Shown here one piece after another: positions 1-64,000 of a stretch of DNA of 64,000 nt (its first letter is position 1; the number at the start of each line of letters is the position of its first letter). A program made the translations under genes and the position numbers. Where the stretch lies: the NCBI GenBank assembly GCA_017510785.1, contig JAFWMH010000077.1, positions 1-64,000 on the forward strand, written 5' to 3'. The notes below the pieces were generated by a model. That model ran no database searches. It was not told where the DNA came from and saw only the letters and a list, made by a program, of their open reading frames with translations. Origin of the DNA: Atopobiaceae bacterium (GTDB taxonomy: Bacteria > Actinomycetota > Coriobacteriia > Coriobacteriales > Atopobiaceae).

Positions 1-16
1 CCGCCGCGCTGGCACG

Positions 17-40
17 CCGTCGCGCAGCGCCGCGCGACGG
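17..40 (-). terminator. Hairpin after the decayed ABC ATPase gene
   Basis: A GC-rich stem (CCGTCGCGC paired with GCGCGACGG) begins 2 bases past the stop codon of the minus-strand ABC gene. The window ends before a T-tract could be judged, so this is a probable terminator only. Confidence 0.4.
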
Positions 41-41
41 G

Positions 42-860
42 CTACGCGATCTCGTACGCCACAACTGCAGGATCGTCGGAAGAGACGCGCACGGAATAGC
101 CGGCCACAAGCGCATCCGAGAAGGCATGGCTGCCCGCCCCGAGCCGCTCGAGGTCGACCCCGCGCTCCACCATGCCGCGGCAATCCACCTCGAGCACGGC
201 CTTATCGCCGCTTTCGGGCACACACAACCTCAGCGTAGCAATCGTGCCGCTCACCCCCGCCTCACGCGCCAGCGAGGGAAGATGCTCGGCCGAAAGCTCC
301 TCCACCACATGCTGGCAGGCATCAGCAAGCCGACGACCCAGGAGTTGTCGCGCGCAGAACTCCAACAGCGACCCCTCCATAGCAGGATAGTCGTCGTCGG
401 GATACCTCAGCTCCCACACCCAGTTACGCACGCGGAATATAAAACCGTACGTCTCGGGCTTCACCGGATGCTCGAATATCTGCTCCGGCGAGCCGGACTC
501 CCACACCACTCCCTCGTTCATAAAGAACACGCGGTTGGAGACCTCGCGGGCAAAGCGCATCTCGTGCGTCACCACAAGCATGTGTCCAAAGAGGTTGAAA
601 CTCTGGAAAACCATGCCTATCCTTCGCCGCATGGCGTAGAGGTCGGTCGCAGGATCGCACATGTCGACCCCGTCGACCAGAATGCGTCCCGAGGTAGGCG
701 TCTCGAGGCGATTAAGACACCGCAAAAGCGTGGACTTGCCCGTGCCCGATGGCCCAATAATCGAAATCACCTCGCCACGCTCTATGCTGGCGTTTACCTC
801 CTTCAGCGGCACGACGCCCGGATACTCTTTACGCAAATGCTGAACCTCTATGAAGCTCAC
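42..860 (-). pseudogene. Polar amino acid ABC transporter ATPase with the catalytic core deleted in frame
   Basis: This 272-aa reading frame starts at a GTG that overlaps the permease stop (GTGA). It begins as a GlnQ/HisP-type ATPase, with Walker A GPSGTGKST near residue 39 and the Q-loop VFQSFNLFGHM. It then jumps directly to LVVTHEMRF, the switch/H-loop. The roughly 90 residues that should lie between, including the LSGGQ signature and the Walker B DEPTSALD, are absent. The junction lies near 577-582. The C-terminal domain, starting at about FIFRVRNW, looks intact. Without signature and Walker B the protein cannot hydrolyse ATP, so I call it a pseudogene although the frame is open. The broken permease beside it supports decay of the whole transporter. 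Confidence 0.8.
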
Positions 861-1490
861 AGTTCCACCCCCTTAACGGTGCGCGGCTTGCGCTCGTAGT
901 CAAGCCTGCGAATGACGAAGCCCATAATCCACGCAAGCAAGCAGCACAGGGCAAAGTAAATGGCCGCAACGCAAAACAGCGGGAAGAACGCCTCCATCGT
1001 AAGGCTGCGAATGACGTCGGCGGCACGCGTGAGGTCCATCACAGCGATATAGCCCACCACCGAGGTTTGCTTGGTGAGGTTCACGAACTGTCCGGAAAGC
1101 AGCGGCATAAACTGGTGCACCGCTTGGGGCAAAACGATTTCGAAGAAGGTCTCTTTGTCCGTAAAGCCCAGCGCAAGCGACGCCTCGTCCTTGGCCCACA
1201 TCCACGGCCTGCACGGCATTCCACATAATGGAGCCGGCCGTAGCACCAAAGGCCAACGTAAAGGCAATTATCGAAACCACGGTACCGGAGATGTCGGACG
1301 ACCCAAAAACCACGTAATACAACACCAAGAGTGCAACGATGATGGGCAAACGGTTCATCAAACCCTCGTACCCATTGATAAAAGCATCCAGCACGCGGTT
1401 GCCACGACGCCTCAGCATGGTTGCCACGAACCCGAGCCCCGTGCCAAGCAGGCCAGAGCAAATCGTTATGATGGCGGTGACGCGAATTTA
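857..1490 (-). pseudogene. Frameshifted amino acid ABC transporter permease
   Basis: A HisM/GlnP-type permease is spread over two frames. The upstream part (about 1190-1487) encodes a membrane segment followed by NRLPIIVALLVLYYVVFG and GSIMWNAVQAVD. The downstream part (857-1190) carries on in another frame with DEASLALGFTDKETF, PLLSGQFVNLTKQTSVVGY and the C-terminal membrane segment. The break is near 1188-1193, where one extra G turns GQDEAS into a shifted frame. An in-frame TAA at 1488-1490 also cuts the frame before IRVTAIITI. Short coding-like remnants lie beyond it up to about 1600, possibly from a fused solute-binding domain. It is probably non-functional, like its ATPase. Confidence 0.8.
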
Positions 1491-1601
1491 CCTCCTCGAC
1501 GAGTCGAATCGCACGTACTCCATACTAGACCAGAACCCTCCCTCTTGACCAATCTTCCCGGTAACCCGCTCCGCCCTCAGCACCTCAAAGCGTTGGCTTG
1601 T

Positions 1602-1616
1602 ACACGTCCGACGTGT
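1602..1616. promoter_or_regulatory. Perfect 15-bp inverted repeat upstream of the peptide-export operon
   Basis: ACACGTCCGACGTGT is a perfect palindrome around a single central base. It lies 46 bp upstream of the first export gene, where a promoter would be expected. It resembles a repressor or activator site, but no regulator gene is adjacent and the -35/-10 boxes are not clear. Confidence 0.35.
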
Positions 1617-1662
1617 GTTATCGTATCTCTTGTCCTGCCAACCCTTTTGCAAAGGAGTGCCA

Positions 1663-2178
1663 ATGGCGGAGCTCAACTCGGCGCTGTTCAAGAAACAGGC
1701 TGCCGAAAAGCTGTACAGCCCTGAGGACTTGGATCGCTACGTGCACATCGCCAAGCCGGGCATTTGGGTACTGCTTGCCATGTGCACGTCATTCATAGTC
1801 GGCCTCATCGTTTGGGGCTTCTTTGGCACGGTGTACGTCAACGTGAATGCCACCGGAGCGCGCATCGGCAACAAGGTGTGTTGTTACCTTCCGAGCGAGA
1901 ACGCGTCCCACGTGAGGGTTGGCAACAGCGCGCGCGTAAACGACGAGCAGCTTAGGGTCGCGTCAATTTCGGACATTCCGCTCTCGAAAGACGAGCTCGA
2001 AAAGGCCGTGGGGAGCGACTACCTAGTTTACCAGCTCTCAGGCAACGCGGAATGGGTTTACGAGATCACGTTCGAGGGCGAAGGGGCCGGCAATCTTCAG
2101 GAGGGCGTACCACTCTCGGTAGGCATCACCGCCGACCAGGTTACGCCCGTCGAAATGGCCTTCGACACGAAGGAGTAG
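1663..2178 (+). CDS. NHLM/NHLP bacteriocin-type secretion protein, short HlyD-like
   Basis: A 171-aa protein with ATG at 1663 behind AAAGGAG (1651-1657). Its N-terminus, LFKKQAAEKLYSPEDLDRY, resembles the start of the HlyD-like accessory proteins of NHLM (nitrile hydratase leader microcin) export systems. One membrane segment follows (about residues 32-55), then an extracytoplasmic beta-rich region of about 110 residues. It lacks the long coiled-coil hairpin of Gram-negative membrane fusion proteins, which fits a monoderm cell. It heads a three-gene operon: the C39 peptidase exporter follows after 5 bp, with its ribosome site AGGAG overlapping this gene's end. I infer that it assists peptide export across the single membrane. 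Confidence 0.7.
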   Translation: MAELNSALFKKQAAEKLYSPEDLDRYVHIAKPGIWVLLAMCTSFIVGLIVWGFFGTVYVNVNATGARIGNKVCCYLPSENASHVRVGNSARVNDEQLRVASISDIPLSKDELEKAVGSDYLVYQLSGNAEWVYEITFEGEGAGNLQEGVPLSVGITADQVTPVEMAFDTKE

Positions 2179-2183
2179 GACGC

Positions 2184-4349
2184 ATGCCACGTGGAGTAGT
2201 TAAAGTTCCCCAAATCATGCAGATGGAGATGACCGAGTGCGGTGCCGCCTGCCTCGGCATGGTTCTTGCCTACTATGGCAGGTGGGTTTCCCTCGCACAA
2301 CTGCGCATCGACTGTGGCGTCTCGCGTGATGGCTCGAAAATGGGTAACATCGCCATTGCCGCGCGCAGCTACGGCCTCGCTGCACAGGGCATGGCGTGCA
2401 ACACCCAAGCCCTTAAGGAAAAACAGTCCTTCCCTTGCATCCTCTTTTGGGAGTTCATGCATTTCGTTGTTCTCGACGGCTTCCATGGAGACTACGCCTA
2501 TCTCAACGACCCCGCAAAGGGCGAAATCCGCGTCCCAATGGACCAGTTCCAAACCTCGTACACAGGCATCGCCATATTATTCGACAAAACCGACGCCTTC
2601 GAAGAGGGCGGAACCAAGCCCGACTCAAAAGCCTTCGTACGCAAGCAGCTCCGAAGCCTCAAACGCCCCGTCGCCTTCGTAATCGCAACGACGGCACTCT
2701 GCTCGATCGCCGCCATCATCTCGTCGTCACTCTCGCGCGTGTTCCTCGATCAAGTCCTCGAGATGGGCAACACGGATTTGCTTTACCCGGTCGTCACGAT
2801 AGTCGTCGCCATGGCCCTTGTCACCTTCGTGATCAGCTTGCTCAATAACGCCGAGCTCATGCACATCCAGGGCAAACTCGCCGTGGTTTCATCCTCTCGA
2901 TTCATGCGCCACCTCCTGCACCTGCCCGTCAGCTTTTACGAGCAGCGCTCAATTGGTGACATCCAACAACGGCAGCAGTCCAACGAGGGCATTTCTTATC
3001 AGCTCGTAAACCAAATCGCACCCGTGTTCATTAACGGCGCCATGATGTTTTTGTATCTTGCCATCATGGTGCACTACAGCATCCCCCTCACCATGGTGGG
3101 TGTTACCACCGCCATTCTTAACGCCGTCGTTTCTCAGCGCATCTCGAAGAAGCGCACCAACATCGCCCGCTCGCAAGCAACCAACTCAAGCAAGCAGTAC
3201 GGCACCATGGTAGCTGGCATTCGGATGATTGAAACCATAAAGGCCTCAGGTGCCGAGACGGGCCTTTTCGGCCGCTGGGCCGCCTACCAGGCAGCATCGA
3301 ACGAAGACCGGGTGCGCACGTCCATGGTGAACGGATACCTCGGCATCGTTCCCGCCATACTTCAGGCACTTGCAAACGTGGCCGTTCTCGTGCTGGGCGT
3401 TTGTCTCATCGTGTTCGGGGAGTTCACCGCAGGTTCGCTTCTCGCCTTCCAAGGCTTTTTGAGCGCCTTCATGACGCCCGTCTCGCAGGTTATCCAGCTA
3501 GGCCAAACCATTCAGGAAATGATCACGCAAACGGAGCGCGTGGAGGATGTGCTCAACAACGATGTGGACGTTCCCGAAGACGAGGACCCAAGCGATGTTT
3601 TCGCACGCATTGCAGAGAATGACCAACGGTTGCGCGGACAGGTTGACCTCAACCACGTGAGCTTTGGCTACTCGCGGCTCGAGGACCCCATCATCAAGGA
3701 CCTCAGCCTCCACATGGAGCCAGGCACTTGGGTGGCGCTCGTAGGAGGCTCCGGTTGCGGCAAGTCGACCATCGCCAAGCTCATAAGCGGCCTGTACAAG
3801 CCATGGTCGGGCGAGGTGTACTTCGACGGCGTGCCCATGCAAGACGTGCCGCGTGAGGTGCTGCGCGCCTCGCTTGCCGTCGTGGACCAAGATGTGATTA
3901 CCTTCGACGACACCGTTTCCGATAACATCCGTCTTTGGGACCGCTCCATCCAAAGCGCCGATATTATCCTTGCCTGTCGCGACGCCGAGATTCACGACGT
4001 CATCGCCGCCCGCGAGGGAGGATACGAAGAGCGGCTTCTCCCCAACGGCCGCAACTATTCGGGCGGGCAGCTCCAAAGGCTCGAAATAGCGCGCGCACTG
4101 GCGTGCGAACCAACCATACTCATCCTCGACGAGGCCACGAGCGCGCTCGACGCACAAACCGAAGCCGAGGTCATCCGCCGCATACGCATGCGCGAGATAA
4201 GCTGCATCGTGGTGGCCCATCGCCTTTCCACCATACGCGACTGCGACGAAATCATCGTCCTCGACGAGGGCGAGGTCGTGGAGCGCGGCACTCATGACGA
4301 GCTGCTCGCCCTCGATGGCGCCTACGCACAACTGGTGAGGAGTGACTAA
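2184..4349 (+). CDS. C39 peptidase-containing peptide exporter ABC transporter (NHLP family)
   Basis: A 721-aa fused peptidase, permease and ATPase. An N-terminal C39 bacteriocin-processing peptidase has the expected triad: Cys19 in TECGAACL with Gln13 before it, His93 in MHFVVLDGF, and Asp109 in LNDPAKG. An ABC exporter membrane domain follows (about residues 160-440), then an ATPase with Walker A GGSGCGKST, signature YSGGQLQR, Walker B ILILDEATSALD and H-loop VVAHRLST. Family members cleave the leader of a double-glycine-type precursor and export the mature peptide. The start at 2184 fits the AGGAG at 2171-2175. The substrate is not visible in the window. Confidence 0.9.
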   Translation: MPRGVVKVPQIMQMEMTECGAACLGMVLAYYGRWVSLAQLRIDCGVSRDGSKMGNIAIAARSYGLAAQGMACNTQALKEKQSFPCILFWEFMHFVVLDGFHGDYAYLNDPAKGEIRVPMDQFQTSYTGIAILFDKTDAFEEGGTKPDSKAFVRKQLRSLKRPVAFVIATTALCSIAAIISSSLSRVFLDQVLEMGNTDLLYPVVTIVVAMALVTFVISLLNNAELMHIQGKLAVVSSSRFMRHLLHLPVSFYEQRSIGDIQQRQQSNEGISYQLVNQIAPVFINGAMMFLYLAIMVHYSIPLTMVGVTTAILNAVVSQRISKKRTNIARSQATNSSKQYGTMVAGIRMIETIKASGAETGLFGRWAAYQAASNEDRVRTSMVNGYLGIVPAILQALANVAVLVLGVCLIVFGEFTAGSLLAFQGFLSAFMTPVSQVIQLGQTIQEMITQTERVEDVLNNDVDVPEDEDPSDVFARIAENDQRLRGQVDLNHVSFGYSRLEDPIIKDLSLHMEPGTWVALVGGSGCGKSTIAKLISGLYKPWSGEVYFDGVPMQDVPREVLRASLAVVDQDVITFDDTVSDNIRLWDRSIQSADIILACRDAEIHDVIAAREGGYEERLLPNGRNYSGGQLQRLEIARALACEPTILILDEATSALDAQTEAEVIRRIRMREISCIVVAHRLSTIRDCDEIIVLDEGEVVERGTHDELLALDGAYAQLVRSD

Positions 4350-4350
4350 C

Positions 4351-6534
4351 ATGGGTTTTTTCGAATCGCAAATTAAGGTTCGCGCGCGTTTGGATACCGA
4401 ACTCACGGAACGTGCCTATGCCGACCTCGGAAACAGCGTACAATCGTCCCAACGAGGCGTCACGCATTCGAGCATCGACTCAGACGAGGTCGATGCCGCT
4501 GCGTACATATGTTTGGACTACCTTCGCGTAACGCACGGAACGGTTCCCGAGGGCATAACCGACCTCGACGAACGACTTGAGTATTTGTGCCGTCCGTCGG
4601 GAACCATGCGACGACAAATCAAGCTCGACGAAGGATGGCAATCCAACGCCTTTGGCGCCATGCTAGCTACGCTCGACACGGGCGAGGTGGTGGCACTCAT
4701 ACCTACCAAAACCGGCTTTTATCAAATGGTTAACGCCGCAGGCAACACCAGACGCGTTAACCGCGAGGTGGCCAAGCACATCGGTGATTCCGCGACCCTC
4801 TTTTATCGCCCCTTCCCCAACAAAAGACTAAAGGTGCGCGACCTCATTTGGTACATGGTAGAGACCCTCGAACCCATCGATTGCGTTCGCATTCTTGTGA
4901 CGGCGATCGTTGCTACGCTTGTGGGAATGCTCCCCACGTGGGCGAACAACATCGTCTTCACCACGGTGGTCCCCTCCGAAAACCTGCACTATGTGGGTCC
5001 CATCGCTTGCCTCTTGGTGGGCGTGGCCATTTCCAAGGTGCTTGTGGACACAATGAACGGATTCGCCATCTCGCGCCTCATCACCAAAATTAACCTCATG
5101 TGCGAGGCGGCAACCTACGCCCGCGTGCTCATGCTTCCGCCTTCCTTTTTCAAGCAATACGAAAGTGGCAGCCTCGCAGCGCGCGTGCAAAACGTTACCG
5201 TGCTCACGCAGCTCATCGTGTCGCTGGTGTTTGGTTCGGGACTCACGAGCCTCCTCTCGTTTGCATACCTCTTCCAAATTTGGATGTACGCCCCGCAGCT
5301 CGCCATCCCCGCCTTCGTTACCGTGGTGGCACAAATCGTTATTTCATTTATTGGCACATTGGCCACATTGCGCTACGACCGGGCTGCTCAGCAGGCCAAT
5401 GCCGAGCTCTCGGGCACGGTGACGTCGATTCTCAACGGCGTTTCGAAGGTCAAGCTCGCCGGCGCGGAGCGTCGAGCCTTCGCACGGTGGGCAAAAGGCT
5501 ACTCCGCATATGCAAACGCCAGCTACAACCGCCCTCTGTTCGTAATAGCTACATCAGCCTTTACCATGCTTGCGAGCGCCCTGGGCACAGCCGTCATCTA
5601 CCTTTCTGCGGGAGAGTCCGGCCTCTCTGTGGCGGACTACATGTCGTTTAACGTGGCTTACGGCATGATGCTCGCCGCCGTCGCGAGCATGGCAAACATG
5701 GCTTCGGAGATCGCGCAAATCGGCCCCATCATCGAACTCGTTGAACCGGTGCTCTCGACCGAACCCGAAGTGGCAGACGACAAACCCGTGGTAAGCAAGC
5801 TCAGTGGCACCATAGAGGTCTCCGGCCTCACCTTTCGCTACAAGGAAGGCTCTCCCTACATCCTGCACAACCTCTCGTTCCACATAAAATCTGGCGAGTA
5901 CGTGGCAATTGTGGGCAAAAGCGGATGCGGTAAATCCACCCTCGTTCGACTTCTCCTTGGCTTCGAGCAGGCGAATCGCGGATCCATCTTTTACGGCCCC
6001 TATGACGTGGGCAAGGTGGACCTTAGGAGCTTGCGACGCTCGATTGGCACCGTCACGCAGGACGGAAGACTCCTTTCGGGCTCCATCGCGTCGAACATTA
6101 CCATCTCGATGCCTCTTGCCACGCTTGACGACGCATGGAAAGCGGCAGAAATTGCCGGCGTCGCCGACGAAATCCGCAAGATGCCCATGGAAATGCAAAC
6201 GATCATCTCCGAGGGCACCGGCGGCATCTCAGGCGGACAGCGGCAACGCATTATGATTGCGCGCGCCGTGTGCGGCAATCGCAAAATCCTCATCCTCGAC
6301 GAGGCCACCTCGGCGCTCGACAACGTAACGCAACGGCAGGTGGCGGAGTCGCTCAGCAACCTGGGCTGCACGCGCATCGTTATTGCGCACCGTCTTTCCA
6401 CCGTAAAGAAATGCGACCGCATTCTCGTGCTTGACGGCGGACGCATTGCAGAGGAGGGCACGTACGACGAGCTCATCGCCCGCGATGGTCTGTTCGCCGA
6501 GCTCGTGAGTCGCCAGCAGCTCGACGGCGCGTGA
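4351..6534 (+). CDS. Second ABC exporter permease/ATPase of the NHLP-type export operon
   Basis: A 727-aa ABC half-transporter with a long N-terminal domain (about 165 residues) without a C39 triad, as in the partner subunit of NHLP export systems. A membrane domain follows, then an ATPase with Walker A GKSGCGKST, signature ISGGQRQR, Walker B ILILDEATSALD and H-loop IAHRLST. ATG at 4351 is preceded by AGGAG (4338-4342); an in-frame GTG at 4342 is a less likely start. The gene begins 1 bp after the C39 exporter stops, so the two are probably co-translated and form a heterodimer. No modifying enzyme or immunity gene follows. Confidence 0.85.
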   Translation: MGFFESQIKVRARLDTELTERAYADLGNSVQSSQRGVTHSSIDSDEVDAAAYICLDYLRVTHGTVPEGITDLDERLEYLCRPSGTMRRQIKLDEGWQSNAFGAMLATLDTGEVVALIPTKTGFYQMVNAAGNTRRVNREVAKHIGDSATLFYRPFPNKRLKVRDLIWYMVETLEPIDCVRILVTAIVATLVGMLPTWANNIVFTTVVPSENLHYVGPIACLLVGVAISKVLVDTMNGFAISRLITKINLMCEAATYARVLMLPPSFFKQYESGSLAARVQNVTVLTQLIVSLVFGSGLTSLLSFAYLFQIWMYAPQLAIPAFVTVVAQIVISFIGTLATLRYDRAAQQANAELSGTVTSILNGVSKVKLAGAERRAFARWAKGYSAYANASYNRPLFVIATSAFTMLASALGTAVIYLSAGESGLSVADYMSFNVAYGMMLAAVASMANMASEIAQIGPIIELVEPVLSTEPEVADDKPVVSKLSGTIEVSGLTFRYKEGSPYILHNLSFHIKSGEYVAIVGKSGCGKSTLVRLLLGFEQANRGSIFYGPYDVGKVDLRSLRRSIGTVTQDGRLLSGSIASNITISMPLATLDDAWKAAEIAGVADEIRKMPMEMQTIISEGTGGISGGQRQRIMIARAVCGNRKILILDEATSALDNVTQRQVAESLSNLGCTRIVIAHRLSTVKKCDRILVLDGGRIAEEGTYDELIARDGLFAELVSRQQLDGA

Positions 6535-6706
6535 GGTTATCGTCATAACGACGCGGCCGCCGTTGGGGGGCGAGGTCGTGTGTTGCGAAACTATACCTTG
6601 CCCGGCTACCCGCTCACCCCGCGGGTGTGTGTTACCGCCGAGCACGCATGGTACTATGGGATGCAACGTACGGGTTCAGGCACATTACACGGTAAGGAGG
6701 CACGGC

Positions 6707-7933
6707 ATGCAAGCAAGGTCAGGGCCAAAACACCTAAGGAAACCCACCGAAGCGAACGACAAGTATCCGTGGTTCATACGGCTTTACGGCGTTTTGAGCA
6801 TCATTGGCGGTGCCGTGCAGCTCTTCGCTTCCGTGCGCGCGGCACTCGTCATCGCCTCGCTCTTCTCAAATGGCATTGACCTTGGAAACATCGAGGCAAA
6901 GGGTCATGCCTCGATAACCACCATCATAATTGCCATCGTGCTTGTTCTTGTCTCCGCCATTCTCGCGGTTATGTTCTTCGTGCTCGGCATACGGCTGCTC
7001 AAGAACAAACGTCATAAAGCTGCGACGCTGTGCAACGTTATGATTGGCCTCGAAGCCATCGACATGCTGTGCCGTTTTATGCTCGCGGGCTTCGAACTCG
7101 ACCTCTTGCCGCCGCTCATCAACATGATAATCCTGTTCGCGCTGGAGGCTTACTCCGACCCCTCGCTGCGAGCCGAGCGCCTCGAAAAGCACCACGAGCA
7201 GGCGCTCGCCGATAAAGTGGCCAAAGAGGAAGGGACGCTCGGACGCGATACCACGGGGAAAGGCTACATCACGCTGAACTTCTTCAACGTGTTTTGGGTA
7301 TTCGTGGTGTGCTGCGTACTCGGACTCCTCGTGGAGGTTGCGTGGCACATGATCGTCGTCGAGCCGGGCGTGTACCAGGACCGCGCAGGATTGCTCTACG
7401 GCCCGTTTAGTCCGATTTATGGCTTCGGCGCAGTTTTAATGACGGTGGCGCTCAACCGATACTACAAGAGCAACCCCATCGTCGTGTTTTTGGTTTCGGC
7501 ATGTATTGGTGCCGCCTTCGAATACTTCGTTAGTTGGTTTTTGGAAACTGCCTTTGGTATTGTGGCGTGGGACTATTCCGGCACGTTCCTCAACATCAAT
7601 GGACGCGTTAACTTCATGTTCTTTTGCATTTGGGGCGTGCTCGGGTTTTTGTGGGTGCGCTTCCTGCTGCCCATTATGCTAAAGCTCGTTAACACGATTC
7701 CTTGGAACTGGCGCTACAGCGTAACTGCAGTATGTGCGATTCTTTTGCTCGCTGACGGAGCCCTCACCCTTGCCGCCTTCGACTGCTGGTACGAGCGCAA
7801 CAATGGCACCATGGATTACGAACACTGCTCGGCCATCGTGGCATTTTGCAATGATAATTACGACGACAACTTCATGGAGAACCGCTTCCAGTCCATGACC
7901 ATGACAACCGTGAACTCCTCGCGCGCCGAGTGA
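6707..7933 (+). CDS. Multi-pass membrane protein with CmpB-type putative ABC permease domain
   Basis: A 408-aa integral membrane protein; ATG at 6707 follows GGTAAGGAGG (6691-6700). The N-terminal third holds three or four membrane helices and a short charged linker. The C-terminal half matches the putative permease family PF06541, with features such as GLLYGPFSPIYGFGAV and FLVSACIGAAFEYFVSW followed by GTFLNINGRVNF. The biochemical role of this family is unknown despite the permease label, and no cognate ATPase sits beside it. It may be transcribed separately from the export operon, as 172 bp separate them. Confidence 0.7.
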   Translation: MQARSGPKHLRKPTEANDKYPWFIRLYGVLSIIGGAVQLFASVRAALVIASLFSNGIDLGNIEAKGHASITTIIIAIVLVLVSAILAVMFFVLGIRLLKNKRHKAATLCNVMIGLEAIDMLCRFMLAGFELDLLPPLINMIILFALEAYSDPSLRAERLEKHHEQALADKVAKEEGTLGRDTTGKGYITLNFFNVFWVFVVCCVLGLLVEVAWHMIVVEPGVYQDRAGLLYGPFSPIYGFGAVLMTVALNRYYKSNPIVVFLVSACIGAAFEYFVSWFLETAFGIVAWDYSGTFLNINGRVNFMFFCIWGVLGFLWVRFLLPIMLKLVNTIPWNWRYSVTAVCAILLLADGALTLAAFDCWYERNNGTMDYEHCSAIVAFCNDNYDDNFMENRFQSMTMTTVNSSRAE

Positions 7934-7978
7934 CACGCCGACTCGCTGGCACCCATTATTGGCAATGGGCGTCGGCAT

Positions 7979-8043
7979 CCTGTGTGCTGGGAGGGCCACT
8001 TAGGACGGCTTCCGGCCGCTAAACGGCACCCCCAGCACACAGG
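7979..8043. repeat. Nested palindromic repeat, family P1, copy 1a
   Basis: A 65-bp imperfect palindrome with outer arms CCTGTGTGCTGGG / CCCAGCACACAGG and inner arms GCCACTTAG / CTAAACGGC. Its inner arms are in the opposite orientation to most other copies. It lies between two convergent genes. Confidence 0.8.
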
Positions 8044-8053
8044 ATTGCTTAAC

Positions 8054-8112
8054 GTGTACCCACGGGGCCACTTAGAGCAAGCCGTACGCCCTAAACGGCC
8101 CTGTGGGTACAC
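8054..8112. repeat. Nested palindromic repeat, family P1, copy 1b
   Basis: The same inner arms (GCCACTTAG / CTAAACGGC) as the neighbouring copy, but the outer arms are TGTACCCAC / GTGGGTACA. The outer stem has changed on both sides together. Confidence 0.8.
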
Positions 8113-8120
8113 AAGACTGG

Positions 8121-10466
8121 CTACCGAGCGCTCGAGCCGCGAGGAAAGAGCACCTCGTCGGTATAGGCCCACGCGCCATCGTCGCCCTTCTTTAGGGCGC
8201 GCACGTTTATGGGCAGCGTACCGGGCATGTCTGCGGCACCAAAGATGGCTCGCAACGCCGCTGGCACGTTGGCGTTTATTGCATGCATGGTATCCGACTC
8301 GCCATCCGCGACGGGGTCCACAGCAAGACCCGCAGACAAATACGAGCATACAATAGCGTCCGCATCGGCAAAGCGTGCCGCGTCCACCGGAAGACTATTG
8401 GAAAGCAGCACGAACTTAGCACCCGCCTCGCGTGCTTCGCGCATCGCGCGCGAAATGCCCTGCATGCAGGCATCGGAGTCTTGCAATGCGTCAAGACCTG
8501 CACCCGTGGCAGACAAACACACCACGTATTGCGCTTGAGCTATGGCTTTGGAGTTCGCATCCGCATATGCAAGAGCGCCATTATTCATGTCGTAGTAGTA
8601 GCCTACGTAGATGCTTGTTGCAGCTTCGTCCACGCCCGACGTCGTGCCCGCAACGTTGTTTTCGATACGTGCGTCTGCATCGATTGCGCCAGACTTCGTA
8701 AGCTCGGCAAGAACAGCGCTGATGTATGCGACGTCCGTCGTGGCGCGACCCAGGATTGCGACGGTTACGTTCTCGCCCGGCAGTGGCAGCACGCCATCGT
8801 TTTTGAGCAAGGTAACGGCCTGCTCGGCTATGTTGCGCTCGATGTCGTGGTGCTCAACGGACCCCACGCGGGCCTTGGCCTCGGCCAGGGTGACCTGCGC
8901 GGCGGCAGTTAGCGCAGCGGCATCGCGGGCGGCGGCGCCCCGCACGGCGACGTCCTGTGCGGCATTGCCCCGCGCCGCGTCCTGCGTAGCAATGTCCTTC
9001 GCGGCGACACTGCGTGCGCCGGCGTCCTGTGCGCCCACATTCCCGGCGGCGTCCTGCGCAGCATTCTGCGCGGCGGTATTCTCTGCATCGGAATCCCCTG
9101 TACGGAAATCGCCAGACGCAACATTTTGCGATTCTCCCCCACCCGTTTCGGCGCACAGAATGCCGCGCATCTCCTTAAGGTTGAGGATGCGACGCACTGA
9201 ATCGTCGATGCGTTGCTCGCTTATAGCACCCGACGCAACCTTTTGCGCGATGCCAGCAATGTAGTCCTCGTACCACTGAGCCTTGCTCGCACTATTGAGG
9301 TCGGTTGGGATAAGCAGTATGTCGCATCCAGCAGCGATGCACTTCTCGGCTACGTTAACGCAGCCCTCCAGCTCTCTGCCACCGGGAAGGATGGCGTCGG
9401 ACGTCTCGGGCTCGTCGAAGAACTGGGCCATTTCCAGAGCGTCCGTCATTACAACGCCATCGAAGCCCATCTCGCCACGCAACATGCCATCCACAATCTT
9501 GGGGGACATAGTTGCAGGGTAATACCCCTTCGTCGTTCCGTCGGCAAGCGTCACCTCGTCATCGAGCGCGGGAAACGTACACGCCGACGTCATAACCATG
9601 TTGGCACCGTTCTCGATAACCGATGAGAAGGCAAACAAACCCTGCTCGCGCAGTTGTTCTTCGGTGAGCATGATGGCCGTCGGGTCGTCGCTGCCATCGC
9701 CTGCACCGGGAAAATGCTTGAAGCAGGTAACAACCCCGCATTTGTCGACGCCATAGGCAAACTCGTTGCCACAGTCCGCCACGAGTTGCGGGTCGTCCGA
9801 AAACACGCGAGTGCTCATGCCGGGATCTGCGAGATTGGTTATTACGTCGACGCATGGCGCCAAGTTTACGTTGATGCCCAATGCCGAGAGCTCGAGACCA
9901 AAAACAGTGCCCGTGTCGCGGGCGTTTTGCGCCGCGTTCTCTCCGGTAGCGCCGAGGGCCATGCTTCCCGTTCCGCGCGTGCCCATGGAAAGGCGAGCCA
10001 CAGAGCCTCCCTCTTGGTCGGCCGCAACGAAATACGGAATAACGGAAGTGGACGTTGCGTCAGCGCTACGCGCGTTGTTGCTCTGCAGGTCGTTCACGAG
10101 GCGATACGTTTGCTCGGTTTCCACCACGTTCGAGCCGAACAGGATTACGCCACCGTATTGATGCCGCGCCAAGGCCGTCGCGAGTTCCGGCACGGCCGAG
10201 AGGTCGGTAACGGCGTTCTCGTCTCCCTCCCACGAACGAATCGCCGGCATGATGAGTTGCGCGATCTTTTGCTCGAGCGACATTGCCTTGAGCAGGTTCT
10301 CAACACGCTCGCTTGCAGTCGCACTCGTAGAAGCAGCAGAGACGGAAGCGGCGTCATCAGCAAGTCCGCCCGAACCACCATCTCGCGAAGACGCACAGGC
10401 ACTCACCGCCATTGCAGCGGCTACAGTTGCAGATACGAATGACCTTCGAGTAATTGACGTTGTCAT
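8121..10466 (-). CDS. Glycoside hydrolase family 3 lipoprotein, NagZ/beta-N-acetylhexosaminidase-like
   Basis: A 781-aa secreted protein; ATG at 10466 with GGAGC upstream. A Tat-like signal TRRSFV ends in a lipobox (AVSAC), so it is probably a cell-surface lipoprotein. The GH3 N-terminal barrel shows FVAADQEGGSVARL, KHFPGAGDG and the presumed nucleophile Asp in VVMTDALEM. A C-terminal GH3 sandwich domain follows. NagZ enzymes carry an acid/base His in a DSH motif just after KHFPGHG; here the aligned segment reads SDDPT, with no His. Between the two domains (about residues 443-530) lies an Ala/Gln/Asp-rich repetitive linker. The substrate is uncertain: muropeptides or host/dietary N-acetylglucosaminides are possible. 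Confidence 0.8.
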   Translation of the reverse strand: MTTSITRRSFVSATVAAAMAVSACASSRDGGSGGLADDAASVSAASTSATASERVENLLKAMSLEQKIAQLIMPAIRSWEGDENAVTDLSAVPELATALARHQYGGVILFGSNVVETEQTYRLVNDLQSNNARSADATSTSVIPYFVAADQEGGSVARLSMGTRGTGSMALGATGENAAQNARDTGTVFGLELSALGINVNLAPCVDVITNLADPGMSTRVFSDDPQLVADCGNEFAYGVDKCGVVTCFKHFPGAGDGSDDPTAIMLTEEQLREQGLFAFSSVIENGANMVMTSACTFPALDDEVTLADGTTKGYYPATMSPKIVDGMLRGEMGFDGVVMTDALEMAQFFDEPETSDAILPGGRELEGCVNVAEKCIAAGCDILLIPTDLNSASKAQWYEDYIAGIAQKVASGAISEQRIDDSVRRILNLKEMRGILCAETGGGESQNVASGDFRTGDSDAENTAAQNAAQDAAGNVGAQDAGARSVAAKDIATQDAARGNAAQDVAVRGAAARDAAALTAAAQVTLAEAKARVGSVEHHDIERNIAEQAVTLLKNDGVLPLPGENVTVAILGRATTDVAYISAVLAELTKSGAIDADARIENNVAGTTSGVDEAATSIYVGYYYDMNNGALAYADANSKAIAQAQYVVCLSATGAGLDALQDSDACMQGISRAMREAREAGAKFVLLSNSLPVDAARFADADAIVCSYLSAGLAVDPVADGESDTMHAINANVPAALRAIFGAADMPGTLPINVRALKKGDDGAWAYTDEVLFPRGSSAR

Positions 10467-10725
10467 ACTTGCTCCGTTTCGTCGAGGGCACGTTTGCGAG
10501 GCAGTTCCAGGCAACCGAAATCAAGTGTACGCCAAATCATTGCGCGTCGCATAGGGCATCACGCGAACCGCATTCAACATATGTGTGACGCTCCTTTGCA
10601 TGTTCGTCACGAACACTACGAGTCACATGCCCGCATCGCGAACGCCGTAAACTGAACTTGCCAACCTATACCCACCAACTGGATCTAGCGCATGCGATCT
10701 CCCGGCCAAACTCTGGCGGATGAGC

Positions 10726-10778
10726 CCTACAAACCTCGTCGCAGGCCCGTTTTTCGCGGCTACTGCGAGGTTTGTCGG
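10726..10778. repeat. Palindromic repeat, family P2, copy 1
   Basis: Inverted arms CCTACAAACCTCG / CGAGGTTTGTCGG around a loop containing CCCGTTTTTCGC. A second copy follows at 10797-10849, and a third at 24097-24150 shares the loop sequence. Confidence 0.75.
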
Positions 10779-10796
10779 ATTGAGCCGCCCGAAAAT

Positions 10797-10849
10797 CCTA
10801 CAAAGCTCGCGAGAGGGCTCAAATCGAGACCCTTCGCGAGCTTTGTAGG
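10797..10849. repeat. Palindromic repeat, family P2, copy 2
   Basis: Long inverted arms CCTACAAAGCTCGCGA / TCGCGAGCTTTGTAGG. Relative to copy 1 the C/G exchange in the arm is matched on the other side, so the stem is kept. Confidence 0.75.
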
Positions 10850-10921
10850 CCTAACGTTTGTTCGCTACGAGACGTGGACGCGTCTCGTGATCTAGGTACT
10901 ACCTACGTACCACCGCAACCT

Positions 10922-12151
10922 TTACGCGGCTTCGGCCAGCTCTGCATCCTTGGCGCCGGTATAAGTCACGCTATCGCCGTAAATAGTCTTCCAGTCGTCT
11001 TTCATCGAGACGGGCACGTAGTTGTTCTCCTCACAGTTCTTCAGCATCTCCGCAGCCTTCTCCTCGTTGCCGTTCTCGCGCTCAAGGTCGTCGCAGCACA
11101 GTTGGAAGGCGGCATTCTTGTAGGTGGGGTTGCTCAAGGCGTAGTTATCCATTGCAAAATCGCCCGAAGAATTGCCGAAGGAGAGCACAGGCTGCTTGGC
11201 AATCTCGCGCTGAATGATGTAGCACTTGTTCTCCTTGAGGGTCTTCATGTAGAACTCACCGCCGGTAACGAGCTTCTCGTCCTGGCCAAAGGTGTAGTCG
11301 AGGCCATCCTCATCGCCCTGTTTGTTACCCACGAGCGACTCGTCGGAGCCAAGGATGTTGGCGAGCGGAAGCGAAATGGGGCAGCTGGGGTCACTAAAAA
11401 TGCCGCGCGTGATGAGGCGGTCGGTACCCGACATAACGTACACGTCGAAGTCGTTGGCCTGCAGGTACTTCACCACCTGAACCATGGGCAGATAGAACCC
11501 GCCACCACGGGTCATGCCGGTGTAACTAACCATGGGCTCCTTCATGAACTCATGCACGTAATCGTAGAACTCGTCAACAGTCATGCCCTTGAAGGCCGAG
11601 GCAACAGCCTGGCCGTGCTCGGTGGGCAACTCATCATATTTGGTGCCATTCTCATTTTGGTCCTGAATCTTCTTTGCAACGGACTTCTCGAACTTGGAGG
11701 CCTTGTCCTTGTAAGCGGCGTCTTCCGTCACGCGGTGCAAAAGCAGCATATAGTCAAAGTAGTTGGGATCCGTCTCGCAAAAGAGCGTGCCATCGAAGTC
11801 GAAGGTAGCAATGCGGTCTTCCACCGGAATGAAGTCGGGGGACGCCTCGTCCGTCGCGGCCTTAACGTAGGAGACAAGTTCCTTCTTGAGGGGCGCCTCA
11901 TCGTTCCAAAGGCTCAGGGGATCCTCGTCGTTCTCCACGAGCGCAAGGTCGGCACCCTTAGCTTCGGCATCGCCCTCGGCTGCCGCTTCGTTCTTGGCCT
12001 CGGTTGCCGCTCCAGCAGCCGCCTCGGGTGCAGCCGCCTCGGTGCTTCCGCTGGGCTTCGTGGCATACAGCACGCCAAGCACCGCGCACGCGCAAATCGC
12101 CACAATCGCTACGATGCGCCACGTACCGGCACTCTTCTTCTCATCCTCCAT
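10922..12151 (-). CDS. Membrane-anchored HAD-family phosphatase
   Basis: A 409-aa protein; ATG at 12151 with AAAGGAG upstream. A membrane segment at about residues 12-30 is followed by an Ala/Glu-rich spacer, so the catalytic domain should face outwards. HAD motif I is FDFDGTL (Asp118, Asp120), motif II is probably MSGTDR, and the C-terminal acidic motif is GNSSGDFAMDN. The fold is that of the phosphoserine-phosphatase-like (class I) branch. The substrate cannot be told from sequence. It is transcribed towards the GH3 gene from a good promoter at 12204-12232. Confidence 0.75.
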   Translation of the reverse strand: MEDEKKSAGTWRIVAIVAICACAVLGVLYATKPSGSTEAAAPEAAAGAATEAKNEAAAEGDAEAKGADLALVENDEDPLSLWNDEAPLKKELVSYVKAATDEASPDFIPVEDRIATFDFDGTLFCETDPNYFDYMLLLHRVTEDAAYKDKASKFEKSVAKKIQDQNENGTKYDELPTEHGQAVASAFKGMTVDEFYDYVHEFMKEPMVSYTGMTRGGGFYLPMVQVVKYLQANDFDVYVMSGTDRLITRGIFSDPSCPISLPLANILGSDESLVGNKQGDEDGLDYTFGQDEKLVTGGEFYMKTLKENKCYIIQREIAKQPVLSFGNSSGDFAMDNYALSNPTYKNAAFQLCCDDLERENGNEEKAAEMLKNCEENNYVPVSMKDDWKTIYGDSVTYTGAKDAELAEAA

Positions 12152-12203
12152 AACCTCTCCTTTCTACTCTGGCCACATTGGCAATGGAGTTTTTGATAAT
12201 TAC

Positions 12204-12232
12204 TTATAATACCCACAGAGCAGCCACGCCAA
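12204..12232 (-). promoter_or_regulatory. Predicted promoter of the HAD phosphatase gene
   Basis: On the minus strand a -35 box TTGGCG (12232-12227) is followed after 17 bp by a -10 box TTATAA (12209-12204). The start codon is 52 bp further on. Confidence 0.5.
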
Positions 12233-12390
12233 ACTTACCATTTCCCCTCTGCGACTGAACAACATATCGCCCCGCGTCGTCGACCCGCGTCGCACAAAAC
12301 AAACCTAGGAGCATGTCTCACTACCCAAACCGCCGCCACCGGCCCGCCCAGGCACGCTTGGCCTGCTTCCTTCAACTTGTGCGCTTGTCT

Positions 12391-14409
12391 TTACGCATTT
12401 GTCTCCATCCGTGCGCGCTTGGCCTGCGCCAGCTCCTCGTCGCACAGCGGACAATACGTGTGCTCGCCAGCAATGTAGCCATGTTTCGGGCAAATGGAGA
12501 ACGTAGGCGTCACAGTTATATAGGGCAACCGGAAATTCTCCAGCGACCGCTTCACGAGCTGCTTGCACGCCTCTACGCTCGACACGCGCTCCCCCATGTA
12601 CAGGTGTAACACCGTGCCTCCGGTATACTTCTTTTGCAGCTCCTCCTGCTCGGCCAGCGCCTGGAACGGGTCGGTGGTGTAGCCCACGGGCAGCTGCGAA
12701 GAGTTGGTGTAGTACGGTTCGTCCGGCGTGCCCGCCTGAATGATGCCCTCAAAGCGCTTAAGGTCTTCGCGTGCGAATCGATACGTCGTCCCCTCGGCCG
12801 GCGTGGCTTCGAGGTTGTACATGTGGCCGGTCTCCTCCTGAAACTCCACCATCCGCTCGCGCACATGGTCGAGCACGCGAATGGCCATGGCCCGGCCACG
12901 CGGATCGGTAATGTCGTACGCATCGTTGCTAAAGTTTCGAACCATCTCGTTCATACCGTTGACGCCAATAGTGGAGAAGTGATTCCTCAGCGTGCCCAAA
13001 TAGCGCTTCGTGTACGGGAAAAGTCCAGCGTCGATGAGCCGCTGAATCTCTTTGCGCTTGAGTTCCAGCGATACCTTCGCAAGCACCAGCAAATAGTCGA
13101 GCTCGTCCATAAGCGCCTGCTCGTCGCCAGGATGCTTAAAGCCCAACCGTGCCATGTTCATCGTAACCACGCCAATGGAACCGGTTTGCTCTGCTGAGCC
13201 AAACAGACCGTTGCCGCGCTTCAGCAACTCACGCAGGTCCAACTGCAAGCGGCAACACATCGAGCGCACCATATGTGGCTGCAAGTCGGAATTCACGAAG
13301 TTCTGGAAATACGGCAGCCCATACTTGGCCGTCATCTCGAAAAGACAATCGGCGTTGGGCGAGTCCCACGGGAAATCCTTAGTAATGTTATATGTGGGGA
13401 TGGGGAACGTGAACACGCGTCCCTTCGCGTCGCCTTCCGTCATCACCTCGATGAACGCTCGATTGATCATGTCCATCTCGGCCTGAAGCTCGCCATACGT
13501 AAAGTCCACGGGCTCGCCGCCAACCAGCGGCACTTGGTCGCGAATGTCCTCCGGACACGTCCAGTCGAAGGTAAGGTTACTAAACGGCGTTTGCGTGCCC
13601 CAACGGCTCGGAACGTTCATGTTGTAGACAAAACCTTGAAGCTCCTGCTTTACCTGCTCGTATGTGAGGTTGTCTACGCGTACAAACGGTGCGAGGTACG
13701 TGTCGGTAGAGCTAAACGCCTGCGCGCCGGTCCACTCATTTTGCAGCGTGCCAAGGAAGTTGACCATTTGTCCGATGGCCGTGGAAAGGTGCTTGGGAGG
13801 CGCGGACTCCACCTTGTTCGCCACGCCGTTGAACCCCTCGTTGAGCAACGTGCGCAAACTCCAGCCCGCGCAATATCCGCTCAGCATGTCCAAGTCGTGA
13901 ATGTGGAAGGAACCTGAACGATGCGCCTCCCCCACCGCCGGCGGATACACGTGCGAGAGCCAATAGTTCGCAATCACCTTACCGCTCACGTTGAGGATAA
14001 GACCACCCAGCGAGTAGCCCTGATTGGCGTTCGCGTTCACGCGCCAGTCCATACGACTCAGGTATTCATTAACCGAGCTCGTGACGTCGATGTAGGTTTC
14101 GCGATCGCGACGGGATTGTCTGCGCTTCTCGCGATACACGATGTAGGCGCGCGCCGTTCCAAAATGGTTTGCCGTAATGAGGGTTTGCTCAACGATGTCC
14201 TGGATTTCCTCCACGGTAGGCGACGCGCCGTCGAAGCGATGGGCGATTACCTTGCAAGCCTGTCCCGAAAGGATAATTGCCTCGTCCGGTCCGAACTCGC
14301 CCGTGGCATCGCCGGCTCGCTCGATGGCGGCGGTTATTTTCGCCTGGTCGAAGCTCATGAGCGAGCCGTCGCGCTTGATGATGGACGTGGGATACGCAAA
14401 GGGAGACAT
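12391..14409 (-). CDS. nrdD: Anaerobic ribonucleoside-triphosphate reductase, catalytic chain lacking the glycyl-radical tail
   Basis: A 672-aa class III ribonucleotide reductase large chain; ATG at 14409 behind GAGGAGGAG. Residues 1-95 form an ATP-cone (YPTSIIKRDGSLMSFDQAKI). The catalytic barrel follows. The C-terminus has a zinc-binding-like segment ICPKHG...CPLCDEEL and then stops. The RVxGY glycyl-radical motif normally found after the zinc site is missing, and no such motif follows in any frame before 12300. A separate 65-aa gene upstream (15582-15779) carries it. The enzyme makes dNTPs without oxygen and needs NrdG to form the glycyl radical. Confidence 0.9.
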   Translation of the reverse strand: MSPFAYPTSIIKRDGSLMSFDQAKITAAIERAGDATGEFGPDEAIILSGQACKVIAHRFDGASPTVEEIQDIVEQTLITANHFGTARAYIVYREKRRQSRRDRETYIDVTSSVNEYLSRMDWRVNANANQGYSLGGLILNVSGKVIANYWLSHVYPPAVGEAHRSGSFHIHDLDMLSGYCAGWSLRTLLNEGFNGVANKVESAPPKHLSTAIGQMVNFLGTLQNEWTGAQAFSSTDTYLAPFVRVDNLTYEQVKQELQGFVYNMNVPSRWGTQTPFSNLTFDWTCPEDIRDQVPLVGGEPVDFTYGELQAEMDMINRAFIEVMTEGDAKGRVFTFPIPTYNITKDFPWDSPNADCLFEMTAKYGLPYFQNFVNSDLQPHMVRSMCCRLQLDLRELLKRGNGLFGSAEQTGSIGVVTMNMARLGFKHPGDEQALMDELDYLLVLAKVSLELKRKEIQRLIDAGLFPYTKRYLGTLRNHFSTIGVNGMNEMVRNFSNDAYDITDPRGRAMAIRVLDHVRERMVEFQEETGHMYNLEATPAEGTTYRFAREDLKRFEGIIQAGTPDEPYYTNSSQLPVGYTTDPFQALAEQEELQKKYTGGTVLHLYMGERVSSVEACKQLVKRSLENFRLPYITVTPTFSICPKHGYIAGEHTYCPLCDEELAQAKRARMETNA

Positions 14410-14520
14410 GGCTCCTCCTCGGACGAATTGGCAGCAGTGCGAAGCAAGGTACTTACGTTAGCTTTGGCTTGGAATGTTTTCAAGTACGGAACTGGAAAAC
14501 CAGAGACGACCGGAAACGCG

Positions 14521-14580
14521 TCTCGCGCGTCCTCGCGGATCTCGCGGGTCCTCGCCGGTCCTCGCGAGTTTTGGCGAGTT
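14521..14580. repeat. About six tandem 10-bp repeats between nrdG and nrdD
   Basis: Degenerate units such as TCCTCGCGGA and CCTCGCCGGT follow one another with a 10-11 bp period in the 183-bp gap between nrdG and nrdD. The period is close to one helical turn. Confidence 0.6.
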
Positions 14581-14592
14581 CGGATTGCGCCC

Positions 14593-15423
14593 CTACGCGC
14601 GGCGGAACTCGAAGTGCTCGAAGAGCGGCGGGAGCTCGGCGGGAACGTCGGAAGGAAACACGGTTTCGTTGATAAGTTCGCCCGTGGTCCCAACATGGCG
14701 ATACGCCTGGACCGCCCACGTGCGAACTCCTCGCGACGCGAGCTCCTCGCCGATGCGCGCGACGTCGTCCACGGCGAGTAGGCGCGGATGCCACGTGGTA
14801 CGTACCTCCAGCTCAACATTGGACGCGAGCAGCACGTCGAGACTTTCCCGCACGAGGGCGCCTGTATTGGAGGCAGCCGTATCGGTGCCGGCCGTATGAG
14901 AGGCACTCCCCTCGGAGGGACGGATCACGTCGGCGGGCAGGACTTCGCCGGCGGGACGGTCCTCGCCAATAGAACGGCCAATGCCGGCGGGACGGATCAC
15001 TTCGGCGGGTCGGACCCCACCAGCGGGCCGAGCAATGGCGTCGTACGAATCCCAAGGCGCCTTTACGTCGAGCCCCACCCAATCGAGGTACGGCAATAGT
15101 TCGTGCAGCCGCCCGGGAAACGCGCCACAGGTATGCAGGCCAACCATGAAGCCGAGCTCGCGCACACGCATCGCAACCTCAAGCACGCCGGGCTGCGCTA
15201 ACGGCTCTCCCCCGCTCAGCACCACGCCGTCCAGCAGGCCGTGTCGCTGTTCCAGCAACGCATACAGCTCGTTCTCGTCGGTTGATGCCGAATCGGCGTG
15301 CCACAACGCATGATTTTGGCAATACGGACACCGCCATGGGCACCCCGCGCAAAACGCGACGCACGCCAGCTTGCCCGGCCAATCGACGGTCGAAAACGGC
15401 GTTATCCCTGCTATGCGCAGCAT
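14593..15423 (-). CDS. nrdG: Anaerobic RNR-activating radical SAM enzyme, with a repetitive insertion
   Basis: A 276-aa radical SAM activase. The Cys28-x3-Cys32-x2-Cys35 motif in GCPWRCPYC binds the 4Fe-4S cluster, and LSGGEPL binds SAM. It would form the glycyl radical of the RNR. After LDVKAPWDSYDAI the protein carries about 60 residues (131-190) of low-complexity Arg-Pro-Ala repeats such as VRPAEVIRPAG and RPAGEVLPADVIRPS, with no equivalent in ordinary NrdG proteins of 150-230 aa. The normal fold then resumes. The gene lies between the glycyl-radical gene and nrdD. Its first 26 bases are echoed three times upstream. Confidence 0.85.
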   Translation of the reverse strand: MLRIAGITPFSTVDWPGKLACVAFCAGCPWRCPYCQNHALWHADSASTDENELYALLEQRHGLLDGVVLSGGEPLAQPGVLEVAMRVRELGFMVGLHTCGAFPGRLHELLPYLDWVGLDVKAPWDSYDAIARPAGGVRPAEVIRPAGIGRSIGEDRPAGEVLPADVIRPSEGSASHTAGTDTAASNTGALVRESLDVLLASNVELEVRTTWHPRLLAVDDVARIGEELASRGVRTWAVQAYRHVGTTGELINETVFPSDVPAELPPLFEHFEFRRA

Positions 15424-15453
15424 GATGCCGGCTCCTCGAACCCAACCGAAGCT

Positions 15454-15595
15454 GGGCTTATCTCCACTATGCGCTCCACGGCGCCAGTCCCTCGCTCACG
15501 CACAACCGGAATCGGGCTTATCTGAACTATGGGCAGCACGACGGCAACCCCCGAGCACAGCCGGCGACGGGCTTATCTGCACTATGCGCAGCACG
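15454..15595. repeat. nrdG: Three tandem copies of the nrdG start region
   Basis: A 27-bp unit of the form GGGCTTATCTGNACTATGCG plus CAGCACG recurs at 15454-15480, 15514-15540 and 15569-15595. It matches the first bases of nrdG (15398-15423) at spacings of 56, 60 and 55 bp. The intervening 28-33 bp are also partly similar (CCGGTTGTGC-like). The array fills the gap between the 65-aa gene and nrdG. Confidence 0.8.
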
Positions 15596-15779
15596 ACGCA
15601 GGCTCCACGAACTCGACGCGCTCGTGGAACTCCCCCTTCTTGCCCGTGTTGTAAAAGGACACGGGGCGATAGTATCCCATGACGCGCGTCCACACCTCGC
15701 ATGGCTGGCGCTCGTCGTTGGAGAGCTCTACGCCATCGACCACCACGCCGGTGCTGGTAAGTTCACTTTTGTTAACCAT
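15582..15779 (-). CDS. Stand-alone glycyl-radical domain of anaerobic ribonucleotide reductase
   Basis: A 65-aa protein; ATG at 15779 behind AAGGAG. Its core CEVWTRVMGYYRPV then GKKGEFHERVEF is the C-terminal signature of NrdD, where the Gly of RVxGY carries the radical. The nrdD of this cluster ends before this motif, so the two chains together (672 + 65 aa) make one usual-length enzyme. Residues 1-30 (VVVDGVELSNDERQ) may form a docking part. It is the first gene of a three-gene set: this gene, nrdG, nrdD. I infer that it must bind the catalytic chain so that its Gly enters the active site. The C-terminal Cys-Cys is a further possible thiol pair. Confidence 0.75.
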   Translation of the reverse strand: MVNKSELTSTGVVVDGVELSNDERQPCEVWTRVMGYYRPVSFYNTGKKGEFHERVEFVEPASCCA

Positions 15780-15830
15780 GTCCTTCTCCTTACGAACACA
15801 TCGTTCATTTGGTGGACGATATCTTACTCC

Positions 15831-15846
15831 ATACCATATGTTGTGT
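15831..15846. promoter_or_regulatory. Possible NrdR box
   Basis: On the minus strand ACACAACATATGGTAT resembles the palindromic NrdR box (ACACAATATATTGTGT-like). It lies 52 bp upstream of the first RNR gene. A second box at the usual 31-bp spacing was not seen, so this is tentative. Confidence 0.35.
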
Positions 15847-15859
15847 CTAGCGAAACACA

Positions 15860-16549
15860 TTATGCAAATATGCGGCGTGCGGCCTCCAAATCCATTTGCC
15901 AGCGATTCGGAATGCCCGACCCGTCCATGCCGCCGCAGTCGATGTTGGCAATGTTGGGACGGTAAATCTCGCTCAAGCTGAAGTTGCCATCCTCCCACTC
16001 GTACACGTACGTCATGCAGTTGGTGTTGGGGAAGGGGCGCGGCGAACCCGGCTCGGCGACCATTTGGTGGAAATGCATAAGCGATCCACCCGAGCTCACG
16101 AGCAGCACGTTGCTCGTGCTCGGGTCGCTCATAATCGTGCTCATGCACTCGTAAATGCGCTTGTTCACCTGCTCGTCCGTCTCGCCGCCACCGGCGAGCA
16201 TCACCAAACTGCGAATTTCGGATAGCTCGGGTCCAAAGTCGGGCTCGCAAAAGTCATCCTTTGCCTCAAAAATGCCGAAGCCGCACTCGCGAAGGCCTTT
16301 CTTACGCACGTACGGCATGACTTGTCCGAAGGCGGCCTCGCAAACAAGCTCCAACGTGTCGCAGCAACGCTCCGACGTGCTGCTGTAGAAGTGATCGAAC
16401 GCAACTCCGCGTGCTGCGAGCTCCTCTCCGGCAATGCGACACTGTTCCCTGCCTCGCGGCGTTATGGGCGAGTCGCACCATCCTTGGCTCTTGTGCTGCA
16501 CGTTAAAAAGCGTTTCGCAATGGCGCATCGCGTAGAGGATTTTCTTCAT
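15860..16549 (-). CDS. Histidine phosphatase (phosphoglycerate mutase-like) family protein
   Basis: A 229-aa protein; ATG at 16549 with AGAAGG upstream. The first catalytic motif is RHCETLFN (His10), then SPITPRGREQ. The second His, normally in a VSHG motif, is replaced: the segment reads LLVSSGGSLMHF. The fold is that of branch-1 histidine phosphatases or cofactor-dependent mutases, but activity is doubtful without the second His. It ends 80 bp upstream of the anaerobic RNR genes on the same strand. Confidence 0.75.
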   Translation of the reverse strand: MKKILYAMRHCETLFNVQHKSQGWCDSPITPRGREQCRIAGEELAARGVAFDHFYSSTSERCCDTLELVCEAAFGQVMPYVRKKGLRECGFGIFEAKDDFCEPDFGPELSEIRSLVMLAGGGETDEQVNKRIYECMSTIMSDPSTSNVLLVSSGGSLMHFHQMVAEPGSPRPFPNTNCMTYVYEWEDGNFSLSEIYRPNIANIDCGGMDGSGIPNRWQMDLEAARRIFA

Positions 16550-16862
16550 GGGAACCTTCTGCTTTCGTTGCGGGTGGTCGGAATGGGCAGTCGGACCGAA
16601 TCGCACATCGGACCAAGTTTCGAATTGAGCCGCCGCCTCAAATGCCGGGCGAGGTTGCTGGCACGGACATTAAACCAACTTTCCTCTCAAATCGTCGGGT
16701 GGCGTCCCGAAAGGACCGCCGCGCCACATATTACCACAGCGGCATGGTGTGCGGTTATCCTTTGGAGTATACCAAACGTACGAACAAGGCCTCACGGACC
16801 AGCGCATATGTGAGCTTCAGCGGTCACCCGCTTCACGATGAGCGCGGCTGGACAAAACCCGG

Positions 16863-16885
16863 TCTAAGTGGCCCTCTGGGTACAC
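16863..16885. repeat. Half copy of palindromic family P1
   Basis: Only the right half is recognisable, CTAAGTGGCCCTCTGGGTAC, preceded by the loop-like GACAAAACC. The left half has decayed or was lost. Confidence 0.5.
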
Positions 16886-16896
16886 GTTACGCAACA

Positions 16897-16957
16897 TGTG
16901 TGCTGTGGGGGCCACTTAGCATACAAAAGCCGGCCTAAGTGGCACCCGCAGCACACA
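16897..16957. repeat. Nested palindromic repeat, family P1, copy 2
   Basis: Outer arms TGTGTGCTG / CAGCACACA, inner arms GCCACTTAG / CTAAGTGGC, loop with ACAAAAG. Here the inner arms pair perfectly. Confidence 0.8.
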
Positions 16958-16967
16958 ATGCAAACAA

Positions 16968-17012
16968 CGCGACCGGACGGACAACAGCATACTCGTTGTC
17001 CGCCCGGTCGCG
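16968..17012 (-). terminator. Strong hairpin downstream of pfkA
   Basis: An 18-bp stem (CGCGACCGG... with ...CCGGTCGCG, one mismatch) lies 77 bp past the pfkA stop. Only a weak T-rich stretch follows, so it may be a terminator or an RNA-stabilising hairpin. Confidence 0.55.
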
Positions 17013-17088
17013 TCTGCGTCCAACCAAACAGGCAATGTCGCTAGCAACATCCACCAGCGCCCACTCGCCGTGGCCTGCTCACCAGTGG

Positions 17089-18162
17089 CTAGTCACCAAA
17101 GTTGATGCCGAGCAACTTGGCCTGCTTCACGAGCTGGCTCTCGGGATCGACCGTCTTCAGGCGACCAGCAACGATGTCGAGCGGCACGCGCACGATGTCG
17201 CGGTTTTTATCAGCTACCATAAAGCCCCACTCGCCGTTAAGGATGCCAGTCGCGGCCTCAACGCCAACCTGCGTAGCGAACACACGGTCGGCAGCGCAGG
17301 GAGCGCCACCACGCTGCGTGTGACCAGGAACGGCAACGCGAATCTCGCGACCGGTCTTCGCATAAATCTCGTTCGCGATTTCGTACGCAACAGAGTGACC
17401 GCGCGCGGCGACCTTCTTCTTGTACTTCTTCTTGGGAAGCTTGGCATCATGTTTGGAGATGGCGCCCTCGGCGGCAACGATAATCGAGAAGCGGCTGCCT
17501 GTGCCGTCGCGGTGCTCGATTGTCTCTACGACCTTGTTGATATCGTAGGGAATCTCGGGCAGCAGGATGACGTCCGCACCACCGGCGATGCCGGCGTACA
17601 GAGGAATCCAGCCAACCTTGTGGCCCATAATCTCAATAACAAACACGCGACCATGCGAGCTGGCCGTGGTGTGGATGTCGTCGATGCACTTCGTGGCGAT
17701 TTCGATGGCCGAGTCGAAGCCAAAGGTGTAGTCGGTGCCCCACGTGTCGTTGTCGATGGTCTTCGGGAGCGCGATTACGTTGAGACCCTCCTCCGAAAGT
17801 CGGTTGGCCGTTTTCGTCGAGCCGTTGCCGCCGCCCATCACGAGGCCGTCGAGCTGCAGTTCCTTGTAAGTTTGCTTCATGGAAGCGACCTTGTCGAGAC
17901 CCTCAGGCGTAGGCTCGTCAAGCAGCTTGAAGGGCGTGCGGCTCGTGCCGAGCATGGTGCCACCCTGCGTTAGAATACCCTTGAAGTCGAGGGGCGTGAG
18001 CTTCTTGTAGTTGCCATAGATAAGCCCACGATAGCCGTCAAGGAACCCGTAGATCTCAACGGGACCCTTCTTCTGCGCGTAAAGCGTCTTTGCGACGCCG
18101 CGCAGGGCCGCGTTAAGCGCCTGGCAGTCTCCACCGCTTGTGAGCATTCCAACACGAAGCAT
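17089..18162 (-). CDS. pfkA: 6-phosphofructokinase
   Basis: A 357-aa phosphofructokinase; ATG at 18162 behind GAGAGGAG. It shows the N-terminal LTSGGDCQALNA, the phosphoryl-donor loop MGGGNGSTKTA and the catalytic PKTIDNDTWGTDY. A Gly at the position equal to E. coli 104 favours ATP. The Lys before TIDND (E. coli Gly124) is the residue seen in pyrophosphate-using and actinobacterial group III enzymes. The donor is therefore probably ATP, with pyrophosphate not excluded. It commits fructose 6-phosphate to glycolysis, which connects to the pyruvate phosphate dikinase in this window. Confidence 0.92.
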   Translation of the reverse strand: MLRVGMLTSGGDCQALNAALRGVAKTLYAQKKGPVEIYGFLDGYRGLIYGNYKKLTPLDFKGILTQGGTMLGTSRTPFKLLDEPTPEGLDKVASMKQTYKELQLDGLVMGGGNGSTKTANRLSEEGLNVIALPKTIDNDTWGTDYTFGFDSAIEIATKCIDDIHTTASSHGRVFVIEIMGHKVGWIPLYAGIAGGADVILLPEIPYDINKVVETIEHRDGTGSRFSIIVAAEGAISKHDAKLPKKKYKKKVAARGHSVAYEIANEIYAKTGREIRVAVPGHTQRGGAPCAADRVFATQVGVEAATGILNGEWGFMVADKNRDIVRVPLDIVAGRLKTVDPESQLVKQAKLLGINFGD

Positions 18163-18368
18163 GCTTTCTCCTCTCAAAGATGTGTACGATGTGTGTATTG
18201 TGCCACGATGTGTTTTCAGTCGTATTTCCAACGCACCGAATGCATGATTTTCTCAGATGCTTTTATAAACAAGCGATTACCCAATCCGAGAATTTACGCA
18301 TAAGTTGCGCGAGGTTTCGGCCGAGATGCTACACTCTGCTGATGCGTTTTCGGCGAAAGGCGGTTGGC

Positions 18369-19163
18369 ATGCGTGTTGCTGACGTTCACGTACATATATA
18401 TCCAGACAAGGTCGCGGCGAAAGCAGCGCAAAGCATCGGCGAGTTCTACAACGTCGAAATGGAAGAGGCCGACGGCGCCGTTTCGCGACTCTCCGGATGC
18501 ATGGAGCGCGCGGGCATTGAGCGGTGCGTTGTGCATTCCGTTGCGGTAAAGCCCAAAACCGTGACGAGCATCAACAACTTTATTGCGCAGACGTGCGAGG
18601 AGAATCCCCAGTTCATAGGCTTCATGACCCTGCACCAGGACATGGAGAACATGGAGGCCGAGATCGACCGCGCATGCGCGATGGGTTTGCGAGGCATAAA
18701 ACTTCATCCCGACACGCAGGGCGTAAACATGGACGACGAGCGCCTCATGAATGCCTACGAAATCGCCGAACGCCGCGGTCTGCCCCTCGTCATCCATTGC
18801 GGCGACTACCGCTACGACTACTCGCATCCGCGTCGGCTTCAGCACATTCTGCACGAGTTTCCCAACCTCGTGGTGGACGCCGCGCACTTCGGCGGCTGGT
18901 CCGTGTACGACTACGCGCTCGAGTTCCTCGAGGACGAACGGTGCTTCCTCGACATGTCGAGTTCCATGCGCTACCTTGGGCCGCGCCGCACCCGCGAGCT
19001 CGTGGAGGCGTACGGATACGACCGCATCCTGTTTGGCTCCGACTTCCCCATGTGGACCCCCAAGGAAGAGCTGCAACTGTTCAGCAGTTTGGACTTCGGT
19101 GAGGCAGCGCTCGAACGCATGTGCTGGCATAATCTCGAGCGATTCCTCGACTGCAATTTATAG
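18369..19163 (+). CDS. Amidohydrolase family 2 metal-dependent hydrolase
   Basis: A 264-aa TIM-barrel hydrolase of the ACMSD-like amidohydrolase_2 family. The metal ligands are visible as DVHVHIYP at the N-terminus, IKLHPD, VIHCGDY, AHFGGW and FGSDFP near the C-terminus. The start at 18369 puts the first metal motif at residue 5, as in relatives; an upstream in-frame ATG at 18360 region lacks support. It is divergent from pfkA. The substrate is unknown: decarboxylation or hydrolysis of a small carboxylate or amide are both possible. Confidence 0.75.
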   Translation: MRVADVHVHIYPDKVAAKAAQSIGEFYNVEMEEADGAVSRLSGCMERAGIERCVVHSVAVKPKTVTSINNFIAQTCEENPQFIGFMTLHQDMENMEAEIDRACAMGLRGIKLHPDTQGVNMDDERLMNAYEIAERRGLPLVIHCGDYRYDYSHPRRLQHILHEFPNLVVDAAHFGGWSVYDYALEFLEDERCFLDMSSSMRYLGPRRTRELVEAYGYDRILFGSDFPMWTPKEELQLFSSLDFGEAALERMCWHNLERFLDCNL

Positions 19164-19321
19164 ATAAGCCCTTTTTGGGCGAATCCTTGGTTGAATCCGG
19201 TTGAATCCTTACTCGCATGGGATATTCGGGGGATTTTGTCGCGTTCATTCTCGAACTTGTGTGCTATATTCTTCTTATGCAAACTCCCCCATGCAAGTCC
19301 CCCACGTAACGAGGAGGCAAC

Positions 19322-21313
19322 ATGAAAAGCGGCATGCGTTCTTTGTTTGGTATTCTCCTGCTGACCCTGGTGCTAGCAGCCTGCGCAGGACGAGGACCGG
19401 CAACAAGTACGAACGCACCCGATGCCGCACAAGCTCCTAGCGAGGAGCACGCGACCGCACAAGCCCCTACCGCCGAGGAATCGGCCGCCGAAAACGTAGC
19501 GTTCGCAGCGAAGAAGGCACCCATCTTTCGCGAGAAACTCACCGACGAAACCATCGAGTTGCGCTTCTACGACGATGCACCAAGCGTGGCATACGTAAAC
19601 ATGGCGGACTTCTACAAACTCATGCTTCCCAGCGGCTCGATGGACGTAGCGAAGCAGGATGACGGAACGTATCTGCTTACGAGCGACACGGGAGCCAGTC
19701 CAAATAACGACATGGGCACCGGCCTCGGCGGAACAGCAGTCGTGGATGTCAATGCCGGCACCCTCACGTCACCCAACCTGCCCGCCTTCACCAATGTTAT
19801 GTCGCTCCTTCAGGAAGGTATGGACAACGTGTACTACGACGGAGCCCCCTACGTGCGCGTATCGCGGGTGGAGTACGACGTCGATCCCAAGCCCGTAACG
19901 CTCGACTTCGGCCACTACGGCATTGCGGTGCACGCCGACGACGAAGGCGTTTACTTGCCCTTCCAAACTATTGCGGCCATTTACTCCGACCTCGCGAACA
20001 ACATTGCTTCATACAACGGCAAAAACGTTTATGTGGAGAACGAGCTGTTTTACGAAAAGATGACCGAACGCGACCCCGACTACTACGACCCCCTCTTCAC
20101 CGAGAAAACCCGTCCCAAGGACATGGCAGAGTTCAGCTACGCCCATCTGCGCTTTTGCATCGACAACTTTTACGGCGTGCCCTCACGCACGGCCAACGTG
20201 CTCGGCAACCACGACATTGACGCCACGCTCGAATCCATGGGCGAGACGGGCAAGGCCATTAAAGAGGGACTCCTTTCCACCGACCTCGCCGAGTCTCTCG
20301 TAGCAACCGAAGCACTCGGCCTCCTCTTGTGGGACGGTGGGCATTCGTACGTATCGTACGCGCAGGCAATGCAAAATCTCGGAAACGAGAAGGCGTGGCT
20401 CGTCGATGCGTACAACGCGATTAAGGAAGACGTAACCAATCCCCTCGGAGCTTTTATTTCGTCCAATAACAGTATTGAGAAATTCTACGAGAACATCAAT
20501 GTGCATGAGGCTGCTCGCTCTGCCACGTATGGAGACAAAACCTATATAAAGAAGGGCGATACGGCCGTTATTGTGTTCGACTCGTTTACCACCAACGATG
20601 CCTGGGTGGACTACCTCAAAGGCGACTGCGAACGACCCGGCATTGACGATACGATTGAGCACGGCATGTTCAAAGGCGAGCGCGATACCTTGGCAGTGGT
20701 AACCAAGGGGCTCGAGAAAGCCGCCGCCGATCCCGAGATAAAAAACGTGGTGCTCGACATTTCCAACAATACCGGTGGTTCGCTCGACACTCTCGCGTAT
20801 ATTTCGAGCCTTGTTTCGGGTCGCGATTCCTTCCGCTACCAAAACACGCTTACTGGCCAAGTGATACTCGAGCACTACGACGTAGACCGCAACCTCGACG
20901 GTTGCTTTGACGCGCACGACAAGGAGGTTTCGTACGACAACCTGCGCTTCGCCGTGGTTACGAGCCAAGCCTCGTTTTCGTGTGGCAGTCTACTTGCGTC
21001 GGCCCTTGCCGAGGACGGCATCATGATTATGGGAGAGCGCGCAGGCGGCGGCAGTTGTGCCGTACAGCAAAGCGTTACGGCCGATGGCTGGGAATGGGTA
21101 CACTCGTCGTTCCGCGCACGACTCGTCGACGCCACCGGTCACGACATCGACTCAGGAGTGCCGGTCGACGTAAACCTGATTGAGCTTGGAGACGCAAAGT
21201 CCGCAAAAACACTCGAGGAGAAGCTTAGCAACCTATACGACGTTCAGCTCCTCTCCAACACAATGAACAAGTACTACGGAAAACGCAAAATTTCGTTGCC
21301 CGAGACGGCATAG
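19322..21313 (+). CDS. S41-protease-like lipoprotein
   Basis: A 663-aa lipoprotein; ATG at 19322 behind GAGGAGG (19311-19317). The signal peptide ends in the lipobox LAAC. A 45-residue Ala/Pro/Glu-rich tether follows. The C-terminal part carries the C-terminal-processing (S41) peptidase features VLDISNNTGGSLD, then SQASFSCGSLLASALAEDG with the likely nucleophilic Ser, and MGERAGGGSC. The N-terminal 350 residues are of no recognised family and may bind substrate. No PDZ domain is evident. It probably acts on the outer face of the membrane. Activity is inferred. Confidence 0.7.
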   Translation: MKSGMRSLFGILLLTLVLAACAGRGPATSTNAPDAAQAPSEEHATAQAPTAEESAAENVAFAAKKAPIFREKLTDETIELRFYDDAPSVAYVNMADFYKLMLPSGSMDVAKQDDGTYLLTSDTGASPNNDMGTGLGGTAVVDVNAGTLTSPNLPAFTNVMSLLQEGMDNVYYDGAPYVRVSRVEYDVDPKPVTLDFGHYGIAVHADDEGVYLPFQTIAAIYSDLANNIASYNGKNVYVENELFYEKMTERDPDYYDPLFTEKTRPKDMAEFSYAHLRFCIDNFYGVPSRTANVLGNHDIDATLESMGETGKAIKEGLLSTDLAESLVATEALGLLLWDGGHSYVSYAQAMQNLGNEKAWLVDAYNAIKEDVTNPLGAFISSNNSIEKFYENINVHEAARSATYGDKTYIKKGDTAVIVFDSFTTNDAWVDYLKGDCERPGIDDTIEHGMFKGERDTLAVVTKGLEKAAADPEIKNVVLDISNNTGGSLDTLAYISSLVSGRDSFRYQNTLTGQVILEHYDVDRNLDGCFDAHDKEVSYDNLRFAVVTSQASFSCGSLLASALAEDGIMIMGERAGGGSCAVQQSVTADGWEWVHSSFRARLVDATGHDIDSGVPVDVNLIELGDAKSAKTLEEKLSNLYDVQLLSNTMNKYYGKRKISLPETA

Positions 21314-21346
21314 GACAGCCCGCAGGATAGTCTCCCCGCAAAAAGA

Positions 21347-21428
21347 GTCCTACCCCACAACCACTGAGCCTTCATCCCCAAACATAAGTCTTACGCCACA
21401 GCTACGGAGCCGTCATCCCCAAGCAGTA
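21347..21428. repeat. 41-bp tandem duplication covering the aminopeptidase 3' end
   Basis: The last bases of the M18 gene (21388-21428) are repeated, with about three quarters identity, just beyond its stop (21347-21386). Both share GTCNTAC-CCACA, GAGCC and TCATCCCCAA. Confidence 0.7.
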
Positions 21429-23046
21429 TGTCACTCACAAAAAGCGACGCCAGAGCCCTAGCCATATGGGCAACGTCGTGGGCGCCCGCCGTCTCATACG
21501 ACGAGTGCATCGCCAACTGTGCTGCCCCCACGTCTACCGTACGGACGCCAAGCGATGAGGCAAGCATATTGCCGATGGTCGAACCACAGGGAATGTCGCT
21601 GCGCGTCGCAAACACCTGCGTCGGCACGCCCGCCCTGCTACACACCTCTTCGAACACTGCACGACTCACAGCATCGGTGGCGTATCGCTGTTGGGCCGAC
21701 TCTTTTATTACCGGTCCGCCGTTGAGCCAGCACCGATTGCCCTGGTCCAATAACTCCGGGTGGTTGGGATGCACCGCCTGCGCGTTATCGCAACTTGCAA
21801 CGAACGACTGCGCCATCGCACGTCGCATGGCATCCTGCCGCACGTCACATGCCCCCACGATGCGCTCTAGCACGTCGCGCACAAACGAGGAATTTGCGCC
21901 TTGCATCGTGGTGGAACCAACCTCCTCGTTGTTCACGCAGATGAGCACCGGTGTTGTACGCTCCTCGCACGCCACGTCGCACGCCACGTTGTTCACCGCT
22001 AGCATGGCCTCGAATCCCGCATACGCGCAAAGGAGGTCATCGAGCCTTGGCCCGGAAACAAACTCACCCGACTCGCCCCAAACGAAAGCCGACTGTCGGT
22101 TGCACACGATGAGGTCGCTCGCAACGATTTGCTCGGGCGCAACGCCCAGTTCGTGCGCGACGAACGCATCGAACGGGCTGGTGTTGGTGCCCCCATTGCT
22201 GCGAACGCGCGGCGCAGTTGCCTGCGCGGGCACACCCGTCAAACCCTGAGCCGCTCGCACATTGTCCGTTTTTGTCATCCCTAACGAAGCCGCCCGCATG
22301 CACCTGTCATCTGGCGTCGCCACCCCCACCGGAGCCTCATTCTCCGGCGCGCCCACGGCTGCAGACGCCGTCACAACTGCCTGCGCGGCCACGTTGGCCG
22401 ATTTGGCATCGGTATCCGGCGCAGCGCCAAACAGCGGGCAGAGGTCGATCTGACGGTTAAGCGCGCCTTCCTCGTTTATTTTGCGGTTAAGGTGAATTGC
22501 CACGCTCGGTATTATCACTACGTCTCGTCTCGGCGCGAACAGCCGGCTCTCGATTCTACCGTTCGCCCTAACGAGCACGCGTCCGGCCACCGAAAGCGGA
22601 CGATCGAGCCACGTTCGCTCGTTGATGGATCCATACACCTCAACGTTGAGGCGCACATACTCACCTGGACCTGCCAACTCTGCGACGGGTTTTATCCGCA
22701 ATGCGGGCGAATCGACGTGTGCTGCGGCGATGTTGAACCGCGGGAGGCTCTCCGTAGTTCCCATGCGAAAAGCAATGAGACTCGATTCGTTGCGCACGAC
22801 ATAGTAGGCATGGCCCGCCTCAAGCTGCCACGAGTCAACCTCGCGCAAATGCTCAAACCCAACAGCATCCAGCCGTTCGCTCATCCACGACACCGCATGG
22901 AATGGCGTGGGACACTCGTTTACGAAGCGCGCAAACCCATGCGCGAGCGCAGCGTCGTCGAGAAGAGACGCGGCCTTTCCTACGCCGGTATTCCATCCAC
23001 CTTTGTGCTCGCCTACACTGTCGTTGCCTTCGACTGTACGCCGCAT
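21391..23046 (-). CDS. M18 family aminopeptidase with an Ala-rich insertion
   Basis: A zinc aminopeptidase of about 551 aa. Metal and catalytic residues are in AAAHVDSPALRIKP (His110, Asp112), LICVNNEEVGSTTMQGA, RSDIPCGSTIGNM and the C-terminal MHSSYETAGAHD. The start at ATG 23046 (or the GTG codons just before) follows GGAG; a longer frame from GTG 23118 lacks a good ribosome site. Residues 208-288 are an extra Ala/Val-rich segment between PLFGAAP and SPFDAFVAHELGV, about 70 residues longer than in usual family members. It probably trims N-terminal acidic or neutral residues from peptides in the cytoplasm. Confidence 0.88.
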   Translation of the reverse strand: MRRTVEGNDSVGEHKGGWNTGVGKAASLLDDAALAHGFARFVNECPTPFHAVSWMSERLDAVGFEHLREVDSWQLEAGHAYYVVRNESSLIAFRMGTTESLPRFNIAAAHVDSPALRIKPVAELAGPGEYVRLNVEVYGSINERTWLDRPLSVAGRVLVRANGRIESRLFAPRRDVVIIPSVAIHLNRKINEEGALNRQIDLCPLFGAAPDTDAKSANVAAQAVVTASAAVGAPENEAPVGVATPDDRCMRAASLGMTKTDNVRAAQGLTGVPAQATAPRVRSNGGTNTSPFDAFVAHELGVAPEQIVASDLIVCNRQSAFVWGESGEFVSGPRLDDLLCAYAGFEAMLAVNNVACDVACEERTTPVLICVNNEEVGSTTMQGANSSFVRDVLERIVGACDVRQDAMRRAMAQSFVASCDNAQAVHPNHPELLDQGNRCWLNGGPVIKESAQQRYATDAVSRAVFEEVCSRAGVPTQVFATRSDIPCGSTIGNMLASSLGVRTVDVGAAQLAMHSSYETAGAHDVAHMARALASLFVSDILLGDDGSVAVA

Positions 23047-23157
23047 CACCACGTCACTCCGTTCATCCTTGCAATCGCCGACACCTCGTTGCGCTCGGCC
23101 ATGCGCTTCACCTCGCACCCGATATGCCCTCGTTCGTCCTCAACGTGCTACCTCGCG

Positions 23158-23550
23158 CTATCGCTCCGCCCGCTTAGCTATGCCGCGCGAAAGCATCATG
23201 ATTACGAACGACATGAATGCGGGCAGGAATCCGCCGCAGACGGCTACCACCATGTCCTTTTTACCATCCATGTCCATAAGCATGACCGCCACAACCAAAC
23301 ACGCAATTTGAATGAGAAACACAACGAGCGCAAGTTTCACCACCTTCGCAATACGCGCTGGCACATTTACGATGAGGGCGGCGCGCGCGCCAAACAGGAG
23401 GGTGACGAGTCCCTCGCCCGCGATGACGAAGCCCGCCGGCTGTTCGACCAGCGACATAACCGCTACCGTGATGCCACCAATCAAAACCGCCAAACCCAAG
23501 AACAACTCGATCAACGTGAGAAGTTTTACCCTTTTGACCTCTGCCGACAC
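23158..23550 (-). CDS. Small four-helix membrane protein, unknown function
   Basis: A 130-aa protein with four predicted membrane segments (LLTLIELFLGLAVLIGG, AGEGLVTLLFGARAALIV, LALVVFLIQIACLVVAV and AVCGGFLPAFMSFVIM regions) and a basic tail. The GTG at 23550 is supported by GAAGGGAG 6 bp upstream. It lies upstream of the M18 gene on the same strand. I recognise no family. Confidence 0.6.
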   Translation of the reverse strand: MSAEVKRVKLLTLIELFLGLAVLIGGITVAVMSLVEQPAGFVIAGEGLVTLLFGARAALIVNVPARIAKVVKLALVVFLIQIACLVVAVMLMDMDGKKDMVVAVCGGFLPAFMSFVIMMLSRGIAKRAER

Positions 23551-23812
23551 GTCCGCTCCCTTCAACTGACTTTCCGTAATGTGAGCGTATCATACAAGCT
23601 GGCGCCCGACGAGCAACGTTTTGTCATCGATAGATTGCTCACAGCGAACGTGAAACACGAGACGTTTTCGAGGAGTTCGAGCAGTGCCAGAGTTGGATGC
23701 GCGGGCACGTGCGCATAAGCATTTTCAACAAAATGAAGGCGTATTTTCAAGGGCTAGCGGTCTATTATTGCTCACTGAATGCTCGCTCCGTTTTTCGCTT
23801 TACACCGCAAAA

Positions 23813-23903
23813 GCTCATCGCCCTCATCCGTCCCGCGTGCACGGTCGATTTGCGCAGGCACCATCCAGCGGTTGCTCATCGCCCTCATCCGTCCCGCGCG
23901 CAC
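23813..23903. repeat. Two-copy 30-bp direct repeat with a 31-bp spacer
   Basis: GCTCATCGCCCTCATCCGTC plus CCGCGYGCAC occurs at 23813 and again at 23874, a period of 61 bp, with one difference. There is no dyad in the unit, no third copy and no cas gene. Confidence 0.7.
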
Positions 23904-24096
23904 CATTGGAATGTTCGCCCGTCTGGATCGAGACGAGTTCAGGCCCAATGACAACATGACTGCCTTTCGCATTGCTCAAGACAGGAAATGTGTCCCTGTG
24001 ATAAGGCATGTCGACACCGTCACTACATTGGGTTCGAAAACGTATTATTGTTTCAGTGATCGTACGATGTGTAGACCTATGCTTTTGCTATTCGAA

Positions 24097-24150
24097 ACAA
24101 AGTTAGCTCGCCGGGAAGCCCGTTTTCGCCACTTCCGCGAGCTTTGTAGG
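24097..24150. repeat. Palindromic repeat, family P2, copy 3
   Basis: Arms ACAAAGTTAGCTCGCCGG / CCGCGAGCTTTGT with the loop GCCCGTTTTCGCC, as in the copy at 10726-10778. Confidence 0.65.
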
Positions 24151-24571
24151 GCTGGCCACTCTTGCCTGGCTCGTCCATCTCACCCGAAATCTCACGGCAC
24201 GGGATCGTAAGCATCTGTGGCCTTTTAAAAACCTTTGTCATGAGACTATTTGCAGGCTAGAACATAGTGTGGGCGGCAAATGAGATCCGTAGCAATAAAC
24301 CCTCCATCCTGGACTGCTCACGACTTCGTAACAAACGCATTGCAGCGAAAGCCCGGCCGTCGTCACACCTTCGTCGCAGAATAACGCTTGGCAAAACTAG
24401 CGTTGCCCTGCCACTTTCATGTTCTGGGTGCTTGGCGCCGGGTGGGTCGGGTGCCGAGTGGGTCCGGGCGCCGAGCAGGCGATTGCTGCCGAACTTGGTG
24501 CCCCTATCCTCCATCCTTCCTCCACAACTAAGGCAACATTAGCCTCAAAACAACGCTCCTCAAAAAAGTCG

Positions 24572-24600
24572 TTGACAACCATCGGGGCTTCCCGTATAGT
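24572..24600 (+). promoter_or_regulatory. Promoter of the tRNA pair
   Basis: A perfect -35 TTGACA (24572-24577) and a -10 TATAGT (24595-24600) are 17 bp apart. The first tRNA begins 15 bp after the -10 box. Confidence 0.85.
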
Positions 24601-24615
24601 ACTTGTTCGTGCCGA

Positions 24616-24691
24616 GGGGAATTAGCTCAGCTGGGAGAGCGCATGACTGGCAGTCATGAGGTCACGGGTTCGAGCCCCGTATTCTCCACCA
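24616..24691 (+). tRNA. tRNA-Ala (anticodon GGC)
   Basis: A full cloverleaf of 76 bases with encoded CCA. The anticodon loop CTGGCAG gives GGC, and the acceptor stem has the G3-U70 pair that marks alanine tRNAs. The T-loop is GGTTCGAGCC. Confidence 0.97.
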
Positions 24692-24699
24692 GACATTCT

Positions 24700-24727
24700 A
24701 CCAGGATCTTCGGGTCCTGGTTTTTTG
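24700..24727 (+). terminator. Terminator-like hairpin after tRNA-Ala
   Basis: CCAGGA and TCCTGG form a stem around TCTTCGGG, followed by TTTTTT. It lies between the two tRNA genes. Confidence 0.85.
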
Positions 24728-24731
24728 TAAA

Positions 24732-24807
24732 GGGCCTATGGCGCAACGGTTAGCGCAGGGGACTCATAATCCCTGGGTTGGGAGTTCGAATCTCTCTGGG
24801 CCCACCA
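24732..24807 (+). tRNA. tRNA with anticodon CAT (Ile2 or elongator Met)
   Basis: A 76-base cloverleaf with encoded CCA. The anticodon loop CTCATAA gives CAT. The acceptor stem GGGCCTA and the loop CTCATAA resemble actinobacterial tRNA-Ile2, whose C34 is modified to lysidine to read AUA. Elongator Met cannot be excluded by eye. It is not an initiator, since the first pair is G-C. Confidence 0.93.
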
Positions 24808-24815
24808 AGTATTCG

Positions 24816-24846
24816 CAGGTCAGGCAGTTGTCTGGCCTGTTTTTTG
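24816..24846 (+). terminator. Terminator after the tRNA pair
   Basis: CAGGTCAGGC / GTCTGGCCTG form a stem followed by TTTTTTG. Confidence 0.88.
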
Positions 24847-24990
24847 TTGCATGGTTTGGCGCGTGGTGCAGCATGATGCAAAGGTCACTGAAATCGCGCA
24901 CGTTATCCGCGAATCGGCATAAGCAATAACTACCAATGCCGCCGAGCAAAGGCTTCGGTCAAAGTCCCGTCGAGGACACAGACTGGTAGG

Positions 24991-25051
24991 TGTGTGCTGT
25001 GGGCGCCGTTTAGAAGACAAAACCGAGGCTAAGTGGGTCCGCCAGCACACA
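24991..25051. repeat. Nested palindromic repeat, family P1, copy 3a
   Basis: Outer arms TGTGTGCTG / CAGCACACA, inner arms GCCGTTTAG / CTAAGTGGG, loop AAGACAAAACC. Confidence 0.85.
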
Positions 25052-25062
25052 GGATGCAGGAG

Positions 25063-25122
25063 GTGTATCATGGGTGCCGTTTAGGGGCCCAAAAGCGACG
25101 CTAAGTGGCGCCCGTGGTACAC
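25063..25122. repeat. Nested palindromic repeat, family P1, copy 3b
   Basis: Outer arms GTGTATCATGGG / CCCGTGGTACAC, inner arms GCCGTTTAG / CTAAGTGGC. The outer arms differ from copies 3a and 3c but still pair. Confidence 0.8.
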
Positions 25123-25134
25123 AAGTAACAAACC

Positions 25135-25193
25135 GTGTGCTGTGGGTGCCGTTTAGCGGCCGTAAACCGTCCTAAGTGGGACCGCCAGCACAG
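25135..25193. repeat. Nested palindromic repeat, family P1, copy 3c
   Basis: Outer arms GTGTGCTGTGGG / CCGCCAGCAC, inner arms GCCGTTTAG / CTAAGTGGG. Confidence 0.8.
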
Positions 25194-25242
25194 GTTGCAG
25201 GCCCTGTGCCGCCCACCGCTCGCATCCCACACGCAGCCAAAC

Positions 25243-26415
25243 CTACCTCGCCGCGCGCCGATCCCGACTGCGCCCAATCCCACGGTAGTACGCAGCCTTT
25301 GCACTGTACATCGCGACGTCCGCCTTGCGCACGAGCGCCTCGATGGTCGATTCCTCGCAGTCGGCCACCAGCGCATGTCCCGCCGAAACCGCAAGGCTCG
25401 CCACACGCTCCCCATGCCACGACCGCACCTCATTATCCAATCGCTCAAGCGCAGCCACGGCATCGTCACCACTCATGTTAACGAGCACCACGAACTCGTC
25501 CCCACCCGTTCTGTAGCAACATTCCGCATCCTCAAACACCGTTTCCAAGCACCGCGCCGCACCAATGATGAGTTCGTCCCCAGCCTCATGACCGAGCTCG
25601 TCGTTTACCTGCTTCAAGCTATTTATGTCTACCACAAACGCTACAAGATCATCCGGCAAAGACTCCCCGGCCCCATAGCCCTCAATCGCCTGCAAATACG
25701 CATACCGGCTCCTCAAGCCCGTAAGGGCATCCGTATCGATTTGGACCTTTTGCGCAGCAAGACGATCATCCATCTCCAACGACGAAAACTCCGCATAGTG
25801 AATAAACATGAGGGCGGCACCCATCGTCATGGCCACGCAAACAGCCTTCGGTCGCATCGGCAAGAGTACTTGCATAGCGATTCCTGCACCCACAAAGAGC
25901 ATGACTGCGTACAGCGAGAGACGATTCTGCTTCCTAAAACTCCTCCCGTACAGAATCGACTCCATCGAAACGAGCGTCACCACAGCTAAACAGGCGGTAA
26001 TGTACGCAGGATAGAGCACGCCGTTTCCAAAGTGCCCGGCACGATCCACCACAACCATCCAGCCGTTAATGGCAGCAACTATCTGCAGCACAGTGTTAAA
26101 GATCAAAATCCACTCGAGCGCAGTTAGCCATCGATTGCGAACGCGCATCTGCGCCACCAATGCTCCGCCCGCCATCGGCTTGAGGATAAAATCAACGCAC
26201 TTCACCACACTCATCGCCCATATGGGCACGTCGGTGCGCCCGTCCAAACGTCCTCCCCACCACTCCACAAACGTGGAGAGCGCAATGAGGAAGTAGGCCA
26301 AATAGAGAAGCTCTTTATCGGTTGCCGACATGCGGTTGTTCTCCCAAACCAGCACACAAAGCACTCCTAGAGCCATCAAACACAGTAACATGATGACGGT
26401 ATAATAAGCCTGCAC
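25243..26415 (-). CDS. Membrane diguanylate cyclase (GGDEF)
   Basis: A 390-aa protein with GTG at 26415 behind GGGAGGG. Seven or so membrane helices (residues 1-215) form an input domain. A GGDEF domain follows, with DALTGLRSRYAYL, FVVDINSLKQVNDELGHEAGDELI and the intact active loop YRTGGDEFVV. The RxxD inhibitory site expected just before that loop is absent (FEDAECCY). It should make c-di-GMP in response to an unknown membrane or extracellular signal. Its upstream region carries a 19-bp motif shared with the giant surface protein gene. Confidence 0.9.
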   Translation of the reverse strand: MQAYYTVIMLLCLMALGVLCVLVWENNRMSATDKELLYLAYFLIALSTFVEWWGGRLDGRTDVPIWAMSVVKCVDFILKPMAGGALVAQMRVRNRWLTALEWILIFNTVLQIVAAINGWMVVVDRAGHFGNGVLYPAYITACLAVVTLVSMESILYGRSFRKQNRLSLYAVMLFVGAGIAMQVLLPMRPKAVCVAMTMGAALMFIHYAEFSSLEMDDRLAAQKVQIDTDALTGLRSRYAYLQAIEGYGAGESLPDDLVAFVVDINSLKQVNDELGHEAGDELIIGAARCLETVFEDAECCYRTGGDEFVVLVNMSGDDAVAALERLDNEVRSWHGERVASLAVSAGHALVADCEESTIEALVRKADVAMYSAKAAYYRGIGRSRDRRAAR

Positions 26416-26877
26416 TTCACCCTCCCCCCATTACCTGCAAAGCGAACGCGTGCCCCACGCAACGCATGCTCACATGGCCAGAATGGCCGTCGTCAAAGCA
26501 TGCAAAGAACCTCACAACGTTTGCCACATACTGCCCCTCGCAAACGAGGTCAACGCTCTACTAATCTAATTGTATTATGTCATCCCAGCTTACATGCCTT
26601 AAACTTGCCAATATTCCAGACTGTCATATTTTCTTGCGCGCTCGACCCCACACCGCGAAGAGCCCATATTGAGCGGCGGCGCGCCTCGCGCAACGTGCGT
26701 TCAACTCGACTCGCAACCCCGCCTTCGCAACATTTCCCACCCCCGCTTCGTCACGCTGACCACTCTCTCCATACCAGTTGCCCAGCATCCAAGGCGTTAA
26801 TCCACCTTAATATGCCTTCTTCATGATAAAGTCGTTTACGAGGTCGTTTTATCGCATCCCGCCGAAAGGAGAACACC
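26416..26877. other. Divergent regulatory region between the cyclase and bile salt hydrolase genes
   Basis: This 462-bp region must hold the promoters of both divergent genes. Apart from the 19-bp shared motif at 26610-26628 I can name no box with confidence. No small gene is convincing. Confidence 0.5.
26610..26628 (-). promoter_or_regulatory. 19-bp motif shared with the surface protein gene
   Basis: On the minus strand TATGACAGTCTGGAATATT lies 194 bp upstream of the diguanylate cyclase start. The identical 19 bases occur in the same orientation at 37048-37066, upstream of the 1557-aa surface protein gene. The flanks are unrelated. Confidence 0.5.
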
Positions 26878-27828
26878 ATGTGTACGGGCATTCGCTTTAC
26901 GGACAACGACGGCAACATGTATTTCGGACGCAACTTGGACTGGAGCTGCGGATACGGACAACGCGTGGTGATAACCCCCACAGGATGGCGGCCCAACTCT
27001 CCGTTCGGCGCCATGAAAGAAGTTAAGCGTCCCGTCTACGGTATGGGCATTGTCGCCGAGAACACGCCTCTGTACTTCGACTGTGCCAACGATGCCGGCC
27101 TCGCAATCGCAGGGCTCAACTTCCCCGGCTACGCCCAGTACGAAAGCGGCGCCATCGAAGGCAAGACCAACGTTTGCGCTTGGGAGTTCCCCCTTTGGGT
27201 CGTCGCGAGCTTCGAGACGGTCGACGAGGTCGAGGAAGCACTCAAAAGCACTGCGATCGTGGACCGGCCCATCAACGAGCAGTTCCCGTGCTCGCTCCTG
27301 CACTGGATTATCGGCGACGCCAGCCGCTCCATAGTAGTGGAGTACATGGCCGACGGCATGCACGTCTACCATGACGACTTCGACGTGCTGGCGAACCAGC
27401 CCACCTTCGCCTACCACCGGGAGAACGTGCGCAACTACATTTCCTGCACCCCTGAGGTCGCCGGACCGCTCAGCTGGCGCACCGCGGAGCTTAGCGCCTA
27501 TGGCTCCGGCAGCAGCATGCGCGGCATCCCCGGCGACTGCTACTCCCCCTCGCGCTTCGTGCGCGTGGCCTACTTCAACGCCCACTATCCGCAAAAGGAC
27601 ACCGAGCCCGAAAACGTCAGCCGCCTGTTCCACACGCTCGGCGGCGTCTCCATGGTCGACGGCGCGGCGAAGATGGGCGACGGCGCATACGAGATAACCG
27701 TGTACACGGGCGGCATGTCCACCCGAACGAACACCTACTACTACAACACCTACGACGACCCCGCGATAGTCGCGGTCGCGCTCGCCGACTACGACACCAC
27801 GGGAAGCGAACTCGTGCAGGTGGCGTAG
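26878..27828 (+). CDS. Choloylglycine hydrolase / bile salt hydrolase
   Basis: A 316-aa Ntn hydrolase; ATG at 26878 behind GAAAGGAG. Cys2 (MCTGIRF) becomes the nucleophile once the Met is removed. The other conserved residues are visible: Arg18 and Asp21 in YFGRNLDW, the Asn in VLANQPTF and the Arg in SRFVRVAY. The length is that of the family. It should release glycine or taurine from conjugated bile acids in the cytoplasm, a typical trait of gut Coriobacteriia. Penicillin V acylase activity cannot be excluded. Its third codon positions look more GC-rich than those of the first part of the window. Confidence 0.9.
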   Translation: MCTGIRFTDNDGNMYFGRNLDWSCGYGQRVVITPTGWRPNSPFGAMKEVKRPVYGMGIVAENTPLYFDCANDAGLAIAGLNFPGYAQYESGAIEGKTNVCAWEFPLWVVASFETVDEVEEALKSTAIVDRPINEQFPCSLLHWIIGDASRSIVVEYMADGMHVYHDDFDVLANQPTFAYHRENVRNYISCTPEVAGPLSWRTAELSAYGSGSSMRGIPGDCYSPSRFVRVAYFNAHYPQKDTEPENVSRLFHTLGGVSMVDGAAKMGDGAYEITVYTGGMSTRTNTYYYNTYDDPAIVAVALADYDTTGSELVQVA

Positions 27829-28054
27829 CCAGCTCGCCGTGCGAACGACTTTTCAGGCCAAGTGCTCCCCAAAATGCTTCATAACTTGCGCGGGAGCGTG
27901 AGCCCAGGAATCTTCCGCCTTGGCCGGCCCGTCCAACCGCGGGCCGGCCCCGCCCGATTCGCGCCGCCAACACCTTGGCCGCCCTGCCCTGACGCGGGTT
28001 CGCTCGGCCCGATTCGCACCGCTACACCCTAGTCGCCCGCTCAGGCGCAGGCGC

Positions 28055-28083
28055 GGCCCGCCCTCCAATGCCGAGGGCGGGCC
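28055..28083. terminator. Perfect GC-rich hairpin between convergent genes
   Basis: GGCCCGCCCTC pairs perfectly with GAGGGCGGGCC across a 7-base loop. There is no T-tract, so the role as terminator is uncertain. Confidence 0.4.
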
Positions 28084-28087
28084 ACAA

Positions 28088-28178
28088 GTGTGCATTCTGC
28101 CGTACTACCTTTGTGCATGTGGCCTTCTACCTGTGCTTTCTTTGATAAAACATTTTCTGCGGTCGTCCAAATGCACAC
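28088..28178. repeat. Palindrome-ended repeat, family P4, unit 1
   Basis: A 91-bp unit with inverted ends GTGTGCATT / AATGCACAC. It starts with GTGTGCATTCTGCC, as does unit 2, and shares several internal words with it (TTACCTTTG-like, TCTACCTG, AAACATTTTC). Confidence 0.7.
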
Positions 28179-28193
28179 TTTGGGTCGCTTTCA

Positions 28194-28282
28194 GTGTGCA
28201 TTCTGCCACATTACCTTTGATCGTGTGGGCGTCTACCTGCGCTTTTGTCCATCAAACATTTTCGTGGTTGGCAGAATGCAAC
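28194..28282. repeat. Palindrome-ended repeat, family P4, unit 2
   Basis: An 89-bp unit with inverted ends TGCATTCTGCCA / TTGGCAGAATGCA. It is a direct repeat of unit 1 with 106-bp spacing; the ends differ between units but stay self-complementary. Confidence 0.7.
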
Positions 28283-28327
28283 CTGCGGTCTGGAGACTCG
28301 CTCGGACGCCCCGTTGGACCCATGCCC

Positions 28328-28430
28328 CTACATCTGGCCCGGCTGGCCCATCTCGCCCGGCTGGCCCATCTCGCCCGGCTGGCCCATCTCGCCGGGCTGG
28401 CCCATCTCGCCGGGTTGTCCCATCTGGCCG
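28328..28430 (-). repeat. 18-bp coding tandem repeats at the 3' end of the carbohydrate-binding gene
   Basis: Units of the form GGCCCATCTCGCCGGGCT, five to six in a row, encode the terminal MGQPGE repeats. Such arrays vary in number by slippage. Confidence 0.85.
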
Positions 28431-30592
28431 GGAGCCATGTCTGCACCAGAGACGCCACTTGCGTTGTTCAACTCAAAATCCTCAGACACATACAGGTCGC
28501 CGTCGTAGTCAATACCTGCTTCCCCGCCAACCGAAGAGCTGTTGATCGTGGCGCTTCCGTCAACCAGGTTGATGTTCCCATTGGAATCCATGCCATCACC
28601 CTGACTGTGTATCGTGACGTCACCACCAGTCATGTTGATGGAGTAGTCGAGCTCTCCTTCGTAGACACCGTCACCATTCGCCGCGTTGATGGCGTCGTCC
28701 GAGGACGTCACGTCGATGTCGCCACCAAAAATGTTAACGACAGTTCCCTCAAGGCCCTCGATACTCTTCGTCACGTTCACATCGGGACCGTTCCCGGTCT
28801 CCTGGTCGCCCACAGTCAGAATGTGGTCGGCATGAATGGCATCGTCTCCAGCGGCTATGGTAACGTCGCCGCTCAAGATGCTCACGTCATAGTTACCGTT
28901 AATGCCATCGTTCGCCGCATTTATGTTGAGCGTCGTGCCATCGATTACCAAGCTGGTGTCGTCCGTGGCCTTGATGCCGTTCTTTGCGTTGCCGTTTATG
29001 TTGAGCGTGCCATCGCCCGTCAGGTAGACCTGCGAGCCAGCTTTTATCTTAATCGCTGCGCCGTCGTAGGCATCTGCCACAGCTTCGTCCGTGGACTCTT
29101 CGTCCGCGGGATTCTCGTTGTCTGTAAGCGTGACGTTGCCTTGCACAATGATTTGCACCTCGGCGTTCTTGTTTACCGCAAGCGTCGCCCCAGTCGTACT
29201 GGTAAGATCGAGATTGTCGAGCACCAGAACGACGCCGGTAGTCCCCTTTTTCACGGTTATGTTGCCATCGCTTGCGCTGCCCGTGACCACATACGTACCC
29301 GAGTCGGCAATCTTCACCTGGCTATCCTCGTCGCTCATGGTGTAGCGCGTGGCGTTCTCCAGGTCGGCCACGAGGTTAGCCGCGGTGTTTTCCACGTCGC
29401 TCGTAACGATGTCGCCCGCCTTGTCAACGGTACCCGTGATTTGTTGCCCCTGTCCGCCACTGGGCTGCTGGCCCGACTGGCCCGACTGACCCTGCTGCGG
29501 GCCCGACTGGCCCGGCTGGCCCTGCTGCTGGCCGTTCTGCGCCTGGCCCGGCTGGCTAGGTTGCTGTGAGCTGGGCTGCTGGCCGCTCTGCGACTGTCCC
29601 TGCGCCTGGCCCTGCTGCTGGCCGCTCTGCGCCTGGCCCGGCTGTCCAGGCACAGATGCCGCGCCCTGTTGCCACTCACGATTCTGCGTCGACCATGGCG
29701 TGCTCTCTTGACCTGCCTGCCGCATGTTCGCCTGCTGAGGTGTGCTCGGCAACGACTTCCACGGGTTTTGCTGTACGAAGCGCTCGAACCCGAACGAAGG
29801 CCCAAATTCACCCCGCTGAATCGACCCTCCGTTTTGCACGAAGTCCACCTCCGGCCCCATCGGCTGACCACCAGCGTGAAACATGAACGAGCCGCCATTC
29901 ATCGTGATTCTTCCAGGAGCCTTGCCGCCAGTTTCCATGCCATTGCCCGCCGTAATTATGTTGAAGTCACCGCCACCAAACGTAATGTTTGCGTTGTTCG
30001 TCCGAATGCCGGGCTGCATGTTGCCAACTATGGTGAGGGAGCCCGGCCCCTCAAACGCCATATGAACGTCGCCCTGAATGGTCGCCAAGCATCCTTCGCC
30101 ACCGCCGGCACTCATCACGCGATTGTTCGTACCCTCAGGCATATCAATCGTTAGCATTGCGCCACTCTTCGCTCGAATCGCCGGACCACCGTTGCCATCA
30201 ACAACGACATTATCCATTACAAGCCTCACGTCGCCCGCACCAGGATCCACGTCCACCGTGCCCCGCAGGTTGCCCGTCAAAACATAGGTACCGGGCTCGC
30301 TAATCCGCAGTCGGCCAGATTCCACGTTCACGGCCTTCTGGCTTTCGGTACTTTCGGTGCTTTCGGTGTTTTTCGCCCCTGACGTGGCCGATGGGTTGGA
30401 TGAGATTGACGTGGCCGATGCATTGGCCGAGATCGCCTTGCCAGGCCCGCCGGCCTTCGTTGACATAACCATCCCGGCCTGGATTGCCTCGCTCGCAACG
30501 GCGCCATGTGCCCGTACCGCGAGCACGCTGGCCGGAGCCACGCACAGCGATCCTACGAGCGCCGCGCACATAACCTTCGTTGACATCTTCAT
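28328..30592 (-). CDS. Secreted carbohydrate-binding (Cthe_2159-type) protein
   Basis: A 754-aa protein; ATG at 30592 behind AAGGAGG. A signal peptide covers about residues 1-34. Two related beta-helix-like regions each begin with a similar phrase (ISEPGTYVLTGNLRGTV and IADSGTYVVTGSASDGNI). The second, larger one has the DGINGNYDVSI and DDAIHADHILTV repeats of the PF14262 polysaccharide-binding family. A Gln/Gly/Ser/Pro-rich linker of about 100 residues separates them. The protein ends in five near-perfect MGQPGE repeats. No sortase signal is present, so anchoring is unclear. It may bind acidic plant polysaccharide or matrix. Confidence 0.75.
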   Translation of the reverse strand: MKMSTKVMCAALVGSLCVAPASVLAVRAHGAVASEAIQAGMVMSTKAGGPGKAISANASATSISSNPSATSGAKNTESTESTESQKAVNVESGRLRISEPGTYVLTGNLRGTVDVDPGAGDVRLVMDNVVVDGNGGPAIRAKSGAMLTIDMPEGTNNRVMSAGGGEGCLATIQGDVHMAFEGPGSLTIVGNMQPGIRTNNANITFGGGDFNIITAGNGMETGGKAPGRITMNGGSFMFHAGGQPMGPEVDFVQNGGSIQRGEFGPSFGFERFVQQNPWKSLPSTPQQANMRQAGQESTPWSTQNREWQQGAASVPGQPGQAQSGQQQGQAQGQSQSGQQPSSQQPSQPGQAQNGQQQGQPGQSGPQQGQSGQSGQQPSGGQGQQITGTVDKAGDIVTSDVENTAANLVADLENATRYTMSDEDSQVKIADSGTYVVTGSASDGNITVKKGTTGVVLVLDNLDLTSTTGATLAVNKNAEVQIIVQGNVTLTDNENPADEESTDEAVADAYDGAAIKIKAGSQVYLTGDGTLNINGNAKNGIKATDDTSLVIDGTTLNINAANDGINGNYDVSILSGDVTIAAGDDAIHADHILTVGDQETGNGPDVNVTKSIEGLEGTVVNIFGGDIDVTSSDDAINAANGDGVYEGELDYSINMTGGDVTIHSQGDGMDSNGNINLVDGSATINSSSVGGEAGIDYDGDLYVSEDFELNNASGVSGADMAPGQMGQPGEMGQPGEMGQPGEMGQPGEMGQPGQM

Positions 30593-30823
30593 GATGGTTC
30601 CTCCTTGTTGTCGGTTTGCAACTTGCCACCAACACGACCCGAGGAGTCCACACCTTTCAACCTGCCCGCCTCTCCTCATTTCCAACGCAAGCGTGAAAAA
30701 AGCCAAAAAGCGATAGCGCAGATAATATCAAGAGCTTTGCAAGGCGCAGCGTTCGCATCACTGCGCTGTCCACTGGCCCTGGCTTTGTGCGCGGTTTCGC
30801 AGCTTGCGGGCGGTGCCCTCTCT

Positions 30824-30935
30824 CTGCATACGGCGGACTTCGCCACACGAGAGCCTGCTGCCTGCGCGCGGGAACCATTTCCCTGCCATACGGCGGGCTT
30901 CACCACACGAGAGTCTGCTGCCTGCGCGGGATCCC
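30824..30935. repeat. 60-bp tandem repeat
   Basis: CATACGGCGGACTTCGCCAC occurs at 30827 and, with two changes, at 30887. The similarity continues through ACGAGAGYCTGCTGCCTGCG. Confidence 0.75.
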
Positions 30936-30946
30936 AGCGCACCCTA

Positions 30947-31071
30947 CCCTAAAAGAGCGTCAAATCGGAACGTGCCCTGGAGGTTCAGCCGCGCGCAGTT
31001 CCACAGAAACGAGCATTGTTTGAGCACGGCGTCCTCCGGGCCACTACCGGGCATTTGACTAGACTTTAGGA
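30947..31071. repeat. MITE-like palindromic element, family P3, copy 1
   Basis: About 125 bp with near-complementary ends of 37-38 bp. The left begins CCCTAAAAGAGCGTCAAAT, the right ends ATTTGACTAGACTTTAGG, and CTGGAGG / CCTCCGGG close the arms. The core GCGCGCAGTTCC...AACGAG matches the reverse complement of the second copy at 47867-48004. Confidence 0.8.
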
Positions 31072-31454
31072 GCAGGCAGCTCAACGGTCCCCGCGGCGCA
31101 CCGCCCGGGAAGTATCCGTCCAAATACCGACCTGGCAACTCCCCAATTTTCACAGGTCACGTCGACAAGCTTTCCTCTCCCGGCTCTCGCGACTCGACGC
31201 AAACACAATTTTCGCCTGCTGTAGCTTTTGGTCCCCATGGCGACGCCTTAGCCTTCACCCCCTTCTTTTGCAATTGTCGACTCCCATCAATTGCCCACTC
31301 CCATCCCTATGCACTTGTTTCTCAAGTCTTATCTGTCAAGCAATCGGAACAGCGCCCATCTTTGCTAGCGGGTGTCGCTCTTGCCACTTCCGAGCCACCC
31401 TCCCGTCAAAACGGCGCGTTCCACACCCATTCGCCAGATTGGCGCACAGTTTGC

Positions 31455-31523
31455 AACCTGTGTGCTGGCGGGGCCGTTTAGCGGACAAAACACATGCTAA
31501 ATGGCACTCCCAGCACACAGGTT
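31455..31523. repeat. Nested palindromic repeat, family P1, copy 4a
   Basis: Outer arms AACCTGTGTGCTGG / CCAGCACACAGGTT, inner arms GCCGTTTAG / CTAAATGGC, loop GACAAAACAC. This is the copy with the longest outer stem. Confidence 0.85.
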
Positions 31524-31531
31524 GTTACGGG

Positions 31532-31595
31532 ATGGGTGCCGTTTGGGCCATATTGGAGACAAAAGCGTACGCGAAACGTCACATTTGGCACCCAT
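31532..31595. repeat. Nested palindromic repeat, family P1, copy 4b
   Basis: A diverged copy with arms ATGGGTGCC / GGCACCCAT and the loop GAGACAAAAGCG. Confidence 0.7.
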
Positions 31596-31605
31596 AATTG
31601 TTAAC

Positions 31606-31665
31606 GGGTGCTTTTTGAGCCATTTCGACCACGAATCCGGGAACGAGACGGCACGTTTAGCACCC
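31606..31665. repeat. Nested palindromic repeat, family P1, copy 4c
   Basis: A further diverged copy with arms GGGTGCT / AGCACCC. A half copy (CGGGTGCCGTTTGGACC) follows from 31679. Confidence 0.55.
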
Positions 31666-31957
31666 ATTGCGTTCAACTCGGGTGCCGTTTGGACCGCATG
31701 ACGGACAAGAGCGCACGCAAAACACGAAACATGAAGCGGCGGCGTTCTAGCCGCCACCTTCCCTGGCCTGACGAGATCCCACGACGCGCAAGGCCAGAGG
31801 CACATTTCAGGCAGACCCCCGAGGATGTCGGCAGACCTGTGATCGTGCCTTTAAAGACTGAGGAACATTGGAAGGCTGACGAACATTAGCCTGGCTGGAT
31901 TCCGGTAGCCCCATGATCAAGCTGTCAAACGCTTACAAAACACTAACCTAACGGGAT

Positions 31958-31997
31958 CCCGGCAAGCCCCCTTTCGAGCGGAGCTTGCCGGATTTTT
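31958..31997 (+). terminator. Orphan plus-strand intrinsic terminator
   Basis: CCGGCAAGC pairs with GCTTGCCGG and is followed by ATTTTT. No plus-strand gene lies upstream within 4 kb, so it may end an unannotated RNA. Confidence 0.65.
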
Positions 31998-32119
31998 ACA
32001 CGCGGACTTATTGCCGTATGCCATGAGATTGCGGGGCATCTTCCCCACGACAAGGGCCGTTTTCCCTGAGGGAAAGCACCGTCTGGCAACGCGGGCTGCC
32101 AGACAAATGCCCTCCGAAG

Positions 32120-32275
32120 GGGATGCGCCCAACCCTCGGAAGGGCGCGCCCAGCCCCTCGGAAAGCGCAACCCCCTAACGGGTTCCTACTGAAGGGGTCG
32201 CGCCCATCCCGCGGAACGGCCCAGCCCCGCATAAGGGGGCGCGCCCATCACGCGGCAGGCGCAGCCCCTTAGCGG
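32120..32275. repeat. Degenerate 41-bp repeats beyond the surface protein stop
   Basis: Three units with GCGCCCA and AGCCCC words (about 32120-32161, 32194-32234, 32235-32275). The unit next to the gene also contains a hairpin (AAGGGGCTGCGCC / GGCGCGCCCCCTT, minus strand) that may end its transcription. Confidence 0.55.
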
Positions 32276-32279
32276 CGTC

Positions 32280-35200
32280 CTACTTGGAGACGAACGCCTT
32301 GGAGTAGCCCTGGCTTTGGCCCCTATAGGTGGCAGCCGGAGCCTTGGCACCCTTGGGGACAAGGGCGACCTGAACCGCCTCTACCCTCTTGGACATGCCC
32401 TCGGTGCCGGCCTTGGCGCCGTTCTTGGCCCAGCCCATCCAGCCGTAGTTTTGGGCGTGGACGCGGTAGTACACGTCGTACTTCTTCGCCATGTCGCCCG
32501 TGAGCTTGACTTGAATGGCCTCGACGCGCTTGGACTGGCCGGTGGTGCCGCTGGTGGCGCCGTCCTTCTTCCACGTCTTCTCCCAGCCCGAACCCTGAAT
32601 TTGGCTGCGGTACTGGATGGAGCCGGAGACGGGGAAGCCCTTGGGCAGGCTCAGCGAGAGAGCCTCCACACGAAGCGACTTTCCAATGGTTCCGTAGAAG
32701 GCGGGGTCGGTCTTAACAGTCTGCCAACCCGTGCCCTGCACATGGGCGCGCCCGGAGGTCGTAGCGGCAATAATCTTGAACGTGGTGCTCAAGACGCCTT
32801 GGTAGTTGCCCTTACCCGTCGCGGTAACGGTGGCAGTCCCGGCCTTGGTGTTGTTCTTGTAGGAGTACGCAAAGTCCGTACCTGCCTTGAGTGCCTTCGA
32901 GCCGCTCTTGACTGCCGGCTTGGGCGATATCGCCTTGCCGCTGTAGGCCTGGTCGGCCACCTTGGCAATGCTCGTGAGCTTCGCCTTCGCAATGGTGAAC
33001 TTGCACGTCCGCGCAAGAGGCAGGATGTAGTTGGCGTTGCCAAGCTTCGTCGCGGTCGCCGTATAGGAGCCAGCGTCAGTCTTGGCGCCCGTCACGGTAA
33101 CGGCGCAAGCATCGCCGGAGGCGAGGTTGGAGACAGTCGCCGTGGGCTGGTGCGCCTTGCCGTCGTAGGTGAAGGAAGTGTTCTTCCAAGCGAGCTTCGC
33201 CTCGCGCTGAGCGATGGTGGCCGTCACAGCCTTGGAGTCGGCGGGGAACGTCTCCTCATCGACGGCTACGCGAACCCGCACCGGGTACTTGCCGGCCTTT
33301 GTGCCGGTCGGCACCGTGCGCGACCAACTCTTGCCACCGTCAACGCTGTACTCGAGCGTGCCCTCGCCAATCACCTTGGCGCTCACAAGCCGCTGCGCAG
33401 CTCCGTTGTACACGAGTCCGGCAACAGGCGCAACCTCGAGCTTGGGTGCAGGCTTCTTCACAACGAGCTTACCCTCGCCCACTCGAACGTCATAATTCTC
33501 GGTGACGTCCTCGTCGCCCGCGAGAATCCGTACGCTGTCCGCGTTGACGGAGATCTTGCCATCCAGCGTCGCCTTGTCGGTGCTTGAGGGCTCAGCCAAG
33601 AGGGTGGCCACCTCGAGCTTGTGTCCCTTGGCGGGGCCACTCTCGTCCTGACCCGCCACGGCCTCGAGCGTGGCCTGAGTGGCATCGAGCACCATCGTGT
33701 CGCCCACCGCATATTCCTGGTCGCTGGCCTTCACGGTAACGGGTCGCCTGCTAATGCTCGCATTCGTCGTCGTCTGGGAGCCCACGAGGTCGAGGGCGTA
33801 GTTCCCAGCATCCTTGCCCTCGAGCTTGAAGCCTTCGAGCGTAACCTTCTTGTCCTCGCCGAAGCCAGCATTGTCGAACCTACCGGTGACGGTGCCGCAC
33901 TTCACGTCATCGCCTGCCTCGGCGCCCATCACACTGGCGTGGTCCGCAACCACCGTGGCCTCGTCCGTTCCGTCGTACACCTTGTCCTTGGCCTCGTGAC
34001 CCGCGACGAAAACGCTCTTCTGCGAGATACTGCCCTTTGTCTCGACGGAAGCCAGCCCGTCCCCGTCGGCACCCTTGAGCTTGTAGTTGTTGGCCTTCGT
34101 CCCCACGATCGAGTACTTGATCGTCGTCGTGCGATCGCCAGCGTCCTTGGCGTCGTACTCGTACGAGCTGAGCAGACCGGAGAGAGCCAAATCGACGTTC
34201 GCCTTGTCGGCCTGGAAGACGCCCTCGAGCGTGGGATCCACGATGAACTGGTCCGGGAGATCCTTGGTGGCGTCGTACACCCTCGTCTCGAGCGTCCCAC
34301 CAACCGCAGTAACCTCGGCCTGCTCGATCGTGAAGGACGGACCCGTCTTGATCTCGTAGTTCTCCTTGTCGTTGCCCTGGAGTTCGAGGTTTTCAACCCC
34401 CACGGTGTAGGTACCTGCGTCGGTGTAGCTGGGCTGCGAGAAGCCCTGTTTGTACGCTACGGTGCAGTCGTCACCCGTCACCACGTCCACGGGCGTGGCG
34501 GAGAGCTCGGGCGTGTGTGCCTCGGCGTCGTAGGTAAGCTTGTCCTGCACGAACGCAGCGGTAACGGCCTTCTTCGCGATTTGCACGTCAAGAGATGCCG
34601 GAGAGACGCTCGCATGGTTCTTGTCACCGACGACTCGGTACCACACCTTGTACGTGCCGGCCTTGGTGGCCTTGGGGGCTTCGGTGCCCCAGTCGTTGTC
34701 CTGGGGCTGCGAGTCGCCCAACGCATACTGCAGCTCGCCGCCCGTCGCCTCGCCGGCCTCGCTCAGCAAATCCTGCTCGGTCCCGTCGTAGGTAAGACCC
34801 TTGGCGCCCTTCGGGTCCGACTTAAGCGACGAGTCGACCTTCGTGATGGAAAAGTTACTCTTCTGTTCCGCTACAGGAAGGGTGTAGTTGCCCTTGTCTT
34901 GGCCGTCGATGCCGGTGACCGTAGCCTCGTACCCGTCGCCAGCGTCAGTTTGCTCGCCGGAGACGACGAGGCTCACGTCATCACCCGTAATGGCGTTCGA
35001 GACCGTCGCCTCACGCACGTGCTCCTGCCCGTCGTAGGCGAACGAGTTCTCCTCGTCCCACGCGACGGACACCTCGAGCGGGTTTATAGAGGCCTTCGTG
35101 GTGGTCTGGCTCTTCTTGCCGTCAATCTCGTAGTTGCCCGCGTCTGTGCCAGAGAGCGCCGCGGCGAACGTGACGTCCTTGTCGCGCCCCGCGTCCTTGC

Positions 35201-36953
35201 TTGCGAATGTGCCGCCGCCGGCAACGTCAACCGTCACGTTGTCGCCATCGATCGCACCCTGCAACTGAGCGGAGCTGCCGTCCAGCGTTGCGGAGGTCGT
35301 TCCGTCGTAGGTTTTGTCCGTTGCCTTCACGCCGGCCACGACGACCTTCTTCTTGGTGATGTCGGCCGTCGCCGTGGGCTGCGTTATGCCGTACTTCTCG
35401 GCGTCGGCGCCCTCCAGCTCGTAGGTCCCGACGACCTTCTTGCCCTCGCCGACGTTCTTGCCGTCGCCGGGCTCGACATCAGCGTACACCATCTTGCCTC
35501 CGGCCTTCACGGAGACGTCGTCACCGTCCTCGACGCCCTCGAGCGTCATCTGGGAGTCGTCGAACGTGGCATCGGCCGTACCATCGTACTCCTTGCCCTC
35601 CACAGTGATGCCGGAGATGGTGAGCTCCTTCACGCCGAACTTGACCCTATTGAAACCGAACGAATCCAAGTTCTGCCCATCGGGTGCCTTCGCGATGGGC
35701 GTCGAGTCACCCATGCCAGACTCGTTTTTCCAGCCAATGCCAGGGACGGAGTTCTTCACGGTCTTGCCCGAGTCAATGGCTCCAACGCCCGAGGAGACAA
35801 ACGACTCTATTCCCTCGCCAACCACGAGATCGCCTCCAGGGCAGACGCCCGCGTCAGCCACACCCAATGCGGTGACATCGCCTCCGTTGACGATGAGGTC
35901 ACCGAAGGACGCGATGCCGGTTTTCAAGCCCGACGCAAACACCGTGCCGGCCTCGAAAGTGATGCTGCCATAGCTGTATATGCCCGTACCCGAGGTGCCA
36001 ACGGATTTCAAAGAGTCGCCACCCACAGTAATGTTATTACCGGCACGTATGCCGGCTATTTCGCCCTCGACGTCGATGCCGCAGCCATCCTCGAAGCTGA
36101 CGGCTCCCCGCTCGCTATAGATACCGAAATCGAAGTAGTTTCCATCACTCCTGCTTATCGACGTACGTAGCTGGCCACTCCCCTCAAACGTCAGGTCTCC
36201 CTTTGCGTAGACGCCATATGCATTGGCCACTCCCGTCATCCCTCTCTCGAGAGAGGCGTCACTCTTGAGCACAATTACCAGCGGCTCCTCACTGTTCCAG
36301 TAAATCGAGGCGCCCATACCTCCTTCTTTATGAAGATCCTCGGCACTGAGGCCATCTAGCGTAAGTGTGGCGGGCGTATCGTTATAGATGTCGGCAGGCT
36401 TGAAGCTCACCGTCTCGTCTCCTAGCACGTCCTTCTCGTTCTCGCCTTTCACCTGCACGCCGTTCACCCACAGGGGATACGTCGCGTAGACGGGTTCCCA
36501 GGTGAAGGCAGTCTCCGGGCTTTTGCCGTCCCCGCCGGTTATTTTGAACCCTATCGGCTTGGCTTTCAAGCTTTCTTCGGTGGACAACCACAGGCTTGAT
36601 TGATTATGGTCACGAGGCGAAAAAAGATCAATCACGTATCTTCCGCCATTTTCGAGATTCCCGGATTCTACGACCCAGGAAATGACATACTGGCCCCCGA
36701 ACACATCCCAGTATCCTTCTGCTTCTTCAGGCCCGTGCATGTTCTTTATATATGCCGGAAGGGAAAACTCAATCATGTCGGGGTCACCGTCATACTTATT
36801 CTGTACCAGTAACACGACCCCCGGCTGGGCTGTGTAAACTGTATAGGCCATTGCCTCCTTGAGGCCCTGGCCGGGCACCAAACCGAGCACCATCGCGAGT
36901 GCCACCCATAGGCTCACCATGAGCCTTGGGACCCGCCCGATTGCTCTCTTCAT
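32280..36953 (-). CDS. Giant secreted surface protein with YDG/MBG repeats and C-terminal ChW repeats
   Basis: A 1557-aa protein; ATG at 36953 behind AGGAGGAAGGT. A signal peptide covers about residues 1-36. Residues 40-430 include a beta-helix-like stretch (GIYSERGAVSFEDGCGID, GTGIYSYGSITFEAG). Then follow many immunoglobulin-like repeats of the YDG/MBG type, each with a Tyr-Asp-Gly core such as KTYDGTTSATL, KVYDGTDEATV or FAYDGQEHVREATVSN. The last 155 residues hold three ChW (clostridial hydrophobic Trp) repeats with GWxxW and KRVEAIQVKL cores, a likely wall- or ligand-binding region. There is no LPxTG signal. The likely role is adhesion or matrix. A 19-bp motif upstream is shared with the diguanylate cyclase gene. 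Confidence 0.85.
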   Translation of the reverse strand: MKRAIGRVPRLMVSLWVALAMVLGLVPGQGLKEAMAYTVYTAQPGVVLLVQNKYDGDPDMIEFSLPAYIKNMHGPEEAEGYWDVFGGQYVISWVVESGNLENGGRYVIDLFSPRDHNQSSLWLSTEESLKAKPIGFKITGGDGKSPETAFTWEPVYATYPLWVNGVQVKGENEKDVLGDETVSFKPADIYNDTPATLTLDGLSAEDLHKEGGMGASIYWNSEEPLVIVLKSDASLERGMTGVANAYGVYAKGDLTFEGSGQLRTSISRSDGNYFDFGIYSERGAVSFEDGCGIDVEGEIAGIRAGNNITVGGDSLKSVGTSGTGIYSYGSITFEAGTVFASGLKTGIASFGDLIVNGGDVTALGVADAGVCPGGDLVVGEGIESFVSSGVGAIDSGKTVKNSVPGIGWKNESGMGDSTPIAKAPDGQNLDSFGFNRVKFGVKELTISGITVEGKEYDGTADATFDDSQMTLEGVEDGDDVSVKAGGKMVYADVEPGDGKNVGEGKKVVGTYELEGADAEKYGITQPTATADITKKKVVVAGVKATDKTYDGTTSATLDGSSAQLQGAIDGDNVTVDVAGGGTFASKDAGRDKDVTFAAALSGTDAGNYEIDGKKSQTTTKASINPLEVSVAWDEENSFAYDGQEHVREATVSNAITGDDVSLVVSGEQTDAGDGYEATVTGIDGQDKGNYTLPVAEQKSNFSITKVDSSLKSDPKGAKGLTYDGTEQDLLSEAGEATGGELQYALGDSQPQDNDWGTEAPKATKAGTYKVWYRVVGDKNHASVSPASLDVQIAKKAVTAAFVQDKLTYDAEAHTPELSATPVDVVTGDDCTVAYKQGFSQPSYTDAGTYTVGVENLELQGNDKENYEIKTGPSFTIEQAEVTAVGGTLETRVYDATKDLPDQFIVDPTLEGVFQADKANVDLALSGLLSSYEYDAKDAGDRTTTIKYSIVGTKANNYKLKGADGDGLASVETKGSISQKSVFVAGHEAKDKVYDGTDEATVVADHASVMGAEAGDDVKCGTVTGRFDNAGFGEDKKVTLEGFKLEGKDAGNYALDLVGSQTTTNASISRRPVTVKASDQEYAVGDTMVLDATQATLEAVAGQDESGPAKGHKLEVATLLAEPSSTDKATLDGKISVNADSVRILAGDEDVTENYDVRVGEGKLVVKKPAPKLEVAPVAGLVYNGAAQRLVSAKVIGEGTLEYSVDGGKSWSRTVPTGTKAGKYPVRVRVAVDEETFPADSKAVTATIAQREAKLAWKNTSFTYDGKAHQPTATVSNLASGDACAVTVTGAKTDAGSYTATATKLGNANYILPLARTCKFTIAKAKLTSIAKVADQAYSGKAISPKPAVKSGSKALKAGTDFAYSYKNNTKAGTATVTATGKGNYQGVLSTTFKIIAATTSGRAHVQGTGWQTVKTDPAFYGTIGKSLRVEALSLSLPKGFPVSGSIQYRSQIQGSGWEKTWKKDGATSGTTGQSKRVEAIQVKLTGDMAKKYDVYYRVHAQNYGWMGWAKNGAKAGTEGMSKRVEAVQVALVPKGAKAPAATYRGQSQGYSKAFVSK

Positions 36954-37277
36954 ACCTTCCTCCTATCTGGCGCTTCGCGCCGCATCGACGCGCCGGCCCA
37001 TTCCGACGCACTGTTCCTTTATAGCATTAGTTGGATGCTACAGAGAAAATATTCCAGACTGTCATACCCCCACCGCTCACCGGCCGTCGCGAATGGCATG
37101 TTTTCGGCGGCAATCGGCTTAAATATTGCTGAACGCCTCGAATGTCGCGATTCGCCCATCGCGCCGTCCGTGGCGCCTTTTTGCAGGTGGTCGATACGCA
37201 CGGCACCAATGTGCACGACTCACCCACGTGATGTGCGCCTCGCGCTTCTGTGCCACGCGCTTCCGTGTGCGCGGCAT
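36954..37277. other. Upstream region of the surface protein gene
   Basis: 324 bp between the surface protein start and the proS terminator. It holds the shared 19-bp motif (37048-37066) and a possible -10 box TATAAA near 37019-37024 on the minus strand. A short plus-strand hairpin with TTTTT at 37161-37182 has no obvious gene. No gene seen. Confidence 0.5.
37048..37066 (-). promoter_or_regulatory. 19-bp motif shared with the diguanylate cyclase gene
   Basis: TATGACAGTCTGGAATATT on the minus strand, 94 bp upstream of the surface protein start, identical to 26610-26628. Confidence 0.5.
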
Positions 37278-37308
37278 ACAAAAAGCACCCAGCCCGAAGG
37301 TTGGGTGC
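37278..37308 (-). terminator. Terminator of the proS operon
   Basis: On the minus strand GCACCCA / TGGGTGC pair around CCTTCGGG-like bases, followed by TTTTTG. It lies 32 bp past the proS stop. Confidence 0.9.
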
Positions 37309-37340
37309 CTCTTCCACATTTGGTTAAAAGCCTAGCGCAC

Positions 37341-39050
37341 CTACTTGCGTTGCGCCTCGATGCGCTCGGCGAGCCATGTCGCTACCTCGCCCAGGGCAAC
37401 GTCGCTGCGCTCGCCGGTCTTTCGATCCTTCACCTCGGCGGTACCGTTCTTCACGCCGCGGCGGCCAAGCACCACCTGGTACGGGAAGCCCATGAGGTCG
37501 GCGTCGGCAAACTTAACGCCGGCACGCTCCTTGCGGTCGTCTAGCACGACCTCAACACCAAGCTTCACGAGCTCGTTGGCAACCGCCTCGGCAGCCTCCC
37601 ACACGACGCCCTTAACGTCGAGCGGCACAACCTCCACCTCGTACGGCGCCACGCATACCGGCCACACGATGCCGTGCTCGTCGTGGCTTTGCTCCACCAC
37701 AGCCTGCAGCGTACGACTCACGCCGATTCCGTAGCAACCCATTTGGAACGGCTTTTCCTTGCCGTCCTCGTCCATAAACGTGGCACCCATGGCCTCGGAA
37801 TACTTGGTGCCAAGCTGGAACACCTGGCTCACCTCAATGCCACGTGCCGCCTTAAGGGCACGACCGCACTCAGGACAACCGTCGCCCTCCTTAGCCTCGG
37901 CGAGGTCAAGCCATTCGTCCACCTCAAAGTCGACGCCAGGACAAGCACCCTTTATGTGCCAACCAGCCTCGTTTGCACCCACGAGCCAGCGCTTGGACTT
38001 GGCAAGCGAGACGTCTGCAACCACACGCACACGCTCGTCGGCACCAATCGGCCCCATGTAACCCTTTACGAGGCCATACTCCTGCATTTGCTCTTCGCTC
38101 ATCACGTCGTAGTGCCCAAACGCATGCTCGGCCTTCACCTCGCACAACTCGTGGTCGCCCGGCAGCAGGCACAACACGGGCGTTTCGTCCTCGGCGATAA
38201 TCGCAAAGCTCTTGCGGCACGCCGCCTCCTCGACGCCCATGAACTCCGCAAGCGCCGCAATCGAGCCCTCACAGGGCGTCTCCACACGCTCACACGCCTC
38301 GCCCGGACCCTCGACCACGCGGATGTTCGCCTTCGCCGCCTCCACGTCGGCCGCGAAGCCACACTCGCACCACACGAGCGCTGCCTCGCCAGCATCGGCA
38401 AGCGCCATATACTCAACGCTGGTGTCGCCACCAATCTGTCCCGAGTCGGCCTTCACGGGAAGCGCCTTGAGCCCGCACCGCTCGCATATGCGCGCATACG
38501 CCGCCTTTTGCTCCTCGTACGAGCGCTGCATGCCCTCTACGTCCGCGTCGAAGCTGTACGCATCCTTCATAATGAACTCGCGCCCGCGCATCAACCCAAA
38601 TCGCGGACGAATCTCGTCGCGGAACTTGTCTTGTATTTGGTACAGCGTTACGGGCAGCTGCTTGTAGCTACGCAGCTCGTTCTTCACGAGGTCGGTAAAC
38701 GTTTCCTCGTGCGTGGGCCCGAGCACCAAATCGCGCTCGTGCCGGTCGCGCATGCGCAAAAGCTCCGGGCCGTACACATCCCAGCGCCCCGATTCCTGCC
38801 ACATCTCGCCAGGAACTGCCATGGGCACGAGCATCTCCTGGGCTCCGATGGCCTCCATCTCCTCGCGAATGACCTCCTCGATCTTGCGAATGGAACGCCA
38901 CGCCAAGGGCAGGTAGCTGTAGAGTCCCGCAGCCACGCGACGAATCATGCCCGCGCGCAGCAGCAGCTTATGACTCGCGAGCTCCGCCTCTACCGGGTCC
39001 TCTTTGAGGGTAGGCGCATACGTCGCGCTCATCTTTGCATAGGTCTTCAC
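37341..39050 (-). CDS. proS: Prolyl-tRNA synthetase
   Basis: A 569-aa class II synthetase of the bacterial type. Motif 2 is in RDEIRPRFGLMRGREFIMKD and motif 3 in GCYGIGVSRTLQAVVEQ. The editing (INS, YbaK-like) domain that removes mischarged alanine lies between them at about residues 225-380, with HELCEVKAEHAFG. A C-terminal anticodon-binding domain follows. It charges tRNA-Pro. It is the last gene of the pyrH-to-proS run, 65 bp after ispG, and is followed by a clear terminator. Confidence 0.97.
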   Translation of the reverse strand: MKTYAKMSATYAPTLKEDPVEAELASHKLLLRAGMIRRVAAGLYSYLPLAWRSIRKIEEVIREEMEAIGAQEMLVPMAVPGEMWQESGRWDVYGPELLRMRDRHERDLVLGPTHEETFTDLVKNELRSYKQLPVTLYQIQDKFRDEIRPRFGLMRGREFIMKDAYSFDADVEGMQRSYEEQKAAYARICERCGLKALPVKADSGQIGGDTSVEYMALADAGEAALVWCECGFAADVEAAKANIRVVEGPGEACERVETPCEGSIAALAEFMGVEEAACRKSFAIIAEDETPVLCLLPGDHELCEVKAEHAFGHYDVMSEEQMQEYGLVKGYMGPIGADERVRVVADVSLAKSKRWLVGANEAGWHIKGACPGVDFEVDEWLDLAEAKEGDGCPECGRALKAARGIEVSQVFQLGTKYSEAMGATFMDEDGKEKPFQMGCYGIGVSRTLQAVVEQSHDEHGIVWPVCVAPYEVEVVPLDVKGVVWEAAEAVANELVKLGVEVVLDDRKERAGVKFADADLMGFPYQVVLGRRGVKNGTAEVKDRKTGERSDVALGEVATWLAERIEAQRK

Positions 39051-39115
39051 GCTTTATCCTTCCTGTTAAAGGCGCCCCCCGGCCCGGGAAGCGCCCGCCA
39101 ACCGAACCTCTTCGC

Positions 39116-40174
39116 TCACGACCCGAAGCGCGTCTCAATCTCTGCGAAGAGCTCGTCAACCAAATCCTCCTCGCTCACGGTGCGAAGCGGCTCGCCCTGC
39201 GCGAACACCACGCCGCGACCTTTGCCGCAAGCGATGCCAATATCGGCGTCGCGCGCCTCGCCGGGCCCGTTAACCACGCAGCCCATCACCGCCACGCTAA
39301 TCGGCACGCGGACGGACGCGAGCTTTCGCTCGACCTCCTCCGCCATACCGATGAGGTTCACCTGCGTTCTGCCACACGTGGGACAACTCACCAGCTCGGG
39401 TGAGCGCCGCCTCAGGCCAAGCGCCCCAAGCAGCTCCCACGCAACGTGCACTTCCTCCAGCGGGTCGGCCGTGAGCGAAAGACGCATGGTTTCGCCAATG
39501 CCCTCCTCGAGCAATACGCCCACCGCCGCGCAGTTCTTCACCGTACCCTGCCGCAGCGTGCCCGCCTCGGTAACGCCCACATGCAAGGGATACTCGGGTA
39601 GCTGCTCCGCAAGCATCCTGTACGTCTCGATGGTTACCGGCACCGAATGTGCCTTCGCAGAGAGAACCACGCCGAAAAAGCCACGCTCCTCGAAATGCTT
39701 CACGAACGACGCGCACGAGAGCACCAAACGCTCCGCAAGCGAAAGGTCGGGCCGCGCCGCAACCTCGGGATCGAGCGAGCCCGCGTTCACGCCGATGCGA
39801 ATGGGAATACCCGCCTTGCGCGCCGCGTCAATCACGGCATCCACGCGCTCCACCGCACCAATGTTTCCCGGATTGATGCGCAAGGCGGCAGCACCCCGCT
39901 CCGCCGCGCCAATTGCAAGTCGGTGGTCGAAGTGGATATCGGCCACCACGGGCAGCGGCGACGCCGCACATATGCGCTCGAATCCCTTGAGCGACGCCTC
40001 GTCGGGCACCGCCACGCGAATAATCTCGCAGCCGGCCTCGGCAAGTCCCTCGATTTGCATGAGCGTGGCGGCGGCGTCGGATGTTTTTGTTGTACACATC
40101 GACTGCACGCTTACGGGAGCGCCACCCCCGACGGGCACCGAGCCCACCATTACCTGTCGCGTGTTTCGTACCAT
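39116..40174 (-). CDS. ispG: 4-hydroxy-3-methylbut-2-enyl diphosphate synthase
   Basis: A 352-aa enzyme of the MEP isoprenoid pathway that converts MEcPP to HMBPP with a 4Fe-4S cluster. The cluster Cys are in SCPTCGRTQVNL and MGCVVNGPGEA. The N-terminal barrel has ADIHFDHRLA and RINPGNIG. ATG at 40174 lies 5 bp after the rseP stop, with AGGTG upstream. Together with dxr, two genes earlier, it places part of the MEP pathway in this operon. Confidence 0.95.
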   Translation of the reverse strand: MVRNTRQVMVGSVPVGGGAPVSVQSMCTTKTSDAAATLMQIEGLAEAGCEIIRVAVPDEASLKGFERICAASPLPVVADIHFDHRLAIGAAERGAAALRINPGNIGAVERVDAVIDAARKAGIPIRIGVNAGSLDPEVAARPDLSLAERLVLSCASFVKHFEERGFFGVVLSAKAHSVPVTIETYRMLAEQLPEYPLHVGVTEAGTLRQGTVKNCAAVGVLLEEGIGETMRLSLTADPLEEVHVAWELLGALGLRRRSPELVSCPTCGRTQVNLIGMAEEVERKLASVRVPISVAVMGCVVNGPGEARDADIGIACGKGRGVVFAQGEPLRTVSEEDLVDELFAEIETRFGS

Positions 40175-40179
40175 GGCAC

Positions 40180-41565
40180 CTATCCAATCACGAATCGGAA
40201 CACGTCGTTCTTCACGACCCACACAAATATGAACGCGAAGAACGCGAGACCAACGTAGCTTATGGCCGTTTGCACCTTCATGGAAAGCGGACGGCGCACG
40301 ATGGCCTGAATGGTTTCAATAAGAATCTTTCCGCCGTCGAGCGGCGGGATGGGCAAGAGGTTCATAAAGCCGAGCGACATGGAGATGGCCGCCATAAAGG
40401 CAATGACGTCCGCAAGGCCAGACGAGGCCGCCTGCGAGGCCATCACCGAAATGCCCACGATGGAGCTCGAACTGTCGAGCACCTCCATGGTATGCTGCGG
40501 CATGATGAGTCGAATGGCGAAGGAGGCTACCATGCCGGCATAGCCAAACGCACCCGCTATGGCCTCGCCCAGCGAAACCCGGTACGGTTCCGTTTTGGGA
40601 TACACGCCAATGGCCTCTATCTCCTTGTCCTCAGGTACGTCCATCGTAAGCTCGGTTTGCGTGCCATCGCGCTCAACCGTAATCGGGAAGTCCCTCTTCG
40701 CCGACCTCGCGTCCTTTATTGCCTCGGAAATGCCATTCCAATCGCTCACCGCGGTGCCATTCACCAGGAGGATTTTATCTCCTACCTGCAAACCGCACGC
40801 CTCGGCAACTGAGTTCTCCTGGATTTGTCCGATTACGGGCTCGTTAAGGGGAACCTCATACTCCGTAGTCACGTACACGCCCGTCACCAGCGCAAGGGCA
40901 AGCACAATGTTTACGAGGGGGCCAGCCACAAGAATGGCCAACCGTTTGAAGTAACCACAACCAAGGTACGTGTGCGAGCGCTCCCTTTCGAGCTGTGCCT
41001 CGGCGTCGACGAGCGGACGAGCCTCTGCCTCTTCCGTGCTTTCGCTCGTCGTAAAGTCGTGTCCGTCGTCGTACTCCGTAAGCATGTTCGCGTCGCGCGG
41101 AATCGTTTGGAAACAGCGCGGATAATCCTTTTGCGTAGGCTTCTCGCCCAACTCGGGATCGAAGTACGGGCGAATAGCCGCCCAGTCGCTCAGCGTAACC
41201 AAAAGCGCATACGCATGGTCGAGCTCGATTTTGAGTTCGGTGGCAAGGTCCTCGGCACTCACCCTGCCCTCACGCTGCACGATGGCAAAGGCGTCGGCAA
41301 GCAACTCGTCGTCGCCTCCTGCCTCCATGCCGCAAATGCGGTTGTATCCGCCGAGCAAGAACGGCGTGATTCCCACCTCGGTGCCGTGCGACTTGCTCTT
41401 GTGGAACCAGCGGAACCTGCACGGCAGGCCCAAATAAAACTCCGTGACGCGCACCTTAAAGATGCGTGCCGCCACATAGTGCCCGCCCTCGTGAACAAAC
41501 ACGAGGATGGAAAGCAGCAGCACTCCCCAAAACACAGCCGATAAGCCGCCGGCAAGCATGCTCAT
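40180..41565 (-). CDS. rseP: Site-2 membrane metalloprotease, RseP family, with a large cytoplasmic insertion
   Basis: A 461-aa intramembrane protease. The zinc motif is HEGGH (His25, His29) in the first helix, and the third ligand motif is NLLPIPPLDGGK near the C-terminus. A PDZ domain lies between (VIGQIQENSVAEACGLQVGDKI region). After GGYNRICGM about 125 residues (82-205) are inserted before the second helix. They contain a helical part like a winged-helix domain and an acidic Thr/Ser/Glu-rich linker. The start overlaps the dxr stop (ATGA), so translation is probably coupled. It should cleave anti-sigma factors or signal peptide remnants; the partner is unknown here. Confidence 0.92.
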   Translation of the reverse strand: MSMLAGGLSAVFWGVLLLSILVFVHEGGHYVAARIFKVRVTEFYLGLPCRFRWFHKSKSHGTEVGITPFLLGGYNRICGMEAGGDDELLADAFAIVQREGRVSAEDLATELKIELDHAYALLVTLSDWAAIRPYFDPELGEKPTQKDYPRCFQTIPRDANMLTEYDDGHDFTTSESTEEAEARPLVDAEAQLERERSHTYLGCGYFKRLAILVAGPLVNIVLALALVTGVYVTTEYEVPLNEPVIGQIQENSVAEACGLQVGDKILLVNGTAVSDWNGISEAIKDARSAKRDFPITVERDGTQTELTMDVPEDKEIEAIGVYPKTEPYRVSLGEAIAGAFGYAGMVASFAIRLIMPQHTMEVLDSSSSIVGISVMASQAASSGLADVIAFMAAISMSLGFMNLLPIPPLDGGKILIETIQAIVRRPLSMKVQTAISYVGLAFFAFIFVWVVKNDVFRFVIG

Positions 41566-42728
41566 GCCCCGACCTCCCGTAAAACGACGTGCGCCGCCTC
41601 GCGCGCGCGACGGTCGCACTCCCATAGTTGCTCTATGGTACTTACCCGCTCCACGGCAGCGCGTTCCATCACGGTGCCAACAATCCTCTCAATGTCCAAA
41701 AAACCGCAGGCCCCCTCGCGAAACGCCGCGTTCGCAACCTCGTTCGCAGCGTTCATCACGCACGGCAGCGTGCCTCCCGCACGGCCCGCCTCGCGAGCAA
41801 GACGCAAGCAGCCAAAGGTTTCTTCGTCGGCCTCGCCAAACGAAAGCGGCGGCTCCATGTGCCAGTTTTGCGGCTCGCAGGGAGCCTCCCACCGCTCAGG
41901 ATAACTCATGCCGTATTGGATGGGAATCCGCATGTCGGACGGACCGAGCTGCGCCTTAACCGAGCCGTCCACGAACTCCACCATGGAGTGAATGCGACTT
42001 TGACGATGCACGAGCACACGGACGTCGTCTACGCCCACACCAAACAGGTGGTGCGCCTCAAGCACCTCAAGGCCCTTGTTCATGAGCGTGGCGGAGTCAA
42101 TCGTGATCTTCGCCCCCATGTTCCACGTGGGATGCGCGAGCGCGTCGGCGGCCGTAACGCCACGCAACCGCTCGCGGTCCCATCCGTAGAAGGGACCTCC
42201 CGAGCACGTGAGCCACAGGCAACGCACGGCGGCCGGCTCCCCCACCAGGCTTTGGAATATGGCGCTGTGCTCGGAATCAACCGGCACGAGTTGGCCTTCC
42301 TGAAGCATGGGCATGAGCAGGTCGCCCGCCACGACGATGGACTCCTTGTTGGCATACGCCACGCGCTTGCCCGCGCGAACGGCCGCAAGCGCGGCTTCGA
42401 TGCCCGCAAACCCAACGACGGCAAGCACCACGCAGTCCACCTCGGGCATGCAACCAAGCTCGGCGCAGGCCTTCGCGCCAACAAGCAACTCACACCCCTG
42501 CGGCAGCTCGTCGCACGAAACATCCTTCGCCCGCTCCTCGTCGGCAATTCCCACCCAACGCACGCCGAACTCACGTGCGTCGCGGCACAGCTCCTCCACC
42601 GAAGAGTGAGCCGAGAGCGCCACCACTTCGACCTTGTCGGCGTGCTGCTTGCACACGTCGAGCGTCTGCCTGCCAATGGACCCCGTGCAGCCAAGCACGG
42701 CAACCCGCAAGCGTTTATGTTGTATCAA
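41562..42728 (-). CDS. dxr: 1-deoxy-D-xylulose 5-phosphate reductoisomerase
   Basis: A 388-aa NADPH-dependent enzyme making MEP from DXP. The NADPH-binding GCTGSIGRQTLDV is at the N-terminus, and the metal and substrate residues are in VPVDSEHSAIFQ, LTCSGGPFYGW and HPTWNMGAKITIDSATLMNKG. The start is a TTG at 42728 that overlaps the cdsA stop (TTGA) and follows GGGAGG. No ATG lies near the conserved N-terminus. It sits between cdsA and rseP. Confidence 0.96.
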   Translation of the reverse strand: MIQHKRLRVAVLGCTGSIGRQTLDVCKQHADKVEVVALSAHSSVEELCRDAREFGVRWVGIADEERAKDVSCDELPQGCELLVGAKACAELGCMPEVDCVVLAVVGFAGIEAALAAVRAGKRVAYANKESIVVAGDLLMPMLQEGQLVPVDSEHSAIFQSLVGEPAAVRCLWLTCSGGPFYGWDRERLRGVTAADALAHPTWNMGAKITIDSATLMNKGLEVLEAHHLFGVGVDDVRVLVHRQSRIHSMVEFVDGSVKAQLGPSDMRIPIQYGMSYPERWEAPCEPQNWHMEPPLSFGEADEETFGCLRLAREAGRAGGTLPCVMNAANEVANAAFREGACGFLDIERIVGTVMERAAVERVSTIEQLWECDRRAREAAHVVLREVGA

Positions 42729-43678
42729 AGAATACCTCCCAATTGCAGGATGAAGTACGCAACGACACTGCCAAACAATATGGAGTCGGTGCGGTCGAGC
42801 AATCCGCCATGACCAGGCAAAATGTTGCCGGAATCCTTTACGCCCACGCCGCGCTTTATGCGCGACTCAAACAAATCGCCCAGCACGGCCACAACGGCCT
42901 CAACAACACCGCATAGTGCGGCAACAGGCATGGTGAGTCCTCCCACGCCAAAGAATGCGGCGATGCACCACACGGCAACACAGCCCACGATTCCGCCAAA
43001 GAACCCCTCCCAGCTCTTGTTGGGAGAGGTGCGAGGAGCCATCTTGTGTTTTCCTATGCTCGACCCCACCAGGTAGGCGAACGAATCCTCAACCCACACC
43101 GAACCAATGGTAACAAGAGCAATGAGCGCGCCCTGCATGCCAGGATTGCTTGCGCGTACCAACGCAAGGCACGAAAGGGTAACCGACGTGTACACGGGAC
43201 CAAACACGCTTACCGCAGCATCGGCAACGTTCGCCCGAGGGTTAAACACGAACCACGTCGCCACCGCGAGCAAAAGGATGCACAAGATGCAGAGCAGCAT
43301 CTCCGTTCCCACCAGCCCCGGAATGCAAGCAGCAAGGGGAAATGCCAGCGCAGCGCCAAGTCCCAAAATCTCGCTCGGGCGACGTCCCGCCATGCGCGTG
43401 ATGCGGAAGAACTCCGAACAGCACAACCAGGCCATCGCGGCAAGAAGCACCGCCGTGGGAATGATGCCCCACACAAGGCACCCAACGATAACGACCACAT
43501 AAATGACGCCCGAAAGCGTGCGCGTGATGAGCTTCTCCGTCCAGCCACGCACGCGCTGGCCCTTGAGCTCGCCCGCAACACGTCGCTCTTCCTTGGATTC
43601 CCGTCGGTTCTCGAGCCTCTCGATGCCCTTCTCGAGACCTACGGCCTTTTGCTCGTCGCTCTGAGTGTCTCTGCTCAC
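42725..43678 (-). CDS. cdsA: Phosphatidate cytidylyltransferase
   Basis: A 317-aa multi-pass membrane enzyme that makes CDP-diacylglycerol from phosphatidate and CTP. The family signature is in SPNKSWEGFFGG and SRIKRGVGVKDSGNILPGHGG followed by LLDRTDS. The GTG at 43678 overlaps the uppS stop (GTGA) and follows GGAGGAG. The first 55 residues are a charged cytoplasmic extension (EKGIERLENRRESKEER). Membrane helices follow from about residue 60. Confidence 0.95.
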   Translation of the reverse strand: MSRDTQSDEQKAVGLEKGIERLENRRESKEERRVAGELKGQRVRGWTEKLITRTLSGVIYVVVIVGCLVWGIIPTAVLLAAMAWLCCSEFFRITRMAGRRPSEILGLGAALAFPLAACIPGLVGTEMLLCILCILLLAVATWFVFNPRANVADAAVSVFGPVYTSVTLSCLALVRASNPGMQGALIALVTIGSVWVEDSFAYLVGSSIGKHKMAPRTSPNKSWEGFFGGIVGCVAVWCIAAFFGVGGLTMPVAALCGVVEAVVAVLGDLFESRIKRGVGVKDSGNILPGHGGLLDRTDSILFGSVVAYFILQLGGIL

Positions 43679-44460
43679 GATGCCGAAACTCCTCCAAACC
43701 TCCTGTCGCGCCTCTGATACGCACAGATGGCACGCAGCATATCCCAACGCGAAAAATCCGGCCAATGCTTGTTCACAACATAGAACTCGGTGTACGCAAG
43801 CTGCCAAAGCAGGTAGTTCGAAAGCCTCAACTCGCCCGACGTGCGAATGAGCAGCTCAGGGTCGGGCAGGCCATGGGTGTACAGACGCTCCGCTATGGCG
43901 CTTTCGTCCACCTCGTCTAGCGCCAAGCTACCCGCCGCCACGTCCTTTGCCACGAGCCGGGCCGCACGTACGAGTTCCGCACGCGAGCCATAGTTTACGG
44001 CCAAGGCAAATTCCATGCCTGTGTGCGACGCCGTTTTGGCAAGACCCTCCTCAAACACCTCTCGCGTGTTTTCGGGAAGAGAATTTATGTCGCCCAAAAA
44101 CCGCAGCCGCACGTTTTCCTGAAAAAACAGCGGCAGCTCCTTAAGGAGCGTCGTCGCAAACAGGTGCATAAGGAGGTTGACCTCCTCTTGCGGCCTCTTC
44201 CAGTTTTCCGTAGAGAACGCATAGGCCGAGAGGACATCTATACCAAGCCGCACGCTCGTGGTTACCGCTTCCCTCAGCGCATCCACGCCGGCAATGTGGC
44301 CTTCATGGCGAGGACGCCCCTGTGCCTGCGCCCATCGACCGTTGCCGTCCATGATGAGCGTTACATGCCGCGGAATCCTCCCGAGGTCGATGCTTTCCAG
44401 CGAAATGTCCTCGGGAGGGTTCGCGTAGTACGCCCTCAGCTTTTGTTCGTCGAACTCCAC
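43675..44460 (-). CDS. uppS: Undecaprenyl diphosphate synthase (cis-prenyltransferase)
   Basis: A 261-aa cytoplasmic enzyme that extends farnesyl diphosphate to the C55 lipid carrier for peptidoglycan. Motifs: HVTLIMDGNGRWAQ with the catalytic Asp, AYAFSTENWKRP, and RTSGELRLSNYLLWQ (usual RTSGExRLSNF). The GTG at 44460 directly follows the frr stop (TAGGTG), so translation is coupled. Confidence 0.96.
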   Translation of the reverse strand: MEFDEQKLRAYYANPPEDISLESIDLGRIPRHVTLIMDGNGRWAQAQGRPRHEGHIAGVDALREAVTTSVRLGIDVLSAYAFSTENWKRPQEEVNLLMHLFATTLLKELPLFFQENVRLRFLGDINSLPENTREVFEEGLAKTASHTGMEFALAVNYGSRAELVRAARLVAKDVAAGSLALDEVDESAIAERLYTHGLPDPELLIRTSGELRLSNYLLWQLAYTEFYVVNKHWPDFSRWDMLRAICAYQRRDRRFGGVSAS

Positions 44461-45006
44461 CTAAATCTCCATGACCTCTGCGGTCTTTTGCTTAAGAAGC
44501 TCGTCCACCTTGCCCACGTATTTATCTGTGAGCTTTTGAATGCGCTTCTTCTCGGCGTTTTGCATGTCTTCCGAGAGCTCCTCGTCGCGATCCACGGAGC
44601 GGTTGGCGTCCTTGCGGGCATTGCGCACGGAAATGCGCGCTTCCTCAGCGAGCTGCTTGCAGTCGCGCACGAGCTCGCGACGGCGCTCCTCCGTGGGCTG
44701 AGGGAAGGGCAGACGAATCGTGCGTCCGTCGTTGGAAGGGGTAATGCCGAGGTCGGACTGGCGAATTGCCTTTTCGATGTTGTTGAGCGCGGATTTGTCC
44801 CACGGCTCAACGAGAAGCATCGAAGCCTCGGGCACCTTTACGCCGGCAAGCTGTGTAATGGGCGTGGGCTGGCCATAGTAGTCCACGCTGATTGAGTCCA
44901 GAATGTGCGGGTTTGCGCGACCCGTACGAACCCTGCCAAAGTTGTACTTAAGAGAGTCGATGCTCTTCTCCATACGCTCTTCGGCCATATCGGTATGCTT
45001 GCTCAT
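44461..45006 (-). CDS. frr: Ribosome recycling factor
   Basis: A 181-aa protein of the usual length (about 185). Typical stretches are MEKSIDSLKYNFGRVRTGRANP, split here by a long helix, and the C-terminal helix SVRNARKDANRSV. It frees ribosomes after termination together with EF-G. ATG at 45006 is 1 bp past the pyrH stop. Confidence 0.97.
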   Translation of the reverse strand: MSKHTDMAEERMEKSIDSLKYNFGRVRTGRANPHILDSISVDYYGQPTPITQLAGVKVPEASMLLVEPWDKSALNNIEKAIRQSDLGITPSNDGRTIRLPFPQPTEERRRELVRDCKQLAEEARISVRNARKDANRSVDRDEELSEDMQNAEKKRIQKLTDKYVGKVDELLKQKTAEVMEI

Positions 45007-45007
45007 G

Positions 45008-45736
45008 CTACTCGACCTTTCCTTCCACGACGGTAGTACCGACGTTTTCCCCACGGAGCGCCTTGGCGAAGGCCTCCGTCTCTTCCATATTGAACACCAT
45101 AATAGGCATGTGGTTATCTTGACACAACGCCGTCGCCGTTGCATCCATCACCTTGAGTCCGCGCGACAAAACGTCGGCGTACGTAATGGTGTTGAACTTC
45201 GTTGCCTCAGGATGTGTAACGGGATCGGCATCGTAAATGCCGTCGACCTTGGTGGCCTTCATGAGCACCTCGGCGTCTATTTCGCAGGCGCGCAGTGCGG
45301 CCGCGGTATCCGTCGTGAAGTACGGATTGCCCGTGCCCGAAGCAAAAATAACGATGCGTCCCTTCTCGAGGTGCCGAATGGCACGACGACGAATATATGG
45401 CTCGGCCACCTGACGCATTTCGATGGCGCTCATCACCCTGCAATCCATGCCGTTGCGCTCGAAGCAGTCCTGCAACGCAATGCAGTTTATGGTTGTTGCA
45501 AGCATGCCCATGTTGTCGCCCTGGGCACGATCCATGCCCGCCGCAGCACCGGCAACCCCGCGGAAGATGTTGCCACCACCCACGACGATTGCCACCTGCA
45601 CGCCATCCGCCCAAGCGCTCTTTACGCTATTGGCCATGCGCTGGAGCACGTTGGGGTCGATGCCGTACTGGCCGGCGCCCATCAGCGCCTCTCCCGAGAG
45701 CTTGAGTAGCACACGATGATACTTGTAAGTCGTCAC
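45008..45736 (-). CDS. pyrH: UMP kinase
   Basis: A 242-aa hexameric UMP kinase of the amino acid kinase fold. Motifs: [11 protein letters not shown] at the N-terminus, [10 protein letters not shown] for the phosphate loop, and [20 protein letters not shown]. The GTG at 45736 follows GGAGGAAAC. It begins the pyrH-frr-uppS-cdsA-dxr-rseP-ispG-proS series, which sits downstream of the tsf terminator. Confidence 0.97.
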
Positions 45737-45844
45737 GTTTCCTCCGTTCCACGATTCCTACCACAGTCTAGCAGAACGCATGCGAGCCTAACATAAACAC
45801 ACACCCGAAAGAACGAATGAGACAAACTCCCGGCGGGTGCATTA

Positions 45845-45884
45845 CAAAAACGGGCCACCAGGGGAATGCCCCAGTGGCCCGTCC
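45845..45884 (-). terminator. Terminator after rpsB-tsf
   Basis: On the minus strand ACGGGCCAC pairs with GTGGCCCGT, with an inner TGGGGC / CCCC stem, then TTTTTG. It separates tsf from pyrH. Confidence 0.92.
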
Positions 45885-45914
45885 TTTTGGATTCCTTGCG
45901 TTCCCTACGTTAGC

Positions 45915-46784
45915 TTATGCGCCAAACTGGAAGCGCACGAAGTCGACTATCTCGATGTTGTCGCCAACCTTGGCGGAAACCTGCTTGGCGAGCTCGCCAA
46001 CCGTGATGTCGGGATTCTTCACGAAGTCCTGCTCGGTAAGAGCACGCTCCTTGAAGAACTTCTTGAGACGACCCATCACGATGCCATCCCAGAACTTCTC
46101 GGGACGACCGGACTCGGCAGCCTGTGCACGATAGATTTCCTTCTCGTGCTCGACGATTTCGGCGGGAACCGACTCGCGCGTGGCGCCTGCGGGATCGGCA
46201 GCTACGACCTGCATTGCAACGTCGTGCGCGAACGTCTTGAACTCGTCGTTCTCGAAGGTCTCGGGGTTGCTGAACGAGAACTGCACCATGGAGGCAAGCT
46301 TGCCGTTGTGGTGGATGTAGCTCACGAGACCACCCTCGTCGAGGGCAACGCGCTCGAAGCGCTGGATCTTCATGTTCTCGCCGATGACGTGAATCATTTC
46401 CTTGAGCTCTGCGTCAACGGTGTTGCCGTTCATCTCGCATGCAAGCAGCGCCTCAACGTCGGCGGGAGCCTGCTCATTGGCGACCTTGGCAAGAGCCGTC
46501 GCGAAGTCGCAGAACTTGGCGTTGGTGCCTACGAAGTCGGTTTCGCAGGTGAGCTCGAGCAGGGTGCCCGTCTTGCCGTCCTCGCTCACGTAAGCTGCGA
46601 TGGTGCCCTCGTTGGTGTCGCGACCGGCACGCTTAACGGCCTTGGCAAGACCCATCGTACGCAGGACGTCGACGGCCTTCTCGATGTCGCCTTCGGCCTC
46701 GACGAGTGCCTTCTTGCACTCCATCATGGGAGAGTCGGTCATCTCGCGGAGCTGCTTTACCAGAGCAGCAGATATCTTGGCCAT
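45915..46784 (-). CDS. tsf: Translation elongation factor Ts
   Basis: A 289-aa guanine nucleotide exchange factor for EF-Tu. The N-terminal UBA-like part has VKQLREMTDSPMMECKKAL, and the core has the ETDFVGTNAKF signature. ATG at 46784 has a GGAGG sequence upstream. It lies 76 bp after rpsB in the conserved rpsB-tsf pair. Confidence 0.97.
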   Translation of the reverse strand: MAKISAALVKQLREMTDSPMMECKKALVEAEGDIEKAVDVLRTMGLAKAVKRAGRDTNEGTIAAYVSEDGKTGTLLELTCETDFVGTNAKFCDFATALAKVANEQAPADVEALLACEMNGNTVDAELKEMIHVIGENMKIQRFERVALDEGGLVSYIHHNGKLASMVQFSFSNPETFENDEFKTFAHDVAMQVVAADPAGATRESVPAEIVEHEKEIYRAQAAESGRPEKFWDGIVMGRLKKFFKERALTEQDFVKNPDITVGELAKQVSAKVGDNIEIVDFVRFQFGA

Positions 46785-46860
46785 GTTATTGCCTCCTTAA
46801 CAGTAGCCATGGGTACACTCTACAAATATGACAATTTCGCTCGGGTAGCCTCGGCTTTGC

Positions 46861-47637
46861 CTACTCCTCGGCCTCAGCGTCGTCCTCGGCTTCCTCAACC
46901 TCGACGGCAGGAATAACCTCGCCAGAGGCCATTTCCTCGGCGCTGATTTGCTCCTTGCCGGAACCAGCGAGGACCGCGTCGGCCACGAGCTCGCACATAA
47001 GCGAGACGGAGCGGATGGCGTCGTCGTTCGCAGGGATGCCATACTCGATGACGTCGGGGTCGGAGTTCGTGTCGAGCAAACCAATGACGGGGATGTGCAG
47101 ACGGTTGGCTTCCTTAACCGCAATCTCCTCGCGCTTGGTATCGACCACGAAAATGGCCTGCGGGAGGGACTTCATGTTGCGAACGCCACCCAGGTTGCGC
47201 TGGAGCTTCTCGAGCTCCTTCGTGAGCACGGCCTGCTCCTTCTTGCCACGCTCGGCCATACGACCGTCCTCGACCATCGTCTCGAGCTCCTCCATGCGGT
47301 CGATACGCGAACGCATGGTAACGAAGTTGGTGAGCATGCCGCCGAGCCAACGCTGATTGATGTAGGGCATGTTAGCGCGCGTCGCCTGCGTGGCGATGGG
47401 CTCCTGAGCCTGCTTCTTCGTACCTACGAAAAGCACGGAACCGCCACGGGCAGCCGTCTCGCGCAGCACGGTGTAGGCGCGGTCGGCGTTGATGATGGTT
47501 TGCTTGAGGTCGAGGATGTAGATGCCATTGCGCTCACCAAAGATGTACGGACGCATCTTCGGGTTCCAGCGGCGCGTTTGGTGACCATAGTGGCAACCTG
47601 CGTCGAGCAGCGTCTGGATGTTGATCTTAACAGCCAT
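46861..47637 (-). CDS. rpsB: 30S ribosomal protein S2
   Basis: A 258-aa S2 protein. Signatures: LLDAGCHYGHQTRRWNPKM and NQRWLGGMLTNF, then DANRLHIPVIGL-like KEANRLHIPVIGLLDTN. The tail is acidic (about 25 residues, EEAEDDAEAEE), as in many Actinobacteria. ATG at 47637 is preceded by AGGAGG. The leader (to about 47780) contains a hairpin CCGTGGTGC / GCAGCCACGG that may serve S2 feedback, which I cannot verify. Confidence 0.97.
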   Translation of the reverse strand: MAVKINIQTLLDAGCHYGHQTRRWNPKMRPYIFGERNGIYILDLKQTIINADRAYTVLRETAARGGSVLFVGTKKQAQEPIATQATRANMPYINQRWLGGMLTNFVTMRSRIDRMEELETMVEDGRMAERGKKEQAVLTKELEKLQRNLGGVRNMKSLPQAIFVVDTKREEIAVKEANRLHIPVIGLLDTNSDPDVIEYGIPANDDAIRSVSLMCELVADAVLAGSGKEQISAEEMASGEVIPAVEVEEAEDDAEAEE

Positions 47638-48009
47638 GTTGTAACCTCCTGTGGTTGATCCTCCGCGCGATGTCATTCCCCTCGAACCACCCGGGCCGTG
47701 GCTGCAACCCGAGCACCACGGACGAGGAGTCGTCACGCGTGTGTCGTCTATCGTGCGGTCGCACGACAAGAACTTAGTGTAGCACAGCAGGCACCTATTG
47801 CATATTGCTTTTTTCTCGTTTCACAAATCAATACGCAGTGCGTCGCACCGTCCCGCCCTGCCCAAGCCCTGCCCCTAAAGAATAGTCGAATGTCCCGTCC
47901 GTGGCCCGGAGGGCGCCGTGCTCACACAGTCCTCGTTCCTGCGGAACTGCGCGCGGCTGCTCCTCCGGGCCACTTCGCGATTTGACGCTTCTTTAGGGGC
48001 AGGGATACA
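47638..48009. other. rpsB leader and MITE-like element
   Basis: This 372-bp gap holds the rpsB leader, a possible -10 box TACACT near 47772-47777 on the minus strand, and MITE-like element copy 2 (47867-48004), which ends 5 bp from the NlpC/P60 gene stop. No further gene. Confidence 0.6.
47867..48004. repeat. MITE-like palindromic element, family P3, copy 2
   Basis: 138 bp with terminal inverted repeats CCCTGCCCCTAAAGAA / TTCTTTAGGGGCAGGG continued by GTGGCCCGGAGG / CCTCCGGGCCAC. The core is the reverse complement of copy 1 (30947-31071). A small inner hairpin GTTCCTGCGGAAC lies in the core. Confidence 0.85.
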
Positions 48010-49362
48010 TCACTCGTAAAGGCCGATGCTTCCAGCAGACGTGTAGTTCTCGTTCATGTCGCTCAAAACAACGGACGAACCGTTCGCGTGAATCACCTGG
48101 CCGTCGCCTGCGTAAATCGCCACATGGTTGCCCGACTGACTGGCGCTCACGTTGCCGATGTAGAACACGAGGTCACCCGGCTGGAGTTCGTCGGAAGCGG
48201 TAGCCATACTTGCCTGCCCCGCAGAGGAGTGCGGAATCTCGATGCCGGCCTGCTCGTACGCCCAGCTCGTCAGGCCAGAGCAGTCGAACGCCTCGCCCGG
48301 CGAGCTCGCGCCATACACATACTGAACGCCGATTTGCGAGTAGGCTGCCTCAAGAATCTTCGCACGCGCCTCGGAGGAAAGCCCAGAGGTGGAAACGGAG
48401 CCCGCGCTCGACCCGCCCGACGAAGTCTCGCCGGAAGCCGCGGCGGCAGTCTCCTGCGCAATCGTCGTTACCGCGCTGGCCACGCTCGCACCATCCGTGC
48501 TCGACGGCGCAGCGTTCGAACCCGCATTCGCTCCCGCATTCGCTCCCGCCGCGGCAGCGGCCGCCACATCGGCCGCCGTTGTGCCCGACTGAGCCGCAGG
48601 AGTACCAGCTGTTCCGTTGGCAAGCGCCGCCTCTTGCGCCGCAAGAGCCTCGACGGCCCTCGCCTGCTGCTCGACTATTTCGCTTACCTGCTTTTCGTCG
48701 AACGCAGCCCTAAGCGGCGCGCTCAGGCCCGCAATAAATCCCTGCTGGTCCTCCAACGACTTCTTGAGACCTTCGAGCTGCTGTTCCTTTTGCGTCGCAA
48801 GTTCGCGAAGCTCCCGCTCGGTATTCTCTAATGCCGTTTGCTGAGTTTGCAAATCCGCGGCAGCGTCCTTTACCTCGTTAACGCACTCGAGGTCGCGCGC
48901 AGTTACCTTATCGATGTAGTGAAGGGCACTCACGAGCTCCTCAAGCGAGTTGGTACCCAGAACAATATCTAAGAGCGAGCTGGCACCAGCCTTGTAGTTT
49001 GCGGAAATGCGATTGGCAAGCGTATCCTGCGCCGTTGCAAGACGTCCTTCGGCCGCAGTGATTTTTTCGCCCAGCTGCGCCTTTTGCTCCTCGGCTTTCC
49101 CGAGTTCGAAATAGGTATCGTTAAGAGACTCGCCAACCTCGGCAACCTGCATGGAAAGCTCGCCATATTTGGTCCATGCCGCGTCGAGATCGGCGGCGCT
49201 TGCCTGCGCCGGCTGAGCCTCGGCCGGCTGAGCCTCGGCCTGTTGCACCTCGGGGGCAGGTGCCTCCTGCGACTCTTGTGCATAAACGGTGGCGGGCATC
49301 CCACCAACGCCCAAAGCAAATGCCAACGATGCTGTGACAATTGCTCGAGTATGCGTAGACAT
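48010..49362 (-). CDS. Secreted NlpC/P60 peptidoglycan endopeptidase with coiled coil
   Basis: A 450-aa protein; ATG at 49362 with TGGAGG upstream. A signal peptide (about residues 1-28) is followed by a short Pro/Ala/Gln tether, a long coiled coil (about 60-240) of the PcsB/RipA-like type and an Ala/Gly/Ser-rich linker. The NlpC/P60 domain occupies about residues 335-450. The catalytic Cys is in AFDCSGLTSWAYEQAG, the His in SGNHVAIYAGDG, and the third polar residue near VIHANG. It should cut stem peptides during daughter-cell separation. The coiled coil suggests control by an FtsEX-like complex, which is not in this window. Confidence 0.88.
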   Translation of the reverse strand: MSTHTRAIVTASLAFALGVGGMPATVYAQESQEAPAPEVQQAEAQPAEAQPAQASAADLDAAWTKYGELSMQVAEVGESLNDTYFELGKAEEQKAQLGEKITAAEGRLATAQDTLANRISANYKAGASSLLDIVLGTNSLEELVSALHYIDKVTARDLECVNEVKDAAADLQTQQTALENTERELRELATQKEQQLEGLKKSLEDQQGFIAGLSAPLRAAFDEKQVSEIVEQQARAVEALAAQEAALANGTAGTPAAQSGTTAADVAAAAAAGANAGANAGSNAAPSSTDGASVASAVTTIAQETAAAASGETSSGGSSAGSVSTSGLSSEARAKILEAAYSQIGVQYVYGASSPGEAFDCSGLTSWAYEQAGIEIPHSSAGQASMATASDELQPGDLVFYIGNVSASQSGNHVAIYAGDGQVIHANGSSVVLSDMNENYTSAGSIGLYE

Positions 49363-49494
49363 AATCCACCTCCATACATACAGTTTGTTATCTCAACACT
49401 ACACTAAACACTGTGAAAACACACCATGCATAACACGAAATACACTCTTCGACTATATCGTTTTCACAATGCGAACGGCAACTACGTTCAGCCG

Positions 49495-50415
49495 TTATTC
49501 GGCGCGCGGATGAGCTAATCGGGTAGCGCGTTTGAGGCGCTCCACCGAAAGGTGCGTATATATTTGTGTAGTCGCCAAACTCTCGTGCCCAAGCAGCTCC
49601 TGTACCGTTTTGAGGTCGGCACCACCCGTAAGGAGCTCCGTAGCATAGGTGTGGCGCATGGCATGGGGCGTGAGGTCGCCCTCGAGTCCCGCTAACGCGA
49701 TTTGCCGCTCGAAGCGCTTGCGCAATGCATCGGCACTCATCGCGTTGCCACGCGTCGAAACAAACAGGGCCTCGGTGGGCGGGCCCTCGCGCCGGCACGC
49801 AACAAGCTGGGGCCGCGCCACGCTAAGATATTCCTTCAACGCCGAAAGGGCGCGACCGTACACGGGCACGATGCGCTCCTTACGCCCCTTGCCGAACAAT
49901 CGCACCTGGCCCAACGCGAAGTCAATATCTGCAGGCACCAACGCCGCTACCTCCGATATGCGTGCCCCAGTTGCATACATCAACTCAATGAGGGCCGCAT
50001 CGCGCTTGCCCTCAATCGTCGTTGCATCGCATGAGTCAATAAGCGCGTCCACGTCCTCGTTCGACATGGTGCGTGGGAGCGTCTTCGTATGTTTACGACC
50101 AGGCATCGAGGAGAAGGGCGAGGATTCAATCTCGCCCTCCCGCTCGAGCCACTCGTAAAAGGCCCTCACGGCCGAGAGCCGCCGGTTTATGGTTTTATCT
50201 GCATAGCGCGCTTGGACTAAGTCGGCAAAGAAGCCCCGCAAACGACGGTACGACGCACCAAGCGGGTCGACTCCTTCGCCAAGGCACCAACGCCCGAACG
50301 ACTCTAGGTCGCCGCGATACGCTCGCAGCGTGTGAGGCGAGAGGTTGCGCACGCCTGAGAGCCACGTGGCGTATCGCTCCACAAGGTCCTCCCATCGTTC
50401 GGGCGAGGTCGTCAC
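49495..50415 (-). CDS. xerC: Tyrosine recombinase XerC-like
   Basis: A 306-aa site-specific recombinase. A SAM-like N-terminal core-binding domain (LVERYATWLSGVRNLSPHTLRAY) is followed by the catalytic domain with Arg in ATGARISEVAAL, Lys in GKGRKERIVP, HAMRHTYA, LGHESLATTQ and the nucleophile Tyr in IYTHLSVE. The GTG at 50415 is 2 bp after the trmFO stop. Position in the trmFO/dprA block favours XerC, used for chromosome dimer resolution, over a mobile-element integrase. XerC and XerD cannot be told apart by eye. Confidence 0.88.
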   Translation of the reverse strand: MTTSPERWEDLVERYATWLSGVRNLSPHTLRAYRGDLESFGRWCLGEGVDPLGASYRRLRGFFADLVQARYADKTINRRLSAVRAFYEWLEREGEIESSPFSSMPGRKHTKTLPRTMSNEDVDALIDSCDATTIEGKRDAALIELMYATGARISEVAALVPADIDFALGQVRLFGKGRKERIVPVYGRALSALKEYLSVARPQLVACRREGPPTEALFVSTRGNAMSADALRKRFERQIALAGLEGDLTPHAMRHTYATELLTGGADLKTVQELLGHESLATTQIYTHLSVERLKRATRLAHPRAE

Positions 50416-50417
50416 GG

Positions 50418-51743
50418 TTAGTCACCCACCTTGAAGAGCTCTGGTCGACTCTCCACATACGACGCGAGATCCGCCTTCCCGCGTGCGGCATATGCCTGGT
50501 AGCGCTCGCGCTTGCGCAGCTTTTTGCCACCGAGCGCAGGCATAATGCCAAAGTTCACGTGCATGGGCTGGTAGGGAGCGGTGTTGGGGTCGGTCGCGTA
50601 GGCAACGAGCGCACCGAACACGCTCGTTCGTGGCAGCTCCACGTGCGCGAGGCCTCGCAGCTCTGCTACCGTGTTAAGACCCGCGAGCAGGCCCGACGCT
50701 ATGGCCTCCACATACCCTTCCGTGCCCGTGATTTGGCCGGCCAGGCGCACTTGGGTGCCCGGAATCGCAAACGTCGCGTCGAGCACGCGCGGCGAATCCA
50801 CGAACGTGTTGCGATGCATCACGCCATACCGCACGAAGTCACACGCCTCGAGGCCGGGAATCATGCGAAACACCCTTGCCTGCTCGCCCCACGTAAGGTT
50901 CGTTTGGAACCCGACCAGGTTATATGCCGTGCATTCGCGATTCTCGGCGCGCAGCTGCACCACCGCCCACGGACGCCTCCCAGTACGTGGGTCCTGAATG
51001 CCCACGGGTTTGAGGGCGCCAAAGCGAAGCGTGTCGATGCCCTTACGCGCCACCTCCTCTACCGGCTGGCAGGCGTTAAAGAGGTCCTTTTGCTCGAAGT
51101 CGCGCATCACCACGCGCTTCGCGTCCACCAACTCGTGCCAAAACGCCTCGTATTCGTCGCGGTCGAGCGGGCAATTGAGGTAGTCGCCACCGCCCTCCTC
51201 GTAGCGCGACTGCGAGAAGGCAATCTCCGTGTTGATGGTTTCCGCATCCACCACGGGCGCCGCCGCGTCGAAGAACGCAAGGTAATCCCGGCCCAAAACG
51301 TTCGCGATGGATTCGGCGAGTCGCGGCGAGCACAGAGGTCCTGCGCATATCACGCACCGATCCTCTGGCATCGCCACAACCTCTTCGCGCACCAACTCGA
51401 TGAGGGGCGAGGCCTCAACCGCTTCGCTCACACGAGCCGAGAAAAGCTCGCGGTCCACGGCAAGCGCCCCTCCCGCAGGCACGGCGCACGAGCGCGCGAT
51501 GGGCAACAACGACGAACCCATCATCTCCAGCTCGGCCTTGAGCATGCCCGCAGCGCTATCCTCCCGCGTCGACTTGAACGAGTTCGAGCACACCAACTCA
51601 GCCAATCCGTCACCGCTATGCGCAGGGGCTTCTCCACCAGGCCGCTGCTCGAAGAGCCTCACGCGAACGCCATGCGCGGCCAAGGTAAGCGCGCACTCGC
51701 ATCCCGCCAGACCTCCACCAACGACTGTAACGATGCCTTCCAT
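50418..51743 (-). CDS. trmFO: Folate/FAD-dependent tRNA m5U54 methyltransferase
   Basis: A 441-aa FAD protein. The N-terminal dinucleotide-binding motif is TVVGGGLAGCECAL. The family phrases ELVCSNSFKS, FFDAAAPVV, NCPLDRDEYEAFW, KPVGIQDPRTGRRPWAVVQL and GFQTNLTWGEQ are all present. It methylates U54 of tRNAs with methylene-tetrahydrofolate. ATG at 51743 is 6 bp after dprA. Confidence 0.96.
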   Translation of the reverse strand: MEGIVTVVGGGLAGCECALTLAAHGVRVRLFEQRPGGEAPAHSGDGLAELVCSNSFKSTREDSAAGMLKAELEMMGSSLLPIARSCAVPAGGALAVDRELFSARVSEAVEASPLIELVREEVVAMPEDRCVICAGPLCSPRLAESIANVLGRDYLAFFDAAAPVVDAETINTEIAFSQSRYEEGGGDYLNCPLDRDEYEAFWHELVDAKRVVMRDFEQKDLFNACQPVEEVARKGIDTLRFGALKPVGIQDPRTGRRPWAVVQLRAENRECTAYNLVGFQTNLTWGEQARVFRMIPGLEACDFVRYGVMHRNTFVDSPRVLDATFAIPGTQVRLAGQITGTEGYVEAIASGLLAGLNTVAELRGLAHVELPRTSVFGALVAYATDPNTAPYQPMHVNFGIMPALGGKKLRKRERYQAYAARGKADLASYVESRPELFKVGD

Positions 51744-51749
51744 GCTCGG

Positions 51750-52667
51750 TCATTCCTCCCCAGTGCCGCCCAAGCGCGGCGTGGTCCTATACTGCTGGTA
51801 CGACTCTTTAGTAAGAGAGTACCTGCCATCGATGAGATGTTCAACAATACCACGCGACTCGTAATCTGCAAGCGTACGCAAAACCGTAAGCACGTCCATG
51901 CCCAGGCGCGACGCAAGCTCGTCCGGCCGCATGGGAGAGGCCACGAGCGCGCTTACGACTTCGCCCATCTGGCTCGGCACTCCCTCCATCACCACGCGCA
52001 TCACCCCATAGTCCATCGAAAGGCGCATTTCCAAATCGGTCTCGCTGCAAATGGGCATGGCACCCTCCGCTATGAGCCGATTCGTTCCCTGTGAGCTCGG
52101 CGAGAACACCGACCCAGGAACGGCATAAATCGTTCGGTCCAGCTCCAGCGCGGCGTTTGCCGTACTCATGGTACCACTGCGCTCACCTGCCTCAGCCACA
52201 ACCAAAACCGGGGAAAGCGCCGCAATCACCACGTTTCGACGTGGAAACGCGCACTTGCGTGGAGGCATGCCCCATCTATCGAGCGAGATGACGGCTCCTC
52301 CCCGCTCAACCGCATCGCGATACACGTCTGTTGAGCTTGCCGGATACACGCGGTCGGCGCCACATCCCGCAACAATAATCGTGCGGCCGCCGGCATCGAG
52401 CGCCGCCCTGCTCGCCGCGTAGTCGCAGCCCATCGCGCCACCCGAAACCACGCAAATCTCGCTCTCGGCGGCAATGCGTCCGCACATCTCGGCAATTGCT
52501 ATGCCATAGGGCGTTGCACGTCGCGCTCCAATAATGGAAACCGTATCGCTCTCGAGCACCGTTGGGTCGCCGATTCCATAGAGCACCTCGATTTTCCGAA
52601 TGGCATCGCTGAGCAGTGACTTTGGAAAGAGCTCGTCATCGCGCCGCAGCTCCCACTTCTCCTCCAT
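51750..52667 (-). CDS. dprA: DNA-processing protein DprA (Smf)
   Basis: A 305-aa protein. The Rossmann-like DprA domain shows SIIGARRATPYG, VSGGAMGCDYAASRAAL (usual SGxAxGID), VYPASSTDVY and AVPGSVFSPSSQGTNRLIAEGA. A C-terminal winged-helix part (PMRPDELASRLGMDVLTV) follows. It loads RecA on incoming single-stranded DNA during transformation. The usual Ile-Asp after SGxAxG is Cys-Asp here. ATG at 52667 lies 14 bp past the comM stop. The N-terminal SAM-like domain is shorter than usual. Confidence 0.93.
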   Translation of the reverse strand: MEEKWELRRDDELFPKSLLSDAIRKIEVLYGIGDPTVLESDTVSIIGARRATPYGIAIAEMCGRIAAESEICVVSGGAMGCDYAASRAALDAGGRTIIVAGCGADRVYPASSTDVYRDAVERGGAVISLDRWGMPPRKCAFPRRNVVIAALSPVLVVAEAGERSGTMSTANAALELDRTIYAVPGSVFSPSSQGTNRLIAEGAMPICSETDLEMRLSMDYGVMRVVMEGVPSQMGEVVSALVASPMRPDELASRLGMDVLTVLRTLADYESRGIVEHLIDGRYSLTKESYQQYRTTPRLGGTGEE

Positions 52668-52681
52668 TGAACATCTCCCCC

Positions 52682-54178
52682 TCACAATGAGGCGCGCGTG
52701 CGAAAAGCGCAGGCCTCTACAATATGGTCCTTGTTCACGAGTTCCTTTTCGGCAAGATCGGCTATGGTTCGGGCCACGCGTGCTATGCGCACGATGTTGC
52801 GCCCGCCCAAGCCAAGCCGCCGCGCAACGCCGTCGAGCGTCGTTTTGGCCTTCGCGTCGAGGTTCTGCTCGGCAACGGAGCCTTTGGACCCCGACGCTCG
52901 TCCCTCCGCATTGCGTAGCCGCCACGACGCGAACTCACGCGCTGCCGCCACCGCATCGGCCATTTGCGCCGAGGACGTGCCGCCCTCCCCCGAAATTATG
53001 CGCGAGGGAGCGGGACGCCTTACGTCCACCAGTACGTCGATGCGGTCCATGAGCGGCCCACCTATGCGCGCCTGGTACGCCATGACGCGCCCGGGCGGGC
53101 ACCTACACTCATGGTCCGGGTCGCCCAAGTATCCGCAGGGGCACGGATTGGCAGCCGCGACGAGCATGAAGTCGCTGGGGAACACGTAGTTGCCTTCCGC
53201 GCGCACAACGCTCACCTCGCCATCTTCCATGGGCTGGCGCAGAGCCTGCAGCACGTTCGGCGCAAACTCCGGCAGCTCGTCCAAAAAGAGCACGCCATGG
53301 TGTGCCAGCGTTATTTCCCCAGGCGTCACCGGTCGCCCGCCGCCAACCATACCAGCCCTCGAAATCGCATGGTGCGGCGCACGGAACGGGCGATACCCGA
53401 ACTGCAGCGACTCAAGGCGCTGCCCCGCCACCGAGTGAATGAGCATGGCCTCTGCCCGCTCGCGGTCGCTCAGCTTCGAAAGGATCGTGGGCATGCGCTT
53501 TGCCATCATGGACTTTCCCGCCCCTGGAGGGCCAACCATAAGAAGACCATGCTCCCCTGCCGCGGCAATCACAAACGCCCGCTTCGCGAGCTCCTGGTCA
53601 ACCACGTCGGCAAAGTCCAAGCCCGACGCCGGAACCATTTCCTCCGAAAACGACTCGGAAAGGTTGCGTACGGGGCACAACTCCTCCACACCCCACACAA
53701 CATCGCGTAAGGTATCGCACACACGAGCCGTGGTGCCTTCCGGCAAGGCCGAATCGCTCGTCACGAGCGTAAGACCCTGCTCGCGCGCGAGGGCATCGTA
53801 GGCCACAAGTCCACGTACCTCTCGCACATCACCCTGCAGCCCAAGCTCTCCCACGAACATGCAATCGTCGAGCCCGTTCGTAGAGATTTGGTCGGTCACG
53901 GCAAGAATCGCGACTGCGATGGGCAAGTCGAAACCCGTACCCGATTTACGAACTTCGCTCGGGGCCAAATTCACCGTATAGCACTCACGCGGCACCTTAA
54001 AATCCGCATGCTTGCAGGCACTTCGCACACGGACGCGCGATTCCATAACGGCGAGGTCAACATTGCCCACGATGGTTATGCCAGGCAGCGTTTGCGAAAC
54101 CGAAACCTCAACCGTTATGGGTATGGCCTCAACGCCTCGCAGCATGGCAGAGCGCACCGCAAAGGTTCTGGCGCCCAT
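52682..54178 (-). CDS. comM: YifB/ComM family Mg-chelatase-like AAA ATPase
   Basis: A 498-aa protein with an N-terminal Lon-protease-like fold (TFAVRSAMLRGVEAIPITVEV, SEVRKSGTGFDLPIAVA), an AAA core with Walker A VGPPGAGKSMMAKRMP, and a C-terminal Mg-chelatase-like domain. A Cys-rich zinc-like segment lies at NPCPCGYLGDPDHECRCPP. In naturally competent bacteria ComM is a helicase for branch migration. Its pairing with dprA fits DNA uptake or recombination. ATG at 54178 is 1 bp past the yraN stop. Confidence 0.93.
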   Translation of the reverse strand: MGARTFAVRSAMLRGVEAIPITVEVSVSQTLPGITIVGNVDLAVMESRVRVRSACKHADFKVPRECYTVNLAPSEVRKSGTGFDLPIAVAILAVTDQISTNGLDDCMFVGELGLQGDVREVRGLVAYDALAREQGLTLVTSDSALPEGTTARVCDTLRDVVWGVEELCPVRNLSESFSEEMVPASGLDFADVVDQELAKRAFVIAAAGEHGLLMVGPPGAGKSMMAKRMPTILSKLSDRERAEAMLIHSVAGQRLESLQFGYRPFRAPHHAISRAGMVGGGRPVTPGEITLAHHGVLFLDELPEFAPNVLQALRQPMEDGEVSVVRAEGNYVFPSDFMLVAAANPCPCGYLGDPDHECRCPPGRVMAYQARIGGPLMDRIDVLVDVRRPAPSRIISGEGGTSSAQMADAVAAAREFASWRLRNAEGRASGSKGSVAEQNLDAKAKTTLDGVARRLGLGGRNIVRIARVARTIADLAEKELVNKDHIVEACAFRTRASL

Positions 54179-54179
54179 G

Positions 54180-54668
54180 TTAGTAATCCCACTCGTAGGC
54201 ACCCACTATGTAGCGGATGCGTGCTGTGTTTTTGTCTACGAACTTTACCGCAGCTACGTCAAAGCGAACGGAGTCCACTTCCACCTGCTTCGAAAGGTAG
54301 ATGAGCGCGAGCTTTTCGTACTTGTTGCGCTTGCGCGTTCGCACCGCCTGCTCGGGCTCGATCTCCTCCTCGCAATATGTGGCGAGACGCGACTTTACCT
54401 CAAGTAGCACGATGGTGTTGCCGTCGCGCGCAATGATGTCTACCTCGCCAAACGTACAGCGCCAGTTGCGTTCTAGCACCTCCATGCCGCGCTGCTCGAT
54501 GTAGTAGGCTACGACGTCTTCGCCCTTGTCGCCAATTTCGCGGTTGGTGTACTCCTCGCGCGCCAAGTCGAGACCAAAGCCCTCGCCCCGAATATCAACC
54601 TCGCGCACCTCTTCCACCATGTTTTCGTCGCTCGGCTCGATTGTGTTGGTTCTCGTTAGCAGTTCCAT
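54180..54668 (-). CDS. YraN/UPF0102 family endonuclease-like protein
   Basis: A 162-aa protein; ATG at 54668 behind AAGGAGGT. The first 45 residues are an acidic extension. The UPF0102 core starts at GDKGEDVVAYYIEQRGMEVLERNWR and has the nuclease-fold motif GEVDIIARDGNTIVLLEVKSR. Family members resemble Holliday junction resolvases, but their role is not settled. It sits upstream of comM with 1 bp between. Confidence 0.9.
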   Translation of the reverse strand: MELLTRTNTIEPSDENMVEEVREVDIRGEGFGLDLAREEYTNREIGDKGEDVVAYYIEQRGMEVLERNWRCTFGEVDIIARDGNTIVLLEVKSRLATYCEEEIEPEQAVRTRKRNKYEKLALIYLSKQVEVDSVRFDVAAVKFVDKNTARIRYIVGAYEWDY

Positions 54669-54846
54669 AGGTACCTCCTTCGTTGTTACGGGAGGCACAG
54701 GTTCGCAAACGCAACATACAGCAAACTCCCCGCCAGCATACAGCTATTGAGCGGCTCAATTGCAAAAACGGTACGTTAGCAGATAAACCCGCAGCGTGCA
54801 GGCGTGTTTGGTTTCTAGAAAAATGTGCAATGCCAAGTGGCCAGTT

Positions 54847-55632
54847 TTAGAAGAGACGAAGCGTCTCCACGAAGTTTCCACAAAAACTGGCCCGATGGAT
54901 GGGAGATAAGCCCAGTTTTCGAATCGCATCGATGTGCTCGGCAGATGCGTATCCCTTGCAGGAGGCCAAGTGATACTCTGGGTATTCCGCGTCGTAGGCT
55001 ATCATGAGCGCGTCGCGCGTCACCTTCGCCACGATGGACGCGGCCGCAATGCAGGCAACCTTGGCGTCGCCCTTTACCACGCATCGTTCGCGGGGATGTA
55101 CGTGGACGGGATTGCCATCGATGAGCACGCAATCGGGTTCCACGCCCGCATTCTTTATGGCTTCGGCCATTGCCATGCGCAGGCACCGCGACATGCCTCG
55201 TTTATCTATAACATCGGGAGCGATGTGCGCAATGCCGTACGCCACGGCATGCCGCTCGATGCGCCTGCACAGCGCCTCACGACGCGCAGGCGTAAGCTGC
55301 TTGGAATCGTTGATGCCCCACATGAGGGGCTCCTCGGGGAGAACGACGGCAGCAACGGTTAGGGGACCTGCCACAGCACCTCTGCCTACCTCGTCGATGC
55401 CCATAACAACGCCGCCGCCCGAAAGCTCGCGCTGGTACGAGTACATGCCCTCCACGCGGCTTCGCTCGCGCTGCTCGCGCCCGGCTCTTCTTCGCGCTGT
55501 CTCGAGCGCTGCCTGAACCTGCTTGCGCGGATCGTCGGCATAGCGCCGCTCGAGCTCGGCGAGCTCGTCGATGCTGGCACCCGCTATGATGCCTGCGATC
55601 TCCCTCGCGCGAAGCACTCCCTTATCCGACAC
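54847..55632 (-). CDS. rnhB: Ribonuclease HII
   Basis: A 261-aa enzyme that removes ribonucleotides from DNA. The active-site motif is GIDEVGRGAVAGPL with Asp and Glu, and further acidic residues are in VLIDGNPV and ASIVAKVTRDALM. A GTG at 55632 is chosen because GGGGAGG lies 6 bp upstream. An ATG at 55647 falls in the tail of the rplS terminator. The first 80 residues are an N-terminal extension not needed for the fold. Confidence 0.94.
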   Translation of the reverse strand: MSDKGVLRAREIAGIIAGASIDELAELERRYADDPRKQVQAALETARRRAGREQRERSRVEGMYSYQRELSGGGVVMGIDEVGRGAVAGPLTVAAVVLPEEPLMWGINDSKQLTPARREALCRRIERHAVAYGIAHIAPDVIDKRGMSRCLRMAMAEAIKNAGVEPDCVLIDGNPVHVHPRERCVVKGDAKVACIAAASIVAKVTRDALMIAYDAEYPEYHLASCKGYASAEHIDAIRKLGLSPIHRASFCGNFVETLRLF

Positions 55633-55648
55633 GCGCCACCTCCCCATA

Positions 55649-55674
55649 CAAAAAAGCCACCCCTGAGGGGTGGC
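55649..55674 (-). terminator. Terminator after rplS
   Basis: On the minus strand GCCACCCCT pairs with AGGGGTGGC and is followed by TTTTTT. It lies between rplS and rnhB and could reduce read-through to rnhB. Confidence 0.9.
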
Positions 55675-55694
55675 TCCCGGAAAAATCGCAACCT

Positions 55695-56045
55695 TTACAT
55701 GCGCTTCTCGCGAATGCGTGCGGCCTTGCCCACGCGATCGCGCAAGTAGTACAGCTTGGCGCGACGTACCTGACCATGACGGACAACTTCGAGACGAGCA
55801 ATCTTGGGGCTATGCACCGGGAAGGTACGCTCAACGCCCACGCCAAAGCTCAGCTTGCGAACGGTAAACGTCTCGCGCGCGCCAGCGCCACTCATACGAA
55901 TGACGTCGCCCTGGAACACCTGCTCACGCTCACGCTCGCCCTCGCGAATGCGATAGTGAACACGCACGTTATCGCCCACGATCATCTTGGGCAAATCTTC
56001 GCGAATTTGCTCCGCCTCGATTGCACCGATGTAATCCACTGCCAT
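55695..56045 (-). CDS. rplS: 50S ribosomal protein L19
   Basis: A 116-aa protein of the usual length, with [52 protein letters not shown] and [18 protein letters not shown]. It sits at the interface of the ribosomal subunits. Usual neighbours such as rimM and trmD are not next to it; a lipoprotein gene is upstream instead. Confidence 0.97.
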
Positions 56046-56161
56046 AGTACTTCCCTCTCTAGAGGTGCCTGCGCCTCAGCGCGACACATAGCTTTACACA
56101 CAAGGCGTTACTTTACCTCATCCGCATATTACTTGCAAGTTTCACCACACAATAACTTGCA

Positions 56162-57136
56162 TCACACGCAAAAGCCCACGACGACGGCAGCAGGGACTTC
56201 GGGCGAGTCGAGGGCCTGCGGAAAGCCCGAGGCCATTACTTGGTAAAAGAACCCGTTAACGCCCGTCTCAGAGTATACCCACTCAAAAGGATACGGCGTT
56301 CTGTACCACCACGCCGAAGGCCCCGTTGAGTTAGCAAGCGACAAAAAGCCATTGGGGTCCGTCTCGCCCGTCACGCCCTCTTGAACAAACGTTTCGTACT
56401 GCACGCCCTCGGCATTGAGCATGCCATCCACGTCTTCCGAACCCCTGCGGCCGTGGAATTCCTCTATGTCCCACGCCACGTCTCCACACACCTCATGAAC
56501 GGAGAACGGCCATAGTTCGTCGTCCGTCACGGTTATGCTCTCGAAGGAATCGCTAATGCCCACGTTGTTGGTGAGCTTACGTACGGGCACGATCTTTTCG
56601 GCCAGCTCCTTCGGCAGGCGCGCCTTTTGCTCCGTTGCAAGCTTTCCCCGCAACGTGCAGGCCTCCCAACCGCCTTCAACCGTTGCCACATCGTTCATGG
56701 GAAGAAGCGCAAGTCCGCCCACCGTCATAAACGTAAGGCCCGCCTTACCCTTGCCATCCGCCCTCTCATCATGACAAATTCCTGCCACGCGCACATCGAG
56801 CGCCAGCTTCTCGTCCAAAAGGATTTGCTTTTTTTGCCGTGTAAGCGAGCCGTCCTCTTCCACGATGCCGTATTTCTTTGCAACCTCGCGCTGCGCTGCC
56901 TCGTCCGACTCCTTTGCAATGAGAGCCGAAATCTCGCTTAGCTCGTCCCAGGTGTAGTCGTTGAGGGCCTTCTTCTCGAGCTTCTTCTCCTTTGGAGCCT
57001 CCTCGGCGTATACGGCAGGCTTCGACTCTCCTTGCGCCTCACCCGTGGGCTGTGCACAACCCCACAAACAGGCGCACAGTGCCATGGGCGCCAACGCCCA
57101 CATTACGATTCGTAGCGTTCTTACGACTTCCTTCAC
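56162..57136 (-). CDS. Lipoprotein with DUF6273-like domain
   Basis: About 324 aa; the GTG at 57136 lies 6 bp after AAAGGAGG. The signal peptide ends in CLWGC, a lipobox. A charged helical part follows (residues 45-110), then a DUF6273-like domain with GGWEACTLRGKLATEQKARLP, SFESITVTDDELWPFSVHEV and a Trp-rich WWYRTPYPFEWVYSE. The function of that domain is unknown; it occurs in secreted gut-bacterial proteins. The gene follows ppdK after the ppdK terminator. Confidence 0.65.
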   Translation of the reverse strand: MKEVVRTLRIVMWALAPMALCACLWGCAQPTGEAQGESKPAVYAEEAPKEKKLEKKALNDYTWDELSEISALIAKESDEAAQREVAKKYGIVEEDGSLTRQKKQILLDEKLALDVRVAGICHDERADGKGKAGLTFMTVGGLALLPMNDVATVEGGWEACTLRGKLATEQKARLPKELAEKIVPVRKLTNNVGISDSFESITVTDDELWPFSVHEVCGDVAWDIEEFHGRRGSEDVDGMLNAEGVQYETFVQEGVTGETDPNGFLSLANSTGPSAWWYRTPYPFEWVYSETGVNGFFYQVMASGFPQALDSPEVPAAVVVGFCV

Positions 57137-57179
57137 GACTTCCTCCTTTGCTCCACCTTCAGGAGCGTCCTCAAAATGC

Positions 57180-57212
57180 AAAAGGGGGACGAACCGTGTG
57201 GCTCGTCCCCCC
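57180..57212 (-). terminator. Terminator after ppdK
   Basis: On the minus strand GGGGGACGAGCC pairs with GGTTCGTCCCCC, then TTTTGC. It lies 29 bp past the ppdK stop. Confidence 0.85.
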
Positions 57213-57240
57213 AACGCTTCACTCCACAGGAGATAAAGAC

Positions 57241-60063
57241 TTAGAGCTTGGCAGCTCCGCCGTTGGACTTAATCTTGGCCTGAGCAGCCGCGAGACGTGC
57301 GATGGGCACGCGGAACGGCGAGCAGGACACGTAGTCGAGGCCGAGATCGTAGTACACTTGGATGGAGTCGGGATCGCCGCCGGTCTCGCCGCACACGCCG
57401 CACATGATGTCGGGGTTCGTGTCGTGGCCACCCTTGACGCCGAGCTCGACGAGGCGTGCAACGCCACGGTCGATGGTCGCGAACGGGTTGAGCTTGATGA
57501 GCTTCTCCTCGAGGTAGGTGTCCATGAAGGAGGACTCAACGTCGTCGCGCGAGAAGCCGAGGCACGTCTGCGTGAGGTCGTTGGTGCCGAAGGAGAAGAA
57601 GTCGGCATACTTGGCGATGTGGTCGGCGGTGATGGCCGCACGCGGGAGCTCGATCATGGTGCCGATGGGGATATCGAGCTTGATGCCGTACTCCTCCTCG
57701 ACTGCCTTGATGTCGTCCTCGCACATCCAGCGGAGGTGCTTGAGCTCCTCGGAGAAGGCCACGAGCGGAATCATGATTTCCGGCTTGGCGTCGACGCCCT
57801 CCTTGATGAGCTCGGCCGCCGCCTCGCAAATGGCACGGAACTGCATGTGGTTGAGCTCGGGATACAGGAAGCCGAGGCGGCAGCCACGGGTGCCGAGCAT
57901 GGGGTTGGCCTCCTGGAAGGAGTCGATGCGCTTGAGCAGAGCCGTCTTGGTGGCGACTGCCTTGCAGAGCTCGTCCTTGAGGGCGCAGAGCTTCTCGTCA
58001 ACGGTAGCAGCAGCGTCAACGGCCTTGGCGGCAGCGTCGAGCTTGGCAATCTCTACCTCGAGCTCACGCGGGGAGTCGAGGAACTCATGCAGCGGCGGAT
58101 CGAGCAGGCGCACGATGACGGGCAGGCCGGCCATAGCCTTGAACATGCCAAGGAAGTCGCCCTTCTGGGCCTCGCCAAGCTTCTTGAGAACCTCGGCCTT
58201 GACCTCGGCATCGTCGGAAAGGATGAAGTCCTGGATGAGCTGCTTGCGGTCGCCCAGGAACATGTGCTCGGTGCGGCACAAACCGATGCCCACGGCACCG
58301 TTCTCGCGGCTGAGCTCGGCATCCTCGGGGTTGTCGGCGTTGGCGCGAACACCCATCACGCGGCCACGCTCGGGGTTGAGGCGAATCTCGTCGGCCCAAT
58401 CCAGGATGGTTTGCACGTCGCCACCGAGCTCGGGGCGCACGAGCTTGAGCTCACCGAGGTAGATGTTGCCCGTGGAGCCGTCGATGGAGATGACGTCGCC
58501 CTCGTGCAGCACCACGTCGGTGCCGGCAATGGTGCACTTCTTGTTGGGAGCGTCAATCTGCAGAGCCTCGGCGCCGCAAACGCAGGGAGCACCCATGCCA
58601 CGGGCGATAACGGCCGCGTGGCTCGTCTTGCCACCATGCGAGGTGAGGATGCCCTCGGCTGCAACCATGCCGTGCAGGTCGTCGGGGGTCGTCTCCCAGC
58701 GCACGAGCACGCAGGGCTTGCCGGCGGCTGCCCACTCTTCGGCAACCTCGGAGCTAAACACGACGCCACCCACGGCAGCGCCGGGCGAGGCGTTGAGGCC
58801 CTTGGCGAGAACTTCCTTGGCCTTGATGTCGGCCGCGTCGAACTGCGGGTGCAGGAGCTGGTCGAGCTGGTCGGGGGCCACGCGCATAACGGCCTCTTCC
58901 TTGGTGATGCGACCCTCCTCAACCATCTGGATGGCGACCTTCAACGCGGAGAGGGCGGTACGCTTGCCCACGCGGGTTTGCAGCATGAAGAGCTTGCCCT
59001 GCTCGATGGTGAACTCGAGGTCCATCATGTCCGCGTAGTGATCCTCGAGGATCTCGAAGACGTGGAAGAGCTGCTTGCCAGCCTCCTCCAGACCAGGCTC
59101 GGTGGGGAGCTTGGCGATGGGCTCGGTGTTACGGATGCCGGCTACGACGTCCTCACCCTGAGCGTTGACCAGGTAGTCACCATAGCGCTCGTTTGTACCG
59201 TCGGCGGGGTTACGGGTAAAGGCAACGCCGGTTGCGGAGGTGTTGCCCTTGTTGCCGAATGCCATGACCTGGACGTTAACGGCGGTGCCCAGGGAGTCGT
59301 CAATCTTGTTCTGCTTGCGGTACAAGATGGCGCGCTCGGTGTTCCAAGAACCAAATACGGCCTGCTCGGCAAGACGGAGCTGCAGAATGGGGTCGTGAGG
59401 GAAGACGGCCTTGCCATCAACCTCAACCTCGGGGTAATCGGCAACGTTCACGTTGTCGGCAAAAATCTGCTTAAAGGTGGCGACAAGATCCTTGAGGTCG
59501 TCGGCATCGAGGTCGGTGTCGAGCTTGACGCCCTTCTCGGCCTTCTTGGCGGAGATGGCATCCTCGAACAGCTGGCCGGAAACGCCCATAACGACGCTCG
59601 AGAACATCTGCACGAAACGACGATAGGAGTCGTACGCGAAGCGGGGGTTCTCGGTTTGCTTGATGAGGCCCTGCACGGAGTCGTCGTTGAGGCCAAGGTT
59701 AAGAACGGTATCCATCATGCCGGGCATCGAGAAGGGAGCACCGGAACGAACGGAAACGAGCAGCGGGTCGTCGGCGTCGCCGAGCTTCTTGCCCATGCGC
59801 TCCTCGAGGTCCTTGCGATACTCGTCGATCTCGTCCAGAACGCCCTCGGGCCACACGTTGCCAGCGCTGGAGTACTCAACGCAAGTCTGGCAGGTAATGG
59901 TAAAGCCCGCAGGGACCGGAAGGCCCAGAGCCGCCATCTCGGCAAGGTTGGCACCCTTGCCACCGGTAATCCACTTTGCTTCGTCGACCGTTGCGCCAGC
60001 AACCTCGGAAACGTTGTTGCCCTCTTGGTCGAAACCGAAGCGATACACATGCTTCTCTGCCAT
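57241..60063 (-). CDS. ppdK: Pyruvate, phosphate dikinase
   Basis: A 940-aa enzyme that interconverts pyruvate, ATP and phosphate with phosphoenolpyruvate, AMP and pyrophosphate. The ATP-grasp domain starts at KWITGGKGANLAEM. The phosphohistidine domain has GGKTSHAAVIARGMG, with the swivelling His at about residue 482. The C-terminal PEP barrel has GTNDLTQTCLGFSRDD and GVCGETGGD. ATG at 60063 follows AAGGAG. In fermenting bacteria it often runs towards ATP. A truncated PPDK regulator gene lies directly upstream. Confidence 0.97.
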   Translation of the reverse strand: MAEKHVYRFGFDQEGNNVSEVAGATVDEAKWITGGKGANLAEMAALGLPVPAGFTITCQTCVEYSSAGNVWPEGVLDEIDEYRKDLEERMGKKLGDADDPLLVSVRSGAPFSMPGMMDTVLNLGLNDDSVQGLIKQTENPRFAYDSYRRFVQMFSSVVMGVSGQLFEDAISAKKAEKGVKLDTDLDADDLKDLVATFKQIFADNVNVADYPEVEVDGKAVFPHDPILQLRLAEQAVFGSWNTERAILYRKQNKIDDSLGTAVNVQVMAFGNKGNTSATGVAFTRNPADGTNERYGDYLVNAQGEDVVAGIRNTEPIAKLPTEPGLEEAGKQLFHVFEILEDHYADMMDLEFTIEQGKLFMLQTRVGKRTALSALKVAIQMVEEGRITKEEAVMRVAPDQLDQLLHPQFDAADIKAKEVLAKGLNASPGAAVGGVVFSSEVAEEWAAAGKPCVLVRWETTPDDLHGMVAAEGILTSHGGKTSHAAVIARGMGAPCVCGAEALQIDAPNKKCTIAGTDVVLHEGDVISIDGSTGNIYLGELKLVRPELGGDVQTILDWADEIRLNPERGRVMGVRANADNPEDAELSRENGAVGIGLCRTEHMFLGDRKQLIQDFILSDDAEVKAEVLKKLGEAQKGDFLGMFKAMAGLPVIVRLLDPPLHEFLDSPRELEVEIAKLDAAAKAVDAAATVDEKLCALKDELCKAVATKTALLKRIDSFQEANPMLGTRGCRLGFLYPELNHMQFRAICEAAAELIKEGVDAKPEIMIPLVAFSEELKHLRWMCEDDIKAVEEEYGIKLDIPIGTMIELPRAAITADHIAKYADFFSFGTNDLTQTCLGFSRDDVESSFMDTYLEEKLIKLNPFATIDRGVARLVELGVKGGHDTNPDIMCGVCGETGGDPDSIQVYYDLGLDYVSCSPFRVPIARLAAAQAKIKSNGGAAKL

Positions 60064-60170
60064 GTACAACTCCTTCTTATACATTCCCTGGCGCCTGCGC
60101 GCCCGTGTGCTACACAATAACAGAATGCTCTTCTCTTATACACTGCGTTCGCACATATGGCAGAAAACAA

Positions 60171-60199
60171 CAAAAAACCCCGCCCCACGAGGGACGGGG
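60171..60199 (-). terminator. Terminator between the PPDK regulator gene and ppdK
   Basis: On the minus strand CCCCGTCCC pairs with GGGGCGGGG, followed by TTTTTTG. It suggests that ppdK has its own promoter. Confidence 0.9.
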
Positions 60200-60231
60200 A
60201 TTACGCGCGTAACGCAGCAGACAAAAACGTA

Positions 60232-60639
60232 CTACTCGGCGGCGTTTACCAAAAGGCGATCGCGCAGGGCGCCAACCTTGTTGGAGGGCTCAACGCCAGT
60301 GAGCGTGGAGAGCACCGTAACCGCAGGACCAAGGAGGTCGATTGCGGGGATGCCACGCTTCACGAGTGCATGGCGCACATCGCGGCGCAGACGCTCGTCG
60401 ACGAACGTGTGGAACACGGCGATGGGACGACCCTCTTCCTGGGCATCCATAAACGTGTTCACGTCCTGGACGTTGCGCGCATCCGGAAGGCGTGCGATAT
60501 CAACCGCATCCTCCTCGAACTGTGCCGCAGCTGCGGCTACGACGCTATAGGCGGTATCACCGCGAGCGTCCGAAATGATAAGAACGATGGGCTTGACGTC
60601 CTCGACGACCTCGTCAGTGCTCAGATCGAGTGTGGCCAT
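60232..60639 (-). CDS. Short PPDK/PEP synthase regulatory-protein-like protein (N-terminal half only)
   Basis: A 135-aa protein; ATG at 60639 behind GAGAGGAG. It resembles the N-terminal half of DUF299 (PF03618) bifunctional kinase/pyrophosphorylases: IVLIISDARGDTAYSVVAAA, FHTFVDERLRRDV and IPAIDLLGPAVTVLSTLTGVEPS. The full-length protein is about 270 aa and carries a P-loop (GVSRTSKTP-like) in the second half, which is missing here. The frame ends cleanly and is followed by a terminator, so there is no hidden C-terminal half. The place next to ppdK supports a link to PPDK control, but it cannot carry the known kinase activity. Confidence 0.7.
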   Translation of the reverse strand: MATLDLSTDEVVEDVKPIVLIISDARGDTAYSVVAAAAAQFEEDAVDIARLPDARNVQDVNTFMDAQEEGRPIAVFHTFVDERLRRDVRHALVKRGIPAIDLLGPAVTVLSTLTGVEPSNKVGALRDRLLVNAAE

Positions 60640-60770
60640 AGTTTCTCCTCTCGTAAGCTTCCGAAGCTAAATACCAGTTTGCACATAATGGCAACCCTCG
60701 TCTACCGCAAAGTCGCGATTGGCAAGCACGTTTCGGCGAGGTGTACCACCATACGCTTTCTCCACATACT

Positions 60771-62867
60771 TTAGCGCTTTTTTGCCATGGCGCCAATATT
60801 TGCAATGCCCGAAAATGCGCCCTCGAAGCGATTGAGTAGCCTCAGGCGGTTTTCGCGCACCTCGATGTTCTCGTCCATTACGAGAACATCCTCGAAGAAC
60901 ACGTCAATCGGCTCCCGCAAACGCGCAAGGGCAGCAATGGCGTCGTCGAGCCTGCCCTCCGTTATGGCCTCCTCGACCTCCGCGGAACCTTGGTCCACGG
61001 CATCGAGCAACGCGCGCTCGGCATCGCCCAAAATCGTTTGGTCCACATCGACGTCCAGCGTGGCATCGGCCAAATGGCTCGCGCGGGCATAGGCGGTCGC
61101 GAGGTCGTCGAAGAGCTCGCGCTGACTGCTGCGCGCGCTGCCCAAAGCCTGCACGCGACCGAGGAAGGCCGCCGGATCGCAAATGCCGGTATCGGCAACC
61201 GCCTTGATGGTATCGGGCTCGGCACCCTCGTCGCGCGCGATGGCCGAAAGACGTCCCACGAAGAACGCGCAAACCTGGGCCGCCACTTCGCCCTCGTCAA
61301 ACGCAATGCCCTGCACTGCATACGCGTTGAGCGCCGCGTCGATGAGCGACGGCAAGGACACGCGCTCCATCTTGCGCAGCATGACGATCACGCCGATGGC
61401 GGCACGACGCACCGCGAACGGGTCGGCCGAGCCGGTGGGGGGCTCGCCGATGGCGAACATGCCGCAAATGGTGTCGAGCTTGTCGGCCACGGCCACGGCC
61501 ATGCCAACCACGGACGAGGGCAGCACGTCGCCGGCAAAGCGCGGGCGATAATGCTCGGCTATGGCCTGGGCTACGGCGTCGTTCTCGCCCTGGGCCTTTG
61601 CGTAGTAGCCGCCCATCACACCCTGCTGGCTCGTGAACTCCACGACCGTTTGCGAGACGAGGTCGGCCTTCGCCAGATGCGCGGCGCGCGCGGCATCGTT
61701 CGCGACGTCCTCGTCTCCCGTGGCCTGCGTCGCCACAAGGCGTGCGAGCGCCTCCATGCGCTCCGTCTTTTGCAAAACGGTGCCGAGTTTCTTTTGGAAC
61801 ACCACGTTGGCAAGGCGCTCCCTAAAGGCGTCGAGCCCCACCTTGAGGTCCTCGTCGTAGAAGAACTTGGCGTCGTCGAGGCGCGGGCGCACCACGCGCT
61901 CGTTACCCGAGCGCACCGTGTCGTTCACCTCGGGGTTAGCGTTGGAAACGATTACGAACTCGCGCGTGAGCTTTCCCTCGGCGTCGTAAATCGGGAAGTA
62001 GCGCTGATGCGTAAGCATGGCCTCAACGATGATTTCCTGCGGCACGGCAAGGAACTCCTCGTCGAACTCGCCCACCACGATTGTGGGCCACTCGCACAGG
62101 TTGACGACCTCGTCGAACACGGCCTTGGGCGTATCGACGTGCGCACCTCCGCGCTCGCGCTCGAGCTCGGCGATTCCCTCGCGAATAACACGGGCGCGCT
62201 CGCGCTCCCCGAGCACAAAGGCGTCGCGCAGCACCTGCTCGTATGCCGCAGGGCTCTCCACCACATGCTCGCCAGGACCCAGCACACGATGTCCGCGCGT
62301 GGTGTTGCCACTTTTCACGTCGGCATACGAGACGGGGATTACGTCGGAGCCAAGCAGGGCCACAATCCAGCGAATGGGACGCACGAACGTTTGGTGCTCG
62401 CTCCCCCACCGCTGACTACGGTAGTTGGGCCACTGAATCGCGCCGATGGTGCGCTCACAAAGCCCCGAAAGGAGCTCGGTAGCGCTCACCGAGGGCACGA
62501 ACTTCTCTGCGAAGATATACTCGTTGCCATCGGGGCCCTCATGGCGCTCGAGGGCACTCACGTCAACGCCGTTCTTTCGCGCGAAGCCCTGCGCCGCACG
62601 CGTGGGCTTTCCGTCCGCGTCGAAGGCGATTTGCGCCTTGGGGCCGCGCACCGATTCGCGAATCTCCTCCGTGGCGGTGGCGCAGTCCTTGGCAACGACG
62701 GCGAGGCGGCGCGGCGTGGAGAGCGTGTACACCTCTCCGTGGGCAAGCCCCGCATCCTTGAGCCCCTTTTCTACAAGCTTCTCGAGCTGCTGCTGCGCGT
62801 TCATGAGGGGACGCGACGGCATCTCCTCGCAGCCTATCTCCAGCAAAAAGTCCAAGGTGTTCGCCAT
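60771..62867 (-). CDS. glyS: Glycyl-tRNA synthetase beta subunit
   Basis: A 698-aa subunit of the alpha2beta2 bacterial enzyme. It begins DFLLEIGCEEMPSR, and the body shows RRLAVVAKDCA, FVRPIRWIVALLGSDVIP, RGHRVLGPG and the HD-like DKLDTICGMFAIGEPPTGSADPFAVRRAA. The C-terminal anticodon-binding part includes VFFEDVLVMDEN. ATG at 62867 directly follows the glyQ stop. Confidence 0.97.
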   Translation of the reverse strand: MANTLDFLLEIGCEEMPSRPLMNAQQQLEKLVEKGLKDAGLAHGEVYTLSTPRRLAVVAKDCATATEEIRESVRGPKAQIAFDADGKPTRAAQGFARKNGVDVSALERHEGPDGNEYIFAEKFVPSVSATELLSGLCERTIGAIQWPNYRSQRWGSEHQTFVRPIRWIVALLGSDVIPVSYADVKSGNTTRGHRVLGPGEHVVESPAAYEQVLRDAFVLGERERARVIREGIAELERERGGAHVDTPKAVFDEVVNLCEWPTIVVGEFDEEFLAVPQEIIVEAMLTHQRYFPIYDAEGKLTREFVIVSNANPEVNDTVRSGNERVVRPRLDDAKFFYDEDLKVGLDAFRERLANVVFQKKLGTVLQKTERMEALARLVATQATGDEDVANDAARAAHLAKADLVSQTVVEFTSQQGVMGGYYAKAQGENDAVAQAIAEHYRPRFAGDVLPSSVVGMAVAVADKLDTICGMFAIGEPPTGSADPFAVRRAAIGVIVMLRKMERVSLPSLIDAALNAYAVQGIAFDEGEVAAQVCAFFVGRLSAIARDEGAEPDTIKAVADTGICDPAAFLGRVQALGSARSSQRELFDDLATAYARASHLADATLDVDVDQTILGDAERALLDAVDQGSAEVEEAITEGRLDDAIAALARLREPIDVFFEDVLVMDENIEVRENRLRLLNRFEGAFSGIANIGAMAKKR

Positions 62868-63767
62868 TTAGGCCACCTCCCCCTTCTTCGCGTCGTCGCG
62901 CGCGGCGACCAGCTCCAAATACGCCTCGCAGCATGCCTTCGCCACGTCGCGCACGCGCAGGATGTAGTTGGCTCGCTCGGTTGCCGAAATGGCACCACGA
63001 GCATCGAGGATGTTGAAGGCGTGGCTGCACTTCATGACGCAGTCGTACGCGGGAAGCGGAAGCTTGGCCTTAAGGCAGCTGTGGCACTCCGCCTCGTACT
63101 CGTCGAACTTGCGACGCATCATGTCGACGTCGGCCACCTCGAAGTTATAGCAGCTGAACTCGTACTCGTTCTCGTGGAACACGTCCCCATACGTCATGGG
63201 GCTTCCGTCGGGAAGATACGACCACACGAGATCGTACACCGAGTCCACGCCCTGGATGTACATGGCGATGCGCTCCAAGCCGTAGGTAATCTCCACGGGC
63301 ACCGGATCCACCTCGATGCCACCCACCTGCTGGAAGTAGGTGTACTGAGTTACCTCCATGCCGTCGAGCCATACCTCCCAACCAAGGCCCCAGGCACCGA
63401 GCGTCGGGCTCTCCCAGTCGTCCTCGACGAAGCGTACGTCGTGCTCCGCAGGGTCGAGACCGATGGCCTTGAGGGAATCGAGGTACAGCTCCTGGCTGTT
63501 TTGTGGGCACGGCTTAACAATAACTTGGAACTGATAATAGTGCTGCATACGGTTGGGATTCTCTCCGTAACGCCCGTCCGCAGGACGACGGCACGGCTGC
63601 GGATAGCACGTGCGCCAGGCGGCAGGTCCCAGGCTCCTGAGCGTCGTTGCCGTGTGGAACGTACCGGCTCCGACCTCCGAGTCGTACGGTTGCATCACGG
63701 TACAGCCCTGCTGGGCCCAATACTCCGTGAGTTTGAGGATCATGTCCTGAAAGGTTAGGTCCTTCAT
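62868..63767 (-). CDS. glyQ: Glycyl-tRNA synthetase alpha subunit
   Basis: A 299-aa catalytic subunit of class II type. Signatures: [59 protein letters not shown] and [19 protein letters not shown]. The ATG at 63767 is preferred because AAAGGAG lies 6 bp upstream; an ATG two codons earlier would be too close. lepB ends 11 bp upstream. No T-box was seen before it. Confidence 0.97.
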
Positions 63768-63778
63768 CGTCATCTCCT

Positions 63779-64000
63779 TTATTCCAATAATCCGAAGTCG
63801 GCAGGCGGCCAAAACGTGAACACCGCCCTCGCCGTTACGGCATCGAGCGAAACCGACCCAAAATAGCGCGAATCGCGTGAGTTCGTGCGGTTGTCTCCCA
63901 TTACCCAAATGCATCCCTCGGGCACGGTATACGGGTAGGTGATGGGCTCGATCGTGGATAGCTGCTCGGCGAGCGGCAACGACTCCTTGCCCTCGGTATA
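63779..64000 (-). CDS. lepB: Signal peptidase I (C-terminal part, cut by the window edge)
   Basis: The last 73 residues are visible; the frame stays open to the window edge. Box D/E features of type I signal peptidases are present: [16 protein letters not shown] followed by [15 protein letters not shown]. The catalytic Ser and Lys lie outside the window. It releases exported proteins from their signal peptides and is 11 bp upstream of glyQ. Confidence 0.9.

Follow-up and report, generated by a model that had tools for sequence, protein, structure and literature searches.

A 135-residue gene beside ppdK, the gene for pyruvate phosphate dikinase (PPDK), raises the question of what becomes of the PPDK regulatory protein (PDRP) when only its N-terminal half is encoded. 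The gene lies in the window, the 64,000-nucleotide stretch analysed here, from an Atopobiaceae genome of 3.56 Mb (81 contigs, 96.4% complete). The features of the locus are as follows.

60232..60639, minus strand: coding sequence of the stand-alone N-terminal half of PDRP, 135 aa, ATG start and clean stop (open reading frame, Pfam match, family homologues, purifying selection)
60645..60649, minus strand: ribosome binding site AGGAG, ending 5 nt before the ATG of the half (read from the sequence)
60550..60573, minus strand: pseudo-P-loop SDARGDTA, residues 23-30 of the half, including the class-A residue Arg26 (conserved columns and site table)
60178..60199, minus strand: intrinsic terminator downstream of the half and upstream of ppdK, 9 pairs (8 G-C) followed by TTTTTT (terminator scan)
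57241..60063, minus strand: ppdK, gene for pyruvate phosphate dikinase (940 aa), GGKTSHAAV marking the region of the regulatory Thr and catalytic His (TIGR01828, 1201.9 bits)
60771..62867, minus strand: glyS, beta subunit of glycine--tRNA ligase, the gene immediately upstream of the half (identified by search)
62868..63773, minus strand: glyQ, glycine--tRNA ligase alpha subunit (identified by search)

The reading frame is intact, with the ribosome site and clean stop that the original prediction had described. Pfam analysis of the protein revealed a single family, PF03618 (Kinase-PPPase, DUF299), with E of 3.4e-17 and 63.4 bits against a gathering cut-off of 23.5. Residues 19-126 align to profile positions 1-107 of 256 only, confirming both the assignment to this family, rather than to another, and the claim that only the N-terminal half is present. 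NCBIfam PRK05339 (270 positions, cut-off 225 bits) likewise aligns in its N-terminal part, over positions 6-114, and scores 61.1 bits. The half shares its superfamily with PSRP/PpsR of E. coli (NCBIfam PEPSynRegPpsR, NF049928), and a weak N-terminal match of 19 bits was observed; this is far under the 350-bit cut-off of that family, and the neighbour of the half is PPDK, not PEP synthase.

The protein had also been described as lacking the P-loop. This holds for the half that carries the kinase P-loop, which reads GVSRTSKTPLS in most full-length family PDRPs read and is missing here, but the half retains a P-loop-like element of its own, SDARGDTA, which contains no Lys. In our own reading of the sequence, this pseudo-P-loop would be the counterpart of the loop that binds phosphate in the sister domain.

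An AlphaFold2 model of the half, built from a 48-row alignment, has an alpha/beta fold with pLDDT of 89.5. Among PDB entries, maize PDRP matches it best (5d0n, titled 'bound with AMP'; E of 7e-06 with Foldseek), and superposition on residues 136-257 of the 5d0n chain, its N-terminal part, gave Z of 14.3 and rmsd of 3.0 over 116 residues, the next entry reaching Z of 7.8. The predicted model thus has the fold of the PDRP N-terminal domain, which in 5d0n is a P-loop-like fold without an active site. In sequence, predicted fold and glyQS-PDRP-ppdK neighbourhood, the half resembles the PDRP/DUF299 proteins (PF03618; maize PDRP1, Listeria PDRP1), full-length genes being read in that neighbourhood in other families of the class. 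It differs in having no catalytic C-terminal domain, and none was found elsewhere in the genome. According to one study, PDRP has a single active site in the C-terminal domain, to which mutants assign both activities, and the N-terminal domain, with the same fold and a P-loop, has a proposed allosteric role (PMC9138534). A review states that the Listeria PDRP mechanism is the plant one (PMC8100219).

The search for a catalytic half was extended to 33 genomes (30 bearing halves, G283 and two full-length controls), using a profile built from 11 C-terminal halves. Both controls were positive, while nothing was detected in any of the 30 half-bearing genomes, the window's own included, nor in G283, and a C-terminal half encoded elsewhere in these genomes was rejected accordingly. 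A remnant behind the half was rejected as well: tblastn of C-terminal halves against the half loci, with matches considered to E of 10, gave a best E of 0.5 and no remnant near the halves, contrary to loss of the C-terminal half by frameshift. A full-length regulator elsewhere in the own genome, which the original prediction had proposed to look for, was not found, the genome containing one PF03618 match at E <= 0.001. A C-terminal domain with kinase P-loop is absent from the protein and was found in neither the locus nor the genome; a PPDK with the target Thr is encoded by the adjoining ppdK.

Given this absence and the published mechanism, the half cannot be a kinase/pyrophosphorylase. That it alone keeps one of the two activities, for instance a Pi-dependent pyrophosphorylase, is very unlikely: a P-loop-like element with a new Arg is retained, but it has no Lys, the C-terminal domain is missing, and the published mutants place both activities in the active site of that domain (PMC9138534). 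A split enzyme, in which the kinase half acts in trans from a C-terminal half or another DUF299 protein, appears equally remote, if not more so. Such an enzyme would fit the PPDK regulatory Thr, since GGKTSHAAV is kept in 52/52 aligned PPDK sequences, but retention of the Thr says little, as genomes with a full-length PDRP and those with a half do not differ in it; the empty C-terminal profile and the single PF03618 match in the own genome argue against it.

The distribution of the half was examined in relatives and in wider samples. Half and full-length states both occur among 60 relatives and 296 genomes of the class. The PF03618 search matched 256 of the 296 class genomes, 77 of them in Atopobiaceae (f1), where ten have a best E below 1e-55, on the scale of full-length proteins, and 67 fall between 4e-13 and 4e-19, on the scale of halves. 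Matching class genomes of other families have a best E of 1.5e-55 or lower, which is full-length scale. With the window protein as query, 132 of all 140 f1 genomes matched, including 100 of the 101 of good quality. By frame length among the matches listed, 22 of the 32 matching f1 genera (117 genomes) contain N-terminal halves only, although some of the 117 end at contig ends (G015, G028, G026) and genus g14 is represented only by a piece of this sort; the class-A frames, those of the window's kind, are of 213 aa or less. Full-length PDRP frames were found in 15 f1 genomes from 10 genera, with the C-terminal half present in 15/15 loci.

Stand-alone halves outside f1 were rejected, the matches there being full-length in both class and phylum samples. 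Among 376 genomes of the phylum, 46 match, 37 of them outside f1 in frames of at least 268 aa (two with one stop inside the match), and none outside f1 is a stand-alone half. A profile of a second kind of half (class B, below), searched against 396 class genomes, gave outside f1 only frames of at least 291 aa among the matches listed (to about E 1e-29).

To assess whether the half is maintained, dN/dS was estimated for 13 pairs of class-A halves, all of which gave values of 0.018-0.267; these are rough, because the pairs share some genomes, so that not all are independent, and some dS exceed 1. The half is comparable with its neighbours in the same pairs, namely ppdK at 0.035-0.190 (11 readable pairs) and glyS at 0.045-0.275 (13 pairs), while six pairs of class-B halves gave 0.072-0.443, indicating looser selection than in class A. 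Start codon, ribosome binding site and motifs are retained in the class-A loci read. Twelve columns are invariant in 48 aligned halves (of 60): D24, G27, T29, A37, F76, H77, T78, R85, D101, G104, P118 and G123, and the pseudo-P-loop has the consensus SDxxGxT. Arg26 is present in 33/35 main class-A halves but in 0/15 full-length f1 N-terminal domains, 0/20 class-B halves and 0/6 outgroup sequences. Four class-A rows stand outside the main set; residue 26 is Arg in those of g19 and g144 and Glu in both from g20. Arg86 is found in 35/35 main class-A halves, against 4/15 full-length f1, 3/20 class-B and 3/6 outgroup sequences. Together, the Arg26 and Arg86 patterns indicate that the retained half is subject to its own constraints, among them a positive charge in the pseudo-P-loop.

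These results bear on the proposal, also made in the original prediction, that the gene is a relic, that is, a broken PDRP gene being lost. Half of the protein is missing, the full-length PDRP of genus g18 has a degenerate P-loop, and the class-B half of the own genome is a piece of about 25 codons (L202). The low dN/dS in every class-A pair, the retention of the half across 22 genera with start, ribosome binding site and motifs in the loci read, columns such as Arg86 that are tighter than in the parent domain, and an origin on the tree at least twice nevertheless make decay exceedingly improbable. The other option raised there, a new form of regulator, gains support from a stand-alone half that is conserved and selected in most genera of the family, with the C-terminal half found in 0/30 genomes. 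It is well supported that the half is a functional gene encoding a non-catalytic protein derived from PDRP. Pseudoenzymes are non-catalytic regulators derived from enzymes; the half resembles them as an enzyme-derived domain without active site that is retained under selection, and differs in that the entire catalytic domain is gone and the companion domain alone is retained.

To trace the truncation, a tree of glyS and ppdK was built for 60 loci, on which the half/full label requires at least five changes. Full-length rows L168 and L170, on short contigs, are nested among halves; transfer or mixed assemblies are possible. A single origin of all halves was rejected on this tree (p-AU 7e-124) and was borderline without genus g20 (p-AU 0.044); the test used 51 of the 60 rows, leaving out as long, fragmentary or near-duplicate L139, L176, L178, L168, L110, L163, L106, L123 and L175. 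In a tree of the N-terminal domain, built from 78 rows and 110 columns and weak at many forks, class B forms one clade (100/99), and 37 class-A rows group with full-length L169 (93/86), the two g20 halves standing apart. L139 (g19) falls beside full-length g11 in the glyS and ppdK tree and inside class A in the domain tree. From the two trees and the single-origin test, truncation at the glyS-ppdK locus would have occurred on two or more occasions, barring transfer of the locus. The g18 genes mentioned above (L176, 5539-6375; L178, 5956-6792) are full-length, with GLSGSAKTPL in place of GVSRTSKTPL as kinase P-loop and with ppdK outside the locus, elsewhere in the genome; they may perhaps represent an earlier stage of loss.

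We next consider the surroundings of the half, having searched for other stand-alone halves by ppdK as originally suggested. In the 40 class-A loci read (39 from relatives and the window), ppdK lies next door, downstream on the same strand, in 38. The exceptions, L117 (G108) and L139 (G033), have ppdK elsewhere in the genome and the half still beside glyS. Two further genomes from the genus of G108 (G029, G220) have ppdK about 70-75 kb from the half, while two others (G134, G120) have it adjacent; thus ppdK has moved off and the half been kept in four genomes of two genera. Upstream, glyS is present in 39/39 class-A loci whose contig extends far enough, within about 360 nt of the half in 38 and at 1.7 kb in L108. 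The order glyS-PDRP-ppdK is also found with full-length PDRP in other families (6/6 loci, L179-L184). The order therefore predates the truncation, which happened in place, and the adjacency of half and ppdK, being inherited, is weak evidence of partnership. One gene-neighbourhood paper mentions PF03618 together with PPDK_N in the vicinity of SelO; the group concerned consists largely of Escherichia, Salmonella and Klebsiella, and these are not stand-alone halves (PMC10364804).

The predicted terminator after the half was recovered at 60199-60178, but the scan is weak evidence by itself, since the region yielded 7 terminator-like sites where shuffled sequences would lead one to expect 5.3. By the same scan, 12 of the 38 class-A loci with ppdK downstream have a terminator-like site in the gap between half and ppdK, which measures 162-408 nt. 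Moved ppdK genes, terminator and inherited gene order together weaken the link of the half to PPDK. That the half may bind PPDK, the example given in the original prediction, is plausible.

It is accordingly possible, if doubtful, that the half is functional with a target other than PPDK, as a portable domain that binds a ligand or protein on behalf of some other enzyme or process, with ppdK nearby through inherited order behind glyQS. Constant glyS, ppdK not next door in two loci and the terminator in the window speak for this. Against it, no class-A locus read ties the half to a new enzyme, and very few good-quality family genomes were found to have no PPDK-grade match. A PPDK match over cut-off was obtained in 114/140 family genomes, many of the remaining ones being split over contigs, and the only such good-quality genomes found are G318, in which the contig ends 292 bases from the half, and G359, where only the second kind of half, and no class-A half, is among the matches listed.

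This second kind, class B, also bears on the target. It comprises 20 further stand-alone halves; the four that were compared with PF03618 align from position 1 as far as 106-110, and neither ppdK nor glyS was found in the stretches read around any of the 20. A class-B model matches 5d0n with Z of 8.5, tied with unrelated Rossmann-like folds, so that the identity of class B rests on its sequence. In group B1 (L151-L162; halves at about 6000 in most, at 2826 in L157, 4070 in L161 and 5536 in L162), the gene immediately preceding the half encodes a glycyl-radical-enzyme activase in 12/12 loci, and the half is divergent from the gene of the enzyme (PFL2-type). A fructose-6-phosphate-aldolase-like gene follows in 11, and L154 stops before that point. 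The families were assigned on L155 (TIGR02494, 310 bits; TIGR01774, 916 bits) and the other loci by similarity; the 12 loci come from four genera and are not a count of independent events. In group B2 (L142, L144, L145, L148 and L149, five genera), the half is directly downstream of deoC (TIGR00126, assigned on L142) in 4/5, with deoC about 1 kb away in L148; a GntR regulator is near 4/5, as is a DUF218-like gene (DUF218 match under the Pfam cut-off). In group B3 (L147, L150; about 4200-6363), the half is near nrdG with one gene between, hydrolase-like by reading, while L146 shares no neighbour with other class-B loci. These paralogous halves beside an activase or deoC favour a target other than PPDK for the domain. 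In G327, a class-B half occurs apart from the full-length PDRP that lies at ppdK.

In the own genome (G000), the class-B profile detected one further piece of 25 residues. It lies directly behind a B1-type activase (L202, 1507-1581; contig C63, about 45237) and is followed by unrelated, partly repeated sequence, reflecting either decay or assembly error.

Weighing these observations, we tentatively favour a non-catalytic, PDRP-derived subunit that most likely binds PPDK and replaces reversible phosphorylation, with adenylate or phosphate at its pseudo-P-loop. In this proposal, the C-terminal kinase/pyrophosphorylase domain would have been lost in the window's lineage, and with it the ability to switch PPDK by phosphorylating the active-site Thr, while the N-terminal domain would be retained as a small regulatory subunit. 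The half would most likely bind PPDK non-covalently and alter its activity, and adenylate or phosphate at the pseudo-P-loop SDARGxTA would set the response of PPDK. Maize PDRP reportedly binds AMP at its N-terminal P-loop, and AMP is a substrate/product of PPDK. We infer PPDK as partner, the ligand and the direction of the effect. More speculatively, the PDRP N-terminal domain might be a portable non-catalytic sensor that the family has repeatedly separated from the kinase and joined to one metabolic enzyme or another: in class A to PPDK, with at least two truncations and non-covalent control replacing phosphorylation, in B1 to a glycyl-radical module of enzyme and activase that includes a fructose-6-phosphate-aldolase-like gene, and in B2 to deoC.

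If the favoured reading is right, control at the PEP-pyruvate node changed repeatedly from a covalent to a non-covalent switch. The review mentioned above holds that every bacterium with PPDK has a PDRP (DUF299) homologue (PMC8100219), in contrast to a PPDK-bearing family in which most genera have only a selected, non-catalytic half. Retention of the half without the kinase would point to a different mode of metabolic control. The natural deletions of the kinase domain also isolate the N-terminal domain, for which an allosteric role has been proposed (PMC9138534). Among the open-licence papers searched, none was found that describes stand-alone halves of this kind.

Comparison of the PPDK sequences revealed no change tied to the presence of the half. 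An altered regulatory Thr was rejected, the motif being invariant, as was a half-linked insertion: the longest window-specific stretch (686-699) is missing also in half-bearing L116, as in the full-length genomes compared. The ppdK match is in two pieces in G023 (contig C3, 197952-200733) and G020 (contig C3, 20011-22703), either from genuine damage or from an error of assembly. Pyruvate kinase loss was also rejected as a driver, because a match is present in 136/140 family genomes, in half and full genera alike, and so does not explain the half/full pattern. Two pyruvate kinase matches were observed in 14/16 genomes of the window's genus g1, and mostly one elsewhere in the family.
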